Shown here piece after piece: positions 1-64,000 of a DNA stretch of 64,000 nucleotides. Under the pieces are notes generated by a model. That model was not told where the DNA came from. It saw only the letters and a list, made by a program, of their open reading frames with translations, and ran no database searches. Source of the stretch: Thermoleophilia bacterium SCSIO 60948 (GTDB lineage Bacteria; Actinomycetota; Thermoleophilia; Solirubrobacterales; 70-9); NCBI GenBank assembly GCA_021496505.1, contig CP053031.1:3030001-3094000 (forward strand), written 5' to 3'. The number at the start of each line of letters is the position of its first letter. The stretch's first letter is position 1. Made by a program: the position numbers and the translations under genes.

Positions 1-39
1 CGTGTGCGGAAGCTCGAGGCGAAGCTCGGCGAGGACTGA
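1..39 (+). CDS. C-terminal end of an unidentified protein (cut by window edge)
   Basis: Frame 1 from the first base reads RVRKLEAKLGED and then TGA at 37-39. The composition (alternating charged residues, GC-rich third positions) fits the end of a real gene read on the plus strand. Only 12 residues are visible, so no family can be named. It ends 106 bp before the next plus-strand start at 146. Confidence 0.4.
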   Translation, partial: RVRKLEAKLGED

Positions 40-145
40 CCCGATGCTCCGGCGTCCACGCGGATTCCGCGGGTAGCGGAGGAGTGGGGGCAAGGAGACA
101 TCGCTCGCCGCGCGCGAGGTGGCGGGTCGAGGAGAGGAGGCCGTC

Positions 146-1369
146 ATGGCCGACAATCGCGGAGTCGCCTACATCGAGCCAGGCAAGGTCGAGGTCCAGG
201 ACATCGACTTTCCGACGCTCAGGCTCGAGGACGGTCCGGGAGTGCATCCGGACAACGTCGGGCGCGAAACACCCCACGGAGCGATCCTCAAGATCGTCTC
301 GACGAACATCTGCGGCTCGGACCAGCACATGGTGCGCGGCCGGACGACCGCGCCGGAAGGCCTGATCCTCGGACACGAGATCACCGGTGAGGTGATCGAG
401 ACAGGGCCCGGCGTCGAGTTCATCAAGGAGGGCGACGTCTGCTCGGTGCCGTTCAACATCGCCTGCGGGCGCTGCCGGCAGTGCAAGGAGGGCAACACGG
501 GCGTCTGCCTGAACACGAACCCCGAACGTCCCGGTTCGGCGTACGGATACGTCGACATGGGTGGCTGGCGGGGTGGCCAGGCCGAGTACGTGATGGTCCC
601 CTACGCGGACTGGAACCTGCTCCGGTTCCCCGACAAGGACCAGGCGATGGAGAAGATCCTCGACCTGACGATGCTGTCGGACATCTTCCCGACCGGCTAC
701 CACGGCTGCGTGACCGCGGGGGTGACCACCGGCTCGACCGTCTACATCGCGGGCGCCGGCCCGGTGGGACTCGCCGCCGCCTACTCGGCACACCTGCTCG
801 GAGCCGCGGTGGTCATCGTCGCCGACCTGAACGAGCAGCGGCTCGCGCAGGCGCGCTCGTTCGGCTGCGAGACGATCGACGTCTCGAAGGGCGATCCGAA
901 GGACCAGGTCGAGCAGATCCTCGGCGTCCCCGAGGTCGACTGCTCGGTCGACGCGGTCGGCTTCGAGGCTCGCGGGCACGGCGAGGGCTCGGACACCGAA
1001 GCACCGGCGACGGTCCTCAACACCGCGATGGACCTAACCCGCGCCGCGGGCAAGATCGGAATCCCCGGTCTCTACGTCACGGCGGACCCCGGCGGCGTCG
1101 ACGAAGCCGCGCAGACCGGGTCACTGTCGATGGCGTTCGGCATCGGCTGGTCGAAGTCGCACTCGTTCGCGACCGGTCAGTGCCCGGTGATGCGCTACCA
1201 CCGCGGCCTGATGCAGGCGATCCTCAACGACAAGGCGAAGATCGCCGACGCCGTGAACGCGAAGGTGATCACGCTCGACGAGGCACCGAAGGGCTACCAG
1301 GACTTCGACTCCGGGGTGGCCGAGAAGTTCGTGATCGACCCCCACGGGCTGATCGGGGCCGCGGCCTAG
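146..1369 (+). CDS. fdhA: Glutathione-independent formaldehyde dehydrogenase (zinc alcohol dehydrogenase family)
   Basis: A 407-residue medium-chain zinc dehydrogenase. Family members oxidise formaldehyde (and other aldehydes by dismutation) with bound NAD, without glutathione. The catalytic zinc region NICGSDQHM carries Cys56, and GHEITGEV carries His77-Glu78. The structural-zinc loop has four cysteines at 107, 110, 113 and 121, and the Rossmann motif is GAGPVGLAAA. The start is ATG 146 because GGAGAGGAGG lies at 131-140, five bases upstream; an in-frame ATG at 119 has no such site. A hairpin terminator follows at 1392-1418. The close match to the Pseudomonas putida FDH pattern makes the subfamily likely, but related members use other alcohols or aldehydes. 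Confidence 0.88.
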   Translation: MADNRGVAYIEPGKVEVQDIDFPTLRLEDGPGVHPDNVGRETPHGAILKIVSTNICGSDQHMVRGRTTAPEGLILGHEITGEVIETGPGVEFIKEGDVCSVPFNIACGRCRQCKEGNTGVCLNTNPERPGSAYGYVDMGGWRGGQAEYVMVPYADWNLLRFPDKDQAMEKILDLTMLSDIFPTGYHGCVTAGVTTGSTVYIAGAGPVGLAAAYSAHLLGAAVVIVADLNEQRLAQARSFGCETIDVSKGDPKDQVEQILGVPEVDCSVDAVGFEARGHGEGSDTEAPATVLNTAMDLTRAAGKIGIPGLYVTADPGGVDEAAQTGSLSMAFGIGWSKSHSFATGQCPVMRYHRGLMQAILNDKAKIADAVNAKVITLDEAPKGYQDFDSGVAEKFVIDPHGLIGAAA

Positions 1370-1391
1370 CCGTCTCCTGAGCTTCGGCGGG

Positions 1392-1418
1392 ACGCTGCCC
1401 GGCTCGGCCGGGCGGCGT
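1392..1418 (+). terminator. Hairpin terminator after the formaldehyde dehydrogenase gene
   Basis: An 11-bp stem (ACGCTGCCCGG paired with CCGGGCGGCGT, one G-U pair) closes a 5-base loop, 23 bases after the stop codon. There is no T-tract, which is common for high-GC terminators. It could also reinforce the end of the convergent gene at 1704, though the dispersed repeat lies in between. Confidence 0.5.
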
Positions 1419-1435
1419 TCCGCGCGGCTGGTGCT

Positions 1436-1698
1436 GGTGGTGGCGTCCCGCTCGGGGCGTCGCCAGTGGGTGCGGCGCGTGGTGTGGTTGCACCGAGGGG
1501 AGGACCCTGGGTGCGCCCGGGTTGATTCGGGCGCCTGCGGCGGAGCAAAGCTGGACTGGTGCCCCTGATGGGCACCGGGGTGACTTTGCCTCGCTCCCGA
1601 GACGCCGTTCGGGGGCGTTGGCCGCCGGTGATTGCTCCGCAACGCCTGGAGCCATTGCTCCCTCCGCGCGGCTCCGAACCCGCACGGAAACCCGTGCA
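1436..1698 (+). repeat. Dispersed repeat R1, copy A
   Basis: This stretch matches the reverse complement of 28636-28900. The first 27 bases (from GGTGGTGGCGTCCCG) are identical and the first 100 or so bases are close to 90% identical by eye. Two further well-matched blocks follow, around 1577-1603 (GGGTGACTTTGCCTCGCTCC region) and 1657-1690. An extended dyad centred on 1567 (GCAAAG, 7 bases, GGTGCCC-CTGAT-GGGCACC, 7 bases, CTTTGC) sits in the middle. It lies between two convergent genes, 5 bp from the glycosyltransferase stop codon. No transposase or convincing open frame is present. It may be a non-autonomous mobile element or a structured RNA. Confidence 0.8.
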
Positions 1699-1703
1699 AA
1701 GCA

Positions 1704-2468
1704 CTAGGGCGAGCCCCGCCCCACCCGCCGTCGCAGCATCGGCACGCTCACCGCCGCCTCGAGCGCGATCTCGGTCGTCATCTTCGAGCGACCGAGACGG
1801 CGGTCGCGGAAGACGATCGGGAGCTCGCGGATCCGTGCGCCGGCGAGCGCGGCGCGGTAGGTCAGCTCGACCTGGAAAGCGTAGCCGTGGGTCTCGAGAT
1901 GGTCGAGCGGCAGGGCGGCGAGGGTCGTGGCGCGGAATGCCTTGAAGCCCCCCGTCAGGTCGCGGACGCCGATCCGAAGCCAGGCGGCCGCGTAGGCGCA
2001 ACCGAGCCGGGAGATCGCGCGGCGCCCGGGGCCCCAGTCCTCGATCCGGCCGCCGTCCACGTAGCGCGAGCCGATCGCGAGATCGGCGCCGTCGTCGATC
2101 TCGCCGATCAGGCGGCCGAGGTCGGACGGGTCGTGCGACCCGTCGGCGTCCATCTGGCAGACGACCCGCGCACCCGCCCCGAGCGCTCGCTTGAAACCGG
2201 CGACGTAGGCCGGTCCGAGGCCCTCCTTGACGCTTCGGTGAAGGACCTCGACGCGCGAGTCCTCGGCGGCGAGCCGGTCGGCGATCGCCCCGGTGCCGTC
2301 GGGCGACCCGTCGTCGACGACGAGGATCCGGTGCCCGTTCGGCAGCGCGGCGCCGGCCTCGCTCACCGCGCGCTCGACATTCAAGGCTTCGTCGTAGGTC
2401 GGCAGGATGAGCCAGACGTCGCCCTCTCCGGCGACGTCCTCGGCGGGGGTCTGCTCGGCGCCGCTCAC
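1704..2468 (-). CDS. Polyprenol-phosphate mannosyltransferase-like glycosyltransferase (GT2)
   Basis: A GT-A fold family 2 glycosyltransferase that would move a sugar (mannose or glucose in characterised relatives) from its nucleotide donor to polyprenyl phosphate at the inner membrane. Visible motifs in order are ILPTYDEALNV, VVDDGSPDGTG, the metal-binding MDADGSHDP, IGSRYV and LTGGFKAFR, all typical of Dpm1/Ppm1. I see no C-terminal membrane domain, so it is the short catalytic form. I chose GTG 2468, which leaves 16 residues before the core and 64 bp to the divergent gene at 2533. ATG 2516 and TTG 2525 are in-frame alternatives without a clear ribosome binding site. The actual sugar is not readable from sequence. 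Confidence 0.8.
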   Translation of the reverse strand: MSGAEQTPAEDVAGEGDVWLILPTYDEALNVERAVSEAGAALPNGHRILVVDDGSPDGTGAIADRLAAEDSRVEVLHRSVKEGLGPAYVAGFKRALGAGARVVCQMDADGSHDPSDLGRLIGEIDDGADLAIGSRYVDGGRIEDWGPGRRAISRLGCAYAAAWLRIGVRDLTGGFKAFRATTLAALPLDHLETHGYAFQVELTYRAALAGARIRELPIVFRDRRLGRSKMTTEIALEAAVSVPMLRRRVGRGSP

Positions 2469-2532
2469 GGGCCGCGGATCGTAGGGACGAGTCGCTGGAG
2501 GGCCGCGCCGCGGCATCCGATACAAGTTTCTG

Positions 2533-3723
2533 ATGCACGCAACCCTTCTCCGCCTGCGCCCGCTCGCCCTGATCGCCGCGCTCGCCTCGCTCGTCCTGCT
2601 CGCCGCCGCCGCGGACGCGGGTCAGCAACAGAAGCTCCGCGTCTCGACGAGCGGTGACAACTCCGAGCGGATCAAGACCGTCGCGATCGGCAAGCGTCCC
2701 GGGAGCAAGTCGAAGGTCGCGATGTCGATCAGCCCGAACAAGGTCGGGCCGGTGCGGCCGGGCGACGCGATCGTGGCCTCCGGCGACATCGAGGTCTCGA
2801 CCACGTGTCTCGAGCCGATGCCGCAATGCGTCGGCAAGCGCTACTCCTACAGCCCGTTCGTCCGCGCCCGGCTCGTCCTCGGCGCCAAGCCGACGGCGCG
2901 GAGCCCGAAGTCGACCTATCCGCTGTCGCGCTGGGACAAGATCAAGTGCGCACAGGACCTGCCGAATCGCAATCACCACTGCGTCCTCGTGATCCCGCGC
3001 GCGCAGCAGGCGATTCCGAACGACGCGAAGCTGCCGTGCACGCGCTGCAACGTCAACCTCGTCCTCGACGCCTACTCGGGCCAGGCGAAGAAGGGCAACG
3101 TCCTCGTCGTCGGCACCGACGAGGACAGCGGCATCGCACAGGACAAGGGGCGGATCTCCGCCGCCGTGTTCAAGCCGGGGCCGGTCGCGAAGGGCAAGCT
3201 CGCCAAGACGACGCGCCCGAGCACCGGTCGCCTGCCGGTCAGCGGCTCGTCGAAGAAGAAGACCGTCCTCTACTCGCTGCGGCTCGGCAACCTGAAGGCT
3301 GGCGAGCAGTTCATCGTCGATTCGAAGGCGACGGTCTCGCTCGCGGGCAAGCCCTACAACGCGCTGCTTCAGTCGCAGCTCGTCCTCTCGGAGAAGCCCG
3401 GCTCGGTGAGCCGCTCGGGCAACCCGACGAAGGTGACGAAGACGAAGGGCCAGATCTCCGACATCAACGGCTTCAACTGCACGCGCGGGTCCAGCGCGCA
3501 CCGCAGCCCGTGTGCGATCCGGCGGCCGGGGATCATGTCTCTGGTCTACGACTCGAAGACGAATCCCGTTCAGGGAACGGGTGCCGACGTGCCGCTCTAT
3601 CTGAACCTGGTCGCCTCGGCCAAAGGCCAGTTCGGCAAGGACCCCAAGCCGGGCGACGCGCTCAGGATCGGGCGAAAGAGCGGCTTCATCAAGGCCTACC
3701 GCTACGGCCCGGAGTTCAAGTAG
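2533..3723 (+). CDS. Secreted protein of unknown function
   Basis: A 396-residue protein whose first 29 residues form a typical signal peptide (LRLRPLALIAALASLVLLAAAADAG). The mature part is basic and lysine-rich, with at least eight cysteines, including a CTRC pair and Cys residues near the C-terminus (FNCTRGSSAHRSPC), which suggests an exported, disulfide-bonded beta-rich protein. I recognise no family. It is divergent from the polyprenol glycosyltransferase with about 64 bp between, and is followed after 32 bp by the SMP-30 gene on the same strand. A surface or wall role is inference only. Confidence 0.7.
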   Translation: MHATLLRLRPLALIAALASLVLLAAAADAGQQQKLRVSTSGDNSERIKTVAIGKRPGSKSKVAMSISPNKVGPVRPGDAIVASGDIEVSTTCLEPMPQCVGKRYSYSPFVRARLVLGAKPTARSPKSTYPLSRWDKIKCAQDLPNRNHHCVLVIPRAQQAIPNDAKLPCTRCNVNLVLDAYSGQAKKGNVLVVGTDEDSGIAQDKGRISAAVFKPGPVAKGKLAKTTRPSTGRLPVSGSSKKKTVLYSLRLGNLKAGEQFIVDSKATVSLAGKPYNALLQSQLVLSEKPGSVSRSGNPTKVTKTKGQISDINGFNCTRGSSAHRSPCAIRRPGIMSLVYDSKTNPVQGTGADVPLYLNLVASAKGQFGKDPKPGDALRIGRKSGFIKAYRYGPEFK

Positions 3724-3755
3724 CCCGCCGCCCGGACGTCGCGTAAGGTCGGGGC

Positions 3756-4646
3756 ATGGCTGAGCTCCGACGTTTCTCCGACGGTGGCCACTTTTTCGAG
3801 GGGCCGCGCTGGCACGACGGCCGGTGGTGGGTCTCCGACTTCTACGCGCACGAGGTCGCGACCCTCTCCGGCGACGGGATGCGCGAGGTCGTGCTCGAGG
3901 TCGAGGGGCAGCCGTCGGGGCTCGGCTGGATGCCGGACGGGTCTTTGCTCGTCAGCTCGATGAAGGACCGGCGGATCATCCGCCGCAGCCCCGATGGCGA
4001 GGTGAGCGTCCACGCCGACGTCTCCGAGCACGGGGAGGGGTGGCTGAACGACATGGTCGTCGACTCGGGTGGCGGTCTGTGGGCCGGCTACTTCGGCTTC
4101 GACCTGGTGACGATGGAGGGGATCTCCGAGGCGACCATGGTCCGCGTCGAGGCCGACGGTTCGGCACGCGTCGCCGCTCGCGACATGCGGTTCCCGAATG
4201 CCTCGATGATCACCCCGGACGGAGGCACGCTGATCGTCGCCGAGACGACGGGCGGCCGCCTCAGCGCGTTCGACATCTCCGACGACAACGACCTCACGAA
4301 CCGCCGCGTCTGGGCCGAGCTCGCGCCGCTCCAGCCGCTCGCGGTCGAGAACATCCCGAAGCTCGGCTACGCGCCCGACGGCTCGACGCTCGACGCCGAG
4401 GGCATGGTCTGGACCGCCGACGCGGTCGGGACGCGGTGCTGCCGTGTCGCCGAGGGCGGTGAGATCGTCGAGACGATCGAGGCGCCCGAGGGTCTCGCGT
4501 TCTACGCCTGTCAGCTCGGCGGCCCCGACGGCCGCGACCTGCTGCTCTGCGCCGCGCCCGACTTCCACGCCCCGAACCGCGAGGCGGCCAGGGAGGCGGT
4601 CCTGTTCCTGACGCGGGCTCCCGCGCCGCACGCCGGCCTGCCCTAG
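3756..4646 (+). CDS. SMP-30/gluconolactonase/LRE family protein
   Basis: A 296-residue six-bladed propeller of the SMP-30 family, calcium-dependent lactonases or esterases. Diagnostic stretches are GHFFEGPRWHDGRWWVSDF at the N-terminus (the EGPRW glutamate binds the metal), WLNDMVVDSGGGLWAGYFGF (Asn-Asp of the active site) and an Asp-containing DAEGMVWTAD near residue 215. There is no signal peptide, so it should be cytoplasmic. It starts with ATG 32 bp after the secreted-protein stop. Substrate is unknown, as sugar lactones, phosphotriesters and drug lactones all occur in the family. Confidence 0.85.
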   Translation: MAELRRFSDGGHFFEGPRWHDGRWWVSDFYAHEVATLSGDGMREVVLEVEGQPSGLGWMPDGSLLVSSMKDRRIIRRSPDGEVSVHADVSEHGEGWLNDMVVDSGGGLWAGYFGFDLVTMEGISEATMVRVEADGSARVAARDMRFPNASMITPDGGTLIVAETTGGRLSAFDISDDNDLTNRRVWAELAPLQPLAVENIPKLGYAPDGSTLDAEGMVWTADAVGTRCCRVAEGGEIVETIEAPEGLAFYACQLGGPDGRDLLLCAAPDFHAPNREAAREAVLFLTRAPAPHAGLP

Positions 4647-4746
4647 CCCGCCGCTACGGCCGGCTCGCCGCCCGGAGGACCCGGGGCGCGGAGGACTGGC
4701 CGCGCGGAGGGGGTCGAGGCTCCGGCGGCGGACCTAAAATCCGCTG

Positions 4747-6336
4747 GTGCACCTCGAGCTCGCCCTGCTCTCGATCCTGGTCGCGGTCGTCGTCCTGCTC
4801 GTCGGCTCGCAGTTCCTGCGGGTCCCGTATCCGATCCTGCTCGTCATCGGTGGGCTCGGGATCGCGCTCATCCCCGGCGTCCCGGAGATCGAGCTCGACC
4901 CGGACCTCGTGCTCGTGATCCTGCTGCCACCGCTGCTCTACGCGGCGGCGTTCTTCACGCCGCTGCGCGAGCTGCGGCGCAACCTGCGCGCGGTGTCTGC
5001 ACTCGCGATCGGACTCGTCCTGGCGACGATGACCGTGGTCGCGGTCGTCGCGCACCTGGCGATCGGCCTGCCGTGGGGACCCGCCTTCGTCCTCGGCGCG
5101 ATCGTCTCGCCTACCGATCCGGTCGCCGCGACGTCGATCGCGAGGCGGCTCGGGATGCCGAACCGGATCGTCTCGATCGTCGAGGGCGAATCGCTCGTCA
5201 ACGACGGCACCGCCCTCGTCGCCTACCGCTTCGCCGTCGCCGCCGTCGTGACCGGTGCGTTCAGCCTCCCGGAGGCGACGGTGCAGTTCTTCGTCTCCGG
5301 GCTCGGCGGCGTCGCCGTCGGGATCGGCGTCGGCGCGGTCGTGGCATTCGTCCGCAAGCGGCTCGACAACCCCCCGGTTGAGGTCACGATCGCGATCTTC
5401 ACCGCCTACTTCGCCTACCTGCCGGCCGAGCTCCTGCACGTCTCAGGCGTGTTGGCGGCGGTCACCGTCGGGATCTTCATGGGCCGGCTGACGTCGAAGC
5501 TGACGACGGCGACGACGCGGATCCAGGGCGAGGCGGTCTTCGAGATCGTCTCGTTCATCCTCAACTCGGCGCTGTTCACGCTCGTCGGCCTCCAGCTGCC
5601 CGCCGTGCTCGAGGGCGCGGACGAGCTCGCGGTCTCGCAGCTCGTCGGCCAGGGGCTTCTGATCGCCGCCGCGGTGATCGCCACCAGGCTCGCGTTCACC
5701 TTCCCCGCGACGTACGTGCCGCGGATGCTGTCGCGCCGGATCCGCGAGCGGCGGCCACGCCCGCCGGCGCGCGAGACGCTGGTCGTCGCCTGGACGGGGA
5801 TGCGTGGCGCGGTATCGCTCGCCGCGGCGCTCGCGATCCCGCTCACCGTCGATGGCGGCGGCGCGTTCCCGGAGCGCGACCTGATCATCTTCCTGACCTT
5901 CTCGGTGATCCTCGTGACGCTGATCGTCCAGGGCCTCTCGCTGCCGCTGCTGATCAGGATCCTCGACCTCGACGACCACGACGTGCAGCGCGAGCGCGAG
6001 GAGAACAAGGCACGACTGATCACCGCCCGCGCGGTTCTCGACCGGCTCGACGAGCTCGTCAAGGAGGACTGGGTGCGCGAGGACACGGTCGAGCGGGTCA
6101 GCGGGATGTACCGCTACCGCGAGCGGCGCTTCAGCGCCCGCTTCGCCGACGACGGAGGGGAGGAGTCGAGCGCGATCGAGGACCGCAGCTCCAACTACCA
6201 GCGCCTCGTCCACGAGCTGCTCGACGCCCAGCGCGGCGCTCTCGAGGAGCTCCGCAACGAGGGCCGGATCGATGACGATGTCCTGAGGACGATCGGTCGC
6301 GAGCTCGACCACGAGGAGTCGCGGCTCGAGGTCTGA
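4747..6336 (+). CDS. Na+/H+ antiporter, CPA1 (NhaP) family
   Basis: A 529-residue integral membrane protein with about 12 hydrophobic segments in residues 1-400, followed by a charged cytoplasmic tail of about 120 residues. CPA1 signatures are clear: SPTDPVAATSIARRLG, then EGESLVNDGTALV with the Asn-Asp ion-binding pair, and GMRGAVSLAAALAIP in the later helices. Such proteins exchange Na+ (or K+) for H+ and serve in pH and salt homeostasis. It starts with GTG 4747; I see no strong ribosome binding site. It is convergent with the ArsB-like permease, with only 8 bp between stops. Confidence 0.9.
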   Translation: MHLELALLSILVAVVVLLVGSQFLRVPYPILLVIGGLGIALIPGVPEIELDPDLVLVILLPPLLYAAAFFTPLRELRRNLRAVSALAIGLVLATMTVVAVVAHLAIGLPWGPAFVLGAIVSPTDPVAATSIARRLGMPNRIVSIVEGESLVNDGTALVAYRFAVAAVVTGAFSLPEATVQFFVSGLGGVAVGIGVGAVVAFVRKRLDNPPVEVTIAIFTAYFAYLPAELLHVSGVLAAVTVGIFMGRLTSKLTTATTRIQGEAVFEIVSFILNSALFTLVGLQLPAVLEGADELAVSQLVGQGLLIAAAVIATRLAFTFPATYVPRMLSRRIRERRPRPPARETLVVAWTGMRGAVSLAAALAIPLTVDGGGAFPERDLIIFLTFSVILVTLIVQGLSLPLLIRILDLDDHDVQREREENKARLITARAVLDRLDELVKEDWVREDTVERVSGMYRYRERRFSARFADDGGEESSAIEDRSSNYQRLVHELLDAQRGALEELRNEGRIDDDVLRTIGRELDHEESRLEV

Positions 6337-6344
6337 CCCGTCGC

Positions 6345-7448
6345 TCAGCCGGCGAGCTCGAGGGCGAGCCAGAGCGCGAGCGTCGAGGCGACGAGGATCG
6401 CGGGCACGGTCGCGATGCCGAGCTCGAATATCAGCCGGTCGTTCGTCCCGAGCCCGGCCCGCCGCATCTCCGAGCGCCAGAGCAGCGTCGCGAGCGAGCC
6501 CCACGGGGTCAGGTTCGGACCCACCCCGAGGCCGATCAGGGCGGCGAGCAGAGCGGGCTCGCCGGCCGGCGCGAGCACCGGGATCAGGATCAGCGTCGCC
6601 GGGATGTTGTTGACGAGGTTCGCGAGCAGCGCGGCGAGCAGGCAGGTGGCGAGCAGCGCCGCCGGCGAGTCCCCGGCGGGCACGAGGCCGGCGAGCGCCT
6701 CGGAGAGACCGAGCTCGCCGAGCCATTCGACGAGGAGTGCCAGGGCCACCACCGCGATGAGGAAGAGCGGCTTGACCGCGAGCACCAGGCCGCTCGCGCG
6801 AAGACCTTCGCTCGTCGCCGCGAAGGCGACGAGGACGAGGGCCCCGGCGAGCACGGGCCAGAGTGGGGCGAGCCCGATTGCCGACGCCGCGAGGACACCG
6901 GCCAGCGAGAGCGCGACGATCGCGATCGCCGCGCGCGGCGTCGGGATCGCATCGGAGGACGGCGCCGCGTCCGGCTCGGCGTCGATCGGCCGCGCGAAGC
7001 GGCGCCGCAGCACCAACCACTCGATCGCCACCGCCACGGCCCATGGCGCGGCCATCAGCATGGCGAAGCGCGTGAACGGGATCTCGGCCTGGGTCGCGAC
7101 GAGCAGGCCGGTCAGGTTCGAGACCGGCAACAGCAGCGAGGCGGAGTTCGCGAGATGGAGCGACGCGAAGGCGGCGGGAAGCGGATCGCGGCGCCGTCTC
7201 GCCGCGGCAGCCAGCAGCATCGGGACGAGCAGGAGGACCGTCGCGTCGAGGCTCAGAGCGATCGTGATCGCGGCCGCGGCGGCGAACGCTCGCGCGAAAC
7301 GCCGCCGCGCCCCGGGCGCGCTCGCTATCCGCTCACCGAGCCAGTCGAAGAGACGCTCGCGTCGGCAACCCTCGGCCAGAAGCAGCAGCGCCGCGAGGAA
7401 GCCGAGCGTGGGGGCGAGCTCGGCGAGTGTCGGCCAGGGGTCGAACAA
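6345..7448 (-). CDS. ArsB/SLC13-like membrane permease
   Basis: A 367-residue protein with about 10 membrane segments. ArsB/IT-superfamily features include LSLDATVLLLVP, NSASLLLPVSNLTGLL and, near the C-terminus, GVGPNLTPWGSLATLLW, which matches the conserved helix hairpin of arsenite and anion permeases. No arsenate reductase or arsenic-responsive regulator is adjacent: the nearest ArsR-type gene is 4 kb away and lacks the usual metal site. The substrate may therefore be arsenite, another oxyanion or a dicarboxylate. It is convergent with the CPA1 antiporter. Confidence 0.75.
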   Translation of the reverse strand: MFDPWPTLAELAPTLGFLAALLLLAEGCRRERLFDWLGERIASAPGARRRFARAFAAAAAITIALSLDATVLLLVPMLLAAAARRRRDPLPAAFASLHLANSASLLLPVSNLTGLLVATQAEIPFTRFAMLMAAPWAVAVAIEWLVLRRRFARPIDAEPDAAPSSDAIPTPRAAIAIVALSLAGVLAASAIGLAPLWPVLAGALVLVAFAATSEGLRASGLVLAVKPLFLIAVVALALLVEWLGELGLSEALAGLVPAGDSPAALLATCLLAALLANLVNNIPATLILIPVLAPAGEPALLAALIGLGVGPNLTPWGSLATLLWRSEMRRAGLGTNDRLIFELGIATVPAILVASTLALWLALELAG

Positions 7449-7526
7449 GCGCCGCGGGACCCTACGTGCCCCGCAGCGAGGTCCCGGCCCGCACGCGTCG
7501 CGCGCCGGGGATCAGCTACATCTCGC

Positions 7527-9494
7527 TCAGAAGTTGTCGGCGGTGATCGACGGCTTCTCGCCGCTGTAGAGCCACTGGCGGAAGAACTCGCGCAGCTTCG
7601 CCCGCCGAGCCGAGCCGAACTCGCTCGTCGCGACCGCCTCGCGGATGAACTGGCGCCAGCGGATCGTGGCGCCCTCGTAGTCGCCGGCGATCGTCGAGGT
7701 GAACCTGAGCCAGCGTCGCTCGCCGACGATCTCGCGGTAGTACTGGAGCATCGTCGCGGTCTGGCTGTACTGCGCACCCGCGAACAGATCGGCCGGGTCC
7801 TCGAAGTCGGCCGGCGCCAGCGACCAATCGGTGGTCGGGTCGTTGTAGTAGTTGTCGGCTCGGACGGCCGGCGACAGGGCCGAGGCGCCCGAGACGAAGT
7901 TGTACTCCCACTGCGTCCACGTAGCCCAACCCTCGTTGAAGCCGATCTCGAGCCAGGTCGCGGGCCCGACGGAGTCGCCCATCCACTGGTGGGCGAGCTC
8001 GTGGACCTGGGTCGACGCGTTGACGCTCGGCCCGTTGTTGCCGCCCGAGTAGTGAGGCTTCGACGCGTTCTCGAGCGCGTAGAAGACGTTGTCGGTGCGG
8101 TCGGCGACGCCGCCCGTCGAGCCATAGGGATAGGCCCCGAACAGATTCCGCGACAGGTAGTTCTGCACCGTCGGGATCTGGTTGAACGTGTTCGTGATCG
8201 TGGTCTTCTGGGTCGGCGTGCCTGAGCTGTCGATCGCCGTGTAGACCGGCAGGGTCTCGCCGGTCTCCGGGACCGTCATCGAGGACTCCGTGTAGTCGAA
8301 GTCGCCGACGGTCGCTGAGTAGAGGTAGGGCGACGTCGGGACGGCGTGCCTCCAGGACCAGGTGGTCGTTTCGCCGTCATCGACCGGCTGCTCGGTCAGC
8401 TCGCCGGCGCCGAGCGCCGTCTTTCCGGACGGCACGGTGATCTCGGTGTCGACCGTCGCCTTGTCGGACGGGATGTTGTTGACCGGCGCCCAGGTCTGGG
8501 TGCCGTTCGGCTCGTTGACGGTGAACGAGCCGTCGCAGATGCGACCCGTGCCCGGGTCGTAGCAAGCCTGGATCCAGCCCTCGATCGACTCGTCGGCGTC
8601 GGTCATCTCGTCCGGCGTACCGGTGTAGTCGATCTGGACCGTGAACGTCTCGCCGTCGCGGATTCCGCTCGGGGGAGTGACGACGAGCTTCTTGAACTGC
8701 GTCGCGTAGCTCGGGTCCGAGAACTCGGCGGTGTCCTCGTAGTCGAACTCGGCGGGCTCGCCGTCTACGAGCACCTGCGAGACGTCGTAGGGCTGGAAGT
8801 CGAGGCTGAACTCGGACAGGTTCTGGGTCGCGGTGGCGGTCACGCTGGTCGAGGTCCCCTCGGTGAACCGCTGGTCGATGTCGCCGTCCCCCTCGTCGGC
8901 CAGGTCGTCGCCCGGGTCGTAGACGATGGCGATGTCGTAGTGCTCGACGTCGTAGCCGCCGTTGCCGAGCTGCGGGAAGATCGGCTGGCCGAGCGAGCGG
9001 GCGCCGGGTGAGAACGCGCGGACGCGCGTCGGGCGCTCGGCGACGTCGCAGACCTCGGGTCCGCTCGAGCCGCGGCGCCGGATGCAGGCGACGAGGTAGT
9101 AGCGATTGGATGCCGAGCCCTCGTCGTACTCGCCGAAGCGCGCGGGGACGCGACCGGTCGCCTCGAAGCGCTCTGAGGAGCGCGGCGCGACACGGACGCG
9201 GTCGCTCGCGAACGAGCGGCCCTCGGCGCCTCCGTCGGCGTTCGGGCTCAGGTAGATCCGCACCGGCCCACGGCCGGTCTTCTCACCCGAGTTGCGCACG
9301 CGACCGCGCGCCGTCAGCTCGTCGCCGGGGCTGACGACCCGCGGCGAGGAATCGACGGACCGCACCGAGAGGTCGGGCTTGGCCTTGGCGGCCGCGGCCG
9401 GCGACGCCGCGAGGGCGAGGGCCAGAAGCGCGACGAAGGACGAGAAGACTGCGGCGAGCGACCGGACGGGCCGCGCCCCTGACGGTGCGGACAA
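7527..9494 (-). CDS. Secreted M1 family zinc aminopeptidase with N-terminal CARDB-like domain
   Basis: A 655-residue exported peptidase. A signal peptide (LAAVFSSFVALLALALAASPAAAA) leads into an Ig-like CARDB domain (about residues 38-160), then the M1 beta-sandwich and catalytic domains. The zinc site HELAH is at about 498-502, with the third ligand Glu at about 521 in FNEGWA, exactly the HEXXH-18-E spacing of the family. The Gly-x-Met-Glu-Asn exopeptidase motif is not obvious; the nearest stretch is YALENASK, with Leu where Met is usual. A dyad at 9545-9561 lies 51 bp upstream. Extracellular peptide scavenging is the likely role. Confidence 0.85.
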   Translation of the reverse strand: MSAPSGARPVRSLAAVFSSFVALLALALAASPAAAAKAKPDLSVRSVDSSPRVVSPGDELTARGRVRNSGEKTGRGPVRIYLSPNADGGAEGRSFASDRVRVAPRSSERFEATGRVPARFGEYDEGSASNRYYLVACIRRRGSSGPEVCDVAERPTRVRAFSPGARSLGQPIFPQLGNGGYDVEHYDIAIVYDPGDDLADEGDGDIDQRFTEGTSTSVTATATQNLSEFSLDFQPYDVSQVLVDGEPAEFDYEDTAEFSDPSYATQFKKLVVTPPSGIRDGETFTVQIDYTGTPDEMTDADESIEGWIQACYDPGTGRICDGSFTVNEPNGTQTWAPVNNIPSDKATVDTEITVPSGKTALGAGELTEQPVDDGETTTWSWRHAVPTSPYLYSATVGDFDYTESSMTVPETGETLPVYTAIDSSGTPTQKTTITNTFNQIPTVQNYLSRNLFGAYPYGSTGGVADRTDNVFYALENASKPHYSGGNNGPSVNASTQVHELAHQWMGDSVGPATWLEIGFNEGWATWTQWEYNFVSGASALSPAVRADNYYNDPTTDWSLAPADFEDPADLFAGAQYSQTATMLQYYREIVGERRWLRFTSTIAGDYEGATIRWRQFIREAVATSEFGSARRAKLREFFRQWLYSGEKPSITADNF

Positions 9495-9544
9495 GCGGAG
9501 ATCCTTTCCCTGACGAACCCCGGCGACAACCGTGCCGCCTCGTT

Positions 9545-9561
9545 CCTGAGTGACGCTCAGG
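9545..9561. promoter_or_regulatory. Dyad upstream of the M1 peptidase gene
   Basis: CCTGAG-TGACG-CTCAGG is a perfect 6-bp inverted repeat with a 5-base centre, 51-67 bases before the start at 9494. Position and symmetry suit a repressor operator for the minus-strand gene, but only one site is seen and no regulator is adjacent. Confidence 0.35.
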
Positions 9562-9643
9562 ATGCTTTCAGGCTAGCCGGAGTCCGTAGTTCTCCGCAAG
9601 GTCGACTTCGGACTGACCGCGCTATGCCGCGCGGTCGAGGGGC

Positions 9644-10150
9644 CTATCGGCCCGCGACGCGGCGCGAGTCGTCGCGGATCCGGCGCCGGACCATCCGCAT
9701 GCCGCGGGCGAGGTAGTTGTCGAGCGCGTAGGGCCCGTCGGTGCTGGCCGTCTCGACGGTCACGCGCGAGCCGAGCTCGAAGCCGCGGCGGATCGCCGCG
9801 GCGAGCAGCTCGCCGCCGAGGCCGACACCGTGGAAGCGCGGGACGAGGCCGAAGTGCTCGATGTGGATCGTCTCGCCGGTCTGGCGGAGCTCGAAGTACC
9901 CGGCGCGCTCGCCGCCCGAGGTCATCTCCCAGGTCTCGACGTCACCGGCCCACGAGTTCCAGCGCTCGTCGGACCAGTCGAGGTGGTCGCCCCAGCCGTA
10001 ATCGGCGCCGACCCGCTCGTAGAACCAGCGGTTGACCTCGGGGTCGTCGACCCACTTGATCTCGAACTCGCTCCGCGGCTCCTGCGCGGGCGGGATCAGG
10101 TCCGCCGGGTCGTTGATCTCGAGATAGGTGATTACAACGGGTGGTGCCAT
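9644..10150 (-). CDS. GNAT family N-acetyltransferase
   Basis: A 168-residue acetyltransferase. The acetyl-CoA site is seen as FGLVPRFHGVGLGGELLAAA (about 112-131), followed by a beta-strand with VETASTDGPYALDNYLARGM, where the ALDNYLARGM helix matches the usual C-terminal GNAT motif (Y..LGF-like). The N-terminal half contains many Trp residues (WGDHLDWSDERWNSW). ATG 10150 is used, 5 bp after the stop of the upstream hydrolase on the same strand, so the two are probably co-transcribed. The substrate is unknown. Confidence 0.8.
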   Translation of the reverse strand: MAPPVVITYLEINDPADLIPPAQEPRSEFEIKWVDDPEVNRWFYERVGADYGWGDHLDWSDERWNSWAGDVETWEMTSGGERAGYFELRQTGETIHIEHFGLVPRFHGVGLGGELLAAAIRRGFELGSRVTVETASTDGPYALDNYLARGMRMVRRRIRDDSRRVAGR

Positions 10151-10155
10151 GGCCC

Positions 10156-11067
10156 CTAGCTTTGCACGCTCGGCATGGGTTTCCGCGTCCCCTCCGGCTC
10201 CGGCAGGAAGTCGGTCAGCAACTCGTTGACGCGCTCGGGAGCGTGAACCTGGACCCAGTGGGTGATGCCCTCGAGGAAAACGACGCGGCGGTCCGGGACC
10301 AGATCGGGCCCGGGATCGGCCAGCTCCTGACCGAGCGCGATGTCGTTCGTACCCCAGATGACGAGGGTGGGCGCGTCGATACGGCCGAGCCGTGCGAGCG
10401 CCGCCCGCGGCCGCTGGCGGAAGGCGGCGCGGTAGTAGTTGATGCCCGCGCGCAGCGCCCCGGGTCGCGACCAGGCCTCGACGTAGCGCTCGAGGTCGGC
10501 GTCGGAGAATGCGCCCTCCGAACCCGAGCGCAGAGCTCGCTTCAGGAACGAGAAGTCGTCGCGCGGCAGCAGTCGCTCGGCCAGGCCGGGTATCTGGAAG
10601 AAGAGGATGTACCAGCTCTTTCGCAGCTGCTCCCAGCGGCGCAGCCCTTCGAGCATCCGGCGCGGATGCGGGACGTTGAGGATCGCGAGGTGGTCGACGC
10701 GCTCGGGGTGCCAGGTCGCGGTGTAGTAGGCGACGACCGCGCCCCAGTCGTGTCCGACGACGTGCGCGCGCTCCTCGCCGACCGCCTCGATCAGGCCCTT
10801 GACGTCGGCGGCGAGTCGTTCGCCCGAGTAAGCCCTGACTCCCGCCGGGCGGTCGGAGAGGTCGTAGCCGCGCATGTCGGGGGCGACGACGCGATAGCCG
10901 GCGTGAACGAGAGCCGGGATCTGGTGCCGCCACGAGTACCAGAACTCCGGGAATCCGTGGAGCAGGACGACGAGCGGCCCCTCACCGGCCTCGACGCAAT
11001 GCAACTCGAGACCTCCGACGTCGACGCGGTGCTGACGAGCACCGGCGGGAAGGAAGGACTCGGGCAC
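10156..11067 (-). CDS. Alpha/beta hydrolase, epoxide hydrolase-like
   Basis: A 303-residue alpha/beta hydrolase. The oxyanion-loop motif LLHGFPEFWYSWRHQ near the N-terminus and VGHDWGAVVAYY, with Asp in the nucleophile position, are characteristic of epoxide hydrolases and haloalkane dehalogenases. WGTNDIAL supplies the acid region and EGITHWVQVHAP the catalytic His. I use GTG 11067, preceded by AGGAT; longer in-frame starts up to 11178 give an Arg-rich non-homologous leader. It lies 49 bp after a 39-residue ORF and 5 bp before the GNAT gene, forming a probable three-gene unit divergent from the ArsR gene. Confidence 0.82.
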   Translation of the reverse strand: MPESFLPAGARQHRVDVGGLELHCVEAGEGPLVVLLHGFPEFWYSWRHQIPALVHAGYRVVAPDMRGYDLSDRPAGVRAYSGERLAADVKGLIEAVGEERAHVVGHDWGAVVAYYTATWHPERVDHLAILNVPHPRRMLEGLRRWEQLRKSWYILFFQIPGLAERLLPRDDFSFLKRALRSGSEGAFSDADLERYVEAWSRPGALRAGINYYRAAFRQRPRAALARLGRIDAPTLVIWGTNDIALGQELADPGPDLVPDRRVVFLEGITHWVQVHAPERVNELLTDFLPEPEGTRKPMPSVQS

Positions 11068-11116
11068 GATGGCGATCCTATGCCCGCCCGGACGCCCCGC
11101 CACGCGGGGCGCGGAT

Positions 11117-11236
11117 CTAGCCCGCGCGGAGCTCGCGTAGGTACGCCGCCTCGACCGCGCGCAGGCGGCGACTCTCATCGATCGCCGGGGGGCGGATGGC
11201 GGCGGGCGTCGGTGGGTTGCTCTCGGCGTTCTTCAT
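11117..11236 (-). CDS. Small protein (39 residues), divergent from the ArsR regulator
   Basis: ATG 11236 opens a 39-codon frame ending in TAG at 11117-11119: it begins MKNAESNPPTPAAIRPPAID and ends in a charged helix (SRRLRAVEAAYLRELRAG). A strong ribosome binding site (GAGGAG) sits 6 bases before the ATG, the best evidence that it is translated. The C-terminal half would form an amphipathic helix. No membrane segment or cysteine is seen. It heads the minus-strand unit with the epoxide hydrolase-like gene. No family recognised. Confidence 0.55.
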   Translation of the reverse strand: MKNAESNPPTPAAIRPPAIDESRRLRAVEAAYLRELRAG

Positions 11237-11324
11237 GCTGGCTCCTCAGCGCGATCAGGTCGCCGGTCGACGACCTTGATTCGAAAGTTCGATGTTCATC
11301 GTAGCAAGAGTTTGGCGATCGTCG

Positions 11325-11330
11325 TACAAT
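11325..11330 (+). promoter_or_regulatory. -10 element of the ArsR-type regulator gene (leaderless)
   Basis: TACAAT at 11325-11330 is a near-consensus -10 hexamer ending 8 bases before ATG 11339, so transcription would begin at or next to the start codon. The surrounding 100 bp (11237-11338) are the most AT-rich of the neighbourhood. They contain the symmetrical TTCGAAAGTTCGA-like stretch near 11280-11292, a candidate autoregulatory site. Confidence 0.45.
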
Positions 11331-11338
11331 GATTCGCG

Positions 11339-11680
11339 ATGGGACTTCACCACCCGCGCTCCGATGAGATCGAGCTCGCCGCCGTCCTGCACGCCCTGAG
11401 CGATCCGCAGCGGCTCGCGATCGTGCGCGCGCTGGCCTCTGACCCCGCGCCACGCAGCTGTGGGTCGTTCGGTCTCGACGTCGCGAAGTCGACCTGCACG
11501 CATCACTTCCGCGTCCTGCGCGAGGCGGGCGTGATCAGCCAGCAGCGCGAGGGCACGTCGCGGCTCAACTCGCTTCGCACCGACGACCTCGAGACCCGCT
11601 TCCCGGGGCTGCTCGACGCCGTGCTCCGCGCCGACGACGAGGCCGCCGGCACCGCGAACGCCGTCGCCGCCGCCGTCTGA
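11339..11680 (+). CDS. ArsR/SmtB family winged-helix transcriptional regulator
   Basis: A 113-residue winged-helix protein. AAVLHALSDPQRLAIVRAL is the typical ArsR first helix pair, and KSTCTHHFRVLREAGVISQQREGTSRLNSLR covers the recognition helix and wing. The classical ELCVCDL metal site is absent: that position reads SCGSFGLDVAKSTC, with Cys residues at different places, so another signal (redox or small molecule) is as likely as a metal. It is apparently leaderless, overlaps nothing, and is followed after 14 bp by the DUF2332 gene. The divergent small ORF and hydrolase are its likeliest targets. Confidence 0.85.
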   Translation: MGLHHPRSDEIELAAVLHALSDPQRLAIVRALASDPAPRSCGSFGLDVAKSTCTHHFRVLREAGVISQQREGTSRLNSLRTDDLETRFPGLLDAVLRADDEAAGTANAVAAAV

Positions 11681-11694
11681 CCCGAACCGCTGTC

Positions 11695-12756
11695 GTGAGC
11701 GACTCGGAGGCCCGCGAACGGCTGGCGGCGGACCTCGACGCCTACCACGCCGTCGCCGAGGCCTCGCCCTCGCCGTTCTACGCGACGCTGCTCGCCCGGA
11801 TGCGCGAGGACGTGATCGCCGGCGGCCCGACGTGGGAGCTGCTGCGCCGCTACGCCGATCAGCCGCGCGAGGAGTACTACGGCTTCCGCGCCCTCGCCGG
11901 CGTCCACCACGAGGTGCTCTCGGGTGAGCGACCCGAGCTCGCCGCGCACTACCCGTCAGCCGGCGGCGACGGGGACACCGGCGCCGCGTGGCCCGGCGTA
12001 CGCGAGGCGTTCGCCGACCACGATCCCGAGCTGCTCGCCGAGCTCCGCCACCCGCTGCAGACCAACGAGACCTCGCGCTGCGGCGCCCTAATCGGCGGCT
12101 TCTGCGAGGTGGCGCAGGCCGATGGTTTGCCGATCCGAGCGCTCGAGCTGGGGTCGAGCGCCGGACTCAACCTGCACCTCGACCGCTATCGCTACGAGGC
12201 CGGCGGTCTCGCGCTCGGCCCCGCCGACAGCCCGATCAGGTTCGCTGACTACTGGGTCGGCGGGGTCCCGCACCTCGACGCGGCGCCTCGGATCGAGTCG
12301 CGCGCCGGCTGTGATCTCGAGCCCGTCGATCCGGCCTCGGACGCCGGCTCGGTCGCGCTTCAGGCCTACCTGTTCCCCGACGGACGGGAGCGGCTGCGCG
12401 AGCTCCGCGCCGCGATCGAGATCGCGCGCGAGCGGCCGGTCGAGGTCGAGCGGGCGAGCGCCGACGACTGGGTCGCCGAGCGCCTCGCCGAGCACGCGCC
12501 CGGTCGCTCGACCGTGGTCTTCCACTCGATCTTCTGGACCTATCTCCCCGAGTCGGTCCGGCATCGCATCGCCGCGGCGATCGAGGCGGCCGGCGCGAGC
12601 GCGACGACCGAGGCGCCGGTCCACTGGCTGCGCTACGAGGTCGGCGCGGACTCGCCGGTCGACGTCGAGCTGCGGCTGCGCTCGTGGCCGGGAGGCCCCG
12701 ACCGTCTGCTCGGCGTCGGGCGTCATCACCTCCACCCGGTCCGCTGGGTCGGCTGA
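11695..12756 (+). CDS. DUF2332 family protein
   Basis: A 353-residue protein matching the DUF2332 family of actinobacteria and alphaproteobacteria, which has no settled function. Recognisable stretches are SPFYATLL, QTNETSRCGAL, LELGSSAGLNLHLDRY (a Gly-rich loop resembling a methyltransferase SAM site) and VFHSIFWTYLP. The Rossmann-like LELGSSAGLN motif suggests, by inference only, nucleotide or SAM binding. It starts with GTG 11695, 14 bp after the ArsR gene and therefore probably co-transcribed with it. Confidence 0.8.
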   Translation: MSDSEARERLAADLDAYHAVAEASPSPFYATLLARMREDVIAGGPTWELLRRYADQPREEYYGFRALAGVHHEVLSGERPELAAHYPSAGGDGDTGAAWPGVREAFADHDPELLAELRHPLQTNETSRCGALIGGFCEVAQADGLPIRALELGSSAGLNLHLDRYRYEAGGLALGPADSPIRFADYWVGGVPHLDAAPRIESRAGCDLEPVDPASDAGSVALQAYLFPDGRERLRELRAAIEIARERPVEVERASADDWVAERLAEHAPGRSTVVFHSIFWTYLPESVRHRIAAAIEAAGASATTEAPVHWLRYEVGADSPVDVELRLRSWPGGPDRLLGVGRHHLHPVRWVG

Positions 12757-12826
12757 GCCGCGCATCACGCATCGGCGAGCGCGGCTGTGGGTACTCGGCA
12801 CAGCGACTTCAGACAGGAGGAGGACC

Positions 12827-13228
12827 ATGCTGTTCGGACAGGAGCACGTCGAGCGCTACCGCGAGACCGACGGTGAGGAGGGCCACGACTGGCAGGGGAC
12901 GGTGACGCTCCTTCTGACCACCGAGGGCCGCAAGTCGGGCAAGGAACGGACGACCCCGCTGATCTACGGCGAGGCCGGGGACGACTACATGGTCGTCGCC
13001 TCCAACGGCGGTGATGACAAGCCGCCCGCGTGGTTCCTGAACCTCCAGGAGCAGGATGAGGTGGAGGTCCAGGTCAAGGCCGACCGCTTCAGCGCGAAGC
13101 CGCGGGTCGCCACCGACGAGGAGAAGCCCGCCTACTGGGAGCAGATGGTCGCGCGCTGGCCCGACTACGAGAACTACCAGCGCAAGACCGACCGCGAGAT
13201 CCCGATCGTCGTCCTCGAGCGCAGCTAG
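12827..13228 (+). CDS. F420H2-dependent nitroreductase-like protein (DUF385/Ddn family)
   Basis: A 133-residue split-barrel protein of the deazaflavin-dependent nitroreductase family. TEGRKSGKERTTPLIY is the hallmark F420-phosphate binding stretch, followed by YMVVASNGGDDKPPAWFLNL and WEQMVARWPDYENYQRKTDR. Mycobacterial relatives reduce quinones and nitro-prodrugs with F420H2. ATG 12827 has a strong GGAGGAGG ribosome binding site just upstream, which excludes longer frames. Its presence implies that the host makes coenzyme F420. It is convergent with the TetR gene, whose stop is 3 bp away. Confidence 0.88.
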   Translation: MLFGQEHVERYRETDGEEGHDWQGTVTLLLTTEGRKSGKERTTPLIYGEAGDDYMVVASNGGDDKPPAWFLNLQEQDEVEVQVKADRFSAKPRVATDEEKPAYWEQMVARWPDYENYQRKTDREIPIVVLERS

Positions 13229-13231
13229 GTC

Positions 13232-13843
13232 CTAGGCGTCGTCGACCACGCTGAGCGCGTAGCGCTCGGCCACGGCCGCGATCGTCTCGCGGTCGACGTC
13301 GGGGTTGTCGTTCCACCAGATCACCGTCGCGGCGAGCCCCTGGCTGAGCAGGACCGCCGCCGGGACCCGCTGCTCCGTCGGCATCGAGCTCGTCGCCCCG
13401 ATGAACGCCGCGAGGACCTCGATCGCCCGGGCGCTGACCTCGCGGCGCACACGGCGGATCTCCTCGTCGCCCGAGCTGTCGCGGAACAGCATCTCCCAGG
13501 TGTGAGAGTTGGCGCGCGTGTACTCGATCCAGGGATCGAGCACGGCGCGGATCAGCTCTCGCGGGCCGGCGCCTTCGGGTAGCTCGAGGCCGGAGAAGAA
13601 CCCCGGCAGATCGGCCTCGTGGCGGCGCAGCAGCGCGAGGTAGAGGCCCTTCTTCGAGCCGAAGTGGCGGTAGACGATCGGCTTCGTGACACCCGCCGCC
13701 GCCGCGATGTCGTCGAGGCGCGCGCCCGCGTAGCCGCGCGCGGCGAACGCGCGCCCCGCGGCGAGCGCGATCGCCGCGCGGCGCGCGTCCGCACCGAGCC
13801 GTCGTCGCGGCGCCGCTCCGCCCTCTCCACCCGTCTCTCCCAT
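13232..13843 (-). CDS. TetR family transcriptional repressor
   Basis: A 203-residue TetR-type repressor. The helix-turn-helix covers about residues 20-65: AGRAFAARGYAGARLDDIAAAAGV, then TKPIVYRHFGSKKGLYLALL, the canonical recognition helix. The C-terminal ligand domain is family-typical and unassignable. Two GTTAC...GTAAC palindromes lie at 13846-13861 and 13872-13887, immediately upstream of its start and before the divergent cupin gene, so it very probably represses both itself and the cupin gene. Confidence 0.9.
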   Translation of the reverse strand: MGETGGEGGAAPRRRLGADARRAAIALAAGRAFAARGYAGARLDDIAAAAGVTKPIVYRHFGSKKGLYLALLRRHEADLPGFFSGLELPEGAGPRELIRAVLDPWIEYTRANSHTWEMLFRDSSGDEEIRRVRREVSARAIEVLAAFIGATSSMPTEQRVPAAVLLSQGLAATVIWWNDNPDVDRETIAAVAERYALSVVDDA

Positions 13844-13845
13844 GT

Positions 13846-13861
13846 GTTACCCCAGAGTAAC
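13846..13861. promoter_or_regulatory. TetR operator, site 1
   Basis: GTTACCCCAGAGTAAC: 5-bp perfect arms (GTTAC/GTAAC) around 6 bases. It begins 3 bp from the TetR start codon and shares its arms with site 2, whose centre is 26 bp away (about 2.5 helical turns). Confidence 0.7.
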
Positions 13862-13871
13862 TTCGTGCTAA

Positions 13872-13887
13872 GTTACCGACCGGTAAC
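13872..13887. promoter_or_regulatory. TetR operator, site 2
   Basis: GTTACCGACCGGTAAC: a 7-bp perfect inverted repeat (GTTACCG/CGGTAAC) with a 2-base centre, 21 bp before the cupin start at 13909. It is more symmetrical than site 1 and probably the higher-affinity site, blocking the cupin promoter. Confidence 0.75.
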
Positions 13888-13908
13888 GACGGAAGGCCGG
13901 AGAGACGA

Positions 13909-14439
13909 ATGGCATACGGCGAAGTTCAGAGAGACCCGGTGCACGGCGCTCGCTACCGCTTCGAGCCGCGTGGCGATGACGTGCGCGTCGAGTGCTGGCT
14001 CGAGCCCGGTGGGGCGTTGCCGCCGCATCTCCATCCCGTGCAGGAGGAGCGCTGGTGGGTCATCGACGGTGAGGTCGAGTTCCGGCTCGGCGCCGATCGC
14101 CGGACGATCCGAGCCGACGACGGCGTCCAGCTCGTCCGCCCGCACGTAGTCCACGGGCTTCGGAACAGAGGCGACCGCGAGGCGCACCTCGGCTGCGACG
14201 TCTCCCCCGCGCTCGGTCTCGAGGCGTTCCTGACCGAGAGCGCTCAGGCGGCGCGCGACGGCCTGTTTCGCAAGGGCGGGATCCCGACCTCGCCACGGGG
14301 ACTGCGCTGGGCGGCGAGCTTCCTCGCGCGCCACCGGCGAGATGTCGTCATGAGCTTCCCGCCGCGATTCGCGCAGCGCGCGATGGTCGCCCTGTTCGCC
14401 GACGCCGACTCGAAGCGCAGCGCGCGCGAGGCGGCCTGA
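13909..14439 (+). CDS. Cupin domain protein under TetR control
   Basis: A 176-residue protein with one cupin domain at about residues 10-100. PPHLHPVQEERWWVIDGEVEF contains the first cupin motif (His-x-His with Glu), and HVVHGLRNRGDREAHL the second motif. A metal-binding beta-barrel is expected; the substrate is unknown. The C-terminal 60 residues are helical and basic. It is divergent from the TetR gene across two operators, so it is induced when that repressor is released. It is convergent with a second cupin gene. Confidence 0.82.
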   Translation: MAYGEVQRDPVHGARYRFEPRGDDVRVECWLEPGGALPPHLHPVQEERWWVIDGEVEFRLGADRRTIRADDGVQLVRPHVVHGLRNRGDREAHLGCDVSPALGLEAFLTESAQAARDGLFRKGGIPTSPRGLRWAASFLARHRRDVVMSFPPRFAQRAMVALFADADSKRSAREAA

Positions 14440-14445
14440 GCCGGT

Positions 14446-15084
14446 TCAGAACTCCCGCAGCCGACCGTCCGGCGTCAGCGCGGCGAGCGCTCTGGGGTCG
14501 GCGTCGAACATCTCCTCCGTGCGCGTGAAGCGCTCGTAGCTCGGGCGCTTGCCGACGAGCCTCCCGACGATGGCCAGCGGCGGGAACAGAACACGCTGGA
14601 CGAGCGCCGGCGGCGAGGTGAACGCGATCGTCTCCCTGTACTCGTGCGCCATCACGATCAGCTGCAGTGGGTCGGGCAGACCCTCCGGATTGACCTTGCC
14701 CTCACGCGCCAGGCCGAACAGGCTCCCGACCATCTCGGTGAAGCGGACACCGGGGACCACCTCGACGACCGCGCGCGCCGGATCGGGGCCGACCTGCCAC
14801 CAGTCGTGTACGACCCCGGGCTCGATCACCGCCCCCTCGCCCGGTCCGAGGACCGCCTCCTCGCCGTCGCGCAGGAACGCGATCTGACCGTCGAGGATCA
14901 GAAAGCGCTCGCGCACGGTCGGGTGGAGGTGCGGCGCGGCGACACGGCCGCCGGGAGCCACGGTCAGCTCGGCGACGAGCGCCTCGTCGGCGCGCTCTCG
15001 GGGGTCGGTCAGGACGAGCGAGTGCTCGCCCGTGACCGGGTTCGAGAAACCTGGAACGCGACGACCCGTCGGCTCGTCAACCAT
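14446..15084 (-). CDS. Cupin domain protein
   Basis: A 212-residue protein with a cupin barrel at about residues 10-120: PHLHPTVRERFLILDGQIAF (motif 1) and PGVVHDWWQVGPDPARAVVE (motif 2). The C-terminal 90 residues (FGLAREGKVNPEGLPDPLQL..., then hydrophobic PPALVQRVLFPPLAIVGRLVG) match the tail of cupin proteins that carry a membrane-apposed helix. ATG 15084 is preferred; an in-frame start at 15117 adds 11 residues. It is convergent with the TetR-controlled cupin, whose stop is 6 bp away. The two cupins may act on related substrates. Confidence 0.78.
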   Translation of the reverse strand: MVDEPTGRRVPGFSNPVTGEHSLVLTDPRERADEALVAELTVAPGGRVAAPHLHPTVRERFLILDGQIAFLRDGEEAVLGPGEGAVIEPGVVHDWWQVGPDPARAVVEVVPGVRFTEMVGSLFGLAREGKVNPEGLPDPLQLIVMAHEYRETIAFTSPPALVQRVLFPPLAIVGRLVGKRPSYERFTRTEEMFDADPRALAALTPDGRLREF

Positions 15085-15135
15085 GCCCCAACCTAGACCG
15101 CCGAAAGGGCGACGCAAGTCCCCCGCGCCGGTCGA

Positions 15136-15546
15136 TCAGCGCGTGCGGACCTCGCAACTCGCATCGACGCCGACGAGGCGGGCGAGCCGCGTGCGGTTGC
15201 CGGCGACGAGCCGGTAGGCGCGTTCGGTGGGTCCGGGGAGCCTCCGTGCGATCAGCCCGATCGGTGCCGCGCCCGGAAGTCGCTCGGCGAGCGGCGCGGC
15301 CGCCGCGCCCGCCGAGTGGACCTGCCCGTCAGGGGTCACGACGTGAAAGGAGTCCCAGCGCTCTTCCTCCGAGAGCGAGGACAGAAGCGAGGCGCCCTCC
15401 GGGCTGCCGATCGCGACCGGCCGCAGCCTGTGGCGCCGGTCCCACGCGAGGATCCGGTTCAGGCACCACTTGCAAAAGCCGCAGTCCTCGTCGTAGAGGA
15501 GAACGGCGGGCGCCTCGGCGCCCTCGTCATTCGGTATCGAGCTCAA
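15136..15546 (-). CDS. DCC family thiol-disulfide oxidoreductase-like protein (DUF393)
   Basis: A 136-residue protein of the DCC family, named for the conserved Asp-Cys-x-x-Cys: here LLYDEDCGFCKWCLNRIL near residue 20, with the CxxC of a thioredoxin-like fold plus a third Cys. The central part (RWDSFHVVTPDGQVHSAGAA) is also typical. A role in disulfide exchange is predicted; no member of this subgroup is well characterised here. ATG 15546 lies only 3 bp beyond the mature 3' end of tmRNA on the same strand, so read-through from the tmRNA promoter could express it. Confidence 0.85.
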   Translation of the reverse strand: MSSIPNDEGAEAPAVLLYDEDCGFCKWCLNRILAWDRRHRLRPVAIGSPEGASLLSSLSEEERWDSFHVVTPDGQVHSAGAAAAPLAERLPGAAPIGLIARRLPGPTERAYRLVAGNRTRLARLVGVDASCEVRTR

Positions 15547-15549
15547 AGA

Positions 15550-15911
15550 TGGAGACGGTGGGAATCGAACCCACGTCCGCGGTCGCGATACGAAAGGCGT
15601 CTACAGGCTTAGCCGACGCTGATTGTCTCGCCCCGTGGCGTCCGCGCCGGCAAGCGCGTCCACGGTGGCCAGCCCTCTGGTGTGTCCCCGGTCGCCGAAG
15701 GCGGAGCTTCCGGGCTAGCCCGTTGATGAAGCCGGTCCCCCACCCCACGGGCCGAGGGTGGGCCGACTCCTCACCTACTTAGATCTAACTAAGCGGCGAG
15801 GGCGAACTCATGGTCCGCAATTATGGTTTTTGCTGGTTTTTTACGAGGCCTCCAGCACCTCGGCCTGCAGCCTTACGCACGTGATCGACCCCGTCGAAGC
15901 CTGGCGTCCCC
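15550..15911 (-). ncRNA. ssrA: tmRNA (transfer-messenger RNA)
   Basis: Read on the minus strand, the RNA begins GGGGACGCCAGGCTTCGACG at 15911 and ends with a tRNA-like T arm (GTGGGTTCGATTCCCAC) and CGTCTCCA at 15550. The 5' GGGGACG pairs with the 3' CGTCTCC (one G-U), and the last A is the discriminator; CCA is not encoded. The tag reading frame (15789-15818) is GCG to TAG and encodes ADHEFALAA, ending in the ALAA degradation signal. It rescues stalled ribosomes with SmpB, whose gene is at 20859-21341. Length 362 nt is normal. Confidence 0.95.
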
Positions 15912-15972
15912 GTGCTATGTGAAGACGAAGTCTAGACCGGCCGGGAGAGTCTGACGCCTAGCCTTCGAGGTG

Positions 15973-16851
15973 ATGGAATCGTCCTCCCAGCGCTTTCCGG
16001 CGCCGCCTCCACCGCACCCCGACGAGCTCCCCGACGGCCCGATCCACCCGGGCTCGGGCCGCGGCGGTGACTGGCGCGAGCGCGCGAAGCGCTGGGCCGC
16101 GCCCCTCGTGGCCGTCGGGCTGCTGCTCTTCCAGCTGCTCGCGAAGGCCAAGGTCGTCCTGCTTCTGCTGACCAAGGTCAAGCTGTTCACGACCTCGGCG
16201 ACGATGCTCGTCTCGATCGCCGCCTACGCGCTGATCTGGGGCTGGTCGTTCGCGGCCGGGTTCGTCGTCCTGCTGCTCGTCCACGAGCTCGGCCACGTGA
16301 TCCAGCTGCGACGCGAGGGCATCGAGGCGTCGGCGCCGATGTTCATCCCGTTCCTCGGCGCCGTCGTCGCGGCGAAGTCGCTCGGCGACGACGCCGCGGC
16401 CGAGGCCCGGGTCGGTCTCGCCGGCCCGGTGCTCGGCACGCTCGGGACGCTCGTGCCGCTCGGGATCTGGCTCGCGACGGGAGAGCCGTTCTGGCAGGCG
16501 CTCGCCTACGTCGGCTTCTTCATCAACCTGTTCAACCTGATCCCCGTCCTGCCGCTCGACGGCGGCAGGGCCATGGCCGCGCTCAGCCCGTGGGTCTGGT
16601 TCGTGGGCTACGCCGGGATCGTCGTGCTCACCTTCGTGTTCCCGAACCCGATCCTGCTGCTCGTCCTGCTGCTCGGCGGTTGGGAGAGCTGGCGGCGTTG
16701 GAAGAACCGCAACACGCCCGAGTCGAAGGCCTTCCACGACATTCCGGCGCGGACGCGGGTGGCCGTGGCCGCCGTCTACCTCGGCCTGGTCGCCGCGCTC
16801 GCACTCGGCGTCTATGAGACCTTCCTGCCGCGCGACTTCGGCGACGTCTAG
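15973..16851 (+). CDS. Site-2 protease family (M50) membrane metalloprotease
   Basis: A 292-residue multi-pass membrane protein. VVLLLVHELGHVIQLR carries the zinc-binding HExxH at about residue 103, and NLFNLIPVLPLDGGRAMAAL carries the third ligand Asp (LDGGR) at about residue 196, the two signatures of M50 intramembrane proteases. The N-terminal 35 residues are proline-rich and cytoplasmic; about six membrane helices follow. GTG 15970 directly precedes the ATG and is an equal alternative. There is no PDZ domain, so it belongs to the short SpoIVFB/Rip-like group. The substrate is unknown. Confidence 0.87.
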   Translation: MESSSQRFPAPPPPHPDELPDGPIHPGSGRGGDWRERAKRWAAPLVAVGLLLFQLLAKAKVVLLLLTKVKLFTTSATMLVSIAAYALIWGWSFAAGFVVLLLVHELGHVIQLRREGIEASAPMFIPFLGAVVAAKSLGDDAAAEARVGLAGPVLGTLGTLVPLGIWLATGEPFWQALAYVGFFINLFNLIPVLPLDGGRAMAALSPWVWFVGYAGIVVLTFVFPNPILLLVLLLGGWESWRRWKNRNTPESKAFHDIPARTRVAVAAVYLGLVAALALGVYETFLPRDFGDV

Positions 16852-16889
16852 CCGCGGCGCCCGGGCGCGGCGGTAGTTTCGCCCCGCCG

Positions 16890-17360
16890 ATGGTCGAGAG
16901 CTGGCACGACTTCTTCGTCGCCCTCGCGGGCGCGACGGCGGCGCTGACCGGGTTGCTGTTCGTCGCCGTATCGATCAACCTCGACCGGATCCTGTCGATC
17001 GACGGCCTGCCCGAGCGGGCGCTCGAGTCGCTCGTCCTGCTGCTGGCGACGCTGATCGTCTCGCTGCTCGGCCTCGTGCCGGACCAGAGCTCGGTCGCGC
17101 TGGGGGTCGAGCTGCTGGCGATCGGCCTCATGCTCGGCGCGTTCATCGCGAACCTGCGCCACGGCGCAGTGCCGATGCGCGCGCCCAAGGCGGTCCGTGT
17201 GGCGCTGCCCGTCGTCTGCACGCTGCCGCTCCTGATCGGTGGGGCGCTGCTCGCCTCGGAGACTGCCGACGGGTTGCTCTGGGTCGTCGGCGCCGCGGTC
17301 GCGGCGATTCTGACCGCGGTCTCCAACGCCTGGGTCCTGCTCGTCGAGATCCTGCGCTAG
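16890..17360 (+). CDS. Four-helix membrane protein of unknown function
   Basis: A 156-residue protein with four hydrophobic helices: residues 8-28 (FFVALAGATAALTGLLFVAV), about 48-68, 75-93 and 105-150 in two parts. The opening WHDFFVALAGATAALTGLLF is a pattern I associate with uncharacterised actinobacterial membrane proteins. It starts 38 bp after the M50 protease gene on the same strand. Its stop overlaps the stop of the next, convergent gene by 4 bp. No function can be assigned. Confidence 0.7.
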   Translation: MVESWHDFFVALAGATAALTGLLFVAVSINLDRILSIDGLPERALESLVLLLATLIVSLLGLVPDQSSVALGVELLAIGLMLGAFIANLRHGAVPMRAPKAVRVALPVVCTLPLLIGGALLASETADGLLWVVGAAVAAILTAVSNAWVLLVEILR

Positions 17361-17881
17361 CTCTGCTCGGCCGCAGGCGCAGCGTCGCTGCGCCGTGGCG
17401 CGACGGCGGTCCGCAGCGCCTCCTTCTCGAGCCGACGGGCGCCGTGGGGCCAGATCCGCTCGCCGGCGGCGGTCACGGAGTCGCCGCCCTCGAGCGTCGG
17501 CAGCGAGTCGGGCGCGAACGACTCGAGCGGCGCGCCGAGCGACGGGATGCCCCGCCGGGCCTCCGACAGCGTGCGGCGCGGCAGAGCGAATACGTGCAGC
17601 CGCTCCCCGCGGGTGATCAGCCTCAGCGGCAGGCGCGCGACCACGACCGCCCAGGCCAGCAGGATCACGACGCCGGCGATCCCGGCCCAGACCGGCAGGT
17701 ACCCCTCGCTCGTCAAGAGCCCCTGGACGACGAGCACGCTGCCGAGAACGATCGGGGCGAGCTGACGCCAGCCGCCGACGCGGGCCTGGCCGATCGCCAG
17801 CACCTTGACCTCCTCGCCCGCGGTGGCGCTCGCGGCGCCGTCGGCGAGATTGCGCCGCATCTGCCGCTCCGCCTCGCGCAC
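17357..17881 (-). CDS. Membrane protein of unknown function, two central helices
   Basis: With GTG 17881 it has 174 residues. Two hydrophobic helices lie at about 45-60 and 65-85 (LAPIVLGSVLVVQGLL; WAGIAGVVILLAWAVVVARLPL), flanked by a cytoplasmic-like N-terminus and a longer C-terminal domain with LRLITRGERLHVFALPRRTL, which resembles a small PH-like barrel. The start is uncertain: an in-frame TTG at 17959 would add 26 residues but has no ribosome binding site. It is divergent from the flavoprotein gene at 18034. No family is recognised with confidence. Confidence 0.6.
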   Translation of the reverse strand: MREAERQMRRNLADGAASATAGEEVKVLAIGQARVGGWRQLAPIVLGSVLVVQGLLTSEGYLPVWAGIAGVVILLAWAVVVARLPLRLITRGERLHVFALPRRTLSEARRGIPSLGAPLESFAPDSLPTLEGGDSVTAAGERIWPHGARRLEKEALRTAVAPRRSDAAPAAEQS

Positions 17882-18033
17882 CGGCGCGAAGACTATGCGC
17901 GGCGGTCGCGGGGGTCCGGCGCGAGCGGCTACCCGATTGCCGACGTAGGTTGCGGGCAATCGAGACCCGGCGCTCGTCAGCGCCTAATGTCCTCGGCGAA
18001 ACGGGGACCCGCCTAGCGACAGGAGTCGGAGCA

Positions 18034-19419
18034 GTGGCCGAGCATGAGTACGACGTGATCATCCTCGGCGCGGGGTCGACCGGCACCGTCCTCGCCGGGC
18101 GCACCGCGGGCCATGGCCTCAGCACGGCGATCGTCGAGCCGCACCTCGTCGGCGGCGAGTGCTCCTACTACGCCTGCATGCCCTCGAAGGCGCTGCTCCG
18201 GCCCGCCGAGGCGCTGGAGGAGACCGAACGGGTCGCGGGAGCGCGCGAGGCGCTCCGATCCGACCCGGCGGTCGACGCACAGGCGACGTTCGACCGCCGC
18301 GACGAGGTCACGCACGAGGGCGACGACTCCGGTCAGGTCGAGTGGCTCGAGAAGAACGACATCGTCCTGCATCGAGGCGAGGGCGCACTCGACGGCGAGC
18401 GCACCGTCCGGGTAGGCGACGACGTCCTGACCGCGCGCCGGGCCGTCGTCCTGGCCGCGGGCACGACGGCGAAGATCCCGCCGATCGACGGTCTTCGCGA
18501 GGCCGAGCCGTGGACGAACCGCGAGGCGACATGGGCGAAGCAGGCGCCCGACTCGCTGATCGTGCTCGGCGGTGGCAACGTCGGCGCCGAGCTCTCCCAG
18601 GCCTTCGCGACGCTCGGATCGAAGGTGACGCTGATCGAGGGGTCGGAGCGGATCCTCGGTCGCGAGGAGGAGTTCGCCTCCGAGCAGATCACCGAGGCTC
18701 ACCGCGAGCGCGGAATCGACGTCAGGCTCGGCGCCCGGGCGGAGCGCGTGACCAGGGCCGACGGCGGCGAGGTGACCGTCGAGCTCGAGGGCGGGGACTC
18801 GGTCAGCGCCGATCAGATCCTCGTCGCGATCGGGCGCGATCCGAACAGCTCCGGGATCGGCCTCGGCTCGGTCGGGGTCGAGGACCTCGAGGGCGGGTTC
18901 GTCGAGGTCGACGACCAGCTGCGCGTACGTGGCTCCGAGTGGCTCTACTGCGCGGGTGATCTGAACGGGCGCAGTCTCCTGACCCACATGGGCAAGCACC
19001 AGGCGCGGTTGCTCGGCGACATCATCGCCGGTCGCGAGGGGATCGAGGTCCGCGAGGACCTCGTCGGCTCACCACAGGTCACCTTCACAGACCCGCAGGT
19101 TGCGAGCGTCGGCCTGAAGGAGTTCGAGGCCTCCGAGCGCGGGCTGAACTTCCGCGTGGTCGACCAGGTCACGTCGATGACCGCCGGCGCCTCGTTCCAC
19201 GGCAAGGACACCGGCGGGACGACGCGGATCATCGTCGACGAGGACCGCAAGGTGATCGTCGGCGCGACGTTCGTCGGCACCGAGGTCGGCGAGTGGCTGC
19301 ACGCGGCGACGATCGCGATCCAGGGCGAGGTCCCGCTCGCGACCCTCTGGCGCTCGGTGGTCGCCTATCCGACGCGCTCGGAGATCTGGCTCAAGCTGCT
19401 CGAGGAGTACGGCCTCTAG
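18034..19419 (+). CDS. FAD-dependent pyridine nucleotide-disulfide oxidoreductase (Lpd/MerA-like)
   Basis: A 461-residue flavoprotein of the class I disulfide reductase family. The FAD motif ILGAGSTGTVLAG opens the protein; the redox-active pair is Cys-Ser-Tyr-Tyr-Ala-Cys in GGECSYYACMPSKALLRP. NAD(P)H motif LGGGNVGAELSQAFATLG and FAD motif 2 WLYCAGDLNG follow. In the C-terminal interface domain the catalytic His of dihydrolipoamide dehydrogenase is replaced by Tyr (AYPTRSEIW), so lipoamide is not its obvious substrate and a MerA-like or other disulfide role is more likely. GTG 18034 has an AGGAG site 8 bases upstream. Confidence 0.85.
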   Translation: MAEHEYDVIILGAGSTGTVLAGRTAGHGLSTAIVEPHLVGGECSYYACMPSKALLRPAEALEETERVAGAREALRSDPAVDAQATFDRRDEVTHEGDDSGQVEWLEKNDIVLHRGEGALDGERTVRVGDDVLTARRAVVLAAGTTAKIPPIDGLREAEPWTNREATWAKQAPDSLIVLGGGNVGAELSQAFATLGSKVTLIEGSERILGREEEFASEQITEAHRERGIDVRLGARAERVTRADGGEVTVELEGGDSVSADQILVAIGRDPNSSGIGLGSVGVEDLEGGFVEVDDQLRVRGSEWLYCAGDLNGRSLLTHMGKHQARLLGDIIAGREGIEVREDLVGSPQVTFTDPQVASVGLKEFEASERGLNFRVVDQVTSMTAGASFHGKDTGGTTRIIVDEDRKVIVGATFVGTEVGEWLHAATIAIQGEVPLATLWRSVVAYPTRSEIWLKLLEEYGL

Positions 19420-19458
19420 GGACCGCGGGGCCGCCGCGGCGGCGATCGCGGACGGGAG

Positions 19459-20784
19459 CTAGGCGCTCGGCTCGTCGCCGACCCGCATCGCCGCCTTGAG
19501 GCGCGCGAGCAACTCGGGGTCGAGGCCCTTGACCGCGTCGAGGTCGTCGACCGAGCTGAACCCGCCGCGCCTCTCGCGCTCGGCGAGGATCCGGCCGATC
19601 CCGATCACCGGGGTCCCGAGCGCCCGCAGGTCCTGACTCGAGGCCTCGTTGAGGTCGATCCGCGGATCCGGCTCGGGCTCCGGACCCGGCGCGGCCGCGA
19701 CGGGTTCGGGTTCGGGTTCGGGCGCGCTCGAGGCGACCGGCTCGGGCGCGGGCGCGGGCGCGAGGTGGACCGGTGGCTCGGGCACGCCGGCCTCGACCGG
19801 CGGGCTCGTCGAAGGATCGGTCTCGGCGGTCTCCGTCGGGGCGAGCCCGGGGACGACCTCGGGCTCGGGGTCGGGAGCCAGGGAGAGCGGCGGCGCGGGC
19901 TCGACGGCCGGGTCCGGCTCGCCGGTCGGCTGCGTCTGTGGCGCGGCGAGATCCACGGGTTCGCTCGTCGGCGGCGCGGCGTCCTGCGACAGCAGCGTTT
20001 CGAGCTCGGGCGGCGCGGACGTGGCCTCGATCAGCTCGCTGATCCGCTCGTCGGCGCGACGCGCCCGCTCCTCGGCCTGGGAGATCCTGTCGAGGACGGC
20101 GCGGAGCTCCTCGGCCTGCCGGCGCTCGCGCTCCTGGAACGCGGTCAGCTCCTCGGCGCGCTTCGCACGCTCCTCGGCCTCGCTGGCCCGACCCTCGGCC
20201 GCGTTCAGCCGATCGCGGGCACGTGCCAGCGCGGCCTCGAACCGCGCCTCACGCTCGGCGATCACGTTCTCGGCGCGCTCGAGCTGTTCGGCCCCTGCCG
20301 AACCTGGCTCGCCGCCGATCGCTCCGATGTCGGCCGCGATCTCGTCCGCGAGCGCGTCGGTCAGCGAACCGGACTCGGACGCCGCCTCGTGCTCGGCCGA
20401 GGCGACGAACTCAGGCGTCGGCGCCGGTGCGCCGCCCGCGCCCGGCCTCGGCGGGTCCTCGATCGGCCTCGGTGGCTCGGCCTCGACCGGCGCCGGGGGC
20501 GCGACGCCGCGCGCGGCGTCGATCCGCTCGCCCAGTCGGCGCTGCAGTTCCTCTGCACCCTCGGCGGCGCCCTGGGAGGGCGGCGGGTCGGAGACCGACG
20601 GCCCGCCGATCCCTTCGGCGCGCTGCTCGGCCTCGGCGAGGCGGGCCATCGCCTCGCGCTCGGCGGCGGCGGCGATCGACGCTTCGTCGGCCGCCTCCGT
20701 CGCCGGCGACTCGCTCGGCGTCTCGTTTGCGCCCGACCGCTTGCGACGGCCGAAAAACCCTCGCGACCCCGACTCGTCAGCCAT
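19459..20784 (-). CDS. Coiled-coil, Pro/Glu-rich protein with C-terminal helix-hairpin-helix domain
   Basis: A 441-residue acidic protein. Order: basic N-terminus (RGFFGRRKRSG), Ala/Glu-rich helices, a heptad-rich coiled coil at about 180-265 (ARFEAALARARDRLNAAEGR onward), then a 100-residue Pro/Glu linker full of EPEPEPV-like repeats, and a ComEA-like helix-hairpin-helix at about 380-435 (DLNEASSQDLRALGTPVIGI, then FSSVDDLDAVKGLDPELLARL). No signal peptide is present, so it is probably cytoplasmic; the HhH suggests DNA or protein binding. It lies 74 bp downstream of smpB on the same strand and could be the last gene of that operon. Confidence 0.75.
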   Translation of the reverse strand: MADESGSRGFFGRRKRSGANETPSESPATEAADEASIAAAAEREAMARLAEAEQRAEGIGGPSVSDPPPSQGAAEGAEELQRRLGERIDAARGVAPPAPVEAEPPRPIEDPPRPGAGGAPAPTPEFVASAEHEAASESGSLTDALADEIAADIGAIGGEPGSAGAEQLERAENVIAEREARFEAALARARDRLNAAEGRASEAEERAKRAEELTAFQERERRQAEELRAVLDRISQAEERARRADERISELIEATSAPPELETLLSQDAAPPTSEPVDLAAPQTQPTGEPDPAVEPAPPLSLAPDPEPEVVPGLAPTETAETDPSTSPPVEAGVPEPPVHLAPAPAPEPVASSAPEPEPEPVAAAPGPEPEPDPRIDLNEASSQDLRALGTPVIGIGRILAERERRGGFSSVDDLDAVKGLDPELLARLKAAMRVGDEPSA

Positions 20785-20858
20785 CGGGCAATCCTGACAT
20801 GACCCGTGGCGTCAGGTGAGGACGTGGGTCTTGCCGGGAGCCGTTTCCCAGCGAATGC

Positions 20859-21341
20859 TCAGCGCATCCGCTCCGACAGCTCGCGCTCGACCTCGCGGCG
20901 CGTGTCGCGGTCGCGGATCTCCCGGCGGCGGTCGGCACGGTCCTTGCCCTTGGCGAGCGCGACCTCGACCTTGATCCGCCCGTTCTTCGGATAGATCCGC
21001 ATCGGGATCAGCGTCAGGCCCTTGCGCTGGCTCTGGCCGATCAGGCGCTCGATCTCGTAGCGGTGGAGCAACAGCCTGCGCGGGCGCTCGGGCTCGTGGT
21101 TCTCCATCGCGGCCGGCGGATAGGGCGGGATGTGGAGGTTGCGAAGCCAGACCTCACCCTGGTCGACGGCGGCGTAGGCGTCGGAGAGCTGGGCGTGTCC
21201 GTCGCGAAGTGCCTTGACCTCGGTCCCGAGCAGCTCGATCCCGCACTCGAAGCGCTCGATCAGCTCGTAGTCGTGGCGTGCACGGCGATTCGTGGCGAAG
21301 TCGCCCTGCGCTGCCTTTCTCTTCTTGCCCTTGCCTGCCAT
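20859..21341 (-). CDS. smpB: SsrA-binding protein SmpB
   Basis: A 160-residue SmpB. Core motifs are NRRARHDYELIERFECGIEL, LLGTEVKALRDGHAQLSDAY, a loop with LRNLHIPPY, then ERPRRLLLHRYEIERLIGQ and the basic C-terminal helix region KDRADRRREIRDRDTRREVE, which threads the mRNA channel during trans-translation. ATG 21341 fixes the start: MAGKGKKRKAAQGDFATNRR is the usual N-terminus. It sits 10 bp after rnr in the ftsE-ftsX-S41-rnr-smpB operon. It works with the tmRNA at 15550-15911. Confidence 0.96.
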   Translation of the reverse strand: MAGKGKKRKAAQGDFATNRRARHDYELIERFECGIELLGTEVKALRDGHAQLSDAYAAVDQGEVWLRNLHIPPYPPAAMENHEPERPRRLLLHRYEIERLIGQSQRKGLTLIPMRIYPKNGRIKVEVALAKGKDRADRRREIRDRDTRREVERELSERMR

Positions 21342-21351
21342 CGCGTGGTCC

Positions 21352-23349
21352 TCAGCGCGAATTGTGGCGGCGTTTGCCCTTCGCGCCCTTGCCCTTCTTC
21401 GGCTTGCCCCCGGATCCGGGCTTCGGGCTCCCCGTCGCGCCGCGCCCGGGCGCGCCCTTCCCCTTCGCGGCCTTGCCCTTCTTCGGCTTGCCCTTACGCG
21501 GGCCGCCCTGCCCGCCCCGTCCCTTTCGCGGCCCCGACGGCGCGACCCCGCCGCGGCGCTCGGACTCGCGCGGGTCGACGTAGCCGGGCGGCGCCAGGTC
21601 GACGCGCCCGCGCGGAGCCTCGATCGCATCGACCTGGACCTCGACCGGGTCGCCGAGGCGGATCGCGTTGCCGCGACGGCCGACGAGCCGCGTCTCGGTC
21701 TCGTCGAGGTCGTAGTGGTCGTCGGGGATCCGGCGCAGCGGCAGGAAACCCTCGTAGACGTCGGCACGCTCGCCGGCGAAGCGGATGAACGCGCCCGAGC
21801 GGACGAGGCCGACGACCTCTCCCTCGAAGCTCGTCTCGCGGCCGCGGTCGGCGAGCTCGGCCCCGAGCAGAAACGAGGCGCAGATGTCGTCGGCCGAGCG
21901 CTCGATCTTCGCCGCCTCGCGCTCGCGCTCCGAGCTCATCCAGGCGGCGTCGTGGACCTCGAGCGGCTCGGGCGCCTGCTCACCGGCGCCGACGGACGCG
22001 AGCAGCGCGCGGTGGGTGACGATGTCGGGATAGCGGCGGATCGGCGAGGTGAAGTGCGAGTAGGCGTGGCTGCCGAGGCCGGCGTGACCCAGGTTCTCGG
22101 GCGAGTAGGCGGCCTGCTTGAGCGAGCGCAACACGAGCGACGTCAGCGCCTCGCGCCCGTGACCTCGGCGCTCGGCCTCGGCCGCGACCCGGCGGCTCGC
22201 CTCGACGGCGATCCGGCCGGCCTCGGTCGGCGTCATCGTCTCGGGCGCCGGCGGGGTCGGCACGCCGAGCGCCTCGAGCTTTTCGAGCAGCGCCTCGACC
22301 CGCAGCGTGTCGGGCTGCTCGTGGACGCGGAAGATCGACGGCACCCGCTGCGCGACGCAGTGCTCGGCGACGCGCTCGTTGGCCATGATCATCAGCTGCT
22401 CGATCAGCCCGTGCGACTCGGTCTGCGGGACCGACCGGGCGGCGATCACATCACCCTCGGCGTCGAACTCGAACTCCGGCTCGGCCGAGTTGATCTCGAG
22501 CGCGCCCGAGCGCCGGCGCTCGCGAAGCGACGCCGCGGCCCGGCGCGCGAGCCGCAGCGGCTCGGCCACTTCGGCGACGGGCACCTCGCCTCGACCCGCG
22601 AAGAGCTCGTCGAGCTGGTCGTAGTCGAGCCGCGCATCCGAGCGGATCAGGCTGCGGTAGAAGCTCGCCGACCGTGGCGAGCCGTCCGGCGCGAGCACCG
22701 TCTCGACGGTCACCGCGAGCCGCGTCTCGCCCGGGACCAGCGAGCACGCCTCGTCGGACAGGACCCGCGGCAGCATCGGCTCGACGGTCCCCGGCGCGTA
22801 GACCGACGTCGCGCGGCGGAGCGCCTCGGCGTCGAGTCGCCCGCCCGCCTTGACGTGCGCGGCGACGTCGGCGATGTGGACCCAGATCCGCACGCCGTCC
22901 GATTCGCGATCCGGCTCGGCCGAGATCGCGTCGTCGAAGTCGCGCGCGCTCGCGGGGTCGACCGTGAAGGTCGGCAGCGCGGTCAGGTCGGTGCGCGGGA
23001 AGTCGCGGTGGCGGGCGTGGTCGATCGCGGCCTTCGCCTCGACCTCGACGACACGCTTGAACCCGCGACCGGGCAGCCGGTGCCAGAGCAGAGCGTCGAC
23101 GACGGCGCGCGGATTCGACGGGTCGCCGAGGTTGCGAACAACGGAGGGGCGCCCGCCGCGCATGTCGACGAGCGCCATCTGTCCCTCGCGCGCCGGGCCC
23201 GCTCCCTTCGGCAGCCCGATCTGACCGCCGCGCTCGAAGATCGGCTCGGCGACGAGCACACGGCCGCGCTTCTCGATCGTTCCGACGAAGCGCTCATGCG
23301 GCATCGCCGGGCGCGAGCGCGAGCGGTCGCGCCGGCCCGCGCCGCTCAC
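21352..23349 (-). CDS. rnr: Ribonuclease R/II family exoribonuclease
   Basis: About 665 residues. An S1/cold-shock-like start (FVGTIEKRGRVLVAEPIFER) is followed by the RNB catalytic domain with DPASARDFDDAISAE (metal-binding Asp residues), HIADVAAHVKAG and HFTSPIRRYPDIVTHR, then an S1 domain (FEGEVVGLVRSGAFIRF). The tail of about 60 residues is extremely Lys/Gly-rich (repeated GKPKKGK), as in RNase R proteins that associate with tmRNA. The N-terminal winged helix and one cold-shock domain of E. coli RNase R are missing. GTG 23349 overlaps the upstream TGA (GTGA); ATG 23304 is an alternative. Confidence 0.9.
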   Translation of the reverse strand: MSGAGRRDRSRSRPAMPHERFVGTIEKRGRVLVAEPIFERGGQIGLPKGAGPAREGQMALVDMRGGRPSVVRNLGDPSNPRAVVDALLWHRLPGRGFKRVVEVEAKAAIDHARHRDFPRTDLTALPTFTVDPASARDFDDAISAEPDRESDGVRIWVHIADVAAHVKAGGRLDAEALRRATSVYAPGTVEPMLPRVLSDEACSLVPGETRLAVTVETVLAPDGSPRSASFYRSLIRSDARLDYDQLDELFAGRGEVPVAEVAEPLRLARRAAASLRERRRSGALEINSAEPEFEFDAEGDVIAARSVPQTESHGLIEQLMIMANERVAEHCVAQRVPSIFRVHEQPDTLRVEALLEKLEALGVPTPPAPETMTPTEAGRIAVEASRRVAAEAERRGHGREALTSLVLRSLKQAAYSPENLGHAGLGSHAYSHFTSPIRRYPDIVTHRALLASVGAGEQAPEPLEVHDAAWMSSEREREAAKIERSADDICASFLLGAELADRGRETSFEGEVVGLVRSGAFIRFAGERADVYEGFLPLRRIPDDHYDLDETETRLVGRRGNAIRLGDPVEVQVDAIEAPRGRVDLAPPGYVDPRESERRGGVAPSGPRKGRGGQGGPRKGKPKKGKAAKGKGAPGRGATGSPKPGSGGKPKKGKGAKGKRRHNSR

Positions 23350-24509
23350 AGCTCGCGATCGAGGACGCGAAGACCCTCGTCGAGCACCGCGTCGGGCCCG
23401 GCGGGATCGCCGTCGTCGGCGACCTTGTGGTCGGGAGGTATGCCCTTGCCCGCGAGCGATTCGCCGTCGGCCGTCAGGTACTCGCCGACCGTGATGTCGA
23501 GCGCCCCGCCCTGCGGCAGATCGATCACCTGCTGGAAGACGCCCTTGCCGAAGGTCCGCGTCCCGACGGTCTCGGCGACGTCGTAGCTGACGAGCGCCGA
23601 GGTCAGGATCTCCGACGAGGACGCGGTCGCCTCGTCGGTCAGGACGACCATCGGGCCCGGATCGAGCTGACCGCCGCCCGCGCGCAGGACCTCGTCGCCC
23701 TGCGTGCGCGACTCGGTCGAGACGACGACGTCGCCCTCCTCGAGGAACAACGACGCGCAGAGGATCGCCTCGTCGAGCTGGCCGCCGCCGTTGCCGCGCA
23801 TGTCGAGGACGAGGCCCTCGGCTCCGCGGTCCTGAAGCTTCCTGATCTCCGTACCGAGCTCGGCGTGCGCGCCGCTCGAGAAGGTGGAGAAGCGGACGTA
23901 GGCGACGTCCTCGCCGTCGGGCGTCTGCTCGATCTCGCCGTCGACCGCGGGCAGTCGCACCTCGGCGCGCTCGAGCTCCACCTGGCGCTCCTCGCCGTCG
24001 GGGGCGCGGACGGTCAGCTCGACGAAGGAGCCCTCGGGACCCTTGATCTGCGCGATCGCCGTCTGCGACGGCACGCCGGCGACGGACTCGCCGTCGACCG
24101 CGGTGATCAGCTCGCCCTCGCGGATGTCCGACCCGGCGGCCGGCGAGTCGGGGATGATCGCCGCGACGCGTAGCCCCTCCTTGGCCTCGCCGACCGTCAG
24201 GCCGACGCCGGAGAAGCGACCCTGCGTCGAGACGTTGAACTCGCGCAGGTCGCGTGGCGAGAAGTAGTGCGAGAACGGATCGTCGAAGTCCTCGCGCAGG
24301 GTGTCGACCATGCCTCGAATCGAGGCCTCGTCGAGGGTGTCGGGATCGACCTCCTTCCAGTAGAGGTCCTCGATGATCGCCTGGGCGTCGGCGTACTCCT
24401 CCTGAGAGGAGGTCTCGATCAACCCGGCCAGCCACAGACCGCCGAAGCACAGCAGTGCCCCGGCGACCACCCCGGCAAGGACGCCGAGGCGGAAGTGACC
24501 GTTGTTCAA
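23346..24509 (-). CDS. S41 family C-terminal processing peptidase
   Basis: 387 residues: one N-terminal membrane helix (LGVLAGVVAGALLCFGGLWL), a PDZ domain at about 105-185 (FSGVGLTVGEAKEGLRVAAI), then the S41 protease core. The catalytic Ser lies in TDEATASSSEILTSAL and the Lys about 25 residues later in TRTFGKGVFQQVIDLP, as in CtpA/CtpB. It acts outside the membrane. The start is TTG 24509, which overlaps the ftsX stop as TTGA; no other start leaves an acceptable N-terminus. Co-transcription with ftsEX suggests a role in division-linked envelope processing (inference). Confidence 0.9.
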   Translation of the reverse strand: MNNGHFRLGVLAGVVAGALLCFGGLWLAGLIETSSQEEYADAQAIIEDLYWKEVDPDTLDEASIRGMVDTLREDFDDPFSHYFSPRDLREFNVSTQGRFSGVGLTVGEAKEGLRVAAIIPDSPAAGSDIREGELITAVDGESVAGVPSQTAIAQIKGPEGSFVELTVRAPDGEERQVELERAEVRLPAVDGEIEQTPDGEDVAYVRFSTFSSGAHAELGTEIRKLQDRGAEGLVLDMRGNGGGQLDEAILCASLFLEEGDVVVSTESRTQGDEVLRAGGGQLDPGPMVVLTDEATASSSEILTSALVSYDVAETVGTRTFGKGVFQQVIDLPQGGALDITVGEYLTADGESLAGKGIPPDHKVADDGDPAGPDAVLDEGLRVLDREL

Positions 24510-25405
24510 ACCCGCAGGAAGCGGCGCAGCGTGATGCCGCTGCCGATCGCCGATACGAACACGGCGGCGGCGATCAGCATCACGACGAGCGGTACGAAGG
24601 CGACTGTCTGAAAGTTGGCGATCAGGTTGAAGCTGCCTGCGAGCGGGTCGAGTACGAGCACCTTGCCTGCCCACAGTATGCCGACCGCCACCGCCGCGCC
24701 CATGAGGCCGACGAGCACGCCCTCGATGATGAACGGCCAGCGGATGAACCAGTTCGTCGCGCCGACGAGCTTCATGACCTCGACCTCACGCCGGCGGGCG
24801 TAGATCGACAGGCGGATCGTGTTCGCGACGAGCAGCGTCGAGGCGACGATCAGCAGGCCGGCGAGGGCCAGCAGGACGATCCGCAGAGCGCCGGTGACCT
24901 CGGTGATCTTCGAGCCGTCCGAGCGCGAGTCCGCGATGTCGTCGATCGCGGGCGCGATCGGCTGCGGGTTGTTCGAGTTCGATCGGGCGAGGACGTTGGC
25001 GGCGACGGCGTTCAGCGCCTCGGGCTCGTCGATCGAGACGTCGAGCGCGGGCGGGATCGGGTTGTTCTTGAGCTGACTCGCGACCGAGCCGTCGTCGAGG
25101 CGTCCCTGGAGCGACTCGAGGCCCTGGGTCGGCGAGACGAACTCGACGCCGGTGACGTGAGGCAGCCCCTCGACCTTGGCGACGGCCTCGTCGATCTGCT
25201 TCTTCGAGGCGTCCTTGGTCAGGTAGACGTTGAGGCCGATCTGCTCGCGGACGTTCTCGTTCGTGTTCTCCGACGCACGCAGGACCGGGATGAGTACGCC
25301 GAGCAGCAGAGTCGTGACGACGATCGTCACGATCGCGGCGACCGACGGAGCGGCGCTGCGGCGCAGGGCGCGGAACGCCTCGGAGACGAAGAAGCCGATC
25401 TTCAT
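24506..25405 (-). CDS. ftsX: Cell division protein FtsX
   Basis: A 299-residue permease-like protein. TM1 at about 20-42 (SVAAIVTIVVTTLLLGVLIP), an extracellular domain at about 45-170 beginning EQIGLNVYLTKDASKKQIDE, then three TM helices, with the cytoplasmic RRREVEVMKLVGATNWFIRWPF loop that couples to FtsE. The extracellular domain normally recruits and activates a cell-wall hydrolase. It starts 6 bp after ftsE. The M23/coiled-coil protein at 53746-54987 is a candidate extracellular partner. Confidence 0.95.
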   Translation of the reverse strand: MKIGFFVSEAFRALRRSAAPSVAAIVTIVVTTLLLGVLIPVLRASENTNENVREQIGLNVYLTKDASKKQIDEAVAKVEGLPHVTGVEFVSPTQGLESLQGRLDDGSVASQLKNNPIPPALDVSIDEPEALNAVAANVLARSNSNNPQPIAPAIDDIADSRSDGSKITEVTGALRIVLLALAGLLIVASTLLVANTIRLSIYARRREVEVMKLVGATNWFIRWPFIIEGVLVGLMGAAVAVGILWAGKVLVLDPLAGSFNLIANFQTVAFVPLVVMLIAAAVFVSAIGSGITLRRFLRV

Positions 25406-25411
25406 GCCGTC

Positions 25412-26299
25412 CTACGGAAGCTCCGGGTCGTAGGGCTCGATTCCCTCGAAACCCTGGACGCCGAGCTCGTGGCGCATCCGGCGCGCGAACTCGGTCGTCG
25501 TTTCGTCGTGGTGGTAGCCACCGGTGTCGACGTCGCGGACGAGGCGCCCGCGCTCGAGCCCGATCACGCGGCGGCGCATCTTGTCGACCATGTCGGAGTC
25601 GTGGGTGACCACGAGGACGGTCGTGCCGGTGCGGTTGATCCGGTAGAGCAGCTGCATGATCCCGATCGAGGTGACCGGATCGAGGTTGCCCGTCGGCTCG
25701 TCGGCGAGCAGGAGCGGCGGGTGGTTGACGAACGCACGCGCGATCGAGACGCGCTGCTGCTCACCGCCCGACAGCTCGTCGGGGTAGTTGTGGACCTTGG
25801 CCTGGAGGCCGACCAGGCGCAGCGTCTCCGCGGTCTTGCGACGGATCTGCGAGCGCGGCTCGCCGATCACCTGCAGCGCGTAGGCGACGTTGTCGTGAAC
25901 CGTGCGGTTCGGGAGCAGCTTGAAGTCCTGGAAGACGGTGCCGATCCGGCGGCGCAGCAGCGGCACCTTCTTGGCCGGCATGTCGTTGATGTCGCGACCC
26001 GCGATCAGCACCTCGCCGGCGGCCGGCTGGAGCTCGCGCATCAGCATCTTGATCAGCGTCGACTTGCCGCAGCCCGTCGGGCCGGTGATGAAGGCGAACT
26101 CGCCGCGGTCGATGCCGAGCGAGACGCGCTCGAGACCGACGTGACCGCCGGGATAGACGACCGTGGCATCACGAAGCTCGATGATCGGCGGGCGCCCGTC
26201 GGGGCGCCGCGAGGTGCCCTCCGTGCGCTCGGGCCTACGGCTGCGATCAGAATCGCGCCGACTCGCCGCTGAGGAGTTTCGTGTCTTGAGAATCGCCAT
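25412..26299 (-). CDS. ftsE: Cell division ATP-binding protein FtsE
   Basis: A 295-residue ABC ATPase: Walker [16 protein letters not shown]-loop [14 protein letters not shown], signature [15 protein letters not shown], Walker [14 protein letters not shown] and switch His VVTHDSD. It drives conformational change of FtsX. The N-terminus is unusual: about 45 residues rich in Arg/Ser ([20 protein letters not shown]) precede the ATPase core that normally starts the protein. ATG 26299 is the first plausible start; an internal start nearer the core is possible but I see none with a good ribosome binding site. First gene of the ftsEX-S41-rnr-smpB operon. Confidence 0.94.
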
Positions 26300-26472
26300 G
26301 GTTCTGCGTACGTCATCCTTCGAGAGGCCGGGGCCCTGGACGTGTTCACCCTTTCGAACACGGACACCGGTCGATCGACTTGGACACCGTAGCCAGCGTT
26401 CGACGGCCCGACCCGAAGGACGCCAGGGCTGTTCGCGATCTTGCAGACTGGGCGATTTCATGCAGGAAACCA

Positions 26473-26823
26473 GTGGTTGACGTCGACGCGGACCCGACGA
26501 CGACGGAGGTCGGTTTCGGCCTCGTCGAAGCGCTTCTCGCCCTCGCGGGAGCGATCGTCGCGGCGGTCACCGGTGACGTCTCCCCGGCCGCGGTGGGGTT
26601 CGGCCTCGCCGCCGCGGTCCTGGCTTCGCGACTGCTGGGACGACCGGCTCCGCGGGCGCGGCGCCTGGCACTCGTGCTCTGGGCCGCGGTGGCCGCGACG
26701 ATCGTCCTCCTGCTCGCCGGGCAGTCGGTCGCGGCCGCGCTCGTCGCCGTCTCGGCCGTCGTCGCGGCCACCCTCCTGGTCGCACGCGCGGCTCCAAGGG
26801 CCGGGGGTCGCGAGGGGGATTAG
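26473..26823 (+). CDS. Small membrane protein of unknown function
   Basis: 116 residues from GTG 26473, which has AGGAA 4 bases upstream; a TTG at 26380 would add a charged leader and is less likely. Four hydrophobic helices fill residues 10-105 (LVEALLALAGAIVAAVTG; AAVGFGLAAAVLASRLLG; LALVLWAAVAATIVLLLAG; AAALVAVSAVVAATLLVARA). The Ala/Val richness and lack of conserved polar motifs give no clue to function. It is divergent from ftsE and followed 27 bp later by another small membrane protein gene. Confidence 0.6.
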   Translation: MVDVDADPTTTEVGFGLVEALLALAGAIVAAVTGDVSPAAVGFGLAAAVLASRLLGRPAPRARRLALVLWAAVAATIVLLLAGQSVAAALVAVSAVVAATLLVARAAPRAGGREGD

Positions 26824-26850
26824 GGATCTCCTGGTAGAAGGAGGGACTCG

Positions 26851-27210
26851 ATGACGGGCAGCTCTGCCATCTACGGGTCTGCGCCGACGATCGGGCCGCT
26901 CGAGCTCGGGCTCGCGGCGGTCGGCCTCCTCGTTTCGATCGCGATCAGCCTGGCGGTCGGGGTGCTCCTGATGCTGGTTGGCCTGGTGCTCGCCGGCTGG
27001 AAGCTGCTCAACGCGCCCCACCCGCCGGTCCGGCAGGTCGGGCTGTTCGCGCTGCTGATGTCGTTCGCGACACTCGTGATGGTCGTGATCGGTGCGAGCG
27101 ACGGCGCAAGGGTGGTCGTCGCTCTGTCGTTCATCGCGACGTTCGTACTCGGTGCATCGGGCGGCGGGCAGCAGACCCCGCCGCCATCGCGACGCGCCCC
27201 GCGGCGCTAG
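26851..27210 (+). CDS. Small membrane protein of unknown function
   Basis: 119 residues with a strong GGAGG ribosome binding site before ATG 26851. Hydrophobic helices at about 17-48 (LELGLAAVGLLVSIAISLAV and on), 64-82 (VGLFALLMSFATLVMVVIGA) and 85-103; the C-terminus is proline/arginine-rich (QQTPPPSRRAPRR). It probably shares a transcript with the preceding gene. No recognised family. Confidence 0.65.
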   Translation: MTGSSAIYGSAPTIGPLELGLAAVGLLVSIAISLAVGVLLMLVGLVLAGWKLLNAPHPPVRQVGLFALLMSFATLVMVVIGASDGARVVVALSFIATFVLGASGGGQQTPPPSRRAPRR

Positions 27211-27312
27211 CGCGACCGGCGGGCGAAGCCCGCGTCGCCTGCGGTTAGGGTCCGCGACCTGATCCCTCCGGGGCACCCTTTCGAAGATCCCGATCGACCG
27301 ACGGAGTCCGAA

Positions 27313-27804
27313 TTGAGCACCACCGACGACCTGCTCGCCAACGCCAAGCGCTACGCCGAGGGCTTTTCGCACGACGGTCTGAGCTCGCCTCCGAGCCTCA
27401 AGGTCGCGGTCGTCGCGTGCATGGACGCGCGGCTGATCCCGACCCGCATCCTCGGGCTCGATGAGGGTGAGGCGCACATCATCCGCAACGCGGGCGGGGT
27501 CGTCGACGAGGACACGATTCGCTCGCTCGCGATCTCGCAGAACCTGCTCGGGACCGAGGAGATCATCCTCATCCACCACACGGACTGCGGGATGCTGACG
27601 TTCACCGACGACGAGCTCGCCGACAAGCTCGAGCAGGAGACAGGCACACGACCGAGCTGGTCCGCCCACGCTTTCTCCGACCTCGAGGGCGACGTCCGTG
27701 ACTCGATCGCCAAGCTCCAGAACGACCCCCACATCCCGAACAAGGGCAGCATCCGTGGGTTCGTCTACGACGTCGAGACAGGCGGTCTCACCGAGGTAGC
27801 CTGA
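27313..27804 (+). CDS. Beta-class carbonic anhydrase
   Basis: A 163-residue beta-carbonic anhydrase that interconverts CO2 and bicarbonate. Zinc ligands are visible as Cys36 (VVACMDARLIPTRILGL, with the catalytic Asp38-Arg40 dyad) and His89-x-x-Cys92 (LIHHTDCGML). The short length and sequence style match the Rv1284 group of mycobacteria. The start is TTG 27313 (GGAG 8-9 bases upstream). Its TGA at 27802-27804 overlaps the likely CTG start of the following lipoprotein gene, which suggests translational coupling. Confidence 0.93.
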   Translation: MSTTDDLLANAKRYAEGFSHDGLSSPPSLKVAVVACMDARLIPTRILGLDEGEAHIIRNAGGVVDEDTIRSLAISQNLLGTEEIILIHHTDCGMLTFTDDELADKLEQETGTRPSWSAHAFSDLEGDVRDSIAKLQNDPHIPNKGSIRGFVYDVETGGLTEVA

Positions 27805-28517
27805 GCCGCCTGCGTCCGCTCTCCGCAAAGCCGCTCGCCGTCCTCGGCGCGTTGCTGATCGCGCTCGCGATCGCGGCATGCGGCGGGGACGACGAGCCCG
27901 ACGTGACCGAGCAGACCGAGGTCGCGCCGACGAGCACGTCGGCCGAACCCCAGCCCGAACCCGAGCCGGAGCGCCCCGAGCGCGAGCGCAACGGTGGCGG
28001 TGAGGACGGCGAGACCGACGAGAGCGAGGCCGCCGACCCCGATCCCGAGCTCGAGGCCGACCGCGATCGCCCGGAGCCGCGGTTCAGCCCTGAGCAGCGC
28101 GAGGCCCAGCGCGTCGCGCGCCGCTACCTCGAGGCGATCGACTCCCGCGACGGCGCCGCGGTCTGCGCCGCGCTCGCCCCGGGCGCGATCGACGAGCTCG
28201 AGCTACCGGTCGAACGCGGGAGTTGCGCGGCCTCGGTCGAGGCCTCGATCGGTTACAAGGCGCCCGGCGGCCTTCCGGTCTACGAGGGCTCGCGCGTGAA
28301 CGGCTTCGTTTCGACCACACTCGAGGACTACGGCGTCCAGGTCGTAGCCGCCGTGCAGACCGACTTCTCCGATCGCGACGAGCCCTCGGTCGAGGACGAC
28401 GTCGTCTACCTCACCGACGCCGGCGGGAAGCTGCTCGTCGCCAAGCCGAGCACTTCGCTCTATCGGGCCGTCGGGGTCGCCGACATCCCGCCGAGCGTGA
28501 TCTCACCGCCGAGGTAG
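27801..28517 (+). CDS. Lipoprotein with acidic linker and NTF2-like C-terminal domain (probable CTG start)
   Basis: The visible lipoprotein signal LSRLRPLSAKPLAVLGALLI followed by ALAIAACGG (lipobox IAAC) is only complete if translation starts at CTG 27801, which overlaps the carbonic anhydrase stop as CTGA. The first ATG/GTG/TTG in frame is TTG 27852, which would remove the whole positively charged region. After the lipid-anchored Cys comes an acidic Pro/Glu linker of about 70 residues, then about 130 residues starting EAQRVARRYLEAIDSRDGAA, resembling the small NTF2-like fold often seen in actinobacterial lipoproteins. Function unknown. Confidence 0.65.
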   Translation: MSRLRPLSAKPLAVLGALLIALAIAACGGDDEPDVTEQTEVAPTSTSAEPQPEPEPERPERERNGGGEDGETDESEAADPDPELEADRDRPEPRFSPEQREAQRVARRYLEAIDSRDGAAVCAALAPGAIDELELPVERGSCAASVEASIGYKAPGGLPVYEGSRVNGFVSTTLEDYGVQVVAAVQTDFSDRDEPSVEDDVVYLTDAGGKLLVAKPSTSLYRAVGVADIPPSVISPPR

Positions 28518-28635
28518 GGGCGGGCCGCTTCCTAGGCCTCGGGTCGGCGGTGGTCGTCCGCTGGCGGGGTGGCCGAGTCAGGTAGGGGCCCGGAGCTGGG
28601 TTGGGTCGGGAGCTGGTCTGTCTCCCGCGGGCCTT

Positions 28636-28900
28636 CGCGCGGGTTCCGTGCGGGTTCGAAGCCGCGCGGAGGGAGGCATCGTCCGTAGGTGGTTGCAGAG
28701 CAACCGGGTCCGACAAACGCCCCTCCGAAGACGTCTTGGGAGCGAGGCAAAGTCACCCTGGAGCCCTATAGGGGCACCTATCCGACGATGCCTCGTCACG
28801 GACCGCCCGAACCCACCCAGCGCACCCAGGGTTCTCCCCTCGATGCAACCAGACCACGCGCCGCACCCACCACCGACGCCCCGAGCGGGACGCCACCACC
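28636..28900 (-). repeat. Dispersed repeat R1, copy B
   Basis: Inverted copy of 1436-1698 (see copy A). On the minus strand it starts 18 bp after the stop of the MauF-like gene and runs towards the convergent lipoprotein gene. It keeps the blocks GGTGGTGGCGTCCCGCTCGG, GGGTGACTTTGCCTCGCTCC and CTCCCTCCGCGCGGCT. The central hairpin is weaker here (GGTGCCC-CTATA-GGGCTCC). The rest of the intergenic gap (28518-28635) holds nothing I can identify. Confidence 0.8.
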
Positions 28901-28917
28901 GCAGGGACGACCGGGCC

Positions 28918-30357
28918 CTAATAACCCGTCGCGATGACCCGGTAGGACGTGCCCTTGATCAGGGTGTAATAGGCGCGCTTGGCGCCGAGGGACGTCGACC
29001 AGATGACGCCCTTGCCGGCTCCTCGGCTCGCCACCTGCTTCGAGCTCTTGCCCTTCTTGACGACGAGGCGCTGGCGCTTCTTCGTGATCGCGACGTAGGC
29101 GATCGTGCCGCCGCGGACCGACGGGTTCTGGAGCGCGATCTTGTCGGACTTCTTGATCGTCCTGGTGCCGCCCTTGCCGATCGTCCGCGAGACGATCGAG
29201 TTGCGGTTCGGCTTCGCCACCGCGTAGACGATCCGCTTGCCGGAGATGCTCGGACGGCTGAGCTGGCCGTCCTTCGACGAGCTGTCGAGCACGCGCGTCT
29301 TGCCGGTCGTGCCGTCGCCCTTGATCGAGCGCACGGCGATCTTGTCGCGACCGTTCGAGACCGCGCGCCAGCCGATGTAGTCGCCGGTGACGGTCAGCGC
29401 GTCGGGGTTGCCCTTGACCGTGAACCGCGACACCTCCTCGAGCTCCCGGTTGCGAGCGAGCAGGAAGATCGTCTTGCCGCGGCGCACGGCGACGTAGCTG
29501 CCGCCGACCGCCGGGTCCTTGCCCGGCAGCGCCGTCTTGCCGTCGACCGTCTCCAGGACGCCGTCGCGATCGCGCAGCTGGTAGGCGAGCTCGGAGTCGG
29601 GTCCCGCCGACGGATCCGCGGCCGGCTTCGCGATCTGGCCGGCCGCGAGCTCGGCGGACTCCTCGGGCTCCTGCGCGGAGGCCGAGCTCGCGCTCGAGAT
29701 GAGCAGGACGGCCACCCCGGTGAGCGCCAGGGCGTCGCCGAAGCGGAAGCCGCGATAGATCGCGGGTCGCATCGCCATCGTCTCGCATGCCGCCTGGCCG
29801 AAGCGGTGCTTGGCGAACGGTGCCAGCGACACGATCGGCAGCGCGCGCCCGAGGCCGAACGCGAGCCCGACCCAGAGGCCGACGACCGGCTCGCCGATCG
29901 CGAACGCGATCCCGGCCAGCGCCCAGACGCCGAACGTCAACACGAAGGTCGTGAAGCCGAGGCCGAGCAGGCCGCCGTAGAGCGCCGAGGCCACGGGCAT
30001 CGGCATCGCGCGTCGCCAGTGCTCGGGGAGCTGGCGGCGGATCTGCGGCACGATCGGAGTGCCACGGGCCTCGAGCACCGCGGCGACGAGCGCGAGGACC
30101 GCGGCGAGGAGGAGCGCGACCGATCCGCCGGCGCCGTGGATCACGCCGCCGAGCAGGGCGATCAGCCAGAACGTCGCGACGCCGCCGGCGAGCGCGCCGG
30201 GGAGGAACGTGGCGCAGGCCGCCAGCGTCGTCGGCTGACCGCCGGTGTGGCCGGTCGGCCCGATCGTCTCGATCATCGAGAACCCGCACGGCGACCAGGT
30301 GCCGGTCATCCCGATCAGGACCGCCGCGGCGATGAGTGTGATCTCGAGAGCGCCCAT
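28918..30357 (-). CDS. MauF/CcdA-like membrane protein fused to a propeller-like extracellular domain
   Basis: 479 residues in two parts. Residues 1-235 hold about six membrane helices with GTWSPCGFSMIETIGPTG near the N-terminus, the SPCG pattern of CcdA/DsbD-type thiol transporters and MauF. Residues 260-479 have repeated short strands (IFLLARNRELEEVSRFTVKG; GRDKIAVRSIKGDG; GKRIVYAVAKPNRNSIVSRT) typical of a partial beta-propeller exposed outside. ATG 30357 overlaps the MauA-like stop (TGATG), so the three genes 30996-31904, 30357-30995 and this one are translationally coupled. Together they resemble a reduced mau cluster, and the fusion is unusual. Confidence 0.65.
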   Translation of the reverse strand: MGALEITLIAAAVLIGMTGTWSPCGFSMIETIGPTGHTGGQPTTLAACATFLPGALAGGVATFWLIALLGGVIHGAGGSVALLLAAVLALVAAVLEARGTPIVPQIRRQLPEHWRRAMPMPVASALYGGLLGLGFTTFVLTFGVWALAGIAFAIGEPVVGLWVGLAFGLGRALPIVSLAPFAKHRFGQAACETMAMRPAIYRGFRFGDALALTGVAVLLISSASSASAQEPEESAELAAGQIAKPAADPSAGPDSELAYQLRDRDGVLETVDGKTALPGKDPAVGGSYVAVRRGKTIFLLARNRELEEVSRFTVKGNPDALTVTGDYIGWRAVSNGRDKIAVRSIKGDGTTGKTRVLDSSSKDGQLSRPSISGKRIVYAVAKPNRNSIVSRTIGKGGTRTIKKSDKIALQNPSVRGGTIAYVAITKKRQRLVVKKGKSSKQVASRGAGKGVIWSTSLGAKRAYYTLIKGTSYRVIATGY

Positions 30358-30995
30358 CAGCAGGGCACGTCCGTCTGGAAGTAGAGGACGCAGAAGACCT
30401 TGCGGCCCGAGTAGCAGTAGCCGGTCAGCGAGGCGTCGCCGTTGATCCGCCGGTCCGACGGAGAGCAGCAGTCGACGAGCTTGCGGACCTTGCCGCCGCA
30501 GCAGCGATACCAACCGCCGTCGATCGAGGTCGAGATGTTGAACTTGTCGGCGACCTCGTCGCAGACGCGGGTGCGGGGCGCCGGAGGCAGGTCACGGCCG
30601 TCCGGGTCCTTGAGCGCCTTGCCCTTGGAGTCGACGGGGCTGCCCTTCTTGTTGATCGCGCGACCGAGGTTGTCGATCGGCTGACCGTCGGGGCGCAGCG
30701 GGAAGCCCTTCGCGTCGACCCGCGGCAGCGCCTTGCCGGCGGGGTGCGGGCACGAGCCCGTCGTGTAGATGTGGCCGCAGAAGTGGTAGGCGTCGGCCTC
30801 GCCGGGCTTGACCGACCTGGCGACGAGCCCGCCCGCGGTGACGGCGGTCATCGCGCCGCCGACCCTGGCGAGGAAGCCGCGTCGTGAGGTGTCGCCGGCC
30901 AGCGAGTCGAGCCGTCCGCCGACGGCGTCGGAGCGCTGAGCCTCGGCCTTTCCGGCGGCGGACCCTCCCCGCTCGCCCTTGCGTCCGAACTTCAT
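30357..30995 (-). CDS. Tat-exported Cys-rich protein resembling methylamine dehydrogenase light chain (MauA-like)
   Basis: 212 residues. A twin-arginine signal (TSRRGFLARVGGAMTAVTAG, about 36-55) shows export in folded form. The mature part has ten cysteines: YHFCGHIYTTGSCP, TRVCDEV, GGWYRCCGGKVRKLVDCCS, LTGYCYSGRKVFCVLYF and a C-terminal PC. The pattern of CCGG and DCC pairs recalls MauA, which has six disulfides and a tryptophan tryptophylquinone (TTQ) made from two Trp. Only one Trp is visible here, so TTQ as such is doubtful. Placed directly after (0 bp) the MauE-MauD fusion, whose job in mau clusters is to form the light-chain disulfides. Confidence 0.6.
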   Translation of the reverse strand: MKFGRKGERGGSAAGKAEAQRSDAVGGRLDSLAGDTSRRGFLARVGGAMTAVTAGGLVARSVKPGEADAYHFCGHIYTTGSCPHPAGKALPRVDAKGFPLRPDGQPIDNLGRAINKKGSPVDSKGKALKDPDGRDLPPAPRTRVCDEVADKFNISTSIDGGWYRCCGGKVRKLVDCCSPSDRRINGDASLTGYCYSGRKVFCVLYFQTDVPC

Positions 30996-31904
30996 CTAGC
31001 TCCCTGCGACCTGCGTTTGCATCATCAAATCTCCCTGTGAGCGCCGCTCCGCCGCCGCCAGCACGCTCTCGAGCTGAGCGAGGTTGTTGAACGATCCCTT
31101 CGCCAGCGAGACCCCGTCGCGGCCGATCGCGACAGCGTACGGACTCCCCGGTACGCCGAGATTCTCCCAGAGCGCGCTCTCATCCTCCTCCTCGAACGTT
31201 TCCACGCTGACCAGCGGATCGGTTCTGAGCGAGTCGACCGCGGGCCGCAGGCCGTGGCAGATGTGGCAACTCTCCGAGAGGAACACGGCGAGACCGATCT
31301 CGGTGCGCTCGCCCGCGAACGAGATCCGGTCGGCGAGCTCCGAGCGCTCGCCGAGCGGCGGGCCCTCGTGCGTGATCTCGAGAGCGGAGGCGGGCCCCAG
31401 GCGCAGGCGCAGCATCCCGACCTCGCGGGCCAGCGCGAGCACCGCGACGCCGAGTAGCAGGCAGAGGGCGAGGGCAGCGACGACTCCGAGGATCAGCCAG
31501 CTCTCGGTCGTCGGTTCGGTCTCGGGCAGGAACGGGATCGCGGCGAAGCCGGCGGCGAGGACGAGATTGCGGACCACGCCCGACCACGAGACCGTCGAGC
31601 GGGCGCCGAAGCAGGCGCACGGGGCGCCGGCGCGGCCGCGCATGATCGTCGCGACGAGCGTCGCCGCGAACATCGCCATCACGAACGCAGCGATCGGCGC
31701 GAAGAGCGGCGCGCCGGCGATCACGCCGACCCCCAGCACGAGCTCGAGCGCCGTCACGCCGGCGAATACGACCGCCTGGGCCCGGGGATCGGTGAACCCG
31801 AACGTCGCTGTCGCCTCGCGCGATGCCTGCGGCGAGGCGAGCTTGAGGACAGCGGAGGCGATCAGGAAGCCGCCGAGGACGATGCGAGCGACGAGCGCGA
31901 TCAC
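30996..31904 (-). CDS. MauE/DoxX-like membrane protein fused to a MauD-like thioredoxin domain
   Basis: 302 residues. The N-terminal 150 residues have four to five membrane helices beginning VARIVLGGFLIASAVLKLAS, with GAPCACFGARSTVSW, the Cys-x-Cys-Phe-Gly motif of MauE. The C-terminal domain (about 185-290) is thioredoxin-like, with AVFLSESCHICHGLRPAVDS (active-site CHIC) and the cis-Pro loop VPGSPYAVAI. MauE and MauD are separate in classical mau clusters; here they are one protein. A role in disulfide bond formation of the adjacent Cys-rich MauA-like protein is the natural inference. First gene of the three-gene operon. Confidence 0.8.
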   Translation of the reverse strand: MIALVARIVLGGFLIASAVLKLASPQASREATATFGFTDPRAQAVVFAGVTALELVLGVGVIAGAPLFAPIAAFVMAMFAATLVATIMRGRAGAPCACFGARSTVSWSGVVRNLVLAAGFAAIPFLPETEPTTESWLILGVVAALALCLLLGVAVLALAREVGMLRLRLGPASALEITHEGPPLGERSELADRISFAGERTEIGLAVFLSESCHICHGLRPAVDSLRTDPLVSVETFEEEDESALWENLGVPGSPYAVAIGRDGVSLAKGSFNNLAQLESVLAAAERRSQGDLMMQTQVAGS

Positions 31905-31955
31905 CGCTCCGTGAGGCTAGTCGGGAGCGTCGGTCGACTCGACCGGGTCCGGCCG

Positions 31956-33008
31956 CTAGCCGATCGCGACCATGCGCTCGATCGGCACCCGCGCGCGCTC
32001 GGCCAGCGCCGGATCGACCTGGACCACGTCGCGCATGTCGCGCAGCGAGTCGCGGAGCTTCGGCAGCGTGATCATCTTCATGTACTTGCAGTAGGCCATC
32101 CGGTTGGCCTCGGTCAGCTTCGCCTGCGGCGCCGCCATCTGGAGCGGATAGAGCATCCCGGTCTCCGTCGCGACGATGAACTCACCCTCCGGGTTCGACT
32201 TGACGTGGTCGAGCATCCCCGACGTCGAGAGCATGTGGACGCCCTCCGGGTCGATGTCGCCGCTGGCGACGTACTCCATCGCCTGGGTCGAGCAGCCGCA
32301 CTCGGGGTGGATCAGGAACTCGGCACCACCGTGCTCGGCGCGCGTGCGCTCGATGTCGCCCGGCCGGATCCCGGCGTGGACGTGGCATTCGCCGTCCCAG
32401 ACGTGGAAGCGCGCGTAGCGGTCGGGGTCCTCGGTCAGGCCGGTCGCGCGCGCGACGTAGGAGCCGAGCCACATGTCGGGGCCGAAGAGGATCTCGGTCT
32501 CGGGGCCGTGCTCGGCCCAGATGTGCTCGACGACCGAGACGGCGTTCGATGACGTGCAGCAGTAGTCCGTCTCCGCCTTCACCTCGGCCGAGGTGTTGAC
32601 GTACATGACGACCACGGCGCCCGGGTGCTCGGCCTTCCAGGCGCGGAGCTGATCGGCGGTGATCGAGTCGGCGAGCGAACAGCCGGCGCCGGCGTCGGGG
32701 ATCAGGACCGTGCGCTCGGGCGAGAGGATCGAGGCCGTCTCCGCCATGAAATGGACGCCGCAGAAGACGATCGTCTCGTTGTCGGCCGCCGCGGCCTGGC
32801 GCGAGAGGCCGAGCGAATCTCCGAGGTGGTGCGCGGCGTCCTGGACCTCGGGCAACTGGTAGTTGTGGGCGAGGATCACGGCATCGCGCTCGCGGGCGAG
32901 ATCGGCGATCTCGGCGTGGAGCGCGCTCAGCTCGTCGGCCGACAACGCGTCGACCATCCCCCGCGCCTCCGGCGTGGCCATCTGGACCGTGGGCAACTCG
33001 ACTGCCAT
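31956..33008 (-). CDS. nadA: Quinolinate synthase A
   Basis: 350 residues. NadA condenses iminoaspartate with dihydroxyacetone phosphate to quinolinate using a 4Fe-4S cluster, in de novo NAD synthesis. Family stretches are AVILAHNYQLPEVQDAAHHL, ETIVFCGVHFMAETASIL, DAGAGCSLADSI, EFLIHPECGCSTQAMEYV and STSGMLDHVKSNP; the three cluster cysteines fall in FCGV, HPECGCS and a further Cys. ATG 33008 is chosen because AGGA lies 6 bases upstream. nadC is at 36919-37824; nadB is not in the window. Divergent from fpg. Confidence 0.95.
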   Translation of the reverse strand: MAVELPTVQMATPEARGMVDALSADELSALHAEIADLARERDAVILAHNYQLPEVQDAAHHLGDSLGLSRQAAAADNETIVFCGVHFMAETASILSPERTVLIPDAGAGCSLADSITADQLRAWKAEHPGAVVVMYVNTSAEVKAETDYCCTSSNAVSVVEHIWAEHGPETEILFGPDMWLGSYVARATGLTEDPDRYARFHVWDGECHVHAGIRPGDIERTRAEHGGAEFLIHPECGCSTQAMEYVASGDIDPEGVHMLSTSGMLDHVKSNPEGEFIVATETGMLYPLQMAAPQAKLTEANRMAYCKYMKMITLPKLRDSLRDMRDVVQVDPALAERARVPIERMVAIG

Positions 33009-33107
33009 CGGAATCCTTTCGATGTTCACCCTCTCGCGGTGCGACACGTCCATCGGAGTCGCGGGATCGGGTGAATGAACCTGGCCTAGAGTCTAAAGCC
33101 TCGCGTT

Positions 33108-33983
33108 ATGCCGGAGCTTCCCGAGGTTGAGATCACCGCGCGCCGGCTCGGCGCCGCGCTCGCCGGAGCCGAGATCGAGTCGGCCATGGCGCCCGGCATG
33201 GTCGCGGTGAAGTCGATCTCGCCGCCGCTCTCCGCGCTCGCCGGACGCGAGATCGAGGGCGTGCGACGCGTCGGAAAGATGCCCATCGTCGACATCGCCC
33301 CGCACGGAGCCGAGGAGGGGCCCGAGGGACCGCTCGCGCTGCTCGTCCACATGATGTCGGCGGGCCGCCTTCAGCTCTTCGACAAGCGCGCCTCGATCAA
33401 GGACAAGAAGTCGCGGGTGCTGATCCGCGTGCCCGGGGACCGCGAGCTGCGGCTGCGCGAGTTCGGGACGAAGCAGCGGGCCTGGGTCCGCCTGATGCCC
33501 GCGGCCGAGCTCGATGCGACCGAGATGGTCGCGACGCTCGGCCCCGAGGCGTGGCCGGCGCCGCCGCTGCCCGAGCTCGAGGCCGCGATCGACCAGCCCC
33601 GCGCCCTGCACCCGCTGCTCCGCGACCAGCGGCGAATCGCCGGGATCGGACGCTCGTGGGTCGACGAGATCCTGTGGGAGGCGCGGCTCTCGCCGTTCAA
33701 GCGCGGCGCCGACCTCGACTCGGACGAGGTCGGGCGCCTCTACGACGCGCTCGCCGTGCTCGACGGCGCGATCTCCCACTACGAGGAGGTCATCGGCGAG
33801 AAGGTGCCCGACAAGCTCCCGATGCCGCTTCAGGTCCACCGCCGCAACGGCGAGGACTGCCCGCGCTGCGGGGCGACGATCGAGGCGGTCCACTACGCCG
33901 ATTACGTCATGTGTTACTGCCCGCAGGAGCAGACCGACGGCAAGGTGCTGAAGGACCGCCGGCTCTCGCGGCTGCTCAAGTAG
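33108..33983 (+). CDS. Fpg/Nei family DNA glycosylase
   Basis: 291 residues beginning MPELPEVEITARRL; Pro2 (after Met removal) is the nucleophile and Glu3 the acid of the family. The helix-two-turn-helix RIAGIGRSWVDEILWEARLS and C-terminal zinc finger (CPRCGATIEAV ... MCYCPQEQTDGK) follow. The zinc finger's second pair is Cys-x-Cys rather than the usual Cys-x-x-Cys, and the LKDRRLSRLLK tail replaces the typical GR-T-YxCP arrangement, as in the second Fpg/Nei paralogue of actinobacteria. It excises oxidised bases; whether 8-oxoG or pyrimidines are preferred is not readable. TAGAGT at 33087 is a possible -10. Confidence 0.88.
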   Translation: MPELPEVEITARRLGAALAGAEIESAMAPGMVAVKSISPPLSALAGREIEGVRRVGKMPIVDIAPHGAEEGPEGPLALLVHMMSAGRLQLFDKRASIKDKKSRVLIRVPGDRELRLREFGTKQRAWVRLMPAAELDATEMVATLGPEAWPAPPLPELEAAIDQPRALHPLLRDQRRIAGIGRSWVDEILWEARLSPFKRGADLDSDEVGRLYDALAVLDGAISHYEEVIGEKVPDKLPMPLQVHRRNGEDCPRCGATIEAVHYADYVMCYCPQEQTDGKVLKDRRLSRLLK

Positions 33984-33984
33984 C

Positions 33985-35196
33985 TCAGGCGCACTTCGAG
34001 GTCGATCGGTTGCGACCGATCCGCTCCGGCATCCCCCCGTCGGTGTGCTCCGACCACACCCGCCACGAGGGTTTGCGCTCGCCCGAGTGCTCGTAGAGGC
34101 CGTAGAAGAACTTCGGAGAGGTCGGACAGCGGCGGACGCTGCGAGGGGTCGCGGAGTCCTGGGCCATGAACCAGAGGAAGGAGCGGACGCCGAGCGCCGC
34201 GTTCGCCGGTGCGGAGAGCCGCGTGATCAGCCCGTCCATCATCCGCGCCTGCCGGGCTGGGGTCACGCACTTGCCGTTCGAGGATTCGTGTCCCGGCCGT
34301 GGGCACGTGCTCCAGCCGTGCTCGGTGATCTCGATCGGCGCATCGAGCCCGGCCCTGCGGATCGAGCGCCTCACGATCCGCAGGTTGTCGATCGCCTGGG
34401 CGGGCCGATTCGTATATGTGTGGACGCCGACCGCGCCGATGTATTCCTCGATCGATCGGGTGCCGAGGAGCCCGCGGACGAAGGAACGCCCATTCGACTT
34501 CCAGCGGCCGCCGTTGAGACCGGTGACTCCCCCGGTGATCAGCTCGATGCCCGGGCCCCAGTTCGCCGCGAGCCGGACCTGTTTGGCGACGCCGCGGAAG
34601 AACACGCCGAAGCGCTTGCCGTCGGGGCGCGACCACTTCTTGCCGAGGTTCGGCTCGTTCCAGATCTCGATCTGCGTCACCGGGCAACATCCGCCGGCCA
34701 GGTCCGGGTTCTCGGCGAAGAACTCGCCGCCGGGCCCGTAGCGCTCGAGGACGGCTCGGGCGAAACGACCGAAGTCGTCGCGATAGCGGCGCCGCGGCTC
34801 GAAGCCCTGCTGACCCTGCACCGCCGCGCAGACCGGGCCGCCGTTCAGCGTGATCAGGCGGCTCACGCCCTCCTCGACGAACAGCCGCATGTCGGCGTCG
34901 GGCTTGGACCAGTCGTAGCGCTCGTCGCGAATCGCCTCGCAGTCGGGCTGGACCTGGTTCCAGATCACCGCCGTGCGGATCTTCGCCGCGGTCGGCGCGA
35001 CGGCGCGAAACGATTCGGCGGCCACGTGGCCCGAGCCGTCGTCGGAGTGGTCGATGAACCCGCGCGGGATCGCGAACCCGAGCTCGAGATCGCTCGCCGG
35101 CAACGGCTCACCCGCCTCGCCGGCGCTCGGTGGCGCGCCGATGGTGAGGACGGCCGACAACGCGATGAAAGAAGCAAGAGCTTTCAGGCCGCGCAT
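33985..35196 (-). CDS. Secreted glycoside hydrolase (clan GH-A-like TIM barrel)
   Basis: 403 residues: signal peptide (LKALASFIALSAVLTIGAPPSAG) and a TIM barrel. The acid/base Glu sits in TQIEIWNEPNLGKKW and the nucleophile Glu in PIEITEHGWSTCP, the Asn-Glu and later Glu pattern of clan A glycosidases (GH39/GH5-like). Several Cys residues suggest extracellular disulfides. Its start overlaps the sulfatase stop by 13 bp, so the two exported enzymes are co-expressed. The target may be a sulfated sugar, but the polysaccharide is unknown. Confidence 0.8.
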   Translation of the reverse strand: MRGLKALASFIALSAVLTIGAPPSAGEAGEPLPASDLELGFAIPRGFIDHSDDGSGHVAAESFRAVAPTAAKIRTAVIWNQVQPDCEAIRDERYDWSKPDADMRLFVEEGVSRLITLNGGPVCAAVQGQQGFEPRRRYRDDFGRFARAVLERYGPGGEFFAENPDLAGGCCPVTQIEIWNEPNLGKKWSRPDGKRFGVFFRGVAKQVRLAANWGPGIELITGGVTGLNGGRWKSNGRSFVRGLLGTRSIEEYIGAVGVHTYTNRPAQAIDNLRIVRRSIRRAGLDAPIEITEHGWSTCPRPGHESSNGKCVTPARQARMMDGLITRLSAPANAALGVRSFLWFMAQDSATPRSVRRCPTSPKFFYGLYEHSGERKPSWRVWSEHTDGGMPERIGRNRSTSKCA

Positions 35197-36668
35197 TCCT
35201 CGCCCTCGCAGTCACGCAGCGCCTCCAGCCGGCTCTCGAGCTGGGTCCTCAGCGCTCGGATGCGATCGGCCTCAGCCGGATCGTCGGTCCGCGGGTCTCC
35301 GCTGTCGGGGTCGAGCAGGTTCTCGAGCTCGTATGGATCGGCCTCGAGGTCGTAGAGCTCGTAGTCGGTGCCGCCGCTTCGCGGTGAGTGCTCGACGTAG
35401 ACGTAGCCGGGCACGCGGACACCGGATGCGTTGCGGTTCTCGAGCAGCACGGCGCGATCGGAGCGATGCGCCGGGTCGGCGGCGAACGGGATCAGCGACT
35501 CGCCGTCCTGGCTCGTGAGCAACGGCTCGGCGCCGGCGACGTCGAGGATCGTCGCCGCGAGATCGACGTTCGCCGTCATCTGCGACCGCACGACTCCGCT
35601 CGGGAGCTCCGGCCCGCTGATCACCAGCGGGACCCGGACCGACTCCTCGTAGAGGTCGGTCTTCGACTTCATCCGGTGCTCGCCCAGCATGTAGCCGTTG
35701 TCGGAGACGAAGATGACGTAGGTCTCCTCGCTGACGCCCGCACGGCGCAACGTCTGCATCGTGGCGGCGATCGCGTCGTCGGCGGCGAGCAGGCTCGTCA
35801 TCCGCCCGCGATAGCGCTTTCGCAGCTCGAGCTCCTGCCGGCGGCCGAGCCGTGGCCTGCGGACGTAGGCGGGCTTGTCGGACACGTCGGCCTCGTCGAA
35901 CGACGGCGGCCGGGGCAGCTCGAGCTCGCGGAAGACGTCGCGGTAGCGATGGGCGGGCCGCGGGTTCATCAGCCTTCCCTCGACCTCTCGGGGCGGCTCG
36001 CCGTGCGGCGAAAGCAGCGACATCACGGTGAAGAACGGCTCCGGCCGCCCCGCCTGGCGGCGCAGCGTCCGACGCGTCTTACGGCCGACGACATCGACCA
36101 CGTAATCGCGTGGACCGCGGCCGTAGCTCGTGATCTCGCCGTTGTCGGAGAGCGAATAGTCGAAATAGCGATGCGCGCCGCTGACCGGCGCGACGAAGCG
36201 ATCCCAGCCGGCAGGTCGCTCGATCTTGCGAACCCGCTTGCCGTAGCCGTTCAGGTATTTGCCGATCCAGGCCGTCTGGTAGCCGTCGGCATGCAGCGCC
36301 GCCGCCGTGCTCTTGCCGCCGAGCAGGCCCGCCGCGCCGCCGTACGGGGGCTTGTTGCCGATCACGTGGTGGTTGTGCGCGTAGCGACCGGTCAGCAGCG
36401 TGGCGCGCGAGGGGCTGCAGACCGGGAACGAGGCGAAGAAGTTCTCGAAGGTCACCCCGCGCGCAGCGATCTGGCTCTCGACACTCTCGAGGACCGGCAT
36501 CGAGGCCCACTCCTGATCGTCGGTCATGATCACGACGATGTTCGGGCGCTCCTCGCGGCCCTGGGCCGACGCGGCTGCCACGGGTTCGGCGCGGGTCGCC
36601 CGGATGGCCAGGACCAGCGCGCCCGTCGCCACGACCGCGGCCAGGAAGAAGCTCAGGAGTCGTCGCAT
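35184..36668 (-). CDS. Secreted sulfatase (formylglycine type)
   Basis: 494 residues. Signal peptide (MRRLLSFFLAAVVATGALVL), then NIVVIMTDDQEW with the metal-binding Asp-Asp pair, and VCSPSRATLLTGRYAHNHH, whose Cys84 is the C-x-P-S-R formylglycine precursor. Later motifs are WIGKYLNGYG, SDNGYMLGEHRMKSK and DYELYDLEADPYELENL. It hydrolyses sulfate esters outside the cell after activation by a formylglycine-generating enzyme, which is not in the window. ATG 36668 is used; a TTG three codons upstream is also possible. Overlaps the glycosidase gene by 13 bp. Confidence 0.92.
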   Translation of the reverse strand: MRRLLSFFLAAVVATGALVLAIRATRAEPVAAASAQGREERPNIVVIMTDDQEWASMPVLESVESQIAARGVTFENFFASFPVCSPSRATLLTGRYAHNHHVIGNKPPYGGAAGLLGGKSTAAALHADGYQTAWIGKYLNGYGKRVRKIERPAGWDRFVAPVSGAHRYFDYSLSDNGEITSYGRGPRDYVVDVVGRKTRRTLRRQAGRPEPFFTVMSLLSPHGEPPREVEGRLMNPRPAHRYRDVFRELELPRPPSFDEADVSDKPAYVRRPRLGRRQELELRKRYRGRMTSLLAADDAIAATMQTLRRAGVSEETYVIFVSDNGYMLGEHRMKSKTDLYEESVRVPLVISGPELPSGVVRSQMTANVDLAATILDVAGAEPLLTSQDGESLIPFAADPAHRSDRAVLLENRNASGVRVPGYVYVEHSPRSGGTDYELYDLEADPYELENLLDPDSGDPRTDDPAEADRIRALRTQLESRLEALRDCEGEECAA

Positions 36669-36918
36669 CGGCGTCAACGTAGGAGTGGGCTCCCCGCAGC
36701 GCCTCGGGGCCGACTACCCAACGCGATTCGGCACTCGTCAACGGGTGCGACGGACTCGCTCGGAGCCGCGGGGACCACGAACGGCGGGCGAGGAACGCTC
36801 GTGATCCGGCTCCGCGCGGGCCCCTCCATGCCCCGCAGGCTCGCGCGGCTACGACGTGCCCGCGACCACCCCCGGGGTGAACGCGCTCACACCCGTGGGC
36901 TCGCTGATCGCGCTCGCC

Positions 36919-37824
36919 TCAGGCCGTCGAATCCGCGTCGAGCAGCAGGCTGATGTCGAGGACCGGCGCCGAGTGGGTCAGCGCCCCGACCGAGATCAGG
37001 TCGACGCCGGACTCGGCGACGGCACGGATCGACTCGAGGCTGATCCCGCCGGATGCCTCGAGCGCGACGTCGCGCCCCTCGTCGACGGCGAGGTCGCGCA
37101 GCGCGACGGCGGCTGCCATCTCGGCCGGCGGCATGTTGTCGAGCAGCAACCTGTCGGCGCCTTCGCCGAGCGCGGCCCGGACCTCCTCGATGTCGCGGCA
37201 CTCGATCTCGACCGGCAGGTCCGGTCGAGCCTCACGGGCGGCCCTCACCGCGGCGGCGGTACCCCCGCCGAGCGCGGCATGGTTCTCCTTGATCAGGATC
37301 GCGTCGAACAATCCGAGGCGATGATTGAGCCCGCCCCCGTCGAGCACCGCGCGCTTCTCGAGCGCTCGCAGTCCGGGCGTGGTCTTGCGGGTGTCGATGA
37401 CGCGCGCTCGCGTCCCGTCGACCGCTGAGACGTAGCGAGCCGTCAGCGTCGCGACCCCCGACAGGTGGCAGAGCAGGTTGAGGGCGGTGCGCTCACCCGC
37501 GAGCAGCGCACGCGCCGGACCCCGGATGACCGCGATCTCGATCGGAACGTCCTCGCGCCACTCGCCCTCGCCCGCACGCGGCTCGAGCTCGCCCGCGCCG
37601 ACCTGCCGGAATGCCTCCGCCGCGGCGTCGAGCCCGCTCAGGACACCGGGCGCCTTCTGGATCAGCCGCGCGGTCGCGGTCGCGTCGGCCGGGACGACCG
37701 AATCCGCCGTCACGTCACCCGGTCCGAGATCCTCGGCGAGGGCTCGGGCGACGATCTCGCCCAGCGGCTCGGATCCCGCGACCCCGAGCCCGCCGCCCCA
37801 GGCCGTCGCGCCGGGGTCGGGCAC
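36919..37824 (-). CDS. nadC: Nicotinate-nucleotide pyrophosphorylase (carboxylating)
   Basis: 301 residues. NadC converts quinolinate and PRPP to nicotinate mononucleotide. Visible are ALAEDLGPGDVTADSVV, RTALNLLCHLSGVATLTARY, RVIDTRKTTPGLRALEK, GGGLNHRLGLFDAILIKENH and VALEASGGISLESIRA, all family signatures lining the active site. Start GTG 37824 lies 2 bp beyond the prfB stop codon on the same strand, so prfB and nadC are probably coupled. The pathway partner nadA is 4 kb upstream, on the same strand but in a separate unit. Confidence 0.93.
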   Translation of the reverse strand: MPDPGATAWGGGLGVAGSEPLGEIVARALAEDLGPGDVTADSVVPADATATARLIQKAPGVLSGLDAAAEAFRQVGAGELEPRAGEGEWREDVPIEIAVIRGPARALLAGERTALNLLCHLSGVATLTARYVSAVDGTRARVIDTRKTTPGLRALEKRAVLDGGGLNHRLGLFDAILIKENHAALGGGTAAAVRAAREARPDLPVEIECRDIEEVRAALGEGADRLLLDNMPPAEMAAAVALRDLAVDEGRDVALEASGGISLESIRAVAESGVDLISVGALTHSAPVLDISLLLDADSTA

Positions 37825-37826
37825 CG

Positions 37827-38949
37827 TCAGCCCTGGCCGCCGGCGGCGCTCTGGAGCAGGTACTCGCGGACGAAGCCGTCGATGTCGCCCTCGAGGACGC
37901 CCTGCGCGTTGCCGGCTTCGTAGCCGGTGCGGTGGTCCTTGACGCGTTGGGTCGGGTGCAGCGTGTAGGAGCGGATCTGCGAGCCCCACTCGGCGGCCTT
38001 CTGCTCGCCACGCTCGGAGGCGAGCTCCTCGGCGCGCTTTCGCTCCTCCTCCTCGATCAGGCGCGAGCGCAGGAAGCGCATCGCGGTCTGGCGGTTCTGG
38101 AGCTGGGAGCGCTCGTTCTGGCACTGGACGACGATCCCGGTCGGGATATGCGTGATCCGGACCGCCGAGTCGGTCTTGTTGACGTGCTGGCCGCCGGCGC
38201 CCGAGGCGCGGTAGGTGTCGATGCGCAGGTCCTCCTCGTCGATCTCGACGTCGACCGACTCGTCGACGTACGGCGCGACGTCGAGCTGCGCGAAGGCGGT
38301 GTGCCGACGCTTCTGGGCGTCGAAGGGCGAGATCCGGACGAGCCGGTGAACGCCGCGCTCGGCGGCGAACAGGCCGTAGGCGTTCTCGCCGCTCGCGGTG
38401 AAGGTGGCTGACTTGATGCCCGCCTCCTCACCCTCGGCCGCCTCCTTCATCTCGACCTTGAAGCCGCGGCGCTCGGCCCACCGCAGGTACATCCGCAGCA
38501 GCATCTCGGCCCAGTCCTGGGAGTCGGTCCCGCCGGCTCCGGCGCGGACGGTCACGACGGCGGCGCCAGAGTCGTACTCGCCGGAGAACAGGCGCGCCTC
38601 CTCGAGCTGGGCGAGCTTCGACTCGGTGTCGGCGAGCGACGACTCGAGCTCGGCGGCGACCTCCGGATCCTCCTCGGCGAGCTCGACGAGGTCGTCGAGG
38701 TCACCGACGTCGGTCTCGAGGGCGCGGAACATCTCGAGCCGGCGACCGGCGGCGGCATGCTCGGCGGAGATCTTCGCCGCGGTCTCCTGGTCGTCCCAGA
38801 ACCCTGGCGCCTGCATCCGCGCCTCGAGCTCGGTTATGCGGGATTCGAGCGCAGCCGGGTCAAAGGTAGTCCGCGAGCAGCTTGAGCGATTCGCGCGCGT
38901 GCGCGACGCGCTCACTCACGGCCTCCCTGGGAACGGCGGCGTCGGTCAT
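37827..38949 (-). CDS. prfB: Peptide chain release factor 2, with programmed +1 frameshift
   Basis: The main frame gives RF2 with the SPF stop-codon reading motif (VRISPFDAQKRRHTAF) and GGQ (RASGAGGQHVNKTDSAVR). It has no good start of its own. A short upstream frame from ATG 38949 encodes MTDAAVPREAVSERVAHARE and nine more residues, and ends at CTT TGA C (38859-38865). Slipping +1 on CTT joins Leu29 to Asp (DPAALESRITELEAR), exactly the autoregulatory RF2 frameshift known in E. coli. The full product is about 373 residues. nadC follows immediately. Confidence 0.94.
38859..38865 (-). promoter_or_regulatory. RF2 programmed frameshift site (CTTTGAC)
   Basis: Minus-strand CTT TGA C: the in-frame UGA is read slowly when RF2 is scarce, and the ribosome slips +1 on CUU. 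An upstream Shine-Dalgarno-like stimulator such as AGGGGG is not obvious here (the preceding bases are GCGGACTAC), so efficiency may differ from E. coli. Confidence 0.9.
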
Positions 38950-38958
38950 GGCCCGAGC

Positions 38959-39360
38959 TTAGTCCCGGGCGGGAGCCACGGACCCGAGCCTGGCGAGCGC
39001 CTCGTCGCGCGAGGCATAAGGCTCCCAGCGGATGATCTTGCCCTCCGCGAACTCGGCCAGCAGCACGACCGGCGACTCGTCGGCGAGGCCACCGTCGGCG
39101 GCGTTGCGCCAGTGCCACTGCTTGCGGATGTCCGCCAATGCCCGGTCGCCGCGGACCTCGACCGCGTCGAGCTCCAGCCGCTGGACGAGGGCGCCGTCCG
39201 GGTTGCTGCGCGCCCAGCGCATCGCGCCCTCCCGGCCCTCCACCTCGCCACGCGGCGTGACGATCACTACGCCCGGGTGCAGCGTCGCCGCCAGGCGCTC
39301 GAGCTCCTGGTCGTTGAACGCTTCGATGAACGTCCTGACCTCACGTTCGTGCGACGCCAC
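38959..39360 (-). CDS. SnoaL-like/NTF2-fold protein
   Basis: 133 residues with the NTF2-like pattern: EVRTFIEAFNDQELERLAAT at the N-terminus, then GREGAMRWARSNPDG and VVLLAEFAEGKIIRWEPYAS. This is a cone-shaped barrel used by small ketosteroid isomerase-like enzymes and many uncharacterised proteins. The start is GTG 39360 (VASHEREV). It ends 10 bp before prfB on the same strand and is divergent from the EamA gene with only 25 bp between start codons. No substrate can be proposed. Confidence 0.78.
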   Translation of the reverse strand: MASHEREVRTFIEAFNDQELERLAATLHPGVVIVTPRGEVEGREGAMRWARSNPDGALVQRLELDAVEVRGDRALADIRKQWHWRNAADGGLADESPVVLLAEFAEGKIIRWEPYASRDEALARLGSVAPARD

Positions 39361-39385
39361 GCGTCCTAGGTTACGAGTGCCCCCT

Positions 39386-40330
39386 ATGCCGCGAACTAGC
39401 CGAGACAACCTGCTCGCGATCGGCGCTGCCGCGACGACCGTCGTCCTCTGGGCGTCGGCCTTCGTCGGCATCCGCTCGGCCGGCGCCGAGCTCAGCGCCG
39501 GTCCGCTCGCGCTCGGGCGCCTGATCGTCGGCGCGCTCGCGCTTGGAGCCATCGTCGCGCTGCGCCGCGAAGCGCTGCCGGCGCGCCGCGACCTCGGTCT
39601 CATTGTGTTGGTCGGGGTGCTGTGGTTCGGCGCCTACAACCTTGCGCTGAACGAATCCGAGCGGCGGATCGACGCCGGGACCGCGGCGATGCTCGTCAAC
39701 GTCGGCCCGATCCTGATCGCGCTGCTCGCTGGCTGGATCCTGCGCGAGGGCTTCCCGCGAACGCTGCTCAGTGGGTGCGCGGTCGCTTTCGCGGGCGTCG
39801 TCGTCATCGGGCTCGCGACCTCGCAGCGCGGCGAGGTCGCGACGGGCGGGGTCCTCCTCGCCCTGCTCGCGGCGCTGACCTACGCGGCCGGCGTCGTGAC
39901 CCAGAAGCCGCTGCTCGAGAGGGTCTCCGCGCTCCAAATCACGTTCCTGGCATGCACGGTCGGCGCCGTGGTCTGCCTGCCGTTCGCGCCGGCGCTCTTC
40001 GATGAGCTCGGGTCGGCCGGCACCAGCCCGATCGTCTGGACCGTCTATCTCGGCGTGTTCCCGACCGCGATCGCGTTCACGACCTGGGCCTACGCGCTCA
40101 AGCGCACGAGCGCCGGCCGGATGGGCGCGACGACCTACCTCGTCCCGCCGCTCACGATCCTGATGGGCTGGCTGTGGCTCGGCGAGACGCCGGTCGCGCT
40201 CGCCTTCGCCGGCGGCGCGCTGTGCATCGCGGGCGTCATCGTCGCGCGCCGCAGGCCACGTCCGAGGCCCGCGACGGTGACACCGCTCGCACGCCCCGGA
40301 GCACCTGAGCCCGAGCCGGCCGAGCGCTGA
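39386..40330 (+). CDS. EamA/DMT family transporter
   Basis: 314 residues with ten membrane helices as two EamA repeats: LLAIGAAATTVVLWASAFVG opens the first and GVLLALLAALTYAAGVVTQK the second. Typical stretches are RRIDAGTAAMLVNVGPILIA and TSAGRMGATTYLVPPLTILM, the latter the conserved PxxA/G-P region of drug/metabolite exporters. The C-terminus is Pro/Arg-rich. It probably exports an amino acid or another small metabolite. The ATG at 39386 has no clear ribosome binding site, which suggests a leaderless start. Confidence 0.87.
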   Translation: MPRTSRDNLLAIGAAATTVVLWASAFVGIRSAGAELSAGPLALGRLIVGALALGAIVALRREALPARRDLGLIVLVGVLWFGAYNLALNESERRIDAGTAAMLVNVGPILIALLAGWILREGFPRTLLSGCAVAFAGVVVIGLATSQRGEVATGGVLLALLAALTYAAGVVTQKPLLERVSALQITFLACTVGAVVCLPFAPALFDELGSAGTSPIVWTVYLGVFPTAIAFTTWAYALKRTSAGRMGATTYLVPPLTILMGWLWLGETPVALAFAGGALCIAGVIVARRRPRPRPATVTPLARPGAPEPEPAER

Positions 40331-40397
40331 GGTCGCTCGGCCGCCGGGCGCACGAGCGGCTCTGTGCCGTCTCCGGTCTCGGGGGTAGGAGAGGCGG

Positions 40398-41237
40398 ATG
40401 AGCGACACCTCGCAGCAGACCGTTCTCGTCACCGGAGCAAGCGACGGCCTCGGCCGCGGCGTGGCGACCGAGCTCGCGCGGCTCGGATACCGCGTGATCG
40501 CCCACGGCCGCGATCCGAAGCGCTCGAAGGAGGCGCTGGCCCAGATCCGAGCCGACTCCGGCAACGAGGACGTCGAGCTCGAGCTCGCCGATCTCGCGAA
40601 CCTCGGTGAGGTCCGAGCGCTCGCCAGGCGCGTGGCGATGAGCCGCCCGGAGCTCTCCGTGCTCGTCAACAACGCCGGGATCGGCGGCGGATATCCCGAC
40701 CTGCGCGAGCGCCAGGAGTCGAGCGACGGCTTCGAGCTGCGCTTCGCCGTCAACTACCTCGCCGGCTGGCTGCTCGCCTCCGAGCTGCTGCCGACACTGC
40801 GCCAGAACGCTCCGGCCCGCGTCGTCAACGTCGCCTCGGGCGCCCAGGACGCGCTCGACTTCGACGACGTGATGCTCGAGCGCTCCTACGACGGCAGCCA
40901 CGCCTACGCGCAGTCGAAGCTCGCGCAGATCATGCACGCGCGAGAGCTCGCCGAGCGGGTACCTGAGGCCGAGCTGACCGCCTACTCGCTGCACCCGGCG
41001 ACATTCATGCCGACGAAGATCGTGACCCAGGAGGTCGGCCGCACGAGCGACTCGCTCGAGACCGGGATCGAGGCGGTCGTGAAGCTGGTCACCGAGACCG
41101 ACCCCGGCGCTCCCAACGGGTCGTACTTCAACCGCACCGAGCCGTCCGAGCCGCATCCGCTCGCGCTCGACGCCAACGCGCGCGTCCGCCTCTGGCGCCT
41201 GAGCGAGGAGCTGACCGGCGCGGGCCCGGAGGCCTAG
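40398..41237 (+). CDS. Short-chain dehydrogenase/reductase
   Basis: 279 residues, classical SDR: cofactor motif VTGASDGLGRG, LVNNAGIGGGYPD, and a catalytic Tyr-x-x-x-Lys in HAYAQSKLAQIMHA with Ser in NVASGAQD. The ALDANARVRLWRLSEEL tail and overall order match retinol dehydrogenase/protochlorophyllide reductase-like SDRs that act on lipophilic substrates. ATG 40398 has AGGAG upstream. Its stop overlaps the stop of the convergent uvsE gene by 4 bp. Substrate unknown. Confidence 0.86.
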   Translation: MSDTSQQTVLVTGASDGLGRGVATELARLGYRVIAHGRDPKRSKEALAQIRADSGNEDVELELADLANLGEVRALARRVAMSRPELSVLVNNAGIGGGYPDLRERQESSDGFELRFAVNYLAGWLLASELLPTLRQNAPARVVNVASGAQDALDFDDVMLERSYDGSHAYAQSKLAQIMHARELAERVPEAELTAYSLHPATFMPTKIVTQEVGRTSDSLETGIEAVVKLVTETDPGAPNGSYFNRTEPSEPHPLALDANARVRLWRLSEELTGAGPEA

Positions 41238-42226
41238 CGCGAGCCGGCCGGCTCGGGCTCGACGAGCCGGCCGGCCTCCCAGCCGAACCCACGGTCGGCG
41301 AGCTGATCTCGCAGCCGCCCGACCGCGAGGTCCTTTGCCTTCGCCTCGATCATCACGTCGCAGCGCCGGCCGGCGAGCGGGCCGCGGATGAAGGTCTCGA
41401 AGGCGATCGGGTCGACGAGATCGGCGTGCGCGCGGAGCTGCGGCATGACGATGCTGCGCTCGACGCGGCGGCCGACCTTCTTCTTTCGCTCCTCGACATC
41501 GAGCCGCGGCGAGGAGACGTGGATCTTCGGGATGCAGTCGCCGGGCCACGTCGCCAGCGCCATGTCGAGCGCCTCGGACTCGGGGATCAGCTCGGGGTCG
41601 TTGCAGCGGTGGTGGAGCGAGTCCCAGACGACGCGCAGACCGGTCCGCCCGGCGAGCTCACAGACCTCGCGCACCGCATAGGTGCGGTCGTCGTTCTCGA
41701 TCACGAGCCGGGCTCGCGCGGCGTCGGAGAGCAGCTCGAGCCCTCGCTCGAAGCGCTCGGCACCGGCGGCTTTGCCCCCCGCCGAGCCGCCGACGTGAAG
41801 GACGACGACGCTCTCGCCCGGTAGGCCCATCGCGTCCATGAGCGCCGCCTGGACCTCGAGCTCGGCCGCCGCCGAGCGCCGGATCGCCTCGTCCTCGGAG
41901 TTGAGGACCGTGTACTGGCCGGGGTGCGTCGAGAGCCGGATATCGAGCCCGCGCGCGCGGGCGCCGAGCGCGGCGAGCTCCGGGGCGCACTCCTCGACCT
42001 GGTTGTGGAACTGCGGCAGGTCGGGGTGCGTCGCGTAGGGAGCGAGCTGCGTGGCCATCCGGTACATCCGGATGTCGAGCTCGTCGAGCCGGGTCAGGAT
42101 CGCGTCGAGGTGCTCCAGCGAGACCCGCAGGTGGGGCTCTGACTGCCAGCGCCGCGCGTCGTGGGAGGGCAGGCCCCCGTCGCCGATCAGCTTGACCGCG
42201 AAGCCGAGCCGGTGTCCTGTGCTCAC
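41234..42226 (-). CDS. uvsE: UV damage endonuclease UvsE/UvdE
   Basis: 330 residues, TIM barrel of the UVDE family, which nicks DNA 5' to UV photoproducts in an alternative excision repair. Motifs: RLGFAVKLIGDGGLPSHDAR at the start, YRMATQLAPYATHPDL, LSTHPGQYTVLNSEDE, VVLHVGGSAGGK, VIENDDRTYAVREV (Glu-Asn-Asp metal site), VVWDSLHHRCND and KIHVSSPR. GTG 42226 overlaps the TGA of the upstream methyltransferase (GTGA). Its presence suits a sun-exposed or desiccation-prone habitat (inference). Confidence 0.92.
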   Translation of the reverse strand: MSTGHRLGFAVKLIGDGGLPSHDARRWQSEPHLRVSLEHLDAILTRLDELDIRMYRMATQLAPYATHPDLPQFHNQVEECAPELAALGARARGLDIRLSTHPGQYTVLNSEDEAIRRSAAAELEVQAALMDAMGLPGESVVVLHVGGSAGGKAAGAERFERGLELLSDAARARLVIENDDRTYAVREVCELAGRTGLRVVWDSLHHRCNDPELIPESEALDMALATWPGDCIPKIHVSSPRLDVEERKKKVGRRVERSIVMPQLRAHADLVDPIAFETFIRGPLAGRRCDVMIEAKAKDLAVGRLRDQLADRGFGWEAGRLVEPEPAGSR

Positions 42227-42912
42227 GCGGGCTTGCGCGCCGCGCCGAGGATGTGCGGAGCGACCGGGATCGACACGGGCGCGGCGACGAACGTGAACCG
42301 CTCGATCCAGTCGATCTCGAAGCCGGCGCCGCGGATCGCGGCCTCCGTGTCTCGCATCGGATCGCAGCCGCCGAAGACGCGCGGCCAGAGGGTCTCCTTG
42401 GCGGCGCGCTGGATCGCCCGGCCGGAGGCGCGCGGCGAGACCACGTGCTCGAAGAAGCGCAGCGTGCCACCCGGCCTGAGGACGCGCCGGGCCTCGGCGA
42501 GCGCCGCGGCCGGTTCGGGGATCGAGCACAGCACGGCCGGGAAGACGACGCCGTCGAGGCTCGAGTCGGCGAACGGGAGATCGTCGCCGAGCGCGTCGAT
42601 CACCTCGACCTCGATCGCCACCTTCTCGGCCGCCCTCCGGCTCAGCTCGCGCATGTGCGCCTCGGGCTCGACGGCATGGAGCCGCGTCACGGCGGACGGG
42701 TAGCTGCGAAACGAGACGCCGCTCCCCGGCCCGACCTCGCAGACCTCGCCGGTGAGTCCGGCGAGCATCCGCTCACGGCGCTCGCGGCCGCCGCGCCGCT
42801 CCTCGACGCGCTCGGCGAAGTAGGCCATGAAGCGTGCGAACAGCGGGTGGTCGACCGTTCCTCCCGACCCCGTCGCGTCGCGGCTCTCGGCGCTGGCGTC
42901 GGCCGCCGTCAA
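42223..42912 (-). CDS. Class I SAM-dependent methyltransferase
   Basis: 229 residues. SAM motif I is VCEVGPGSGVSFRSYPS, motif II LHAVEPEAHMREL, then DLPFADSSLDGVVFPAVLCS and LRPGGTLRFFEHV, the arrangement of small-molecule class I methyltransferases (Methyltransf_11). The C-terminal WIERFTFVAAPVSIPVAPHI resembles phosphatidylethanolamine/quinone-type enzymes. The start TTG 42912 is uncertain. It lies 16 bp after secA and overlaps uvsE by 4 bp. Substrate unknown. Confidence 0.82.
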   Translation of the reverse strand: MTAADASAESRDATGSGGTVDHPLFARFMAYFAERVEERRGGRERRERMLAGLTGEVCEVGPGSGVSFRSYPSAVTRLHAVEPEAHMRELSRRAAEKVAIEVEVIDALGDDLPFADSSLDGVVFPAVLCSIPEPAAALAEARRVLRPGGTLRFFEHVVSPRASGRAIQRAAKETLWPRVFGGCDPMRDTEAAIRGAGFEIDWIERFTFVAAPVSIPVAPHILGAARKPA

Positions 42913-42928
42913 AGGGTGCGCGCGGGCC

Positions 42929-45775
<2,847 letters not shown>

Positions 45776-45871
45776 GAGAGGTGAGGGTAGTGCGTGACGG
45801 AGGTCCGCTCAGCGGCACGGACGGGCCGCCGGTATGTCCCGGCGGCCCCGCCCTGTGACCGGTCCCGGCGC

Positions 45872-46216
45872 CTACGCGGTGCGACGTCGCAGCGACTCGC
45901 GGCGTGCCCGCGAGCGACCGCGGCGCTTCTCGCGCTGGCGCTTGACCTGGCGGCGGACGTCTTCTGCTGTCTCGTGGATCGAGTGCAGCATGACCGGCGT
46001 GCACTCCTTGGCGCAGATCGGTCCGCCTTTGATGTGGAGAATCGCCTCGCAGATCATCTTGTCGACGACCCGGGGGTTCTTCTCCTCCATGAGCTCCACC
46101 TCGAGCCGTGCGAGGGGTGAGACCTGGCGAGACAGGCGCGCGAACCTCTTGTGGACGTGCTCTCTGAGCTCGTCCGTGACCTCGAAGCCGCCTCTGCCTC
46201 TGATCTCGATCCGCAC
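45872..46216 (-). CDS. hpf: Ribosome hibernation promoting factor, short form
   Basis: 114 residues of the HPF/YfiA fold: RIEIRGRGGFEVTDELREHV, KRFARLSRQVSPLARLEVEL and EAILHIKGGPICAKECTP. It blocks the decoding centre of idle 30S subunits. The GTG 46216 start is set by AGGAGG 6 bases upstream. The protein lacks the C-terminal dimerisation domain of long actinobacterial HPFs and instead ends in a basic tail (QREKRRGRSRARRESLRRRT). Positioned before secA as in many actinobacteria. Confidence 0.86.
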   Translation of the reverse strand: MRIEIRGRGGFEVTDELREHVHKRFARLSRQVSPLARLEVELMEEKNPRVVDKMICEAILHIKGGPICAKECTPVMLHSIHETAEDVRRQVKRQREKRRGRSRARRESLRRRTA

Positions 46217-46279
46217 GCTGCCTCCTCGGGTCGCGCTATGTCTTGCTCCCGGCCCCTGCACCGAGGGCGTCCCGCCAAT

Positions 46280-46933
46280 CTAGACCTCGGCGGCGGCTTT
46301 GCCAAGTCCCCCGATCGCACGACATACGACGGCCGCCCACACGGCCTCGGAGCCCGCCGCCCGGAGCGCCGCGACGGACTCGGCGAGGGTCGAGCCGGTC
46401 GTCGCGACGTCGTCGACGAGCACGACCTGCGGCGGGACGGGACCGCTCGCGCGGATGCCGGCGTGCCGAGCGATCCGCGCGGCACGATCGCGACCGACCT
46501 GACGCGGGCCGTCCTCACGCACGAGGCAGGCGCGGGCGCCGACGCCGAGCCGGCGAGCGAGCGCGGCGGCAATCGCCTCGGCCGAGTCGAAGCCGCGGAC
46601 GCGCCGGCGGGCCGGCGCCGCGGGGACCGGGACCACGACCGCGAGCGGACCCGGCGGCGGCAGTCGCGCGGCGATCAGCTCGGCGGCCGTCTCGGCGAGA
46701 CCGGTGCGGGCGCGGAACTTCAGCCGCGTGACGAGCTCGCGCGGCCGGCCGCGGTAGGGCGCGGCTGCGATCGCGAGCTCGGCGCCCGGGACCGTGAGCT
46801 CGGCGGGCCGGCTCAGCTCGAGCGCCCGCCGGCAGCGCACACACACGAGCTCGGCGGCGAGCGCGCAGCGGTCGCGCTCGCAGACGGCGCAGGTCGGCGG
46901 TGCGAGGAGAGCCTGGAGGGCGCGCGGGTGGAT
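46280..46933 (-). CDS. ComF family phosphoribosyltransferase-like protein (non-canonical ATC start likely)
   Basis: ComF-type: a zinc finger (CAVCERDRCALAAELVCVRC), then PYRGRPRELVTRLKFRARTG and the PRPP loop VVLVDDVATTGSTLAES. The frame is open back to TGA 46958-46960 and contains the zinc finger, but the first ATG/GTG/TTG is GTG 46846, after the first two zinc cysteines. ATC 46933 would give IHPRALQALLAPPTC, a normal ComF N-terminus, and has GAGGAG 9 bases upstream. I therefore use ATC as the start; a sequencing or frameshift problem is the alternative. ComF acts in DNA uptake in naturally competent bacteria, but is widespread elsewhere. Confidence 0.75.
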   Translation of the reverse strand: MHPRALQALLAPPTCAVCERDRCALAAELVCVRCRRALELSRPAELTVPGAELAIAAAPYRGRPRELVTRLKFRARTGLAETAAELIAARLPPPGPLAVVVPVPAAPARRRVRGFDSAEAIAAALARRLGVGARACLVREDGPRQVGRDRAARIARHAGIRASGPVPPQVVLVDDVATTGSTLAESVAALRAAGSEAVWAAVVCRAIGGLGKAAAEV

Positions 46934-47265
46934 GCCGCGAGGCTCCTCGCTCGGGCGTCACACGTGGCGCGCACCGAGTGGAGAAACGGTGGCGTTCCGC
47001 TCTCCGGCGACCGGCGGTCGAGGGCTCACCGGGATCGGCGAGGCGCCGGGTCTGGATCGAGGTTGACCTTTCCCGTGAAGGACAAGCTCGATTCAGACCG
47101 TCGCCGGGGCCCCTCGGGAGCGCCCCGAGCACCGCGATGAGCGCTCCGGCTCGCGCCGGAGCCGACTCTGCAAGCACCCCGAACCGATCCCCTCGGTGTC
47201 AAGCGGCGCGCGCTCAGCCCTGATCGACCCCCGACCGACGCCGGGTGAACCGCCGGCCGAGGGGC
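46934..47265. other. Gene-free stretch between comF and the diguanylate cyclase gene
   Basis: 332 bp without a supportable gene. It holds two GC-rich hairpins: CTCGGG-AGCGC-CCCGAG at 47113-47129 and GCTCCGGC-TCGC-GCCGGAGC at 47143-47162 (perfect 8-bp stem), 104 bp or more after the minus-strand cyclase stop. They may terminate the cyclase transcript. The comF ribosome binding site is at 46943-46948. Confidence 0.5.
47143..47162 (-). terminator. GC-rich hairpin downstream of the diguanylate cyclase
   Basis: Perfect 8-bp stem GCTCCGGC/GCCGGAGC with loop TCGC and no T-tract. Candidate terminator for the minus-strand gene ending at 47266; the second hairpin at 47113-47129 follows it closely. Confidence 0.35.
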
Positions 47266-48711
47266 CTAGGCCCCGTCCCCGACGCGCTCGCCCTCGCTCG
47301 CCGCCACCGCGCGGTCGCGGCCCTTGGCCTTGGCCTCATACAGCGCCGCGTCGGCGCGACCGACCATCGCCTCGTGGCCCTCGGCGCGATCCCACTCGGC
47401 GATTCCGACCGACACGGTCTCGCCCTCGGGCGTCGAGCGGCGCAGGCGCTCGACGAGCCGCATGCCTTCGTCGATCGAGCAGTTGGGGAGGATCGCGCCG
47501 AACTCCTCGCCGCCGTAGCGCGCGAGCGTGTCGTAGGGGCGCAGGGTCGAGCGCCAGATCGCGGCGGCCTCGCGCAGCAGACGGTCGCCCGCCTGGTGTC
47601 CGCGGAGGTCGTTGTAGGACTTGAAGCGGTCGAGGTCGAGCATCGCCACGCAGAGCGGCTGCTCGTCGCGCTGGGCGCGCGCGACCTCCTTCGCGAGCTC
47701 CTCGTCCCAGGCGCGCCGGTTGGGAAGACCGGTCAGCTCGTCGGTGCGAGCGAGCTGCTCGAGCTGGCCGAGCAGCTCCGAGCGCCCGATCGCGATCTCG
47801 GCCTCGGTCGCGAGCGACTCGAGTGCCCGCGAGCGCGCGAACGAGAGCTCGGGCACCATGCCCGCCCAGCCGACGGTCAGCACGCCGACGGCTGATCCGT
47901 CGCGGAACAGCGGATACCAGGCGATCGACCGCGTCCGCGTCCGCCTCCCGAGCTCGCGGTCCAGAGCGGTCGCGAGCCGGACGTCGGCGCTGAAAGCGGA
48001 ACGCTTCGTCTTGAAGGCCCGGCTCATCCCCGAGAGCTGGTTGAGCGGGACGAACATCCCGCCGAGGTCGCCCCCGACCGTCACCTTCGCGACGAGCCCG
48101 CGGCCGTCGGCCGAGAGTTCGAGCAGCGCGGCCATCTGCGAGCCGGCGACCACGCGAGCGGTCTCGCAGATCGACTCACGGACGATCGACGGGTCCTGGG
48201 TCCGCGCCAGCGAGCGCGCCATCTCGACCACGGGCGCCTCGAGCTGCTTCTCGTCGGCGCCCGACCGCGCGCGCTCCTGATCGGTCAGGTCGAGGGCGAC
48301 GATGAGCCCGGCGCGGGGCGGCTCGCCGTCCTTCGTGAGCGGGAGCACGCGGATCCAGAAGGTGCGGTGCCCATCGAGCGGCCTGTGCTCGATCGAGCGG
48401 CTCTCACCGCGCAGCGCCGCGCGGCAGTGCGCGGAGAGGGTGCGGGCCTCGACGCCGCCGAGCACGGAGGCGATGTCGGATCCGCGTGCCTCACGCACCG
48501 TCCAGACGAGTGCCGGCAGGGCGGCTCCCGCCTGCTCGACTATCCGCAGCTCACGATCGAAGCGCACGACCGAGGCGCCCGGGACGGCGTCGACGGTCTC
48601 GCGCAGACGGGCGCGTGAGCGGCCGGTGACGAAGTGCTCGAAGAGCAGCATCGCCACCACCGCGACGGCGGCGCCGATCCCGGCGGCGATGAGAGGGGCA
48701 CTCGACCCCAC
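47266..48711 (-). CDS. Diguanylate cyclase (membrane anchor, PAS-like, GAF, GGDEF)
   Basis: 481 residues. One N-terminal membrane helix (LIAAGIGAAVAVVAMLLFEH), a PAS-like region (about 35-150, ASVVRFDRELRIVEQAG), a GAF domain (about 170-310) and a GGDEF domain: ARTDELTGLPNRRAWDEEL, MLDLDRFKSYNDLRGHQAGD and RYGGEEFGAILPN. GGEEF is an active-site form, and RPYD five residues before it is a product-binding I-site. It should make c-di-GMP from two GTP in response to a ligand or redox signal sensed by PAS/GAF. GTG 48711 has GGAG upstream. No EAL domain is present. Confidence 0.9.
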   Translation of the reverse strand: MGSSAPLIAAGIGAAVAVVAMLLFEHFVTGRSRARLRETVDAVPGASVVRFDRELRIVEQAGAALPALVWTVREARGSDIASVLGGVEARTLSAHCRAALRGESRSIEHRPLDGHRTFWIRVLPLTKDGEPPRAGLIVALDLTDQERARSGADEKQLEAPVVEMARSLARTQDPSIVRESICETARVVAGSQMAALLELSADGRGLVAKVTVGGDLGGMFVPLNQLSGMSRAFKTKRSAFSADVRLATALDRELGRRTRTRSIAWYPLFRDGSAVGVLTVGWAGMVPELSFARSRALESLATEAEIAIGRSELLGQLEQLARTDELTGLPNRRAWDEELAKEVARAQRDEQPLCVAMLDLDRFKSYNDLRGHQAGDRLLREAAAIWRSTLRPYDTLARYGGEEFGAILPNCSIDEGMRLVERLRRSTPEGETVSVGIAEWDRAEGHEAMVGRADAALYEAKAKGRDRAVAASEGERVGDGA

Positions 48712-48838
48712 GCGCGACTCCTTCTTCGACTTCGGTCAGGGCTGCCCGCCACCCCCCTTGCGACCTCGTGCTGACCAAAGTACCCCCCGATGGCCGATCG
48801 GACCCCGTAGATCCGTCCAGGCGGCCGATTCCCGAGGC

Positions 48839-49867
48839 CTACTCGAAGACGATCCGCTCGACCTCCGCGAGGTCGGGCTCGCACCCGATCACCGCGGGCG
48901 CCTTGCCGAGCGCGGTGTCCGGATCCTTCAGCCCGTGGCCGGTGAGCACGCAGACGACGGTCTCGGGGAGCTCGGCGCCCTCCCCGGCGCCGTGGGCCAG
49001 GAGCCCGGCGACGGACGCAGCGGACGCCGGCTCGCAGAAGACGCCCTCGCGCGATGCCAGGAAGCGGTAGGCGTCGAGGATCTGCTCGTCGGAGACGGCC
49101 TGGATCCGCCCGCGCGAGGCGGTCATCGCTGCCATCGCCTCCTCCCAGCGGGCGGGCTTGCCGATCCGGATCGCCGAGGCGACCGTCTCGGGGTTCTCGA
49201 CCGGGGACCCGAGGACGAGCGGCGCGGCCCCCTCGGCCTGGAAGCCGAGCAGGAGCGGCGCGGCGCCGAGCTCCGAGAAGCCCCGCCACCAGGCGGTGAC
49301 GTTGCCGGCGTTGCCGACCGGTATCGCCAGCGCTCCGGGTGCATCGCCGAGCTCCTCGCAGACCTCGAAGGCGGCGGTCTTCTGGCCCTCGATACGCCAC
49401 GGGTTGACCGAGTTGACGAGCTCGATCGGATGCTCGTCGGCGAGCTTGCGGACGATCTCGAGCGCCTGGTCGAAATTGCCCCGCAGCGCGATCACCCGTG
49501 CGCCGTGCATCAGCGCCTGCGCGAGCTTTCCGATCGCGATCTTGCCCTCCGGCACGATCACCGCGCCGCGCATCCCGGCTCGCGCCGCATAGGCGGCGGC
49601 GCTGGCAGCGGTGTTGCCGGTCGAGGCGCAGATCACCGCCTCGGCCCCCTCCGCCTTCGCGTGCGAGACCGCGACGGTCATCCCGCGGTCCTTGAACGAA
49701 CCGGTCGGGTTGGCGCCCTCGAGCTTGAGCAACACACGCGCTCCGAGGCGCTCGGAGAGCGCCGGTGCCTCGACGAGCGGCGTCGAGCCCTCGCCCAGCG
49801 ACACGATCGGGTCGTCCTCGCCGAGCGGCAGGCGGTCGCGGTAGCGCTCGATCAGAGGGCGGGCCAC
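48839..49867 (-). CDS. thrC: Threonine synthase
   Basis: 342 residues of the PLP fold-type II family. The Schiff-base Lys lies in [19 protein letters not shown]; the phosphate loop is [28 protein letters not shown] and [17 protein letters not shown] complete the active site. It converts O-phosphohomoserine to threonine. It is the last gene of the lysA-hom-GNAT-thrC run, 56 bp after the acetyltransferase. The homoserine kinase gene thrB, often next to it, is absent here. Confidence 0.93.
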
Positions 49868-49923
49868 GGCGCGACCCTAGAACGTTGGCCGCGCCACCGG
49901 CGGGCGGTCGGGCCGCGGCGCGA

Positions 49924-50397
49924 TCAAACCAGGCGCTTGCGCATGTGCTGACGGCCGAGCTCGTCGACCCCGACGGCGGGATCGTCCTCGAAGCCGAGAC
50001 GGCGATAGATCTCGATGTTGCGCCGCATCCGCTCGTGGGTGAGCAGCCGGAGCTCGCCGAGACCGAGCGCCGAAGCGCGCGACTCCGCGAAGGCGAGCAG
50101 CGCGCGTCCGAGGCCGTGGTGCTGGGCGCTCGGATCGACGGCGACGTTGTCGATCCACAGGTGGTCGGAGCGCCGCTCGAGGATCACGAACCCGCCGATC
50201 GCCGCACCGGGCTCGGCATCGGATATCCAGACGACGCCCTCGGCCACGCGTGCGTCGTAGTCCTCGTCGAGCGGCCCGGGCCGGATGCCGATCTCGCGCT
50301 CGTAGCCGCCGTAAGCGGCGCGGCCTATCTCGCCGATCCTCGCGGCCTCGGCCGCGACCGCGACGCGGAAGCGCGACGGCGGCCCGGCGCCGGCCAA
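49924..50397 (-). CDS. GNAT family N-acetyltransferase
   Basis: 157 residues. GNAT motif A is DNVAVDPSAQHHGLGRALLA, followed by LLTHERMRRNIEIYRRLGFE, the usual beta-strand and helix of motif B. The start is TTG 50397, 3 bp after the hom stop; no ATG or GTG fits. It lies between hom and thrC, so expression is tied to threonine synthesis. The substrate is unknown. Confidence 0.82.
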   Translation of the reverse strand: MAGAGPPSRFRVAVAAEAARIGEIGRAAYGGYEREIGIRPGPLDEDYDARVAEGVVWISDAEPGAAIGGFVILERRSDHLWIDNVAVDPSAQHHGLGRALLAFAESRASALGLGELRLLTHERMRRNIEIYRRLGFEDDPAVGVDELGRQHMRKRLV

Positions 50398-50400
50398 GCC

Positions 50401-51645
50401 CTAGGCGAGCTCGTCGCCGGCGACGCGGATCGCTCGCGGCTCGGCGCGCAGGAAGTCGAGCTCGCGAAGCGCGGAGAGCGATGCGTAGAAGCGGCTCTCC
50501 GGGCACGGGTGCATGACCATCACGAGGCGCGCGTCATCGCCGTGGCCGCGCTGGACGACGCTTCGCACCGAGATCCCCTGGTCGCCGAGCACGTCCGCGA
50601 CCCGCGCGAGGACTCCCGGCCGGTCGGCGACCTCGAGATGGAGGTAAAAGCTCGAGCGCAGGTCGTGGACCAGGCGCAGATCGCGATGCGTCTCGTGGAC
50701 CCGGGCCGTTCCCGACAGGAGCGAGACGAGGTCGCCGATGACCGCGGTCGCGGTCTGCGGACCGCCGGCGCCCGGGCCCGAGAGCGTCACCGAGTCGATC
50801 GCCGGCCCCTCGACCGTCACCGCGTTGAACGGCCCGCCGATCGGCGCCAGGGCGTGCTCGCCGGGCAGGAAGCAGGGGAAGACGCGGACGCTCAGCTCGT
50901 CGGCGTGGAGCTCGGCGATGCCGAGCAGCTTGAGCGACAGACCGAACTCGGCGGCGTAGGCGATGTCGTCCGGGCGGATCTCCGTGATCCCCTCGTAGGC
51001 GACATCGGCCAGTCCGACCGGGACGCCGAAGGCGAGGCGCGAGAGGATCGCCATCTTCGCCGCGGCGTCGGCGCCGCCGACGTCGTCGGTCGGGTCGGCC
51101 TCGGCGTAGCCGAGCTCCTGGGCGCGCGCGAGGACGTCGGCGTAGGAGGCTCCCGTGGCCGCCATCTCGGAGAGGATGAAGTTGGTCGTTCCGTTGACGA
51201 TCCCCATCACGCGGGTGATCTCGCTCGCCGCGAGCGCCTGCTGGATCACGCGGACGACGGGCACGACGCCGGCGACCGCTGCCTCGAAGCGAAGCTGGAC
51301 GCCGGCCTCTCTCGCGACCTCGAAGAGCTCCTCACCGTGCTGGGCGACGAGCTGCTTGTTCGCGGTCACGACGTCGCGCCCGGAGCTCAGCGCGCGCAGG
51401 ACGTAATCGCGGGCCGGGTCCGTCCCGCCCATCAGCTCGACGATGATGTCCGAGCCCTCGAGGATCGAGTCGAAATCTCCCTGCGAGCGCGTCAGCACGC
51501 CGGTGATCCGCGGACGCCTGCCCGAGGCCGCCGCGAGCTCGCCGGCCCGGGCGCCGATCAGCTCCTCGAACGCGCCGCCGACCGTTCCGCGCCCGAGCAA
51601 CCCGATCCGCGCCTCGCCCTCCGGGGCTCCCGCGTTCGCGCTCAC
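50401..51645 (-). CDS. hom: Homoserine dehydrogenase
   Basis: 414 residues: NAD(P)H-binding ARIGLLGRGTVGGAFEEL, the catalytic core with VVTANKQLVAQHGEEL, GIVNGTTNFILSEM and LGYAEADPTDDVGGADAAAK, and a C-terminal ACT domain (about 330-405, HLEVADRPGVLARVADVLGD) for feedback control by threonine. It reduces aspartate semialdehyde to homoserine. GTG 51645 overlaps the lysA stop (GTGA), which shows coupling of the lysine and threonine branches. Confidence 0.95.
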   Translation of the reverse strand: MSANAGAPEGEARIGLLGRGTVGGAFEELIGARAGELAAASGRRPRITGVLTRSQGDFDSILEGSDIIVELMGGTDPARDYVLRALSSGRDVVTANKQLVAQHGEELFEVAREAGVQLRFEAAVAGVVPVVRVIQQALAASEITRVMGIVNGTTNFILSEMAATGASYADVLARAQELGYAEADPTDDVGGADAAAKMAILSRLAFGVPVGLADVAYEGITEIRPDDIAYAAEFGLSLKLLGIAELHADELSVRVFPCFLPGEHALAPIGGPFNAVTVEGPAIDSVTLSGPGAGGPQTATAVIGDLVSLLSGTARVHETHRDLRLVHDLRSSFYLHLEVADRPGVLARVADVLGDQGISVRSVVQRGHGDDARLVMVMHPCPESRFYASLSALRELDFLRAEPRAIRVAGDELA

Positions 51646-52964
51646 GCGCCGACGTCCCGTCGCAGCAGATCGGACTCCGTCTCGCGCCGCACGACGACGC
51701 GCGCGTCACCGTCGGCGCAGAAGATCACGGGCGGCCGCGGTATCGCGTTGTAGTTAGAGGCCATCGCATGACCGTAGGCGCCCGTCGCCGGGGTGACCAG
51801 GACGTCGCCGACCCGGGGCGAGGGCAGCGACACGCCCTCGATCAGGACGTCGCCCGATTCGCAGTGCTTTCCGGCGACCGTCACGACCTCGTCGCCGGCG
51901 GCCTCGGCGCGGTCGGCGATCAGGGCCGAGTAGGGCGAGTCGTAGAGCATCGGCCGCAGGTTGTCGGACATCCCGCCGTCGACCGAGACCCAGCGCCGCA
52001 CGCCCTCGATCTGCTTGACGGTGCCGACGCGGTAGAGCGTCAGGCCGGCGTTCGCGACGAGCGAGCGGCCCGGCTCGACCAGGATCCGCGGCTCGCCGGG
52101 GAAGCTCTCGCGCACGGCCTCGATGACGCGGTCGGCGAACTCGCCGATCGTCGGCGGCCGGTCGCCCTCGACGTAGGCCACTCCGACGCCGCCGCCGACG
52201 TTGAGGATCCGGAACTCCTCCGAGGCGAGGCCGGCGAGCGCCGCGACCGCCTTCGCGTAGGGCTCGAGGTCGAACACCTGGGAGCCGATGTGCGAGTGCA
52301 GCCCGACGAGCGTCAGGTTGCTCGAGCCGCGGATCGCCGCGATGCCGGCCGCCGCCGAGCCGTCGTTGAGGCCGAGGCCGAACTTCGAGTCCTCCTGACC
52401 GGTCTGGACGTAGGAGTGGGTGTCGGCGTGGATCCCGGGCGTGACCCGGATCAGGACCTCCTGGGTGTGGTCGCGCTCGGCGCAGAGGCGGTCGAGCAGG
52501 GCGATCTCCTCGAGCGAGTCGCAGACGAAGTAGCCGATGCCGGCGTCGAGCCCGGCGCGGAGCTCGGACTCGGACTTGTTGTTGCCGTGCATGTAGATCC
52601 GCGCCGGTTCGAACCCGCCGGCGAGCGCGTGGGCGAGCTCGCCACCCGATGCGACGTCGACCGACAGCCCCTCGGCCGCGAACAGCGCGCAGATCGCGGT
52701 GATCGGCGCCGCCTTCGACGCGTAGAGGACCTCGGCGTCGCCGCTCGCCCCGAACGCCTCGCGGTAGGCACGGGCGCGGGCGCGCAGGTCGGCCTCGGAG
52801 TAGACGTAGGCGGGCGTGCCGTACTCGGCCGCCAGCTCGGCGAGATCGCAGCCGCCGACGGCCAGACGGCCGGCCGCGTCGACGGTCGCGTCGATCGGGA
52901 GCGCCGCGGCGGCTGGGACCCGGAGCCCGTTGGTGAGCTCGGGGGTTGTCGACGTCGGCTTCAC
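51642..52964 (-). CDS. lysA: Diaminopimelate decarboxylase
   Basis: 440 residues, PLP fold-type III. The PLP Lys is in EVLYASKAAPITAICALFA; VGLHSHIGSQVF, ILNVGGGVGVAYVEGDRPP (glycine loop), VEPGRSLVANAG and KHCESGDVLIEG (substrate Cys-Glu-Ser) follow. It makes L-lysine from meso-diaminopimelate, the wall precursor. Start GTG 52964; frames further upstream give an Arg-rich leader that overlaps the divergent hydrolase promoter. First gene of lysA-hom-GNAT-thrC. Confidence 0.94.
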   Translation of the reverse strand: MKPTSTTPELTNGLRVPAAAALPIDATVDAAGRLAVGGCDLAELAAEYGTPAYVYSEADLRARARAYREAFGASGDAEVLYASKAAPITAICALFAAEGLSVDVASGGELAHALAGGFEPARIYMHGNNKSESELRAGLDAGIGYFVCDSLEEIALLDRLCAERDHTQEVLIRVTPGIHADTHSYVQTGQEDSKFGLGLNDGSAAAGIAAIRGSSNLTLVGLHSHIGSQVFDLEPYAKAVAALAGLASEEFRILNVGGGVGVAYVEGDRPPTIGEFADRVIEAVRESFPGEPRILVEPGRSLVANAGLTLYRVGTVKQIEGVRRWVSVDGGMSDNLRPMLYDSPYSALIADRAEAAGDEVVTVAGKHCESGDVLIEGVSLPSPRVGDVLVTPATGAYGHAMASNYNAIPRPPVIFCADGDARVVVRRETESDLLRRDVGA

Positions 52965-53014
52965 CTGAGTCAGCAATATTGACGCGCGATGCGCCGCCGG
53001 CCCGATCCGAACCC

Positions 53015-53749
53015 TTGAGCCGGCGCTCCGTTCCCACGCCGCCGGCGCCGGACGTCCGCTCGGAGCTCGACGGCCTGCCCTACTGGCTTTGGCTTCCGGA
53101 CGGCCCGCGTCCCTGGCCGGCGATGGTGATCTGCCACGGGGCCGGGTCCGGAAAGCCGAACCACGCCGACTTCGCCCGCGTCTGCCGAGGTCGAGGGTGG
53201 GCGGCACTCACCTACGACGCTCGCGGGCACGGCGAAGCGCGTGAGGAGATGGGTCCGGGGGCGCTCGGCGACGTGGCGCGGATGGCGCGCCTGCTGGCCG
53301 AGACGGACGGGGTCGACCGCAGCCGGATATGCGTCCGTGGATCGAGCATGGGCGGCTTCATGGCGATCCACGCCGCGGCGACATCGGACCTGATCGCCGG
53401 AGCGATCGCGATCTGCCCGGCTGGCGAGGAGCACCTCGCCTCGGGTTTCCGGGCGGACCGCTTCGACGGCATCCGGATCTCCGACTCCGGGCGCGAGGCG
53501 ATGCTCGCGTGGCTCGCCGAGCTCGACCTCCGAGACGCCGTCGAGCTGATGGGATCGAAGCCGCTGCTGCTGGCGCATGCTCAGGGCGACACGCAGATCC
53601 CGAGCGAGTGGTCGCTCGAGCTCTATGGGCGCGCGAGCGACCCGCGCAAGCTCCTGCTCCTGCCCGGTGGCTCCCACACCTCGGTCCAGCACGACGCCGA
53701 GATCCAGGAGGCCTCGGTGCGCTGGCTCGAGCGCAACCTGCGCCGCTAA
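53015..53749 (+). CDS. Alpha/beta hydrolase (dienelactone hydrolase/acyl-peptidase-like)
   Basis: 244 residues. Oxyanion region VICHGAGSGKPNHADFARVC, nucleophile Ser in ICVRGSSMGGFMAIHAAA, acid Asp in AHAQGDTQIP and catalytic His in LPGGSHTSVQHD. TTG 53015 leaves 50 bp for the divergent lysA promoter; the TTG at 52946 lies within lysA and is less likely. Its stop overlaps that of the convergent M23 gene. Substrate unknown. Confidence 0.8.
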   Translation: MSRRSVPTPPAPDVRSELDGLPYWLWLPDGPRPWPAMVICHGAGSGKPNHADFARVCRGRGWAALTYDARGHGEAREEMGPGALGDVARMARLLAETDGVDRSRICVRGSSMGGFMAIHAAATSDLIAGAIAICPAGEEHLASGFRADRFDGIRISDSGREAMLAWLAELDLRDAVELMGSKPLLLAHAQGDTQIPSEWSLELYGRASDPRKLLLLPGGSHTSVQHDAEIQEASVRWLERNLRR

Positions 53750-54987
53750 GGCAGGTAGGCCATCGGGTCGGTGGCCTCGCCGTCGACCCGGACCTCGAAG
53801 TGCATGTTGGGCCCGGTAACGCTGCCGGTGTCGCCCGAGGCGCCGACGACGTCGCCCTGACTCACCGACTGGCCGACGCTGACCCCGATCGAAGACAAAT
53901 GCGCGTAGCACGTCGACACCCCGTCGCCGTGCTCGATGCACACGTAGTTGCCATATCCGCCGTAGACCGAGGCGATGGAGACCTCGCCGGAGGCCGAGGC
54001 CTGAACGGCGCCCCCGACCGGCACCGAGATGTCGATCCCCTCGTGCATCCGGCCCCAGCGGAAGCCGAACGGCGAGCTGTACGTCCCGTCAATCGGCCAG
54101 ATGTAGCCCGACGAGCTCTCCTGGGACGGTCCGCTCGGTGCGGGGTCGGCCGGGGCGGGCGCGGGAGCGGACTCCGTCTCGGCGGCCTCGGCGGCCTCCG
54201 CGGCGGCGGCGGCCTCGGCGGCCTCCTGGCGCTCCTGCGCGGCCTGGATCCGAGCCTGGATCTCGCCCTGGATCGAGCTGACGTCACCCTCGAGCTGATC
54301 GATGTTCGCCTCGACCTGGTTCAGGGCGTCCGCCTTCTGTGAGCGAACCGAGTCGAGCTGGGCCTCCTGCTGTTCGAGGCTTGCGCGGGTCTGCTCGAGC
54401 TCGGCCTTGCGGGCGGCGATCTCGTCGCGGGCGGCGCTGATCCGCTCGACCGCCTCCTTCGACTCGGACCGCAGGTCGTCGACGCGGGTGAAGATCGCAT
54501 CGTCCTGGTCTGAGATCTGCTTCAGGTAGTCGTAGCGCTGCATCATGTCGTCGAAGCCGTCGGCCTCGAGGATCACGGTGATCGCGTCCGGCTCGTCGGA
54601 CTTGTAGATCTCGATCAGGCGCTTGCGCAGCGTCTTGCGGGCGACGGCGAGGCGCTTCTCGAGTCGCTCGAGGCGGGCCTTCTCGGCCTGCAGCTCGGCC
54701 CTGACCTCGGCGAGGCGCTCAGCGACGACGGCCTCCTTGTTGCGCAGCTCGGCGACCTGCGCCGCGAGCGCGTCGATCTGCTCCGAGTACTCCTGGATCT
54801 CCGAGGTGAGAACCCCGGCCTCGTCGCGCTTCTGCCCGAGCTCGGACTGCTTCGCGTCGAGCTGAGACTGGAGATCCTGGGCCTGGGCGCCGCCGGCAGC
54901 GAGCACGACCGCTATCGCGGCGGCGAGTACGGCCGTCAGGATTGCAAGCGCCCTCGGGCGCGACGATGTCGTCGTTCGCTCGTTCAA
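53746..54987 (-). CDS. Coiled-coil protein with C-terminal M23 (LytM) domain, EnvC-like
   Basis: 413 residues: signal peptide (LAILTAVLAAAIAVVLAAGG), a long coiled coil (about 37-245), an Ala/Glu-rich linker, then a LytM domain (about 295-413). Zinc ligands are seen in MHEGIDISVP (His and Asp) and the last His of GPNMHFEVRV, with YAHL also present. The usual His-x-His is Asn-x-His, so one catalytic His is missing. The long coil plus an imperfect LytM domain is the layout of EnvC, an FtsEX-controlled activator of amidases. TTG 54987; expression is under the c-di-AMP riboswitch at 55000-55156. Confidence 0.88.
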   Translation of the reverse strand: MNERTTTSSRPRALAILTAVLAAAIAVVLAAGGAQAQDLQSQLDAKQSELGQKRDEAGVLTSEIQEYSEQIDALAAQVAELRNKEAVVAERLAEVRAELQAEKARLERLEKRLAVARKTLRKRLIEIYKSDEPDAITVILEADGFDDMMQRYDYLKQISDQDDAIFTRVDDLRSESKEAVERISAARDEIAARKAELEQTRASLEQQEAQLDSVRSQKADALNQVEANIDQLEGDVSSIQGEIQARIQAAQERQEAAEAAAAAEAAEAAETESAPAPAPADPAPSGPSQESSSGYIWPIDGTYSSPFGFRWGRMHEGIDISVPVGGAVQASASGEVSIASVYGGYGNYVCIEHGDGVSTCYAHLSSIGVSVGQSVSQGDVVGASGDTGSVTGPNMHFEVRVDGEATDPMAYLP

Positions 54988-54999
54988 ATCTTCCTATTC

Positions 55000-55156
55000 G
55001 GTTGCCGCCTCGCCTACGGGGTTAGCTGTCGGGCTCGCGCTGCTGGCGCTAGGTCGGCCGGTGATCGGACGCGACCATTCGCCCCTATGTCCGGGTGGGT
55101 CCCCCGCTCCGCTCATTCCGTCTCACGGACTCGGCGTCGCAGACTGTGCGGCAACC
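55000..55156 (-). promoter_or_regulatory. ydaO-type c-di-AMP riboswitch
   Basis: Read on the minus strand, the leader contains the conserved GAGCGGAGCGGGGGACCCA, GGGGCGAAT and CCCGACAGCTAACCCCGTAG GCG blocks of the ydaO/c-di-AMP class. A perfect 9-bp P1 stem pairs GGTTGCCGC (55156-55148) with GCGGCAACC (55008-55000). P1 ends 12 bases before the TTG start of the M23 gene, with the AGGAAG ribosome binding site directly after it. In actinobacteria this riboswitch class usually sits upstream of wall hydrolases, which it turns off when c-di-AMP is high. Confidence 0.93.
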
Positions 55157-55306
55157 TAGCACCGCCCGACGGGCCTGCCCACGCTCGAGCGGCCTCGTTA
55201 TGGAACCTGCAAGAGGCCTTGCATTGCAGGGATTCCTTGTGATTCGGTGAACCCTGGCCGGAAGTCGGGCGTCGTCCGGGATCGATGATCTAAGGTCACG
55301 CCCCCG

Positions 55307-56716
55307 ATGCGCCGGAACCTCCTCATAGCTCTCGCGGTCCTCGTCGCGCTCGCCGCCGGATTCTTCGGCGCACGTGTGCTCGACTCAGACGAGGAGGGGC
55401 TCGAGGCCGCGCCCGGACCTCCCGTGATCGTCCGCGAACTGCCCGCCCCCGAGGAGACCGAGGAGCTCGGCTATCCCGCCTTCGCGACGAAGAACACGAC
55501 CCGGGTCGCGGGACAGAACTCGGTCGCCAGCGCGGCCGGCGTCGCGCTCGCCACCTACCCGGCGACCGGCGGCTCGCCGAGCCCCGACGCCGTCTCGCTC
55601 GTCGACTCCGAGGACTGGCCGAGCGGGATCGCCTCGGCGTCGCTGATGGCGAGCCCGATCGGGGCGCCGATGCTCGTCACCGACGGCCCCGACCTCCCCG
55701 AGCTGACCGCGAACGCGATCACGCAGCTCGACCCGACCGGCTCCGCGGACACCGACGGCGCGCAGGCCTTCGAGGTCGGGATCGCGACCGCCCCGGAGGA
55801 ACTCCGCTCCGAGACGGTCGACGGTCGCAACCCCGCCGAGGTCGCGGTCGGCGTCGCGAAGCTCCGCGCCCGGCTCACGGGCGAGGACCCCGAGGCCGTC
55901 GTCGTCACGACCTCCGACGACGCCGACTACGCGATGCCGGCCGCCGGCTGGGCGGCGCGCTCGGGCGATCCGGTCCTGTTCACCGGCGCCGACAGCCTCT
56001 CCCCCGAGACCGAGCGCTACCTCGAAGAGCTCGCGAAGGACGGCCGCCCGGACGTCTACGTCCTCGGCCCCGAGGCCGCGATCTCGGAGAAGGTGTTCGA
56101 CCAGATCGACGACGTCGCGCGCGGGGCGCGGCGGATCGAGGGCGAGAACCCGGTTCAGAGCGCGATCGAGTTCGCGCGCTTCGCCGACGGCGACTTCGGC
56201 TGGGACATCAACGACCCCGGCCACGGCTTCGTGGTCGCCAACGTCGAGCGCCCGCTCGATGCCGGGGCCGCGGCGCCGCTGTCGGCGAGCGGCACCTGGG
56301 GCCCGCTGCTCGTCACCGACGACGCCGACGGCCTGCCGCCCGACCTTCGTGCCTACCTGCTCGACCTCAAGCCGGGCTTCGTCGACGACCCGACTCGCGC
56401 GCTCTACAACCACGTCTGGGTGATCGGCGACGAGCGGACGATCTCCGTCGCCCTCCAGGCCGCCCTCGACGAGGTCGCCGAGGTGGCGCCGGTGAGCCGC
56501 GGCGCCGGCAGCATCAGCGGCGAGGAGGACACCGCCGAGCCCCAGGATGCCGAGGACGAGCAGCGCGGCGACGGCGGGTCGGCGCAGGCCGACGACGCCG
56601 CGGACGCCGATGCGGACGACGACGGCGCGGATGCCGGCTCGGGGCCGGATTCCGCAGCCGGTGACGACGAGCCGGATGCCGGCTCGCGCGATGCGGCAGA
56701 CTCAGACTCCCAGTGA
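55307..56716 (+). CDS. Cell wall-binding repeat 2 (CWB2) surface protein
   Basis: 469 residues: an N-terminal membrane anchor or signal (LLIALAVLVALAAGFFGARVL), then repeats of the CWB2 type. TTRVAGQNSVASAAGVALAT is the classic first-repeat opening, and GAPMLVTDGPDLPELTANAI and GDPVLFTGADSLSPETERYL are later strands with the usual xPVLxT pattern. The C-terminal 70 residues are very acidic (DADADDDGADAG stretches), probably disordered. It anchors to wall polymers. Divergent from the riboswitch-controlled M23 gene across 55157-55306, which includes the hairpin CCTGCAA...TTGCAGG at 55206-55230. Confidence 0.8.
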   Translation: MRRNLLIALAVLVALAAGFFGARVLDSDEEGLEAAPGPPVIVRELPAPEETEELGYPAFATKNTTRVAGQNSVASAAGVALATYPATGGSPSPDAVSLVDSEDWPSGIASASLMASPIGAPMLVTDGPDLPELTANAITQLDPTGSADTDGAQAFEVGIATAPEELRSETVDGRNPAEVAVGVAKLRARLTGEDPEAVVVTTSDDADYAMPAAGWAARSGDPVLFTGADSLSPETERYLEELAKDGRPDVYVLGPEAAISEKVFDQIDDVARGARRIEGENPVQSAIEFARFADGDFGWDINDPGHGFVVANVERPLDAGAAAPLSASGTWGPLLVTDDADGLPPDLRAYLLDLKPGFVDDPTRALYNHVWVIGDERTISVALQAALDEVAEVAPVSRGAGSISGEEDTAEPQDAEDEQRGDGGSAQADDAADADADDDGADAGSGPDSAAGDDEPDAGSRDAADSDSQ

Positions 56717-56955
56717 GCGAGCGCGAGCGATCAGACCGGATCACCGGCGGGATAACCGTTGATGACATCCGTGCTCTGGCCGGGCCCGCAACGCCCCACT
56801 TCTCGCTTCAGATCCGCAACCGGATCCAGCGCCTGATCGCCAAGCTGCCGGCCGATCATCCGGCGCGCGTCGAAGGTGAGCGCCAGGTGGCGCGCCTGAC
56901 CGATCTCGCACGCCACTCGGGCGAGCCGCGCGGCCGCGGCCCCATCGCCCGCTAG
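56713..56955 (+). CDS. Small basic protein, translationally coupled to the CWB2 gene
   Basis: 80 residues: VDDIRALAGPATPHFSLQIR and NRIQRLIAKLPADHPARVEG form a predicted helical core; both ends are charged. GTG 56713 overlaps the CWB2 stop (GTGA). No signal peptide or membrane helix, so it is cytoplasmic. Family not recognised. The strict overlap and the regular amphipathic helices support a real gene. Confidence 0.6.
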   Translation: MSERERSDRITGGITVDDIRALAGPATPHFSLQIRNRIQRLIAKLPADHPARVEGERQVARLTDLARHSGEPRGRGPIAR

Positions 56956-56965
56956 GCGACCGCGC

Positions 56966-57496
56966 TCACTGGACGCCGCACTCCTCCGAGCCGAACTCTC
57001 GGGCCAGGCGCCCGGCCTCACGCAGCGCGGGCGGCGGCCCATCGAGCACGGCCGTGGGATCGGCCTCGATCTCGTCGACCGCCCGGCTCGTCGCGTCGAG
57101 GATCGCCTCGACGTCGTCCTCCGACCCCTCGGGCGGCGGCAGCGCCCCGATCGCGTCGACCTCGGCGCGGAGGCCCGGCACGATCAGGCCTTCGACGAGC
57201 TTTCGCAGCTCGGCCGGGGTCGGCTGGCGGTTCCGGGTCGCCAGGTCGTCGGCGGCCGCCTCGATCCGCGAGTCGCCCGACAGGCAGATCTGGTCGGCCT
57301 GCGCGATGAACTCATCCTTGGGAAGCGGAGCCTCGGGCTCGGGCCGCGGGGTGCCCGAGGTCGGCTCGGAGGAGGCGCCGCAGGCGGCGAGGGTGAGCGC
57401 CAGGACGATGAGGGTCGCGAGCGCTGCGCAGGTCCGGATCACCGAGGGGAGTCTGAACGAGCCGAGCGGCGGGGCGGGGCGGCGGGAGGTCGCCAC
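56966..57496 (-). CDS. Lipoprotein of unknown function
   Basis: 176 residues from GTG 57496, or 158 from GTG 57442, which gives a cleaner lipoprotein signal: IRTCAALATLIVLALTLAAC with lipobox LAAC. The mature part has a Pro/Glu linker, then helical stretches FIAQADQICLSGDSRIEAAA and PTPAELRKLVEGLIVPGLRA, ending in GSEECGVQ; the two remaining Cys residues (DQIC, EEC) could form a disulfide. This resembles uncharacterised actinobacterial lipoproteins. A 44-bp palindrome lies 18-61 bp upstream of the longer start. Confidence 0.72.
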   Translation of the reverse strand: MATSRRPAPPLGSFRLPSVIRTCAALATLIVLALTLAACGASSEPTSGTPRPEPEAPLPKDEFIAQADQICLSGDSRIEAAADDLATRNRQPTPAELRKLVEGLIVPGLRAEVDAIGALPPPEGSEDDVEAILDATSRAVDEIEADPTAVLDGPPPALREAGRLAREFGSEECGVQ

Positions 57497-57513
57497 CGGG
57501 AGGCACGGCCGCC

Positions 57514-57557
57514 GAACGTCCCGGAAGTACCCCTATAGGGGCACATTTGGGACGTTC
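57514..57557. promoter_or_regulatory. 44-bp composite palindrome upstream of the lipoprotein gene
   Basis: Outer arms GAACGTCCC (57514-57522) and GGGACGTTC (57549-57557) are perfectly complementary, and the central CCCCTATAGGGG (57530-57541) is a perfect 12-bp palindrome with the same centre. Eighteen of 22 positions match the dyad. GTGCCCCTATAGGG on the minus strand is shared with repeat R1 copy B. It could be a repressor or invertible hairpin site, or a remnant of a small mobile element. Confidence 0.65.
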
Positions 57558-57580
57558 ACCGTCCCGGGCGCCTCCGCCCA

Positions 57581-57690
57581 CCGAACGGAGCCGAAAAGCA
57601 AGCATGAGCGGGGAAGCAGGCGAGGACGTGTGCCGTCACGGCACACGACGAGCCGATGACCCGCTCAGGCGCCGCTTTGCAGGCTCCGCC
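57581..57690. repeat. Structured repeat R2, copy 1
   Basis: About 110 bp also found at 59932-60038. Outer stem GGAGCC (57587-57592) pairs with GGCTCC (57682-57687), and AAAGC with GCTTT. Next inward, GCGGG pairs with CCCGC and GGC with GCC across conserved internal loops (GAAGCA/GATGA and GAGGAC/GACGA). The tip is GTGTGCC-GTCAC-GGCACAC. In both copies it lies about 20-45 bp beyond the stop codon of a minus-strand gene (here thiolase). No open frame is supported. Confidence 0.75.
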
Positions 57691-57729
57691 CCCGCGGACG
57701 ACCGAAAGGCACGGGGATCGAGCGCGTTG

Positions 57730-58911
57730 CTAGACGCGCTCGATCAACGTGCCGGTCCCCAGGCCGCCGCCGCAGCACATAGTGACCAGGCCGCGCTCGG
57801 AATCGGAGCGCTCCATCTCGTGGAGCAGCGTCGTCAGCAGGCGGGCGCCGGTCGAGCCGAGCGGGTGGCCGAGCGCGATCGCGCCGCCGTTGACGTTGAC
57901 GCGATCCATGTCGGGCTCGAGCTCACGGCGCCAGGCGGCGAGCACCGAGGCGAAGGCCTCGTTGACCTCGAAGCGATCGATGTCCGAGATCGACATCGAG
58001 TTGCGCTCGAGCAGCTTGCGGGTGGCCGGGATCGGACCGGTCAGCATGATCACCGGGTCGACGCCGACGGTCGTCTGGTCGACGATCCGCGCCCGCGGGG
58101 TCAGGCCGAGCTCCTTCGCCTTCTCGGGCGTCGTCAGCAGAAGCCCCGCCGCGCCGTCGGAGACCTGCGAGGAGTTGCCGGCGGTGATCTTGCCGTCCTC
58201 CTTGAACGCCGGCTTGAGCTCGGCCAGCGTCTCGAGGCTGGTACCCGGCCGGATGCCCTGATCGGTGACGTAGGTGTCGCCGTTGACCTGGAACGGGATC
58301 GTCTCGCGCTCGAAGCGGCCCTCCTGGGTCGCCTGGTCGGCGAGGGCGTGCGAGCGGACCGCGATCTCGTCGAGCTCGGGCCGCGGGATCTCCCACTGGT
58401 CGGCGATCATCTCGGCCGAGATCCCCTGCGAGACCAGGTTGAAGCGGTCCATGAGCTGCGGCGTGAACGGCGCGCCGTGCTCCTGCATGACGCTGAAGCC
58501 GTCGGCGAAGGAGATGTGGCCCATGTGCTCGACCCCGGCGCCGATCGCGACGTCGCAGACGCCGGAGGCGATCTGGGCGGCGGCGAAGTTGACGGCCTGC
58601 TGGGCTGAGCCGCACTGGCGGTCGACGGTCGTCGCGGGCACCTCGACCGGGAGCCCGGCCTCGAGCCAGGCGTTGCGGCCGATGTTCATCGCCTGCTCGC
58701 CGAACTGCTGGACGCAGCCGCAGATCACGTCGTCGACCTCGTTCGCGCCGATCCCGGCGCGCTCGATCAGCTCGGAGTAGGTCCGGGCGAGCAGCGTCGA
58801 GGGATGGACCTCGCGGTAGTAGCCCTTCTCCGGGTGGCCGCGACCGATCGGCGTCCGCACCGCCTCGGCGATGACGACCTCACGTCCCTGGAACCCACCG
58901 TTGCTGGCCAT
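57730..58911 (-). CDS. Acetyl-CoA C-acyltransferase (thiolase)
   Basis: 393 residues of the degradative/biosynthetic thiolase family. The acyl-accepting Cys100 is in TTVDRQCGSAQQAVNFAA; NVNGGAIALGHPLGSTGARL supplies the His, and TMCCGGGLGTGTLIERV the second Cys at the C-terminus. It cleaves 3-ketoacyl-CoA or condenses two acetyl-CoA. The divergent gene is a 3-hydroxyacyl-CoA dehydrogenase, so the pair serves the last steps of beta-oxidation or the reverse. ATG 58911 follows a 176-bp divergent promoter region. Repeat R2 copy 1 lies just after its stop. Confidence 0.93.
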   Translation of the reverse strand: MASNGGFQGREVVIAEAVRTPIGRGHPEKGYYREVHPSTLLARTYSELIERAGIGANEVDDVICGCVQQFGEQAMNIGRNAWLEAGLPVEVPATTVDRQCGSAQQAVNFAAAQIASGVCDVAIGAGVEHMGHISFADGFSVMQEHGAPFTPQLMDRFNLVSQGISAEMIADQWEIPRPELDEIAVRSHALADQATQEGRFERETIPFQVNGDTYVTDQGIRPGTSLETLAELKPAFKEDGKITAGNSSQVSDGAAGLLLTTPEKAKELGLTPRARIVDQTTVGVDPVIMLTGPIPATRKLLERNSMSISDIDRFEVNEAFASVLAAWRRELEPDMDRVNVNGGAIALGHPLGSTGARLLTTLLHEMERSDSERGLVTMCCGGGLGTGTLIERV

Positions 58912-59087
58912 CGCAGTCTCCCGTCTCGTGATCGCTGCTCGCGTCGCCGGCCTGAGGCATCTGGAAACGCGTCGTACAAGTTTGCGCCTCCAGCCTACCG
59001 GCGCTCGGCCGACCCGCGCCGTGCGTGGCCGATCGCACGGCCGCGGTCGACGCCGCTCGCGCGCATCCTTGTTAGAACCCCGCCCGA

Positions 59088-59912
59088 ATGAGCAGCGAGA
59101 ACGGATACGAGAGACCCGCGGTCGCGGGCAGCGGGACCATCGCCACCGGCTTCGCCGCCGCGGCCAGCATCCTCGGTGAGGTGAAGCTGCTGGCGCGCTC
59201 GGACGCGTCCGCGTGGCGCGCCGAGGAGAAGGCGCAGAAGGCCGCGTCGAAGCTCGAGGGCGGCGACCCCTCGCACATCAAGGTGACCACCGACATGGCC
59301 GAGCTCGCCGACTGCGACCTCGTCGTCGAGGCGATCGTCGAGGACCTCGAGCACAAGGCGACGTTGCTCAAGGAGGTCGCCGAGGCGGTGCCGGGCGCGG
59401 ACCTGGCGACGACGACCTCATCGCTCCAGATCGGGGAGATCGCGCTCGAGTCCGGGCTCGAGAAGCGGCTCTACGGACTCCACGTCTTCAACCCGGTCCC
59501 GCGGATGGAGCTGATCGAGCTCTGCCTGCCGCCCGGCCTCGACGAGGGGATCGGCGATCGCGCGCGTGCCTTCTGCGACGCGCTCGGCAAGACCGGGGTC
59601 GAGGTCGCCGACAAGGCCGGCTTCGTCGTCAACCGGCTGCTGTTCCCGTTCCTCTTCGACGCGGTCCGGCTGATGGAGGAGCACGACCTGACCCCCGCCG
59701 ACGTCGACACCTGCATGAACCTGGGCGCCGGGCACCCGATGGGCCCGCTGCGCCTGATCGACTTCGTCGGCCTCGACGTCTCGGCGGCGATCGGCGAGTC
59801 GCTCTACGCCGAGACCGGAAACGACGAGCACCGGGCTCCCGACATGGTCCGGCGCCTGATCGACGAGGGACGGCTCGGCCGCAAGGCCGGCAAGGGCTTC
59901 TACGACTACTAG
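59088..59912 (+). CDS. 3-Hydroxyacyl-CoA dehydrogenase
   Basis: 274 residues. The NAD-binding loop is PAVAGSGTIATGFAAAASIL, a slightly unusual form of GxGxxG; catalytic pieces are TTTSSLQIGEIALESGL, LYGLHVFNPVPRMELIELC (His-Asn-Pro) and GFVVNRLLFPFLFDAVRLME; the C-terminal NLGAGHPMGPLRLIDFVGLD is diagnostic. It oxidises (S)-3-hydroxyacyl-CoA. Divergent partner: thiolase. The sequence CTTGTTAGAAC about 20 bp before ATG 59088 may hold its -10. Repeat R2 copy 2 begins 19 bp after its stop. Confidence 0.93.
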   Translation: MSSENGYERPAVAGSGTIATGFAAAASILGEVKLLARSDASAWRAEEKAQKAASKLEGGDPSHIKVTTDMAELADCDLVVEAIVEDLEHKATLLKEVAEAVPGADLATTTSSLQIGEIALESGLEKRLYGLHVFNPVPRMELIELCLPPGLDEGIGDRARAFCDALGKTGVEVADKAGFVVNRLLFPFLFDAVRLMEEHDLTPADVDTCMNLGAGHPMGPLRLIDFVGLDVSAAIGESLYAETGNDEHRAPDMVRRLIDEGRLGRKAGKGFYDY

Positions 59913-59931
59913 GAGCGGACCGAGCGCTCGA

Positions 59932-60038
59932 CCGAACGGGGCCGAAAAACAAGGCCAATTGAGGGAAGCAGGCGAGGACGTGTGCTCCGCACACGACGAG
60001 CCGATGACCCCGAGTGGCGCCGCTTTGCAGGCCCCGCC
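59932..60038. repeat. Structured repeat R2, copy 2
   Basis: Second copy of R2, same orientation as copy 1. Outer stem GGGGCC (59938-59943) with GGCCCC (60030-60035): both sides differ from copy 1 in a compensatory way (A to G, T to C). The tip GTGTGC-TCC-GCACAC is shorter than in copy 1 but keeps full pairing. Conserved single-stranded blocks GAAGCAGGCGAGGAC and GACGAGCCGATGACCC are nearly identical. It lies between convergent genes, 20 bp from the stop of the minus-strand small gene at 60059. Confidence 0.75.
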
Positions 60039-60058
60039 CTCTCGGAGACCGCGCGGCC

Positions 60059-60283
60059 TCAGGCGGCTCGGGGGTAGCCCTCGTCCTGGGTCGTGATCCG
60101 GCCCGAGCGATCCCAGAAGGCGTCGGCCTCCGAGCAGCCCTGCCGGTTGGCCGCGTCGACGATCTCGGCCCACGGGAGCTGGGCGTCGGGGAGCTCGTCC
60201 CAGCGCGCGAGCTCTAGCGCCTCGAGCGAGCCGCTCAGCGCGGGACCGAGGTGGCACTGCCCGCGGAGCATCTCGCGGAGCAC
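60059..60283 (-). CDS. Small protein with helix-turn-helix-like N-terminus
   Basis: 74 residues from GTG 60283. The frame continues upstream to TAA with WTVRLTDKQLEVLREMLRG, a helix resembling the start of a LuxR-type HTH, but it has no ATG/GTG/TTG before GTG 60283; ATC 60316 is the only near-cognate start at a sensible place. The C-terminal half (LPWAEIVDAANRQGCSEADA FWDR) is helical with several Trp. Family not recognised; real-gene status is supported by codon composition. Confidence 0.5.
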   Translation of the reverse strand: MLREMLRGQCHLGPALSGSLEALELARWDELPDAQLPWAEIVDAANRQGCSEADAFWDRSGRITTQDEGYPRAA

Positions 60284-60371
60284 CTCAAGCTGCTTGTCAG
60301 TGAGCCTGACGGTCCAGATGGTCCGACGTTAGGCACGCCGCCGGACGGAAATCGACGCCGGCGGGCGGGGC

Positions 60372-61181
60372 TCAGCCCGCCAGCGAGGTGCGCAGGAAAC
60401 CGATCACGTCGCCCAGGACCTCGTCGCGGTTCGTCTCGTTGAAGATCTCGTGCTCGGCGCCGGGATAGGACCGCTCCTGCGTCCGCTCACCGCGCAGGTT
60501 GGCGATCGCCGCACGGGTCGGCTCGATCGGCACGATCTTGTCCTCCTCACCGTGGAGGTAGAGGACCGGGAGCTCGCCGAATCCCGGACCGGCGGCGATC
60601 CGCTCGACCGCTTCGACGAAGCTCTGAAGCGTCTCGCGGCGGAACCCTCCGTGGTAGACGAGCGGATCGGCCATGTAGGCCTCCCCGACCGCGGGGTCGC
60701 GCGACAGCGCCGCCGGGTCGATCGGCACCTCGGGGATCGGATCCATCTCGAGCAGCCCCATCAGTCCCGGGTTCTCGCCGATCGCCGGCCCGGAGAGGAC
60801 GAGCGCCGCGAGCTCGTCGCCGTGGAGCTGCGCGTAGCGCGTCGCGATCAGGCCGCCCATCGAGTGGCCGATCAGGGCGACCGGCAGACCGGGATGGCGC
60901 TCGCGGGCGAGCTCCGCGACGGCGTGCAGGTCCGCGGCGTACTCGTCGCCGCCCGGGACCAGGGCGCGCTCTCCGTCCGAGCGCCCGTGGCCCGCGTGGT
61001 CGGGCGCGAAGACGGCGGCTCCCTCGGCGATCAGAGCCGCGGCGACGTGGTCGTAGCGGCGAGCGTGCTCGCCGTAGCCGTGCGCGAGCAGGCACACGAA
61101 TCGGGCGTCGGGGTTCGGCCACTCGTGGACGACGACCCGTCCCAGCGCGCCGTCGAGCTCGTCACTGCGCGGCTCGGCCAT
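60372..61181 (-). CDS. Monoacylglycerol lipase-like alpha/beta hydrolase
   Basis: 269 residues of the serine aminopeptidase S33/lysophospholipase group: LLAHGYGEHARRYDHVAAAL (His-Gly and the GEH signature of monoacylglycerol lipases), nucleophile Ser in VALIGHSMGGLIATRYA, acid Asp in LHGEEDKIVP and catalytic His in PGAEHEIFNE. No signal peptide. It releases fatty acids from glycerides, a fit with the adjacent fatty acyl-CoA genes. ATG 61181; divergent from the decarboxylase gene at 61292 with a 110-bp promoter region. Confidence 0.87.
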   Translation of the reverse strand: MAEPRSDELDGALGRVVVHEWPNPDARFVCLLAHGYGEHARRYDHVAAALIAEGAAVFAPDHAGHGRSDGERALVPGGDEYAADLHAVAELARERHPGLPVALIGHSMGGLIATRYAQLHGDELAALVLSGPAIGENPGLMGLLEMDPIPEVPIDPAALSRDPAVGEAYMADPLVYHGGFRRETLQSFVEAVERIAAGPGFGELPVLYLHGEEDKIVPIEPTRAAIANLRGERTQERSYPGAEHEIFNETNRDEVLGDVIGFLRTSLAG

Positions 61182-61291
61182 CGCCGCGCAACCTAGACGA
61201 CGCGAGCCGGCCCGCGCACTCGCGGGGTCGCGAACTCCGCGCCGGTCCGGCCGCGCCTCACGATCGGGCGGACTGGGGTTAACGTGAGGCC

Positions 61292-62812
61292 GTGGCCCTG
61301 AGCGGACCTCAGCCAGGTGACGAGCGGCCCGGCGCGCGGACCGGAGCCCAGACGCAGGCCCCGTTCCTCGACGCGCTCGTCGACTACGCCGGCCGCGATC
61401 CCAGCCGCATGCACGTCCCCGGCCACAAGGGCGGGCGTGGCGCCGACCCGGGACTCGTCAGCGCGCTCGGCGAGCGCGCGCTCGAGCTCGACGTGCCGGC
61501 CGGGATCGAGGGCATCGACGTCGGCCCCGACCTCGAGCGGCTGCCGTTCCACACCGCGCAGCGACTCGCCGCCGATGCGTGGGGCGCGCGGCGCAGCTGG
61601 TTCCTCGTCAACGGCGGGTCCGGCGGCAACCACGCGATCCTGCTCGCTCTCGCGCACACCTCGGAGCGCGTCGTCGTCCAGCGAAACGTCCACTCGTCGA
61701 TCGTCGACGGGCTCGTCCTCTCCGGTCTGCGCCCGCGGTTCGTCGCGCCGGTCCTCGATCCCGAGCTCGGCGTCGCTCACTGCCTCGAGCCCGAGGCGCT
61801 CGCCCGGGCCCTCGACGAGACGCCCGGAGCGTCGGCGGCGCTCGTCGTCTCGCCGACCTACTTCGGCGCCGTCGCCGACGTCGCCGGACTCGTCGAGGTC
61901 GCCCACGAGCGCGGTGTCGCCCTGATCTGCGACGAGGCCTGGGGCGCGCACCTGCGCTTCTCGCCCGAGCTGCCTCCCTCCGCGCTCGAGCTCGGGGCCG
62001 ACGCGGTGCTCTCCTCGACGCACAAGATCGTCGGGAGCCTCACCCAATCGGCGATCCTGCATCTCGGCCACACCGACCTGATCGACGAGCGGCTCGTCGA
62101 CCGCGCCGTGACGCTGATCGAGTCGACGAGCCCGAACGGTCCGCTCACCGCCTCGCTCGACGCGGCTCGGCGCCAGGCCGCCACCCGGGGCGAGGAGCTG
62201 CTCGCTGAGACGGTCACCTCGCTGGCCGCGCTGCGCGAGGAGATCCGCGGGATCGACGGCCTCGACGTGCTCGACGAGCGCCTCCTCGAGCGGCCGAGCG
62301 TTCACGACTTCGACCCGCTCCGGCTCGTCGTCGACGTCCGCGGAACCGGGGTCACCGGGCACCGGATCGCCGAGCTGATGCGCGCCTCGCACGACATCAA
62401 CCTCGAGCTGTTCTCCGAGAACGTCGTCGTCGCGGTGTTCGGGCTCGGTGAGCGCGCCCGCGAGACGGGCGCGCGGCTCGTCGAGGCGCTGCGCGCGGCG
62501 ACCGCCTCGATCGGCGAGTCGGGAGAGCGTGAGGAGCGCGCGTTTGCCGAACCGCCGCAGTGGGGCCGGCCCGAGCTGACGCCGCGTGAAGCCTTCCTCG
62601 CCGCCCATGACGTGGTCCCCTTCGACGAGGCCGAGGGACGGATCGCCGGCGAATCGCTCGCCGCCTACCCTCCGGGTGTGCCGAACGTGCTCCCAGGCGA
62701 GCTGCTGACCCGCCAGACGCTCGACTACATCGCCGACTCGATCGGCCACGGCGGACTGGTCCGCGGCGCGAGCGACCGCTCGCTGAAGACGATCCGCGTG
62801 GTGTCGCGATGA
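61292..62812 (+). CDS. Orn/Lys/Arg decarboxylase family protein (fold-type I PLP)
   Basis: 506 residues. N-terminal MHVPGHKGGRGADP, FLVNGGSGGNHAILLALAH, VQRNVHSSIVDGLVLSGLRP, LICDEAWGAHLRFSPELPPS and the PLP-binding Lys in LSSTHKIVGSLTQSAILH match the acid-inducible Orn/Lys/Arg decarboxylase group; the C-terminal domain (FDEAEGRIAGESLAAYPPGVPN) is also typical. The short length resembles SpeA-like Gram-positive enzymes. With an amidinohydrolase-like gene next, arginine to agmatine is the likeliest reaction. GTG 61292; first gene of an operon. Confidence 0.87.
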   Translation: MALSGPQPGDERPGARTGAQTQAPFLDALVDYAGRDPSRMHVPGHKGGRGADPGLVSALGERALELDVPAGIEGIDVGPDLERLPFHTAQRLAADAWGARRSWFLVNGGSGGNHAILLALAHTSERVVVQRNVHSSIVDGLVLSGLRPRFVAPVLDPELGVAHCLEPEALARALDETPGASAALVVSPTYFGAVADVAGLVEVAHERGVALICDEAWGAHLRFSPELPPSALELGADAVLSSTHKIVGSLTQSAILHLGHTDLIDERLVDRAVTLIESTSPNGPLTASLDAARRQAATRGEELLAETVTSLAALREEIRGIDGLDVLDERLLERPSVHDFDPLRLVVDVRGTGVTGHRIAELMRASHDINLELFSENVVVAVFGLGERARETGARLVEALRAATASIGESGEREERAFAEPPQWGRPELTPREAFLAAHDVVPFDEAEGRIAGESLAAYPPGVPNVLPGELLTRQTLDYIADSIGHGGLVRGASDRSLKTIRVVSR

Positions 62813-63708
62813 GCCGCGACGGCGCGGCCGGGGTGGGGCCGGACGGGCGCTGGGGTTCGGACTCCGAGTACGCGACGCTCCACGACATCCTCCTCGGACC
62901 GCCCGAGAACTACCGCTGGCGGGCGACGAGCATGATCTCGAAGGCGACGCTCGAGAGCGGGCGGACGTTCGACGGCGAGCTCGCGCTCGCCCAGCACCGC
63001 GAGCTGATGGCCGCATACGACCAAGCGGGCGTGCGCACCCACTTCCTCGAAGGCGACCCGGTGCTGCCCTACCAGGTGTTCTCGCGCGACTCGAGCGTGA
63101 TGACGCCGTGGGGCGGCTACGTGACGGCGCCGAAGCAGCAGTGGCGCCGCGGCGAGTACTCGGCGGTGCTCGACTTCTACGCCGCCAACGACATCCCGCT
63201 CTGGCGCCGCGCGACGGCCGGCGCGATCGAGGGCGGCGACGTCGTCGTGATCGAACCCGGGAAGATCCTGATCGGCAACGGCGAGGAGCGGACCGAGGTC
63301 CAGGCCGCCAACCAGCTCGCCGACTGGTTTCGGGCCGAGGGCTGGGAGGCGCGGGTCGAGCCGATCCCGGGCCACTTCATCCACATCGACGTGCTCGTCT
63401 CCGTGCTCGCCCCACGCGTCGCGGCCGTCTGCGTCGACGCGGCCCCCACGGGTCTCGTGCGCTGGCTGCGTGACGCCGACTACGAGATCCTCGAGGTGTC
63501 GGTGGCCGACGCCTTCGGGCTCGGGGTCAACGCGATCTCACTCGGGGACGAGCGCGTGATATCGGCGTCGGGATCGGCGGCGCTGAACGAGAAGCTCCGC
63601 GCGCTCGGGCTCGAGGTCTTCGACCCCGACCTGTCGATGTTCACGCTCGGCGGCGGCGGAGCTCACTGCCTCGGCCAGCCGCTGCGGCGCACCTACCTCA
63701 GCGCCTGA
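62809..63708 (+). CDS. Amidinotransferase-fold hydrolase (DDAH/arginine or agmatine deiminase-like)
   Basis: 299 residues of the guanidino-modifying superfamily. FSRDSSVMTPWGGYVT, AIEGGDVVVIEPGK (Glu-Gly-Gly-Asp), PGHFIHIDVLVSVLAP (His) and the catalytic Cys287 in LGGGGAHCLGQPLRR form the expected active site. DDAH, arginine deiminase and AgrE share this. Its ATG overlaps the decarboxylase stop (ATGA), so it probably acts on the decarboxylase product or the same guanidino substrate. The exact substrate cannot be read from sequence. Confidence 0.82.
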   Translation: MSRDGAAGVGPDGRWGSDSEYATLHDILLGPPENYRWRATSMISKATLESGRTFDGELALAQHRELMAAYDQAGVRTHFLEGDPVLPYQVFSRDSSVMTPWGGYVTAPKQQWRRGEYSAVLDFYAANDIPLWRRATAGAIEGGDVVVIEPGKILIGNGEERTEVQAANQLADWFRAEGWEARVEPIPGHFIHIDVLVSVLAPRVAAVCVDAAPTGLVRWLRDADYEILEVSVADAFGLGVNAISLGDERVISASGSAALNEKLRALGLEVFDPDLSMFTLGGGGAHCLGQPLRRTYLSA

Positions 63709-63710
63709 AG

Positions 63711-64000
63711 ATGACCGAGGCTCGCGCGGCGATCGACGCGGCCCGCGTGATCGCCGAGCTGCGCGAGCTCGACCGGCTGACCGGTGGGCCGGGCGGAGCG
63801 TGGCGCGTCGCCTGGGGCCCTGTCTGGCGCGAGGCGCGCGAATGGCTTGGCGCCCTGACCGCCGAGCTCGGCTGCGAGACCTGGCGTGACTCGGCGGGCA
63901 ACGAGTTCCACCGGCTTCGCGGCGCCGCCGATGGTCACGCGGTCGCGGTCGGATCGCACCTCGACTCGGTCGCCGACGGTGGCTGGCTCGACGGCGCCCT
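63711..64000 (+). CDS. M20 family Zn-dependent hydrolase (N-carbamoyl amino acid hydrolase/allantoate amidohydrolase-like), partial
   Basis: The first 96 residues are visible. AARVIAELRELDRLTGGPGG and the metal-site motif AVGSHLDSVADGGWLDGAL (His and Asp ligands) are the N-terminal signature of the hydantoinase/carbamoylase (HyuC) group within M20. It starts 2 bp after the preceding stop, completing a three-gene unit with the decarboxylase and the amidinohydrolase-like gene. A carbamoyl-cleaving step after deimination would be chemically coherent (inference). Cut by the window end. Confidence 0.82.
   Translation, partial: MTEARAAIDAARVIAELRELDRLTGGPGGAWRVAWGPVWREAREWLGALTAELGCETWRDSAGNEFHRLRGAADGHAVAVGSHLDSVADGGWLDGA

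What the first reader, a model, noticed from the sequence alone, without database searches (positions are those of the whole stretch)
28918..31904. Miniature mau-like operon: MauE-MauD fusion, Tat-exported Cys-rich MauA-like protein, MauF-like/propeller fusion
Three minus-strand genes are coupled without gaps (stop and start adjacent at 30995/30996, TGATG at 30355-30359). Classical mau clusters need separate MauE, MauD, MauA, MauB and MauF; here MauE and MauD are fused, and a MauF/CcdA-like membrane part is fused to a propeller-like domain where MauB (a propeller) would be expected. The MauA-like protein has a twin-arginine signal and ten cysteines, but only one Trp, so it cannot make the standard two-Trp TTQ cofactor, and no mauG is adjacent. 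It may be a new extracytoplasmic redox protein with a self-contained disulfide-folding system.
Basis: partly seen in the sequence, partly recalled or inferred. Interest (0 to 1): 0.75.

Follow-up and report, generated by a model that had tools for sequence, protein, structure and literature searches.

The report
Mau-type disulfide operon with selenoprotein relatives
A three-gene soil-actinobacterial operon carries the membrane helpers that bacteria normally use to mature methylamine dehydrogenase, but here they appear to serve an unrelated-looking exported protein with ten cysteines, and in most related operons one of the helpers contains selenocysteine, which would make it an unrecorded kind of membrane selenoprotein.

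Summary
In detail: three overlapping or abutting minus-strand genes encode (1) a MauE-MauD fusion, (2) a Tat-leader protein with 10 Cys and 1 Trp, and (3) a membrane protein fused to a repeat domain. Profile comparison shows gene 1 is genuinely MauE + MauD and gene 3's membrane part is genuinely MauF (E=2e-20). The MauA claim is not shown: the mature part of gene 2 matches MauA neither by profile nor by fold, only by leader and position; weak links through related families leave remote kinship open. The repeat domain is not MauB, and the genome has no MauG.

The same E/D + Cys-rich protein + F set recurs across Thermoleophilia and other Actinomycetota in differing fusions, so it is one system. 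Unexpectedly, the MauF-like gene has an in-frame TGA exactly at its WSP-Cys codon in 52 of 79 distinct loci, never TAA or TAG. A covarying SECIS-like hairpin follows, and most of those genomes have SelB or tRNA-Sec. A 2026 inventory of 119 prokaryotic selenoprotein families does not list it. The window's copy has Cys. Best reading: a dedicated disulfide-maturation system for exported Cys-rich proteins, frequently selenocysteine-dependent. The client's function is unknown.

The parts
30996..31904 (-). Gene 1: MauE-MauD fusion, 302 aa, GTG start
   Evidence: Pfam MauE E=9.7e-18; hhalign to MauE 5e-9 and to MauD 8e-17
31539..31901 (-). MauE domain (residues 2-122), hydrophobic, with CxC motif PCACF at 31605-31625
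31044..31499 (-). MauD-like membrane anchor plus thioredoxin-like domain (residues 136-287), motif CHIC at 31251-31274
30357..30995 (-). Gene 2: Tat-leader, 10-Cys protein of a new family (presumed client), 212 aa
   Evidence: no Pfam match
30870..30887 (-). twin-arginine motif SRRGFL
30360..30563 (-). Cys-rich C-terminal domain (C145 to C212): invariant W162, C165-C166, D175-C176-C177, RINGD region, Y193-C194, C202, C212
   Evidence: alignments A1/A3; AlphaFold2 models
28918..30357 (-). Gene 3: MauF-like membrane domain fused to a repeat domain, 479 aa
29662..30357 (-). MauF-homologous membrane domain (residues 1-232)
   Evidence: hhalign to MauF E=2.1e-20, probability 99.3%
30286..30288 (-). 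TGC codon of the WSPCG cysteine (Cys24), the position that is TGA (selenocysteine) in most relatives
28921..29604 (-). C-terminal repeat domain (residues 252-479), possibly a beta-propeller
   Evidence: not MauB

Best explanation
The operon is a dedicated extracytoplasmic thiol-redox maturation system. Gene 2 is the client: it is exported by Tat and needs its ten invariant cysteines paired correctly. Gene 1 supplies a MauE membrane domain (CxC, presumably quinone-coupled) and a MauD thioredoxin-like domain (CxxC, presumably exchanging disulfides with the client). Gene 3 supplies a MauF membrane domain whose single invariant WSPC/U residue presumably passes electrons across the membrane to reset or isomerise; its fused repeat domain may hold the client. 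In most relatives that residue is selenocysteine; in the window it is cysteine. Shown by computation: gene identities E, D and F; conserved co-occurrence; Cys conservation; TGA at one fixed codon with a covarying hairpin. Inferred: direction of electron flow, client-enzyme relation, role of the repeat domain, and the client's final function.
For: E, D and F homology. Gene order E/D-client-F within ~100 nt in nearly all loci with both flanks. Different fusions of the same parts: E-D and F-repeat (window), F-E (L123; also L118, L119, L125, L128 and L132), separate E and D (L092). 46 of the 48 genomes with the client family also have the MauF family. The ten Cys are conserved in full-length family members. 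The MauF Cys codon is TGA in 40 of 65 loci plus 12 of 14 more, never another stop. The hairpin exceeds codon shuffles (p<1/300), with compensatory changes in 5 of 7 pairs (0/500 shuffles reach the covariation score). A second MauF clade sits beside MauD and other Tat Cys-rich proteins. In Paracoccus, MauE and MauD act in maturation of methylamine dehydrogenase, with MauE proposed in disulfide formation (as cited in PMC7794033).
Against: No biochemical evidence for any member. MauF is CcdA/DsbD-like only by weak resemblance (DsbD E=0.12), so reduction or isomerisation rather than oxidation is possible. Two TGA-free relatives (G156, G249) have their best MauF-like match at a distant locus. L129 shows no MauF next to the client. 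Tat usually exports folded proteins, so disulfides might be needed in the cytoplasm instead.
Confidence: 0.62

Rival explanations
1. Reduced mau operon: gene 2 is a true, highly diverged MauA that carries a non-TTQ protein-derived cofactor (for example Trp162 with Tyr193), and gene 3's repeat domain substitutes for MauB.
For: MauA-type leader (TIGR02659 is matched by 16 of 29 members, in the window protein over the leader only). Motif order W-x3-C, DCC, [Y/W]C, C resembles MauA by eye. Relative L092 matches TIGR02659 over 105 positions (E=6.9e-5). Weak profile links A-B (E=6e-4) and B-MauA (E=2e-3).
Against: No significant mature-domain match and no fold match. No MauG in the genome, no MauB or MauA family found. 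C-terminal repeats not MauB.
Confidence: 0.15
2. The TGA codons in relatives are real stops: the MauF genes are split or decayed, or assembly errors, and not selenoproteins.
For: Six of 26 TGA genomes show neither SelB over cut-off nor tRNA-Sec. Sec machinery is not significantly enriched against Cys genomes (Fisher p=0.11).
Against: 52 of 79 distinct loci have TGA at one homologous codon and none has TAA or TAG. Downstream reading frames are conserved and match MauF. The covarying hairpin is specific to TGA copies. The machinery-negative genomes are drafts, three of them with SelB fragments.
Confidence: 0.04
3. Gene 2 is a secreted peptide-like or surface structural protein of a natural-product type cluster, matured by MauE/D, rather than a redox protein.
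For: MauE/MauD homologues occur beside candidate precursors in Streptomyces (PMC7794033). Clients vary widely between MauF clades. L092's client continues into a ~380-residue C-terminal extension.
Against: Gene 2 is large and strongly conserved along its mature part, including W, DCC, RINGD and GYC, which is unusual for a precursor peptide.
Confidence: 0.15

Closest known systems
mau operon of Paracoccus denitrificans (mauF-B-E-D-A-...), locus L034
   Same: MauE, MauD and MauF homologues; Tat-exported Cys-rich protein directly after MauD; MauA-like leader
   Different: E and D fused; F downstream and fused to a repeat domain; no MauB, MauG, amicyanin or MauJ; client without significant MauA similarity and without a second Trp
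Amine dehydrogenase operons of the aau type (large subunit-mauE-mauD-light chain), loci L035-L040
   Same: E-D-light-chain gene order
   Different: Those have a heavy chain and a two-Trp light chain, and no MauF annotated in the stretches read
CcdA/DsbD-type membrane thiol-disulfide transporters
   Same: Polytopic membrane protein with a redox Cys in a Pro-Cys motif near the first transmembrane segment
   Different: Only a marginal profile match (DsbD E=0.12); gene 3 belongs with MauF
Prokaryotic selenoprotein families (119 listed in PMC13188914)
   Same: TGA at a redox Cys codon followed by a SECIS-like hairpin; thiol-redox context
   Different: No MauF or PU[GS] membrane family is listed; the window's own copy has Cys

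Membership tests
MauE (PF07291) | profile match above the curated cut-off | tested here: met
   65.1 bits against 27
MauD | anchored thioredoxin-like domain with CxxC; profile similarity | tested here: met
   hhalign E=8e-17; CHIC motif. The TIGR02661 equivalog cut-off is not reached (35 of 188.6 bits), so MauD-type, not the MauD equivalog
MauF | profile similarity along the membrane domain | tested here: met
   hhalign E=2.1e-20 over 193 columns
MauA / methylamine dehydrogenase light chain (PF02975, TIGR02659) | profile match of the mature domain | tested here: not met
   no PF02975 match; only the leader matched
MauA / methylamine dehydrogenase light chain (PF02975, TIGR02659) | two Trp for TTQ | tested here: not met
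   single invariant Trp162
MauA / methylamine dehydrogenase light chain (PF02975, TIGR02659) | light-chain fold | tested here: inconclusive
   no Foldseek match with either model, but small Cys-rich predicted folds match poorly in general
MauB heavy chain (PF06433) | profile match of the repeat domain | tested here: not met
   hhalign probability 1.4%; no PF06433 match in the genome, though no control genome rang
Selenoprotein (MauF-like relatives, not the window copy) | in-frame TGA at a conserved Cys, with conserved downstream frame | tested here: met
   52 of 79 loci, no other stop; downstream match to MauF
Selenoprotein (MauF-like relatives, not the window copy) | SECIS-like hairpin | tested here: met
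Selenoprotein (MauF-like relatives, not the window copy) | Sec machinery in the genome | tested here: inconclusive
   SelB or tRNA-Sec in 20 of 26 TGA genomes; the other six are drafts, three with SelB fragments; not significantly more than in Cys genomes
Selenoprotein (MauF-like relatives, not the window copy) | selenium in the protein | not testable with these tools
   needs mass spectrometry or 75Se labelling

The most novel reading that the evidence does not exclude
The E/D/F machine does more than make disulfides: together with the selenol or thiol of MauF it drives formation of a new protein-derived cofactor in the client, for example a Trp162-Tyr193 crosslink at positions that by eye correspond to the two TTQ tryptophans of MauA, without any MauG.
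Probability: 0.05. Interest if true: 0.92.

Novelty: new variant of a known kind. Interest (0 to 1): 0.7.

Why it matters
MauE, MauD and MauF have been known for decades only as poorly understood helpers of amine dehydrogenases. Finding them as a free-standing set beside unrelated-looking exported Cys-rich proteins suggests what they share: a dedicated thiol-redox maturation module. The fixed TGA at MauF's only invariant cysteine points to that residue as the catalytic one, makes MauF testable as a membrane selenoprotein family missing from current inventories, and implies that database annotation truncates or misses many of these genes.

Tried and rejected
MauA homology of gene 2's mature domain: rejected as unproven after five tests. 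Window repeat domain as MauB: rejected. Gene 1-gene 2 fusion suggested by shared stop-to-stop ORFs in L007, L014, L015 and L016: not established, since the second match starts at its own Tat leader and the open frame may be GC-driven read-through, so not claimed. A gene lying between client and MauF in Solirubrobacter loci (L005, L013) is on the opposite strand and looks like a Tat phosphatase (by eye), so not part of the system. NadA upstream is shared only by close relatives. Sec machinery as a discriminator between TGA and Cys genomes was not significant (p=0.11), because many Cys genomes, the window's included, keep the machinery. A cell-wall-binding repeat in L092's extension, guessed by eye, had no Pfam match.

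Full report
Observation. The three genes, their coordinates, strand and couplings are as described. Gene 1 is a MauE-MauD fusion. Gene 2 has a twin-arginine leader, ten cysteines and one tryptophan. Gene 3 has a membrane domain followed by about 230 residues of repeats.

What the proteins are. Profile-profile comparison with MauE, MauD and MauF from annotated mau and aau operons gives E=5e-9 for MauE, 8e-17 for MauD and 2e-20 for MauF over 193 columns, including the WSPCG motif and the PQ-RRQVP segment. These are real members. The repeat domain does not match MauB (probability 1.4%). Relatives give weak propeller matches, so a propeller is possible but not shown for the window protein.

Gene 2 and MauA. 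The only significant similarity is the leader. Without it, hhalign gives E=0.22, and a profile alignment against column-shuffled MauA gives p between 0.17 and 0.5. A PDB profile search finds nothing relevant. Foldseek with two AlphaFold2 models, the second of high confidence (pTM 0.81), finds no methylamine dehydrogenase light chain among its listed matches and nothing at E<=0.001. Against this stand the same gene position, the MauA-type leader, one relative (L092) matching the MauA model beyond the leader (E=6.9e-5), and weak links through a second client family (E=6e-4 and 2e-3). I conclude: it stands in MauA's place, membership is not shown, remote kinship is open. The single invariant Trp rules out standard TTQ. 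The genome has no MauG (controls valid); PF02975 and PF06433 gave no match, but no control genome rang for those two.

Distribution and unity of the system. The client family is in 48 of 399 genomes of the window's class and in further genomes of the phylum, including Solirubrobacter and Conexibacter. The MauF family is in 75 of the same 399 genomes; by comparing the two lists, 46 of the 48 client genomes have it. The exceptions are a marginal match and a contig-end fragment. Loci with adequate flanks carry MauD and, except L129, MauF next to the client, and MauE as a fusion or neighbour. Parts are fused differently in different lineages: E-D and F-repeat in the window's class, F-E in L123 and five further loci, and E and D separate in L092. 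Such swapping supports one functional unit.

Selenocysteine. Stop-to-stop reading of relatives' MauF genes began one codon after WSP. Inspection showed TGA in place of the motif cysteine. Across 65 distinct loci the codon is TGA 40, TGC 23, TGT 2, and in a second MauF clade TGA in 12 of 14. Over whole genomes every in-frame stop reported in this family is TGA. Downstream sequence is conserved and matches MauF. A hairpin follows the TGA with its apical loop usually 32-33 nt downstream. It exceeds codon-shuffled controls in TGA copies (19.6 against 13.4, none of 300 shuffled sets) but not in Cys copies (13.8 against 13.6). In 36 aligned copies 95% of cells pair, 5 of 7 pairs show changes on both sides, and no shuffle reaches the covariation score. 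SelB or tRNA-Sec was found in 20 of 26 TGA genomes, the rest being draft assemblies, three of them with SelB fragments; this is not significantly more than in Cys genomes. The window's genome itself has SelB (618682-619728) and tRNA-Sec (645980-646071), although its own gene uses Cys. The most recent inventory, with 119 families, has no such entry (PMC13188914), and searches of the paper library found no report. That library holds open-licence papers only, so an earlier report elsewhere cannot be excluded.

Other clients. The second MauF clade lies beside MauD and other Tat-leader Cys-rich proteins, which Pfam and NCBIfam do not recognise beyond the leader. An association of MauE/MauD with candidate precursor peptides was noted in Streptomyces (PMC7794033). 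The module therefore seems to serve a class of exported Cys-rich proteins.

Mechanism. Inference from family knowledge: MauE (CxC) and MauD (CxxC) form an oxidising or isomerising pair and MauF moves electrons through its single WSPC/U residue. Sequence shows the motifs and their conservation; direction of flow and the client's job are not shown.

Verdict. Observation right; interpretation half right. The operon is a new variant of the mau maturation module with a new client, and its relatives point to an unrecorded membrane selenoprotein family.

Noticed in passing
L008, L012, L056, L061, L064-L068, L071-L091, L099-L110, L116, L139-L152 (MauF-like genes): In-frame TGA at the WSP-Cys codon with a SECIS-like hairpin in most of these: candidate selenoprotein family, likely truncated or missed in annotation.
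   Followed up: yes
L139 4428-5576(-), L140, L141, L142, L145, L146, L147, L149, L150, L152 3776-4276(-): Further families of Tat-exported Cys-rich proteins next to MauD and a Sec-type or Cys-type MauF; no Pfam match. L152 looks most like MauA by eye.
   Followed up: partly
L092 1453-2883(+): Client-family domain continuing into an unrecognised C-terminal extension of about 380 residues; the scanned family member whose TIGR02659 match reaches well past the leader.
   Followed up: partly
gene 2, roughly residues 90-140 (window about 30576-30728): Short repeats of the type D..G.PvD..G that AlphaFold2 models confidently as short strands; shorter in the distant relatives (L071-L091).
   Followed up: no
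L117, L120, L124, L126, L127, L129, L130, L131, L133, L134: A GroEL gene lies near the operon in one distant lineage, in most of those loci just past the MauF-like gene.
   Followed up: no
window genome G000:C1:618682-619728 and 645980-646071: SelB and tRNA-Sec genes: the window's organism can probably make selenoproteins although this operon's MauF uses Cys.
   Followed up: partly
window 31956-33053(-): Quinolinate synthase (NadA-like) gene directly upstream, neighbour also in close relatives L020-L022.
   Followed up: partly
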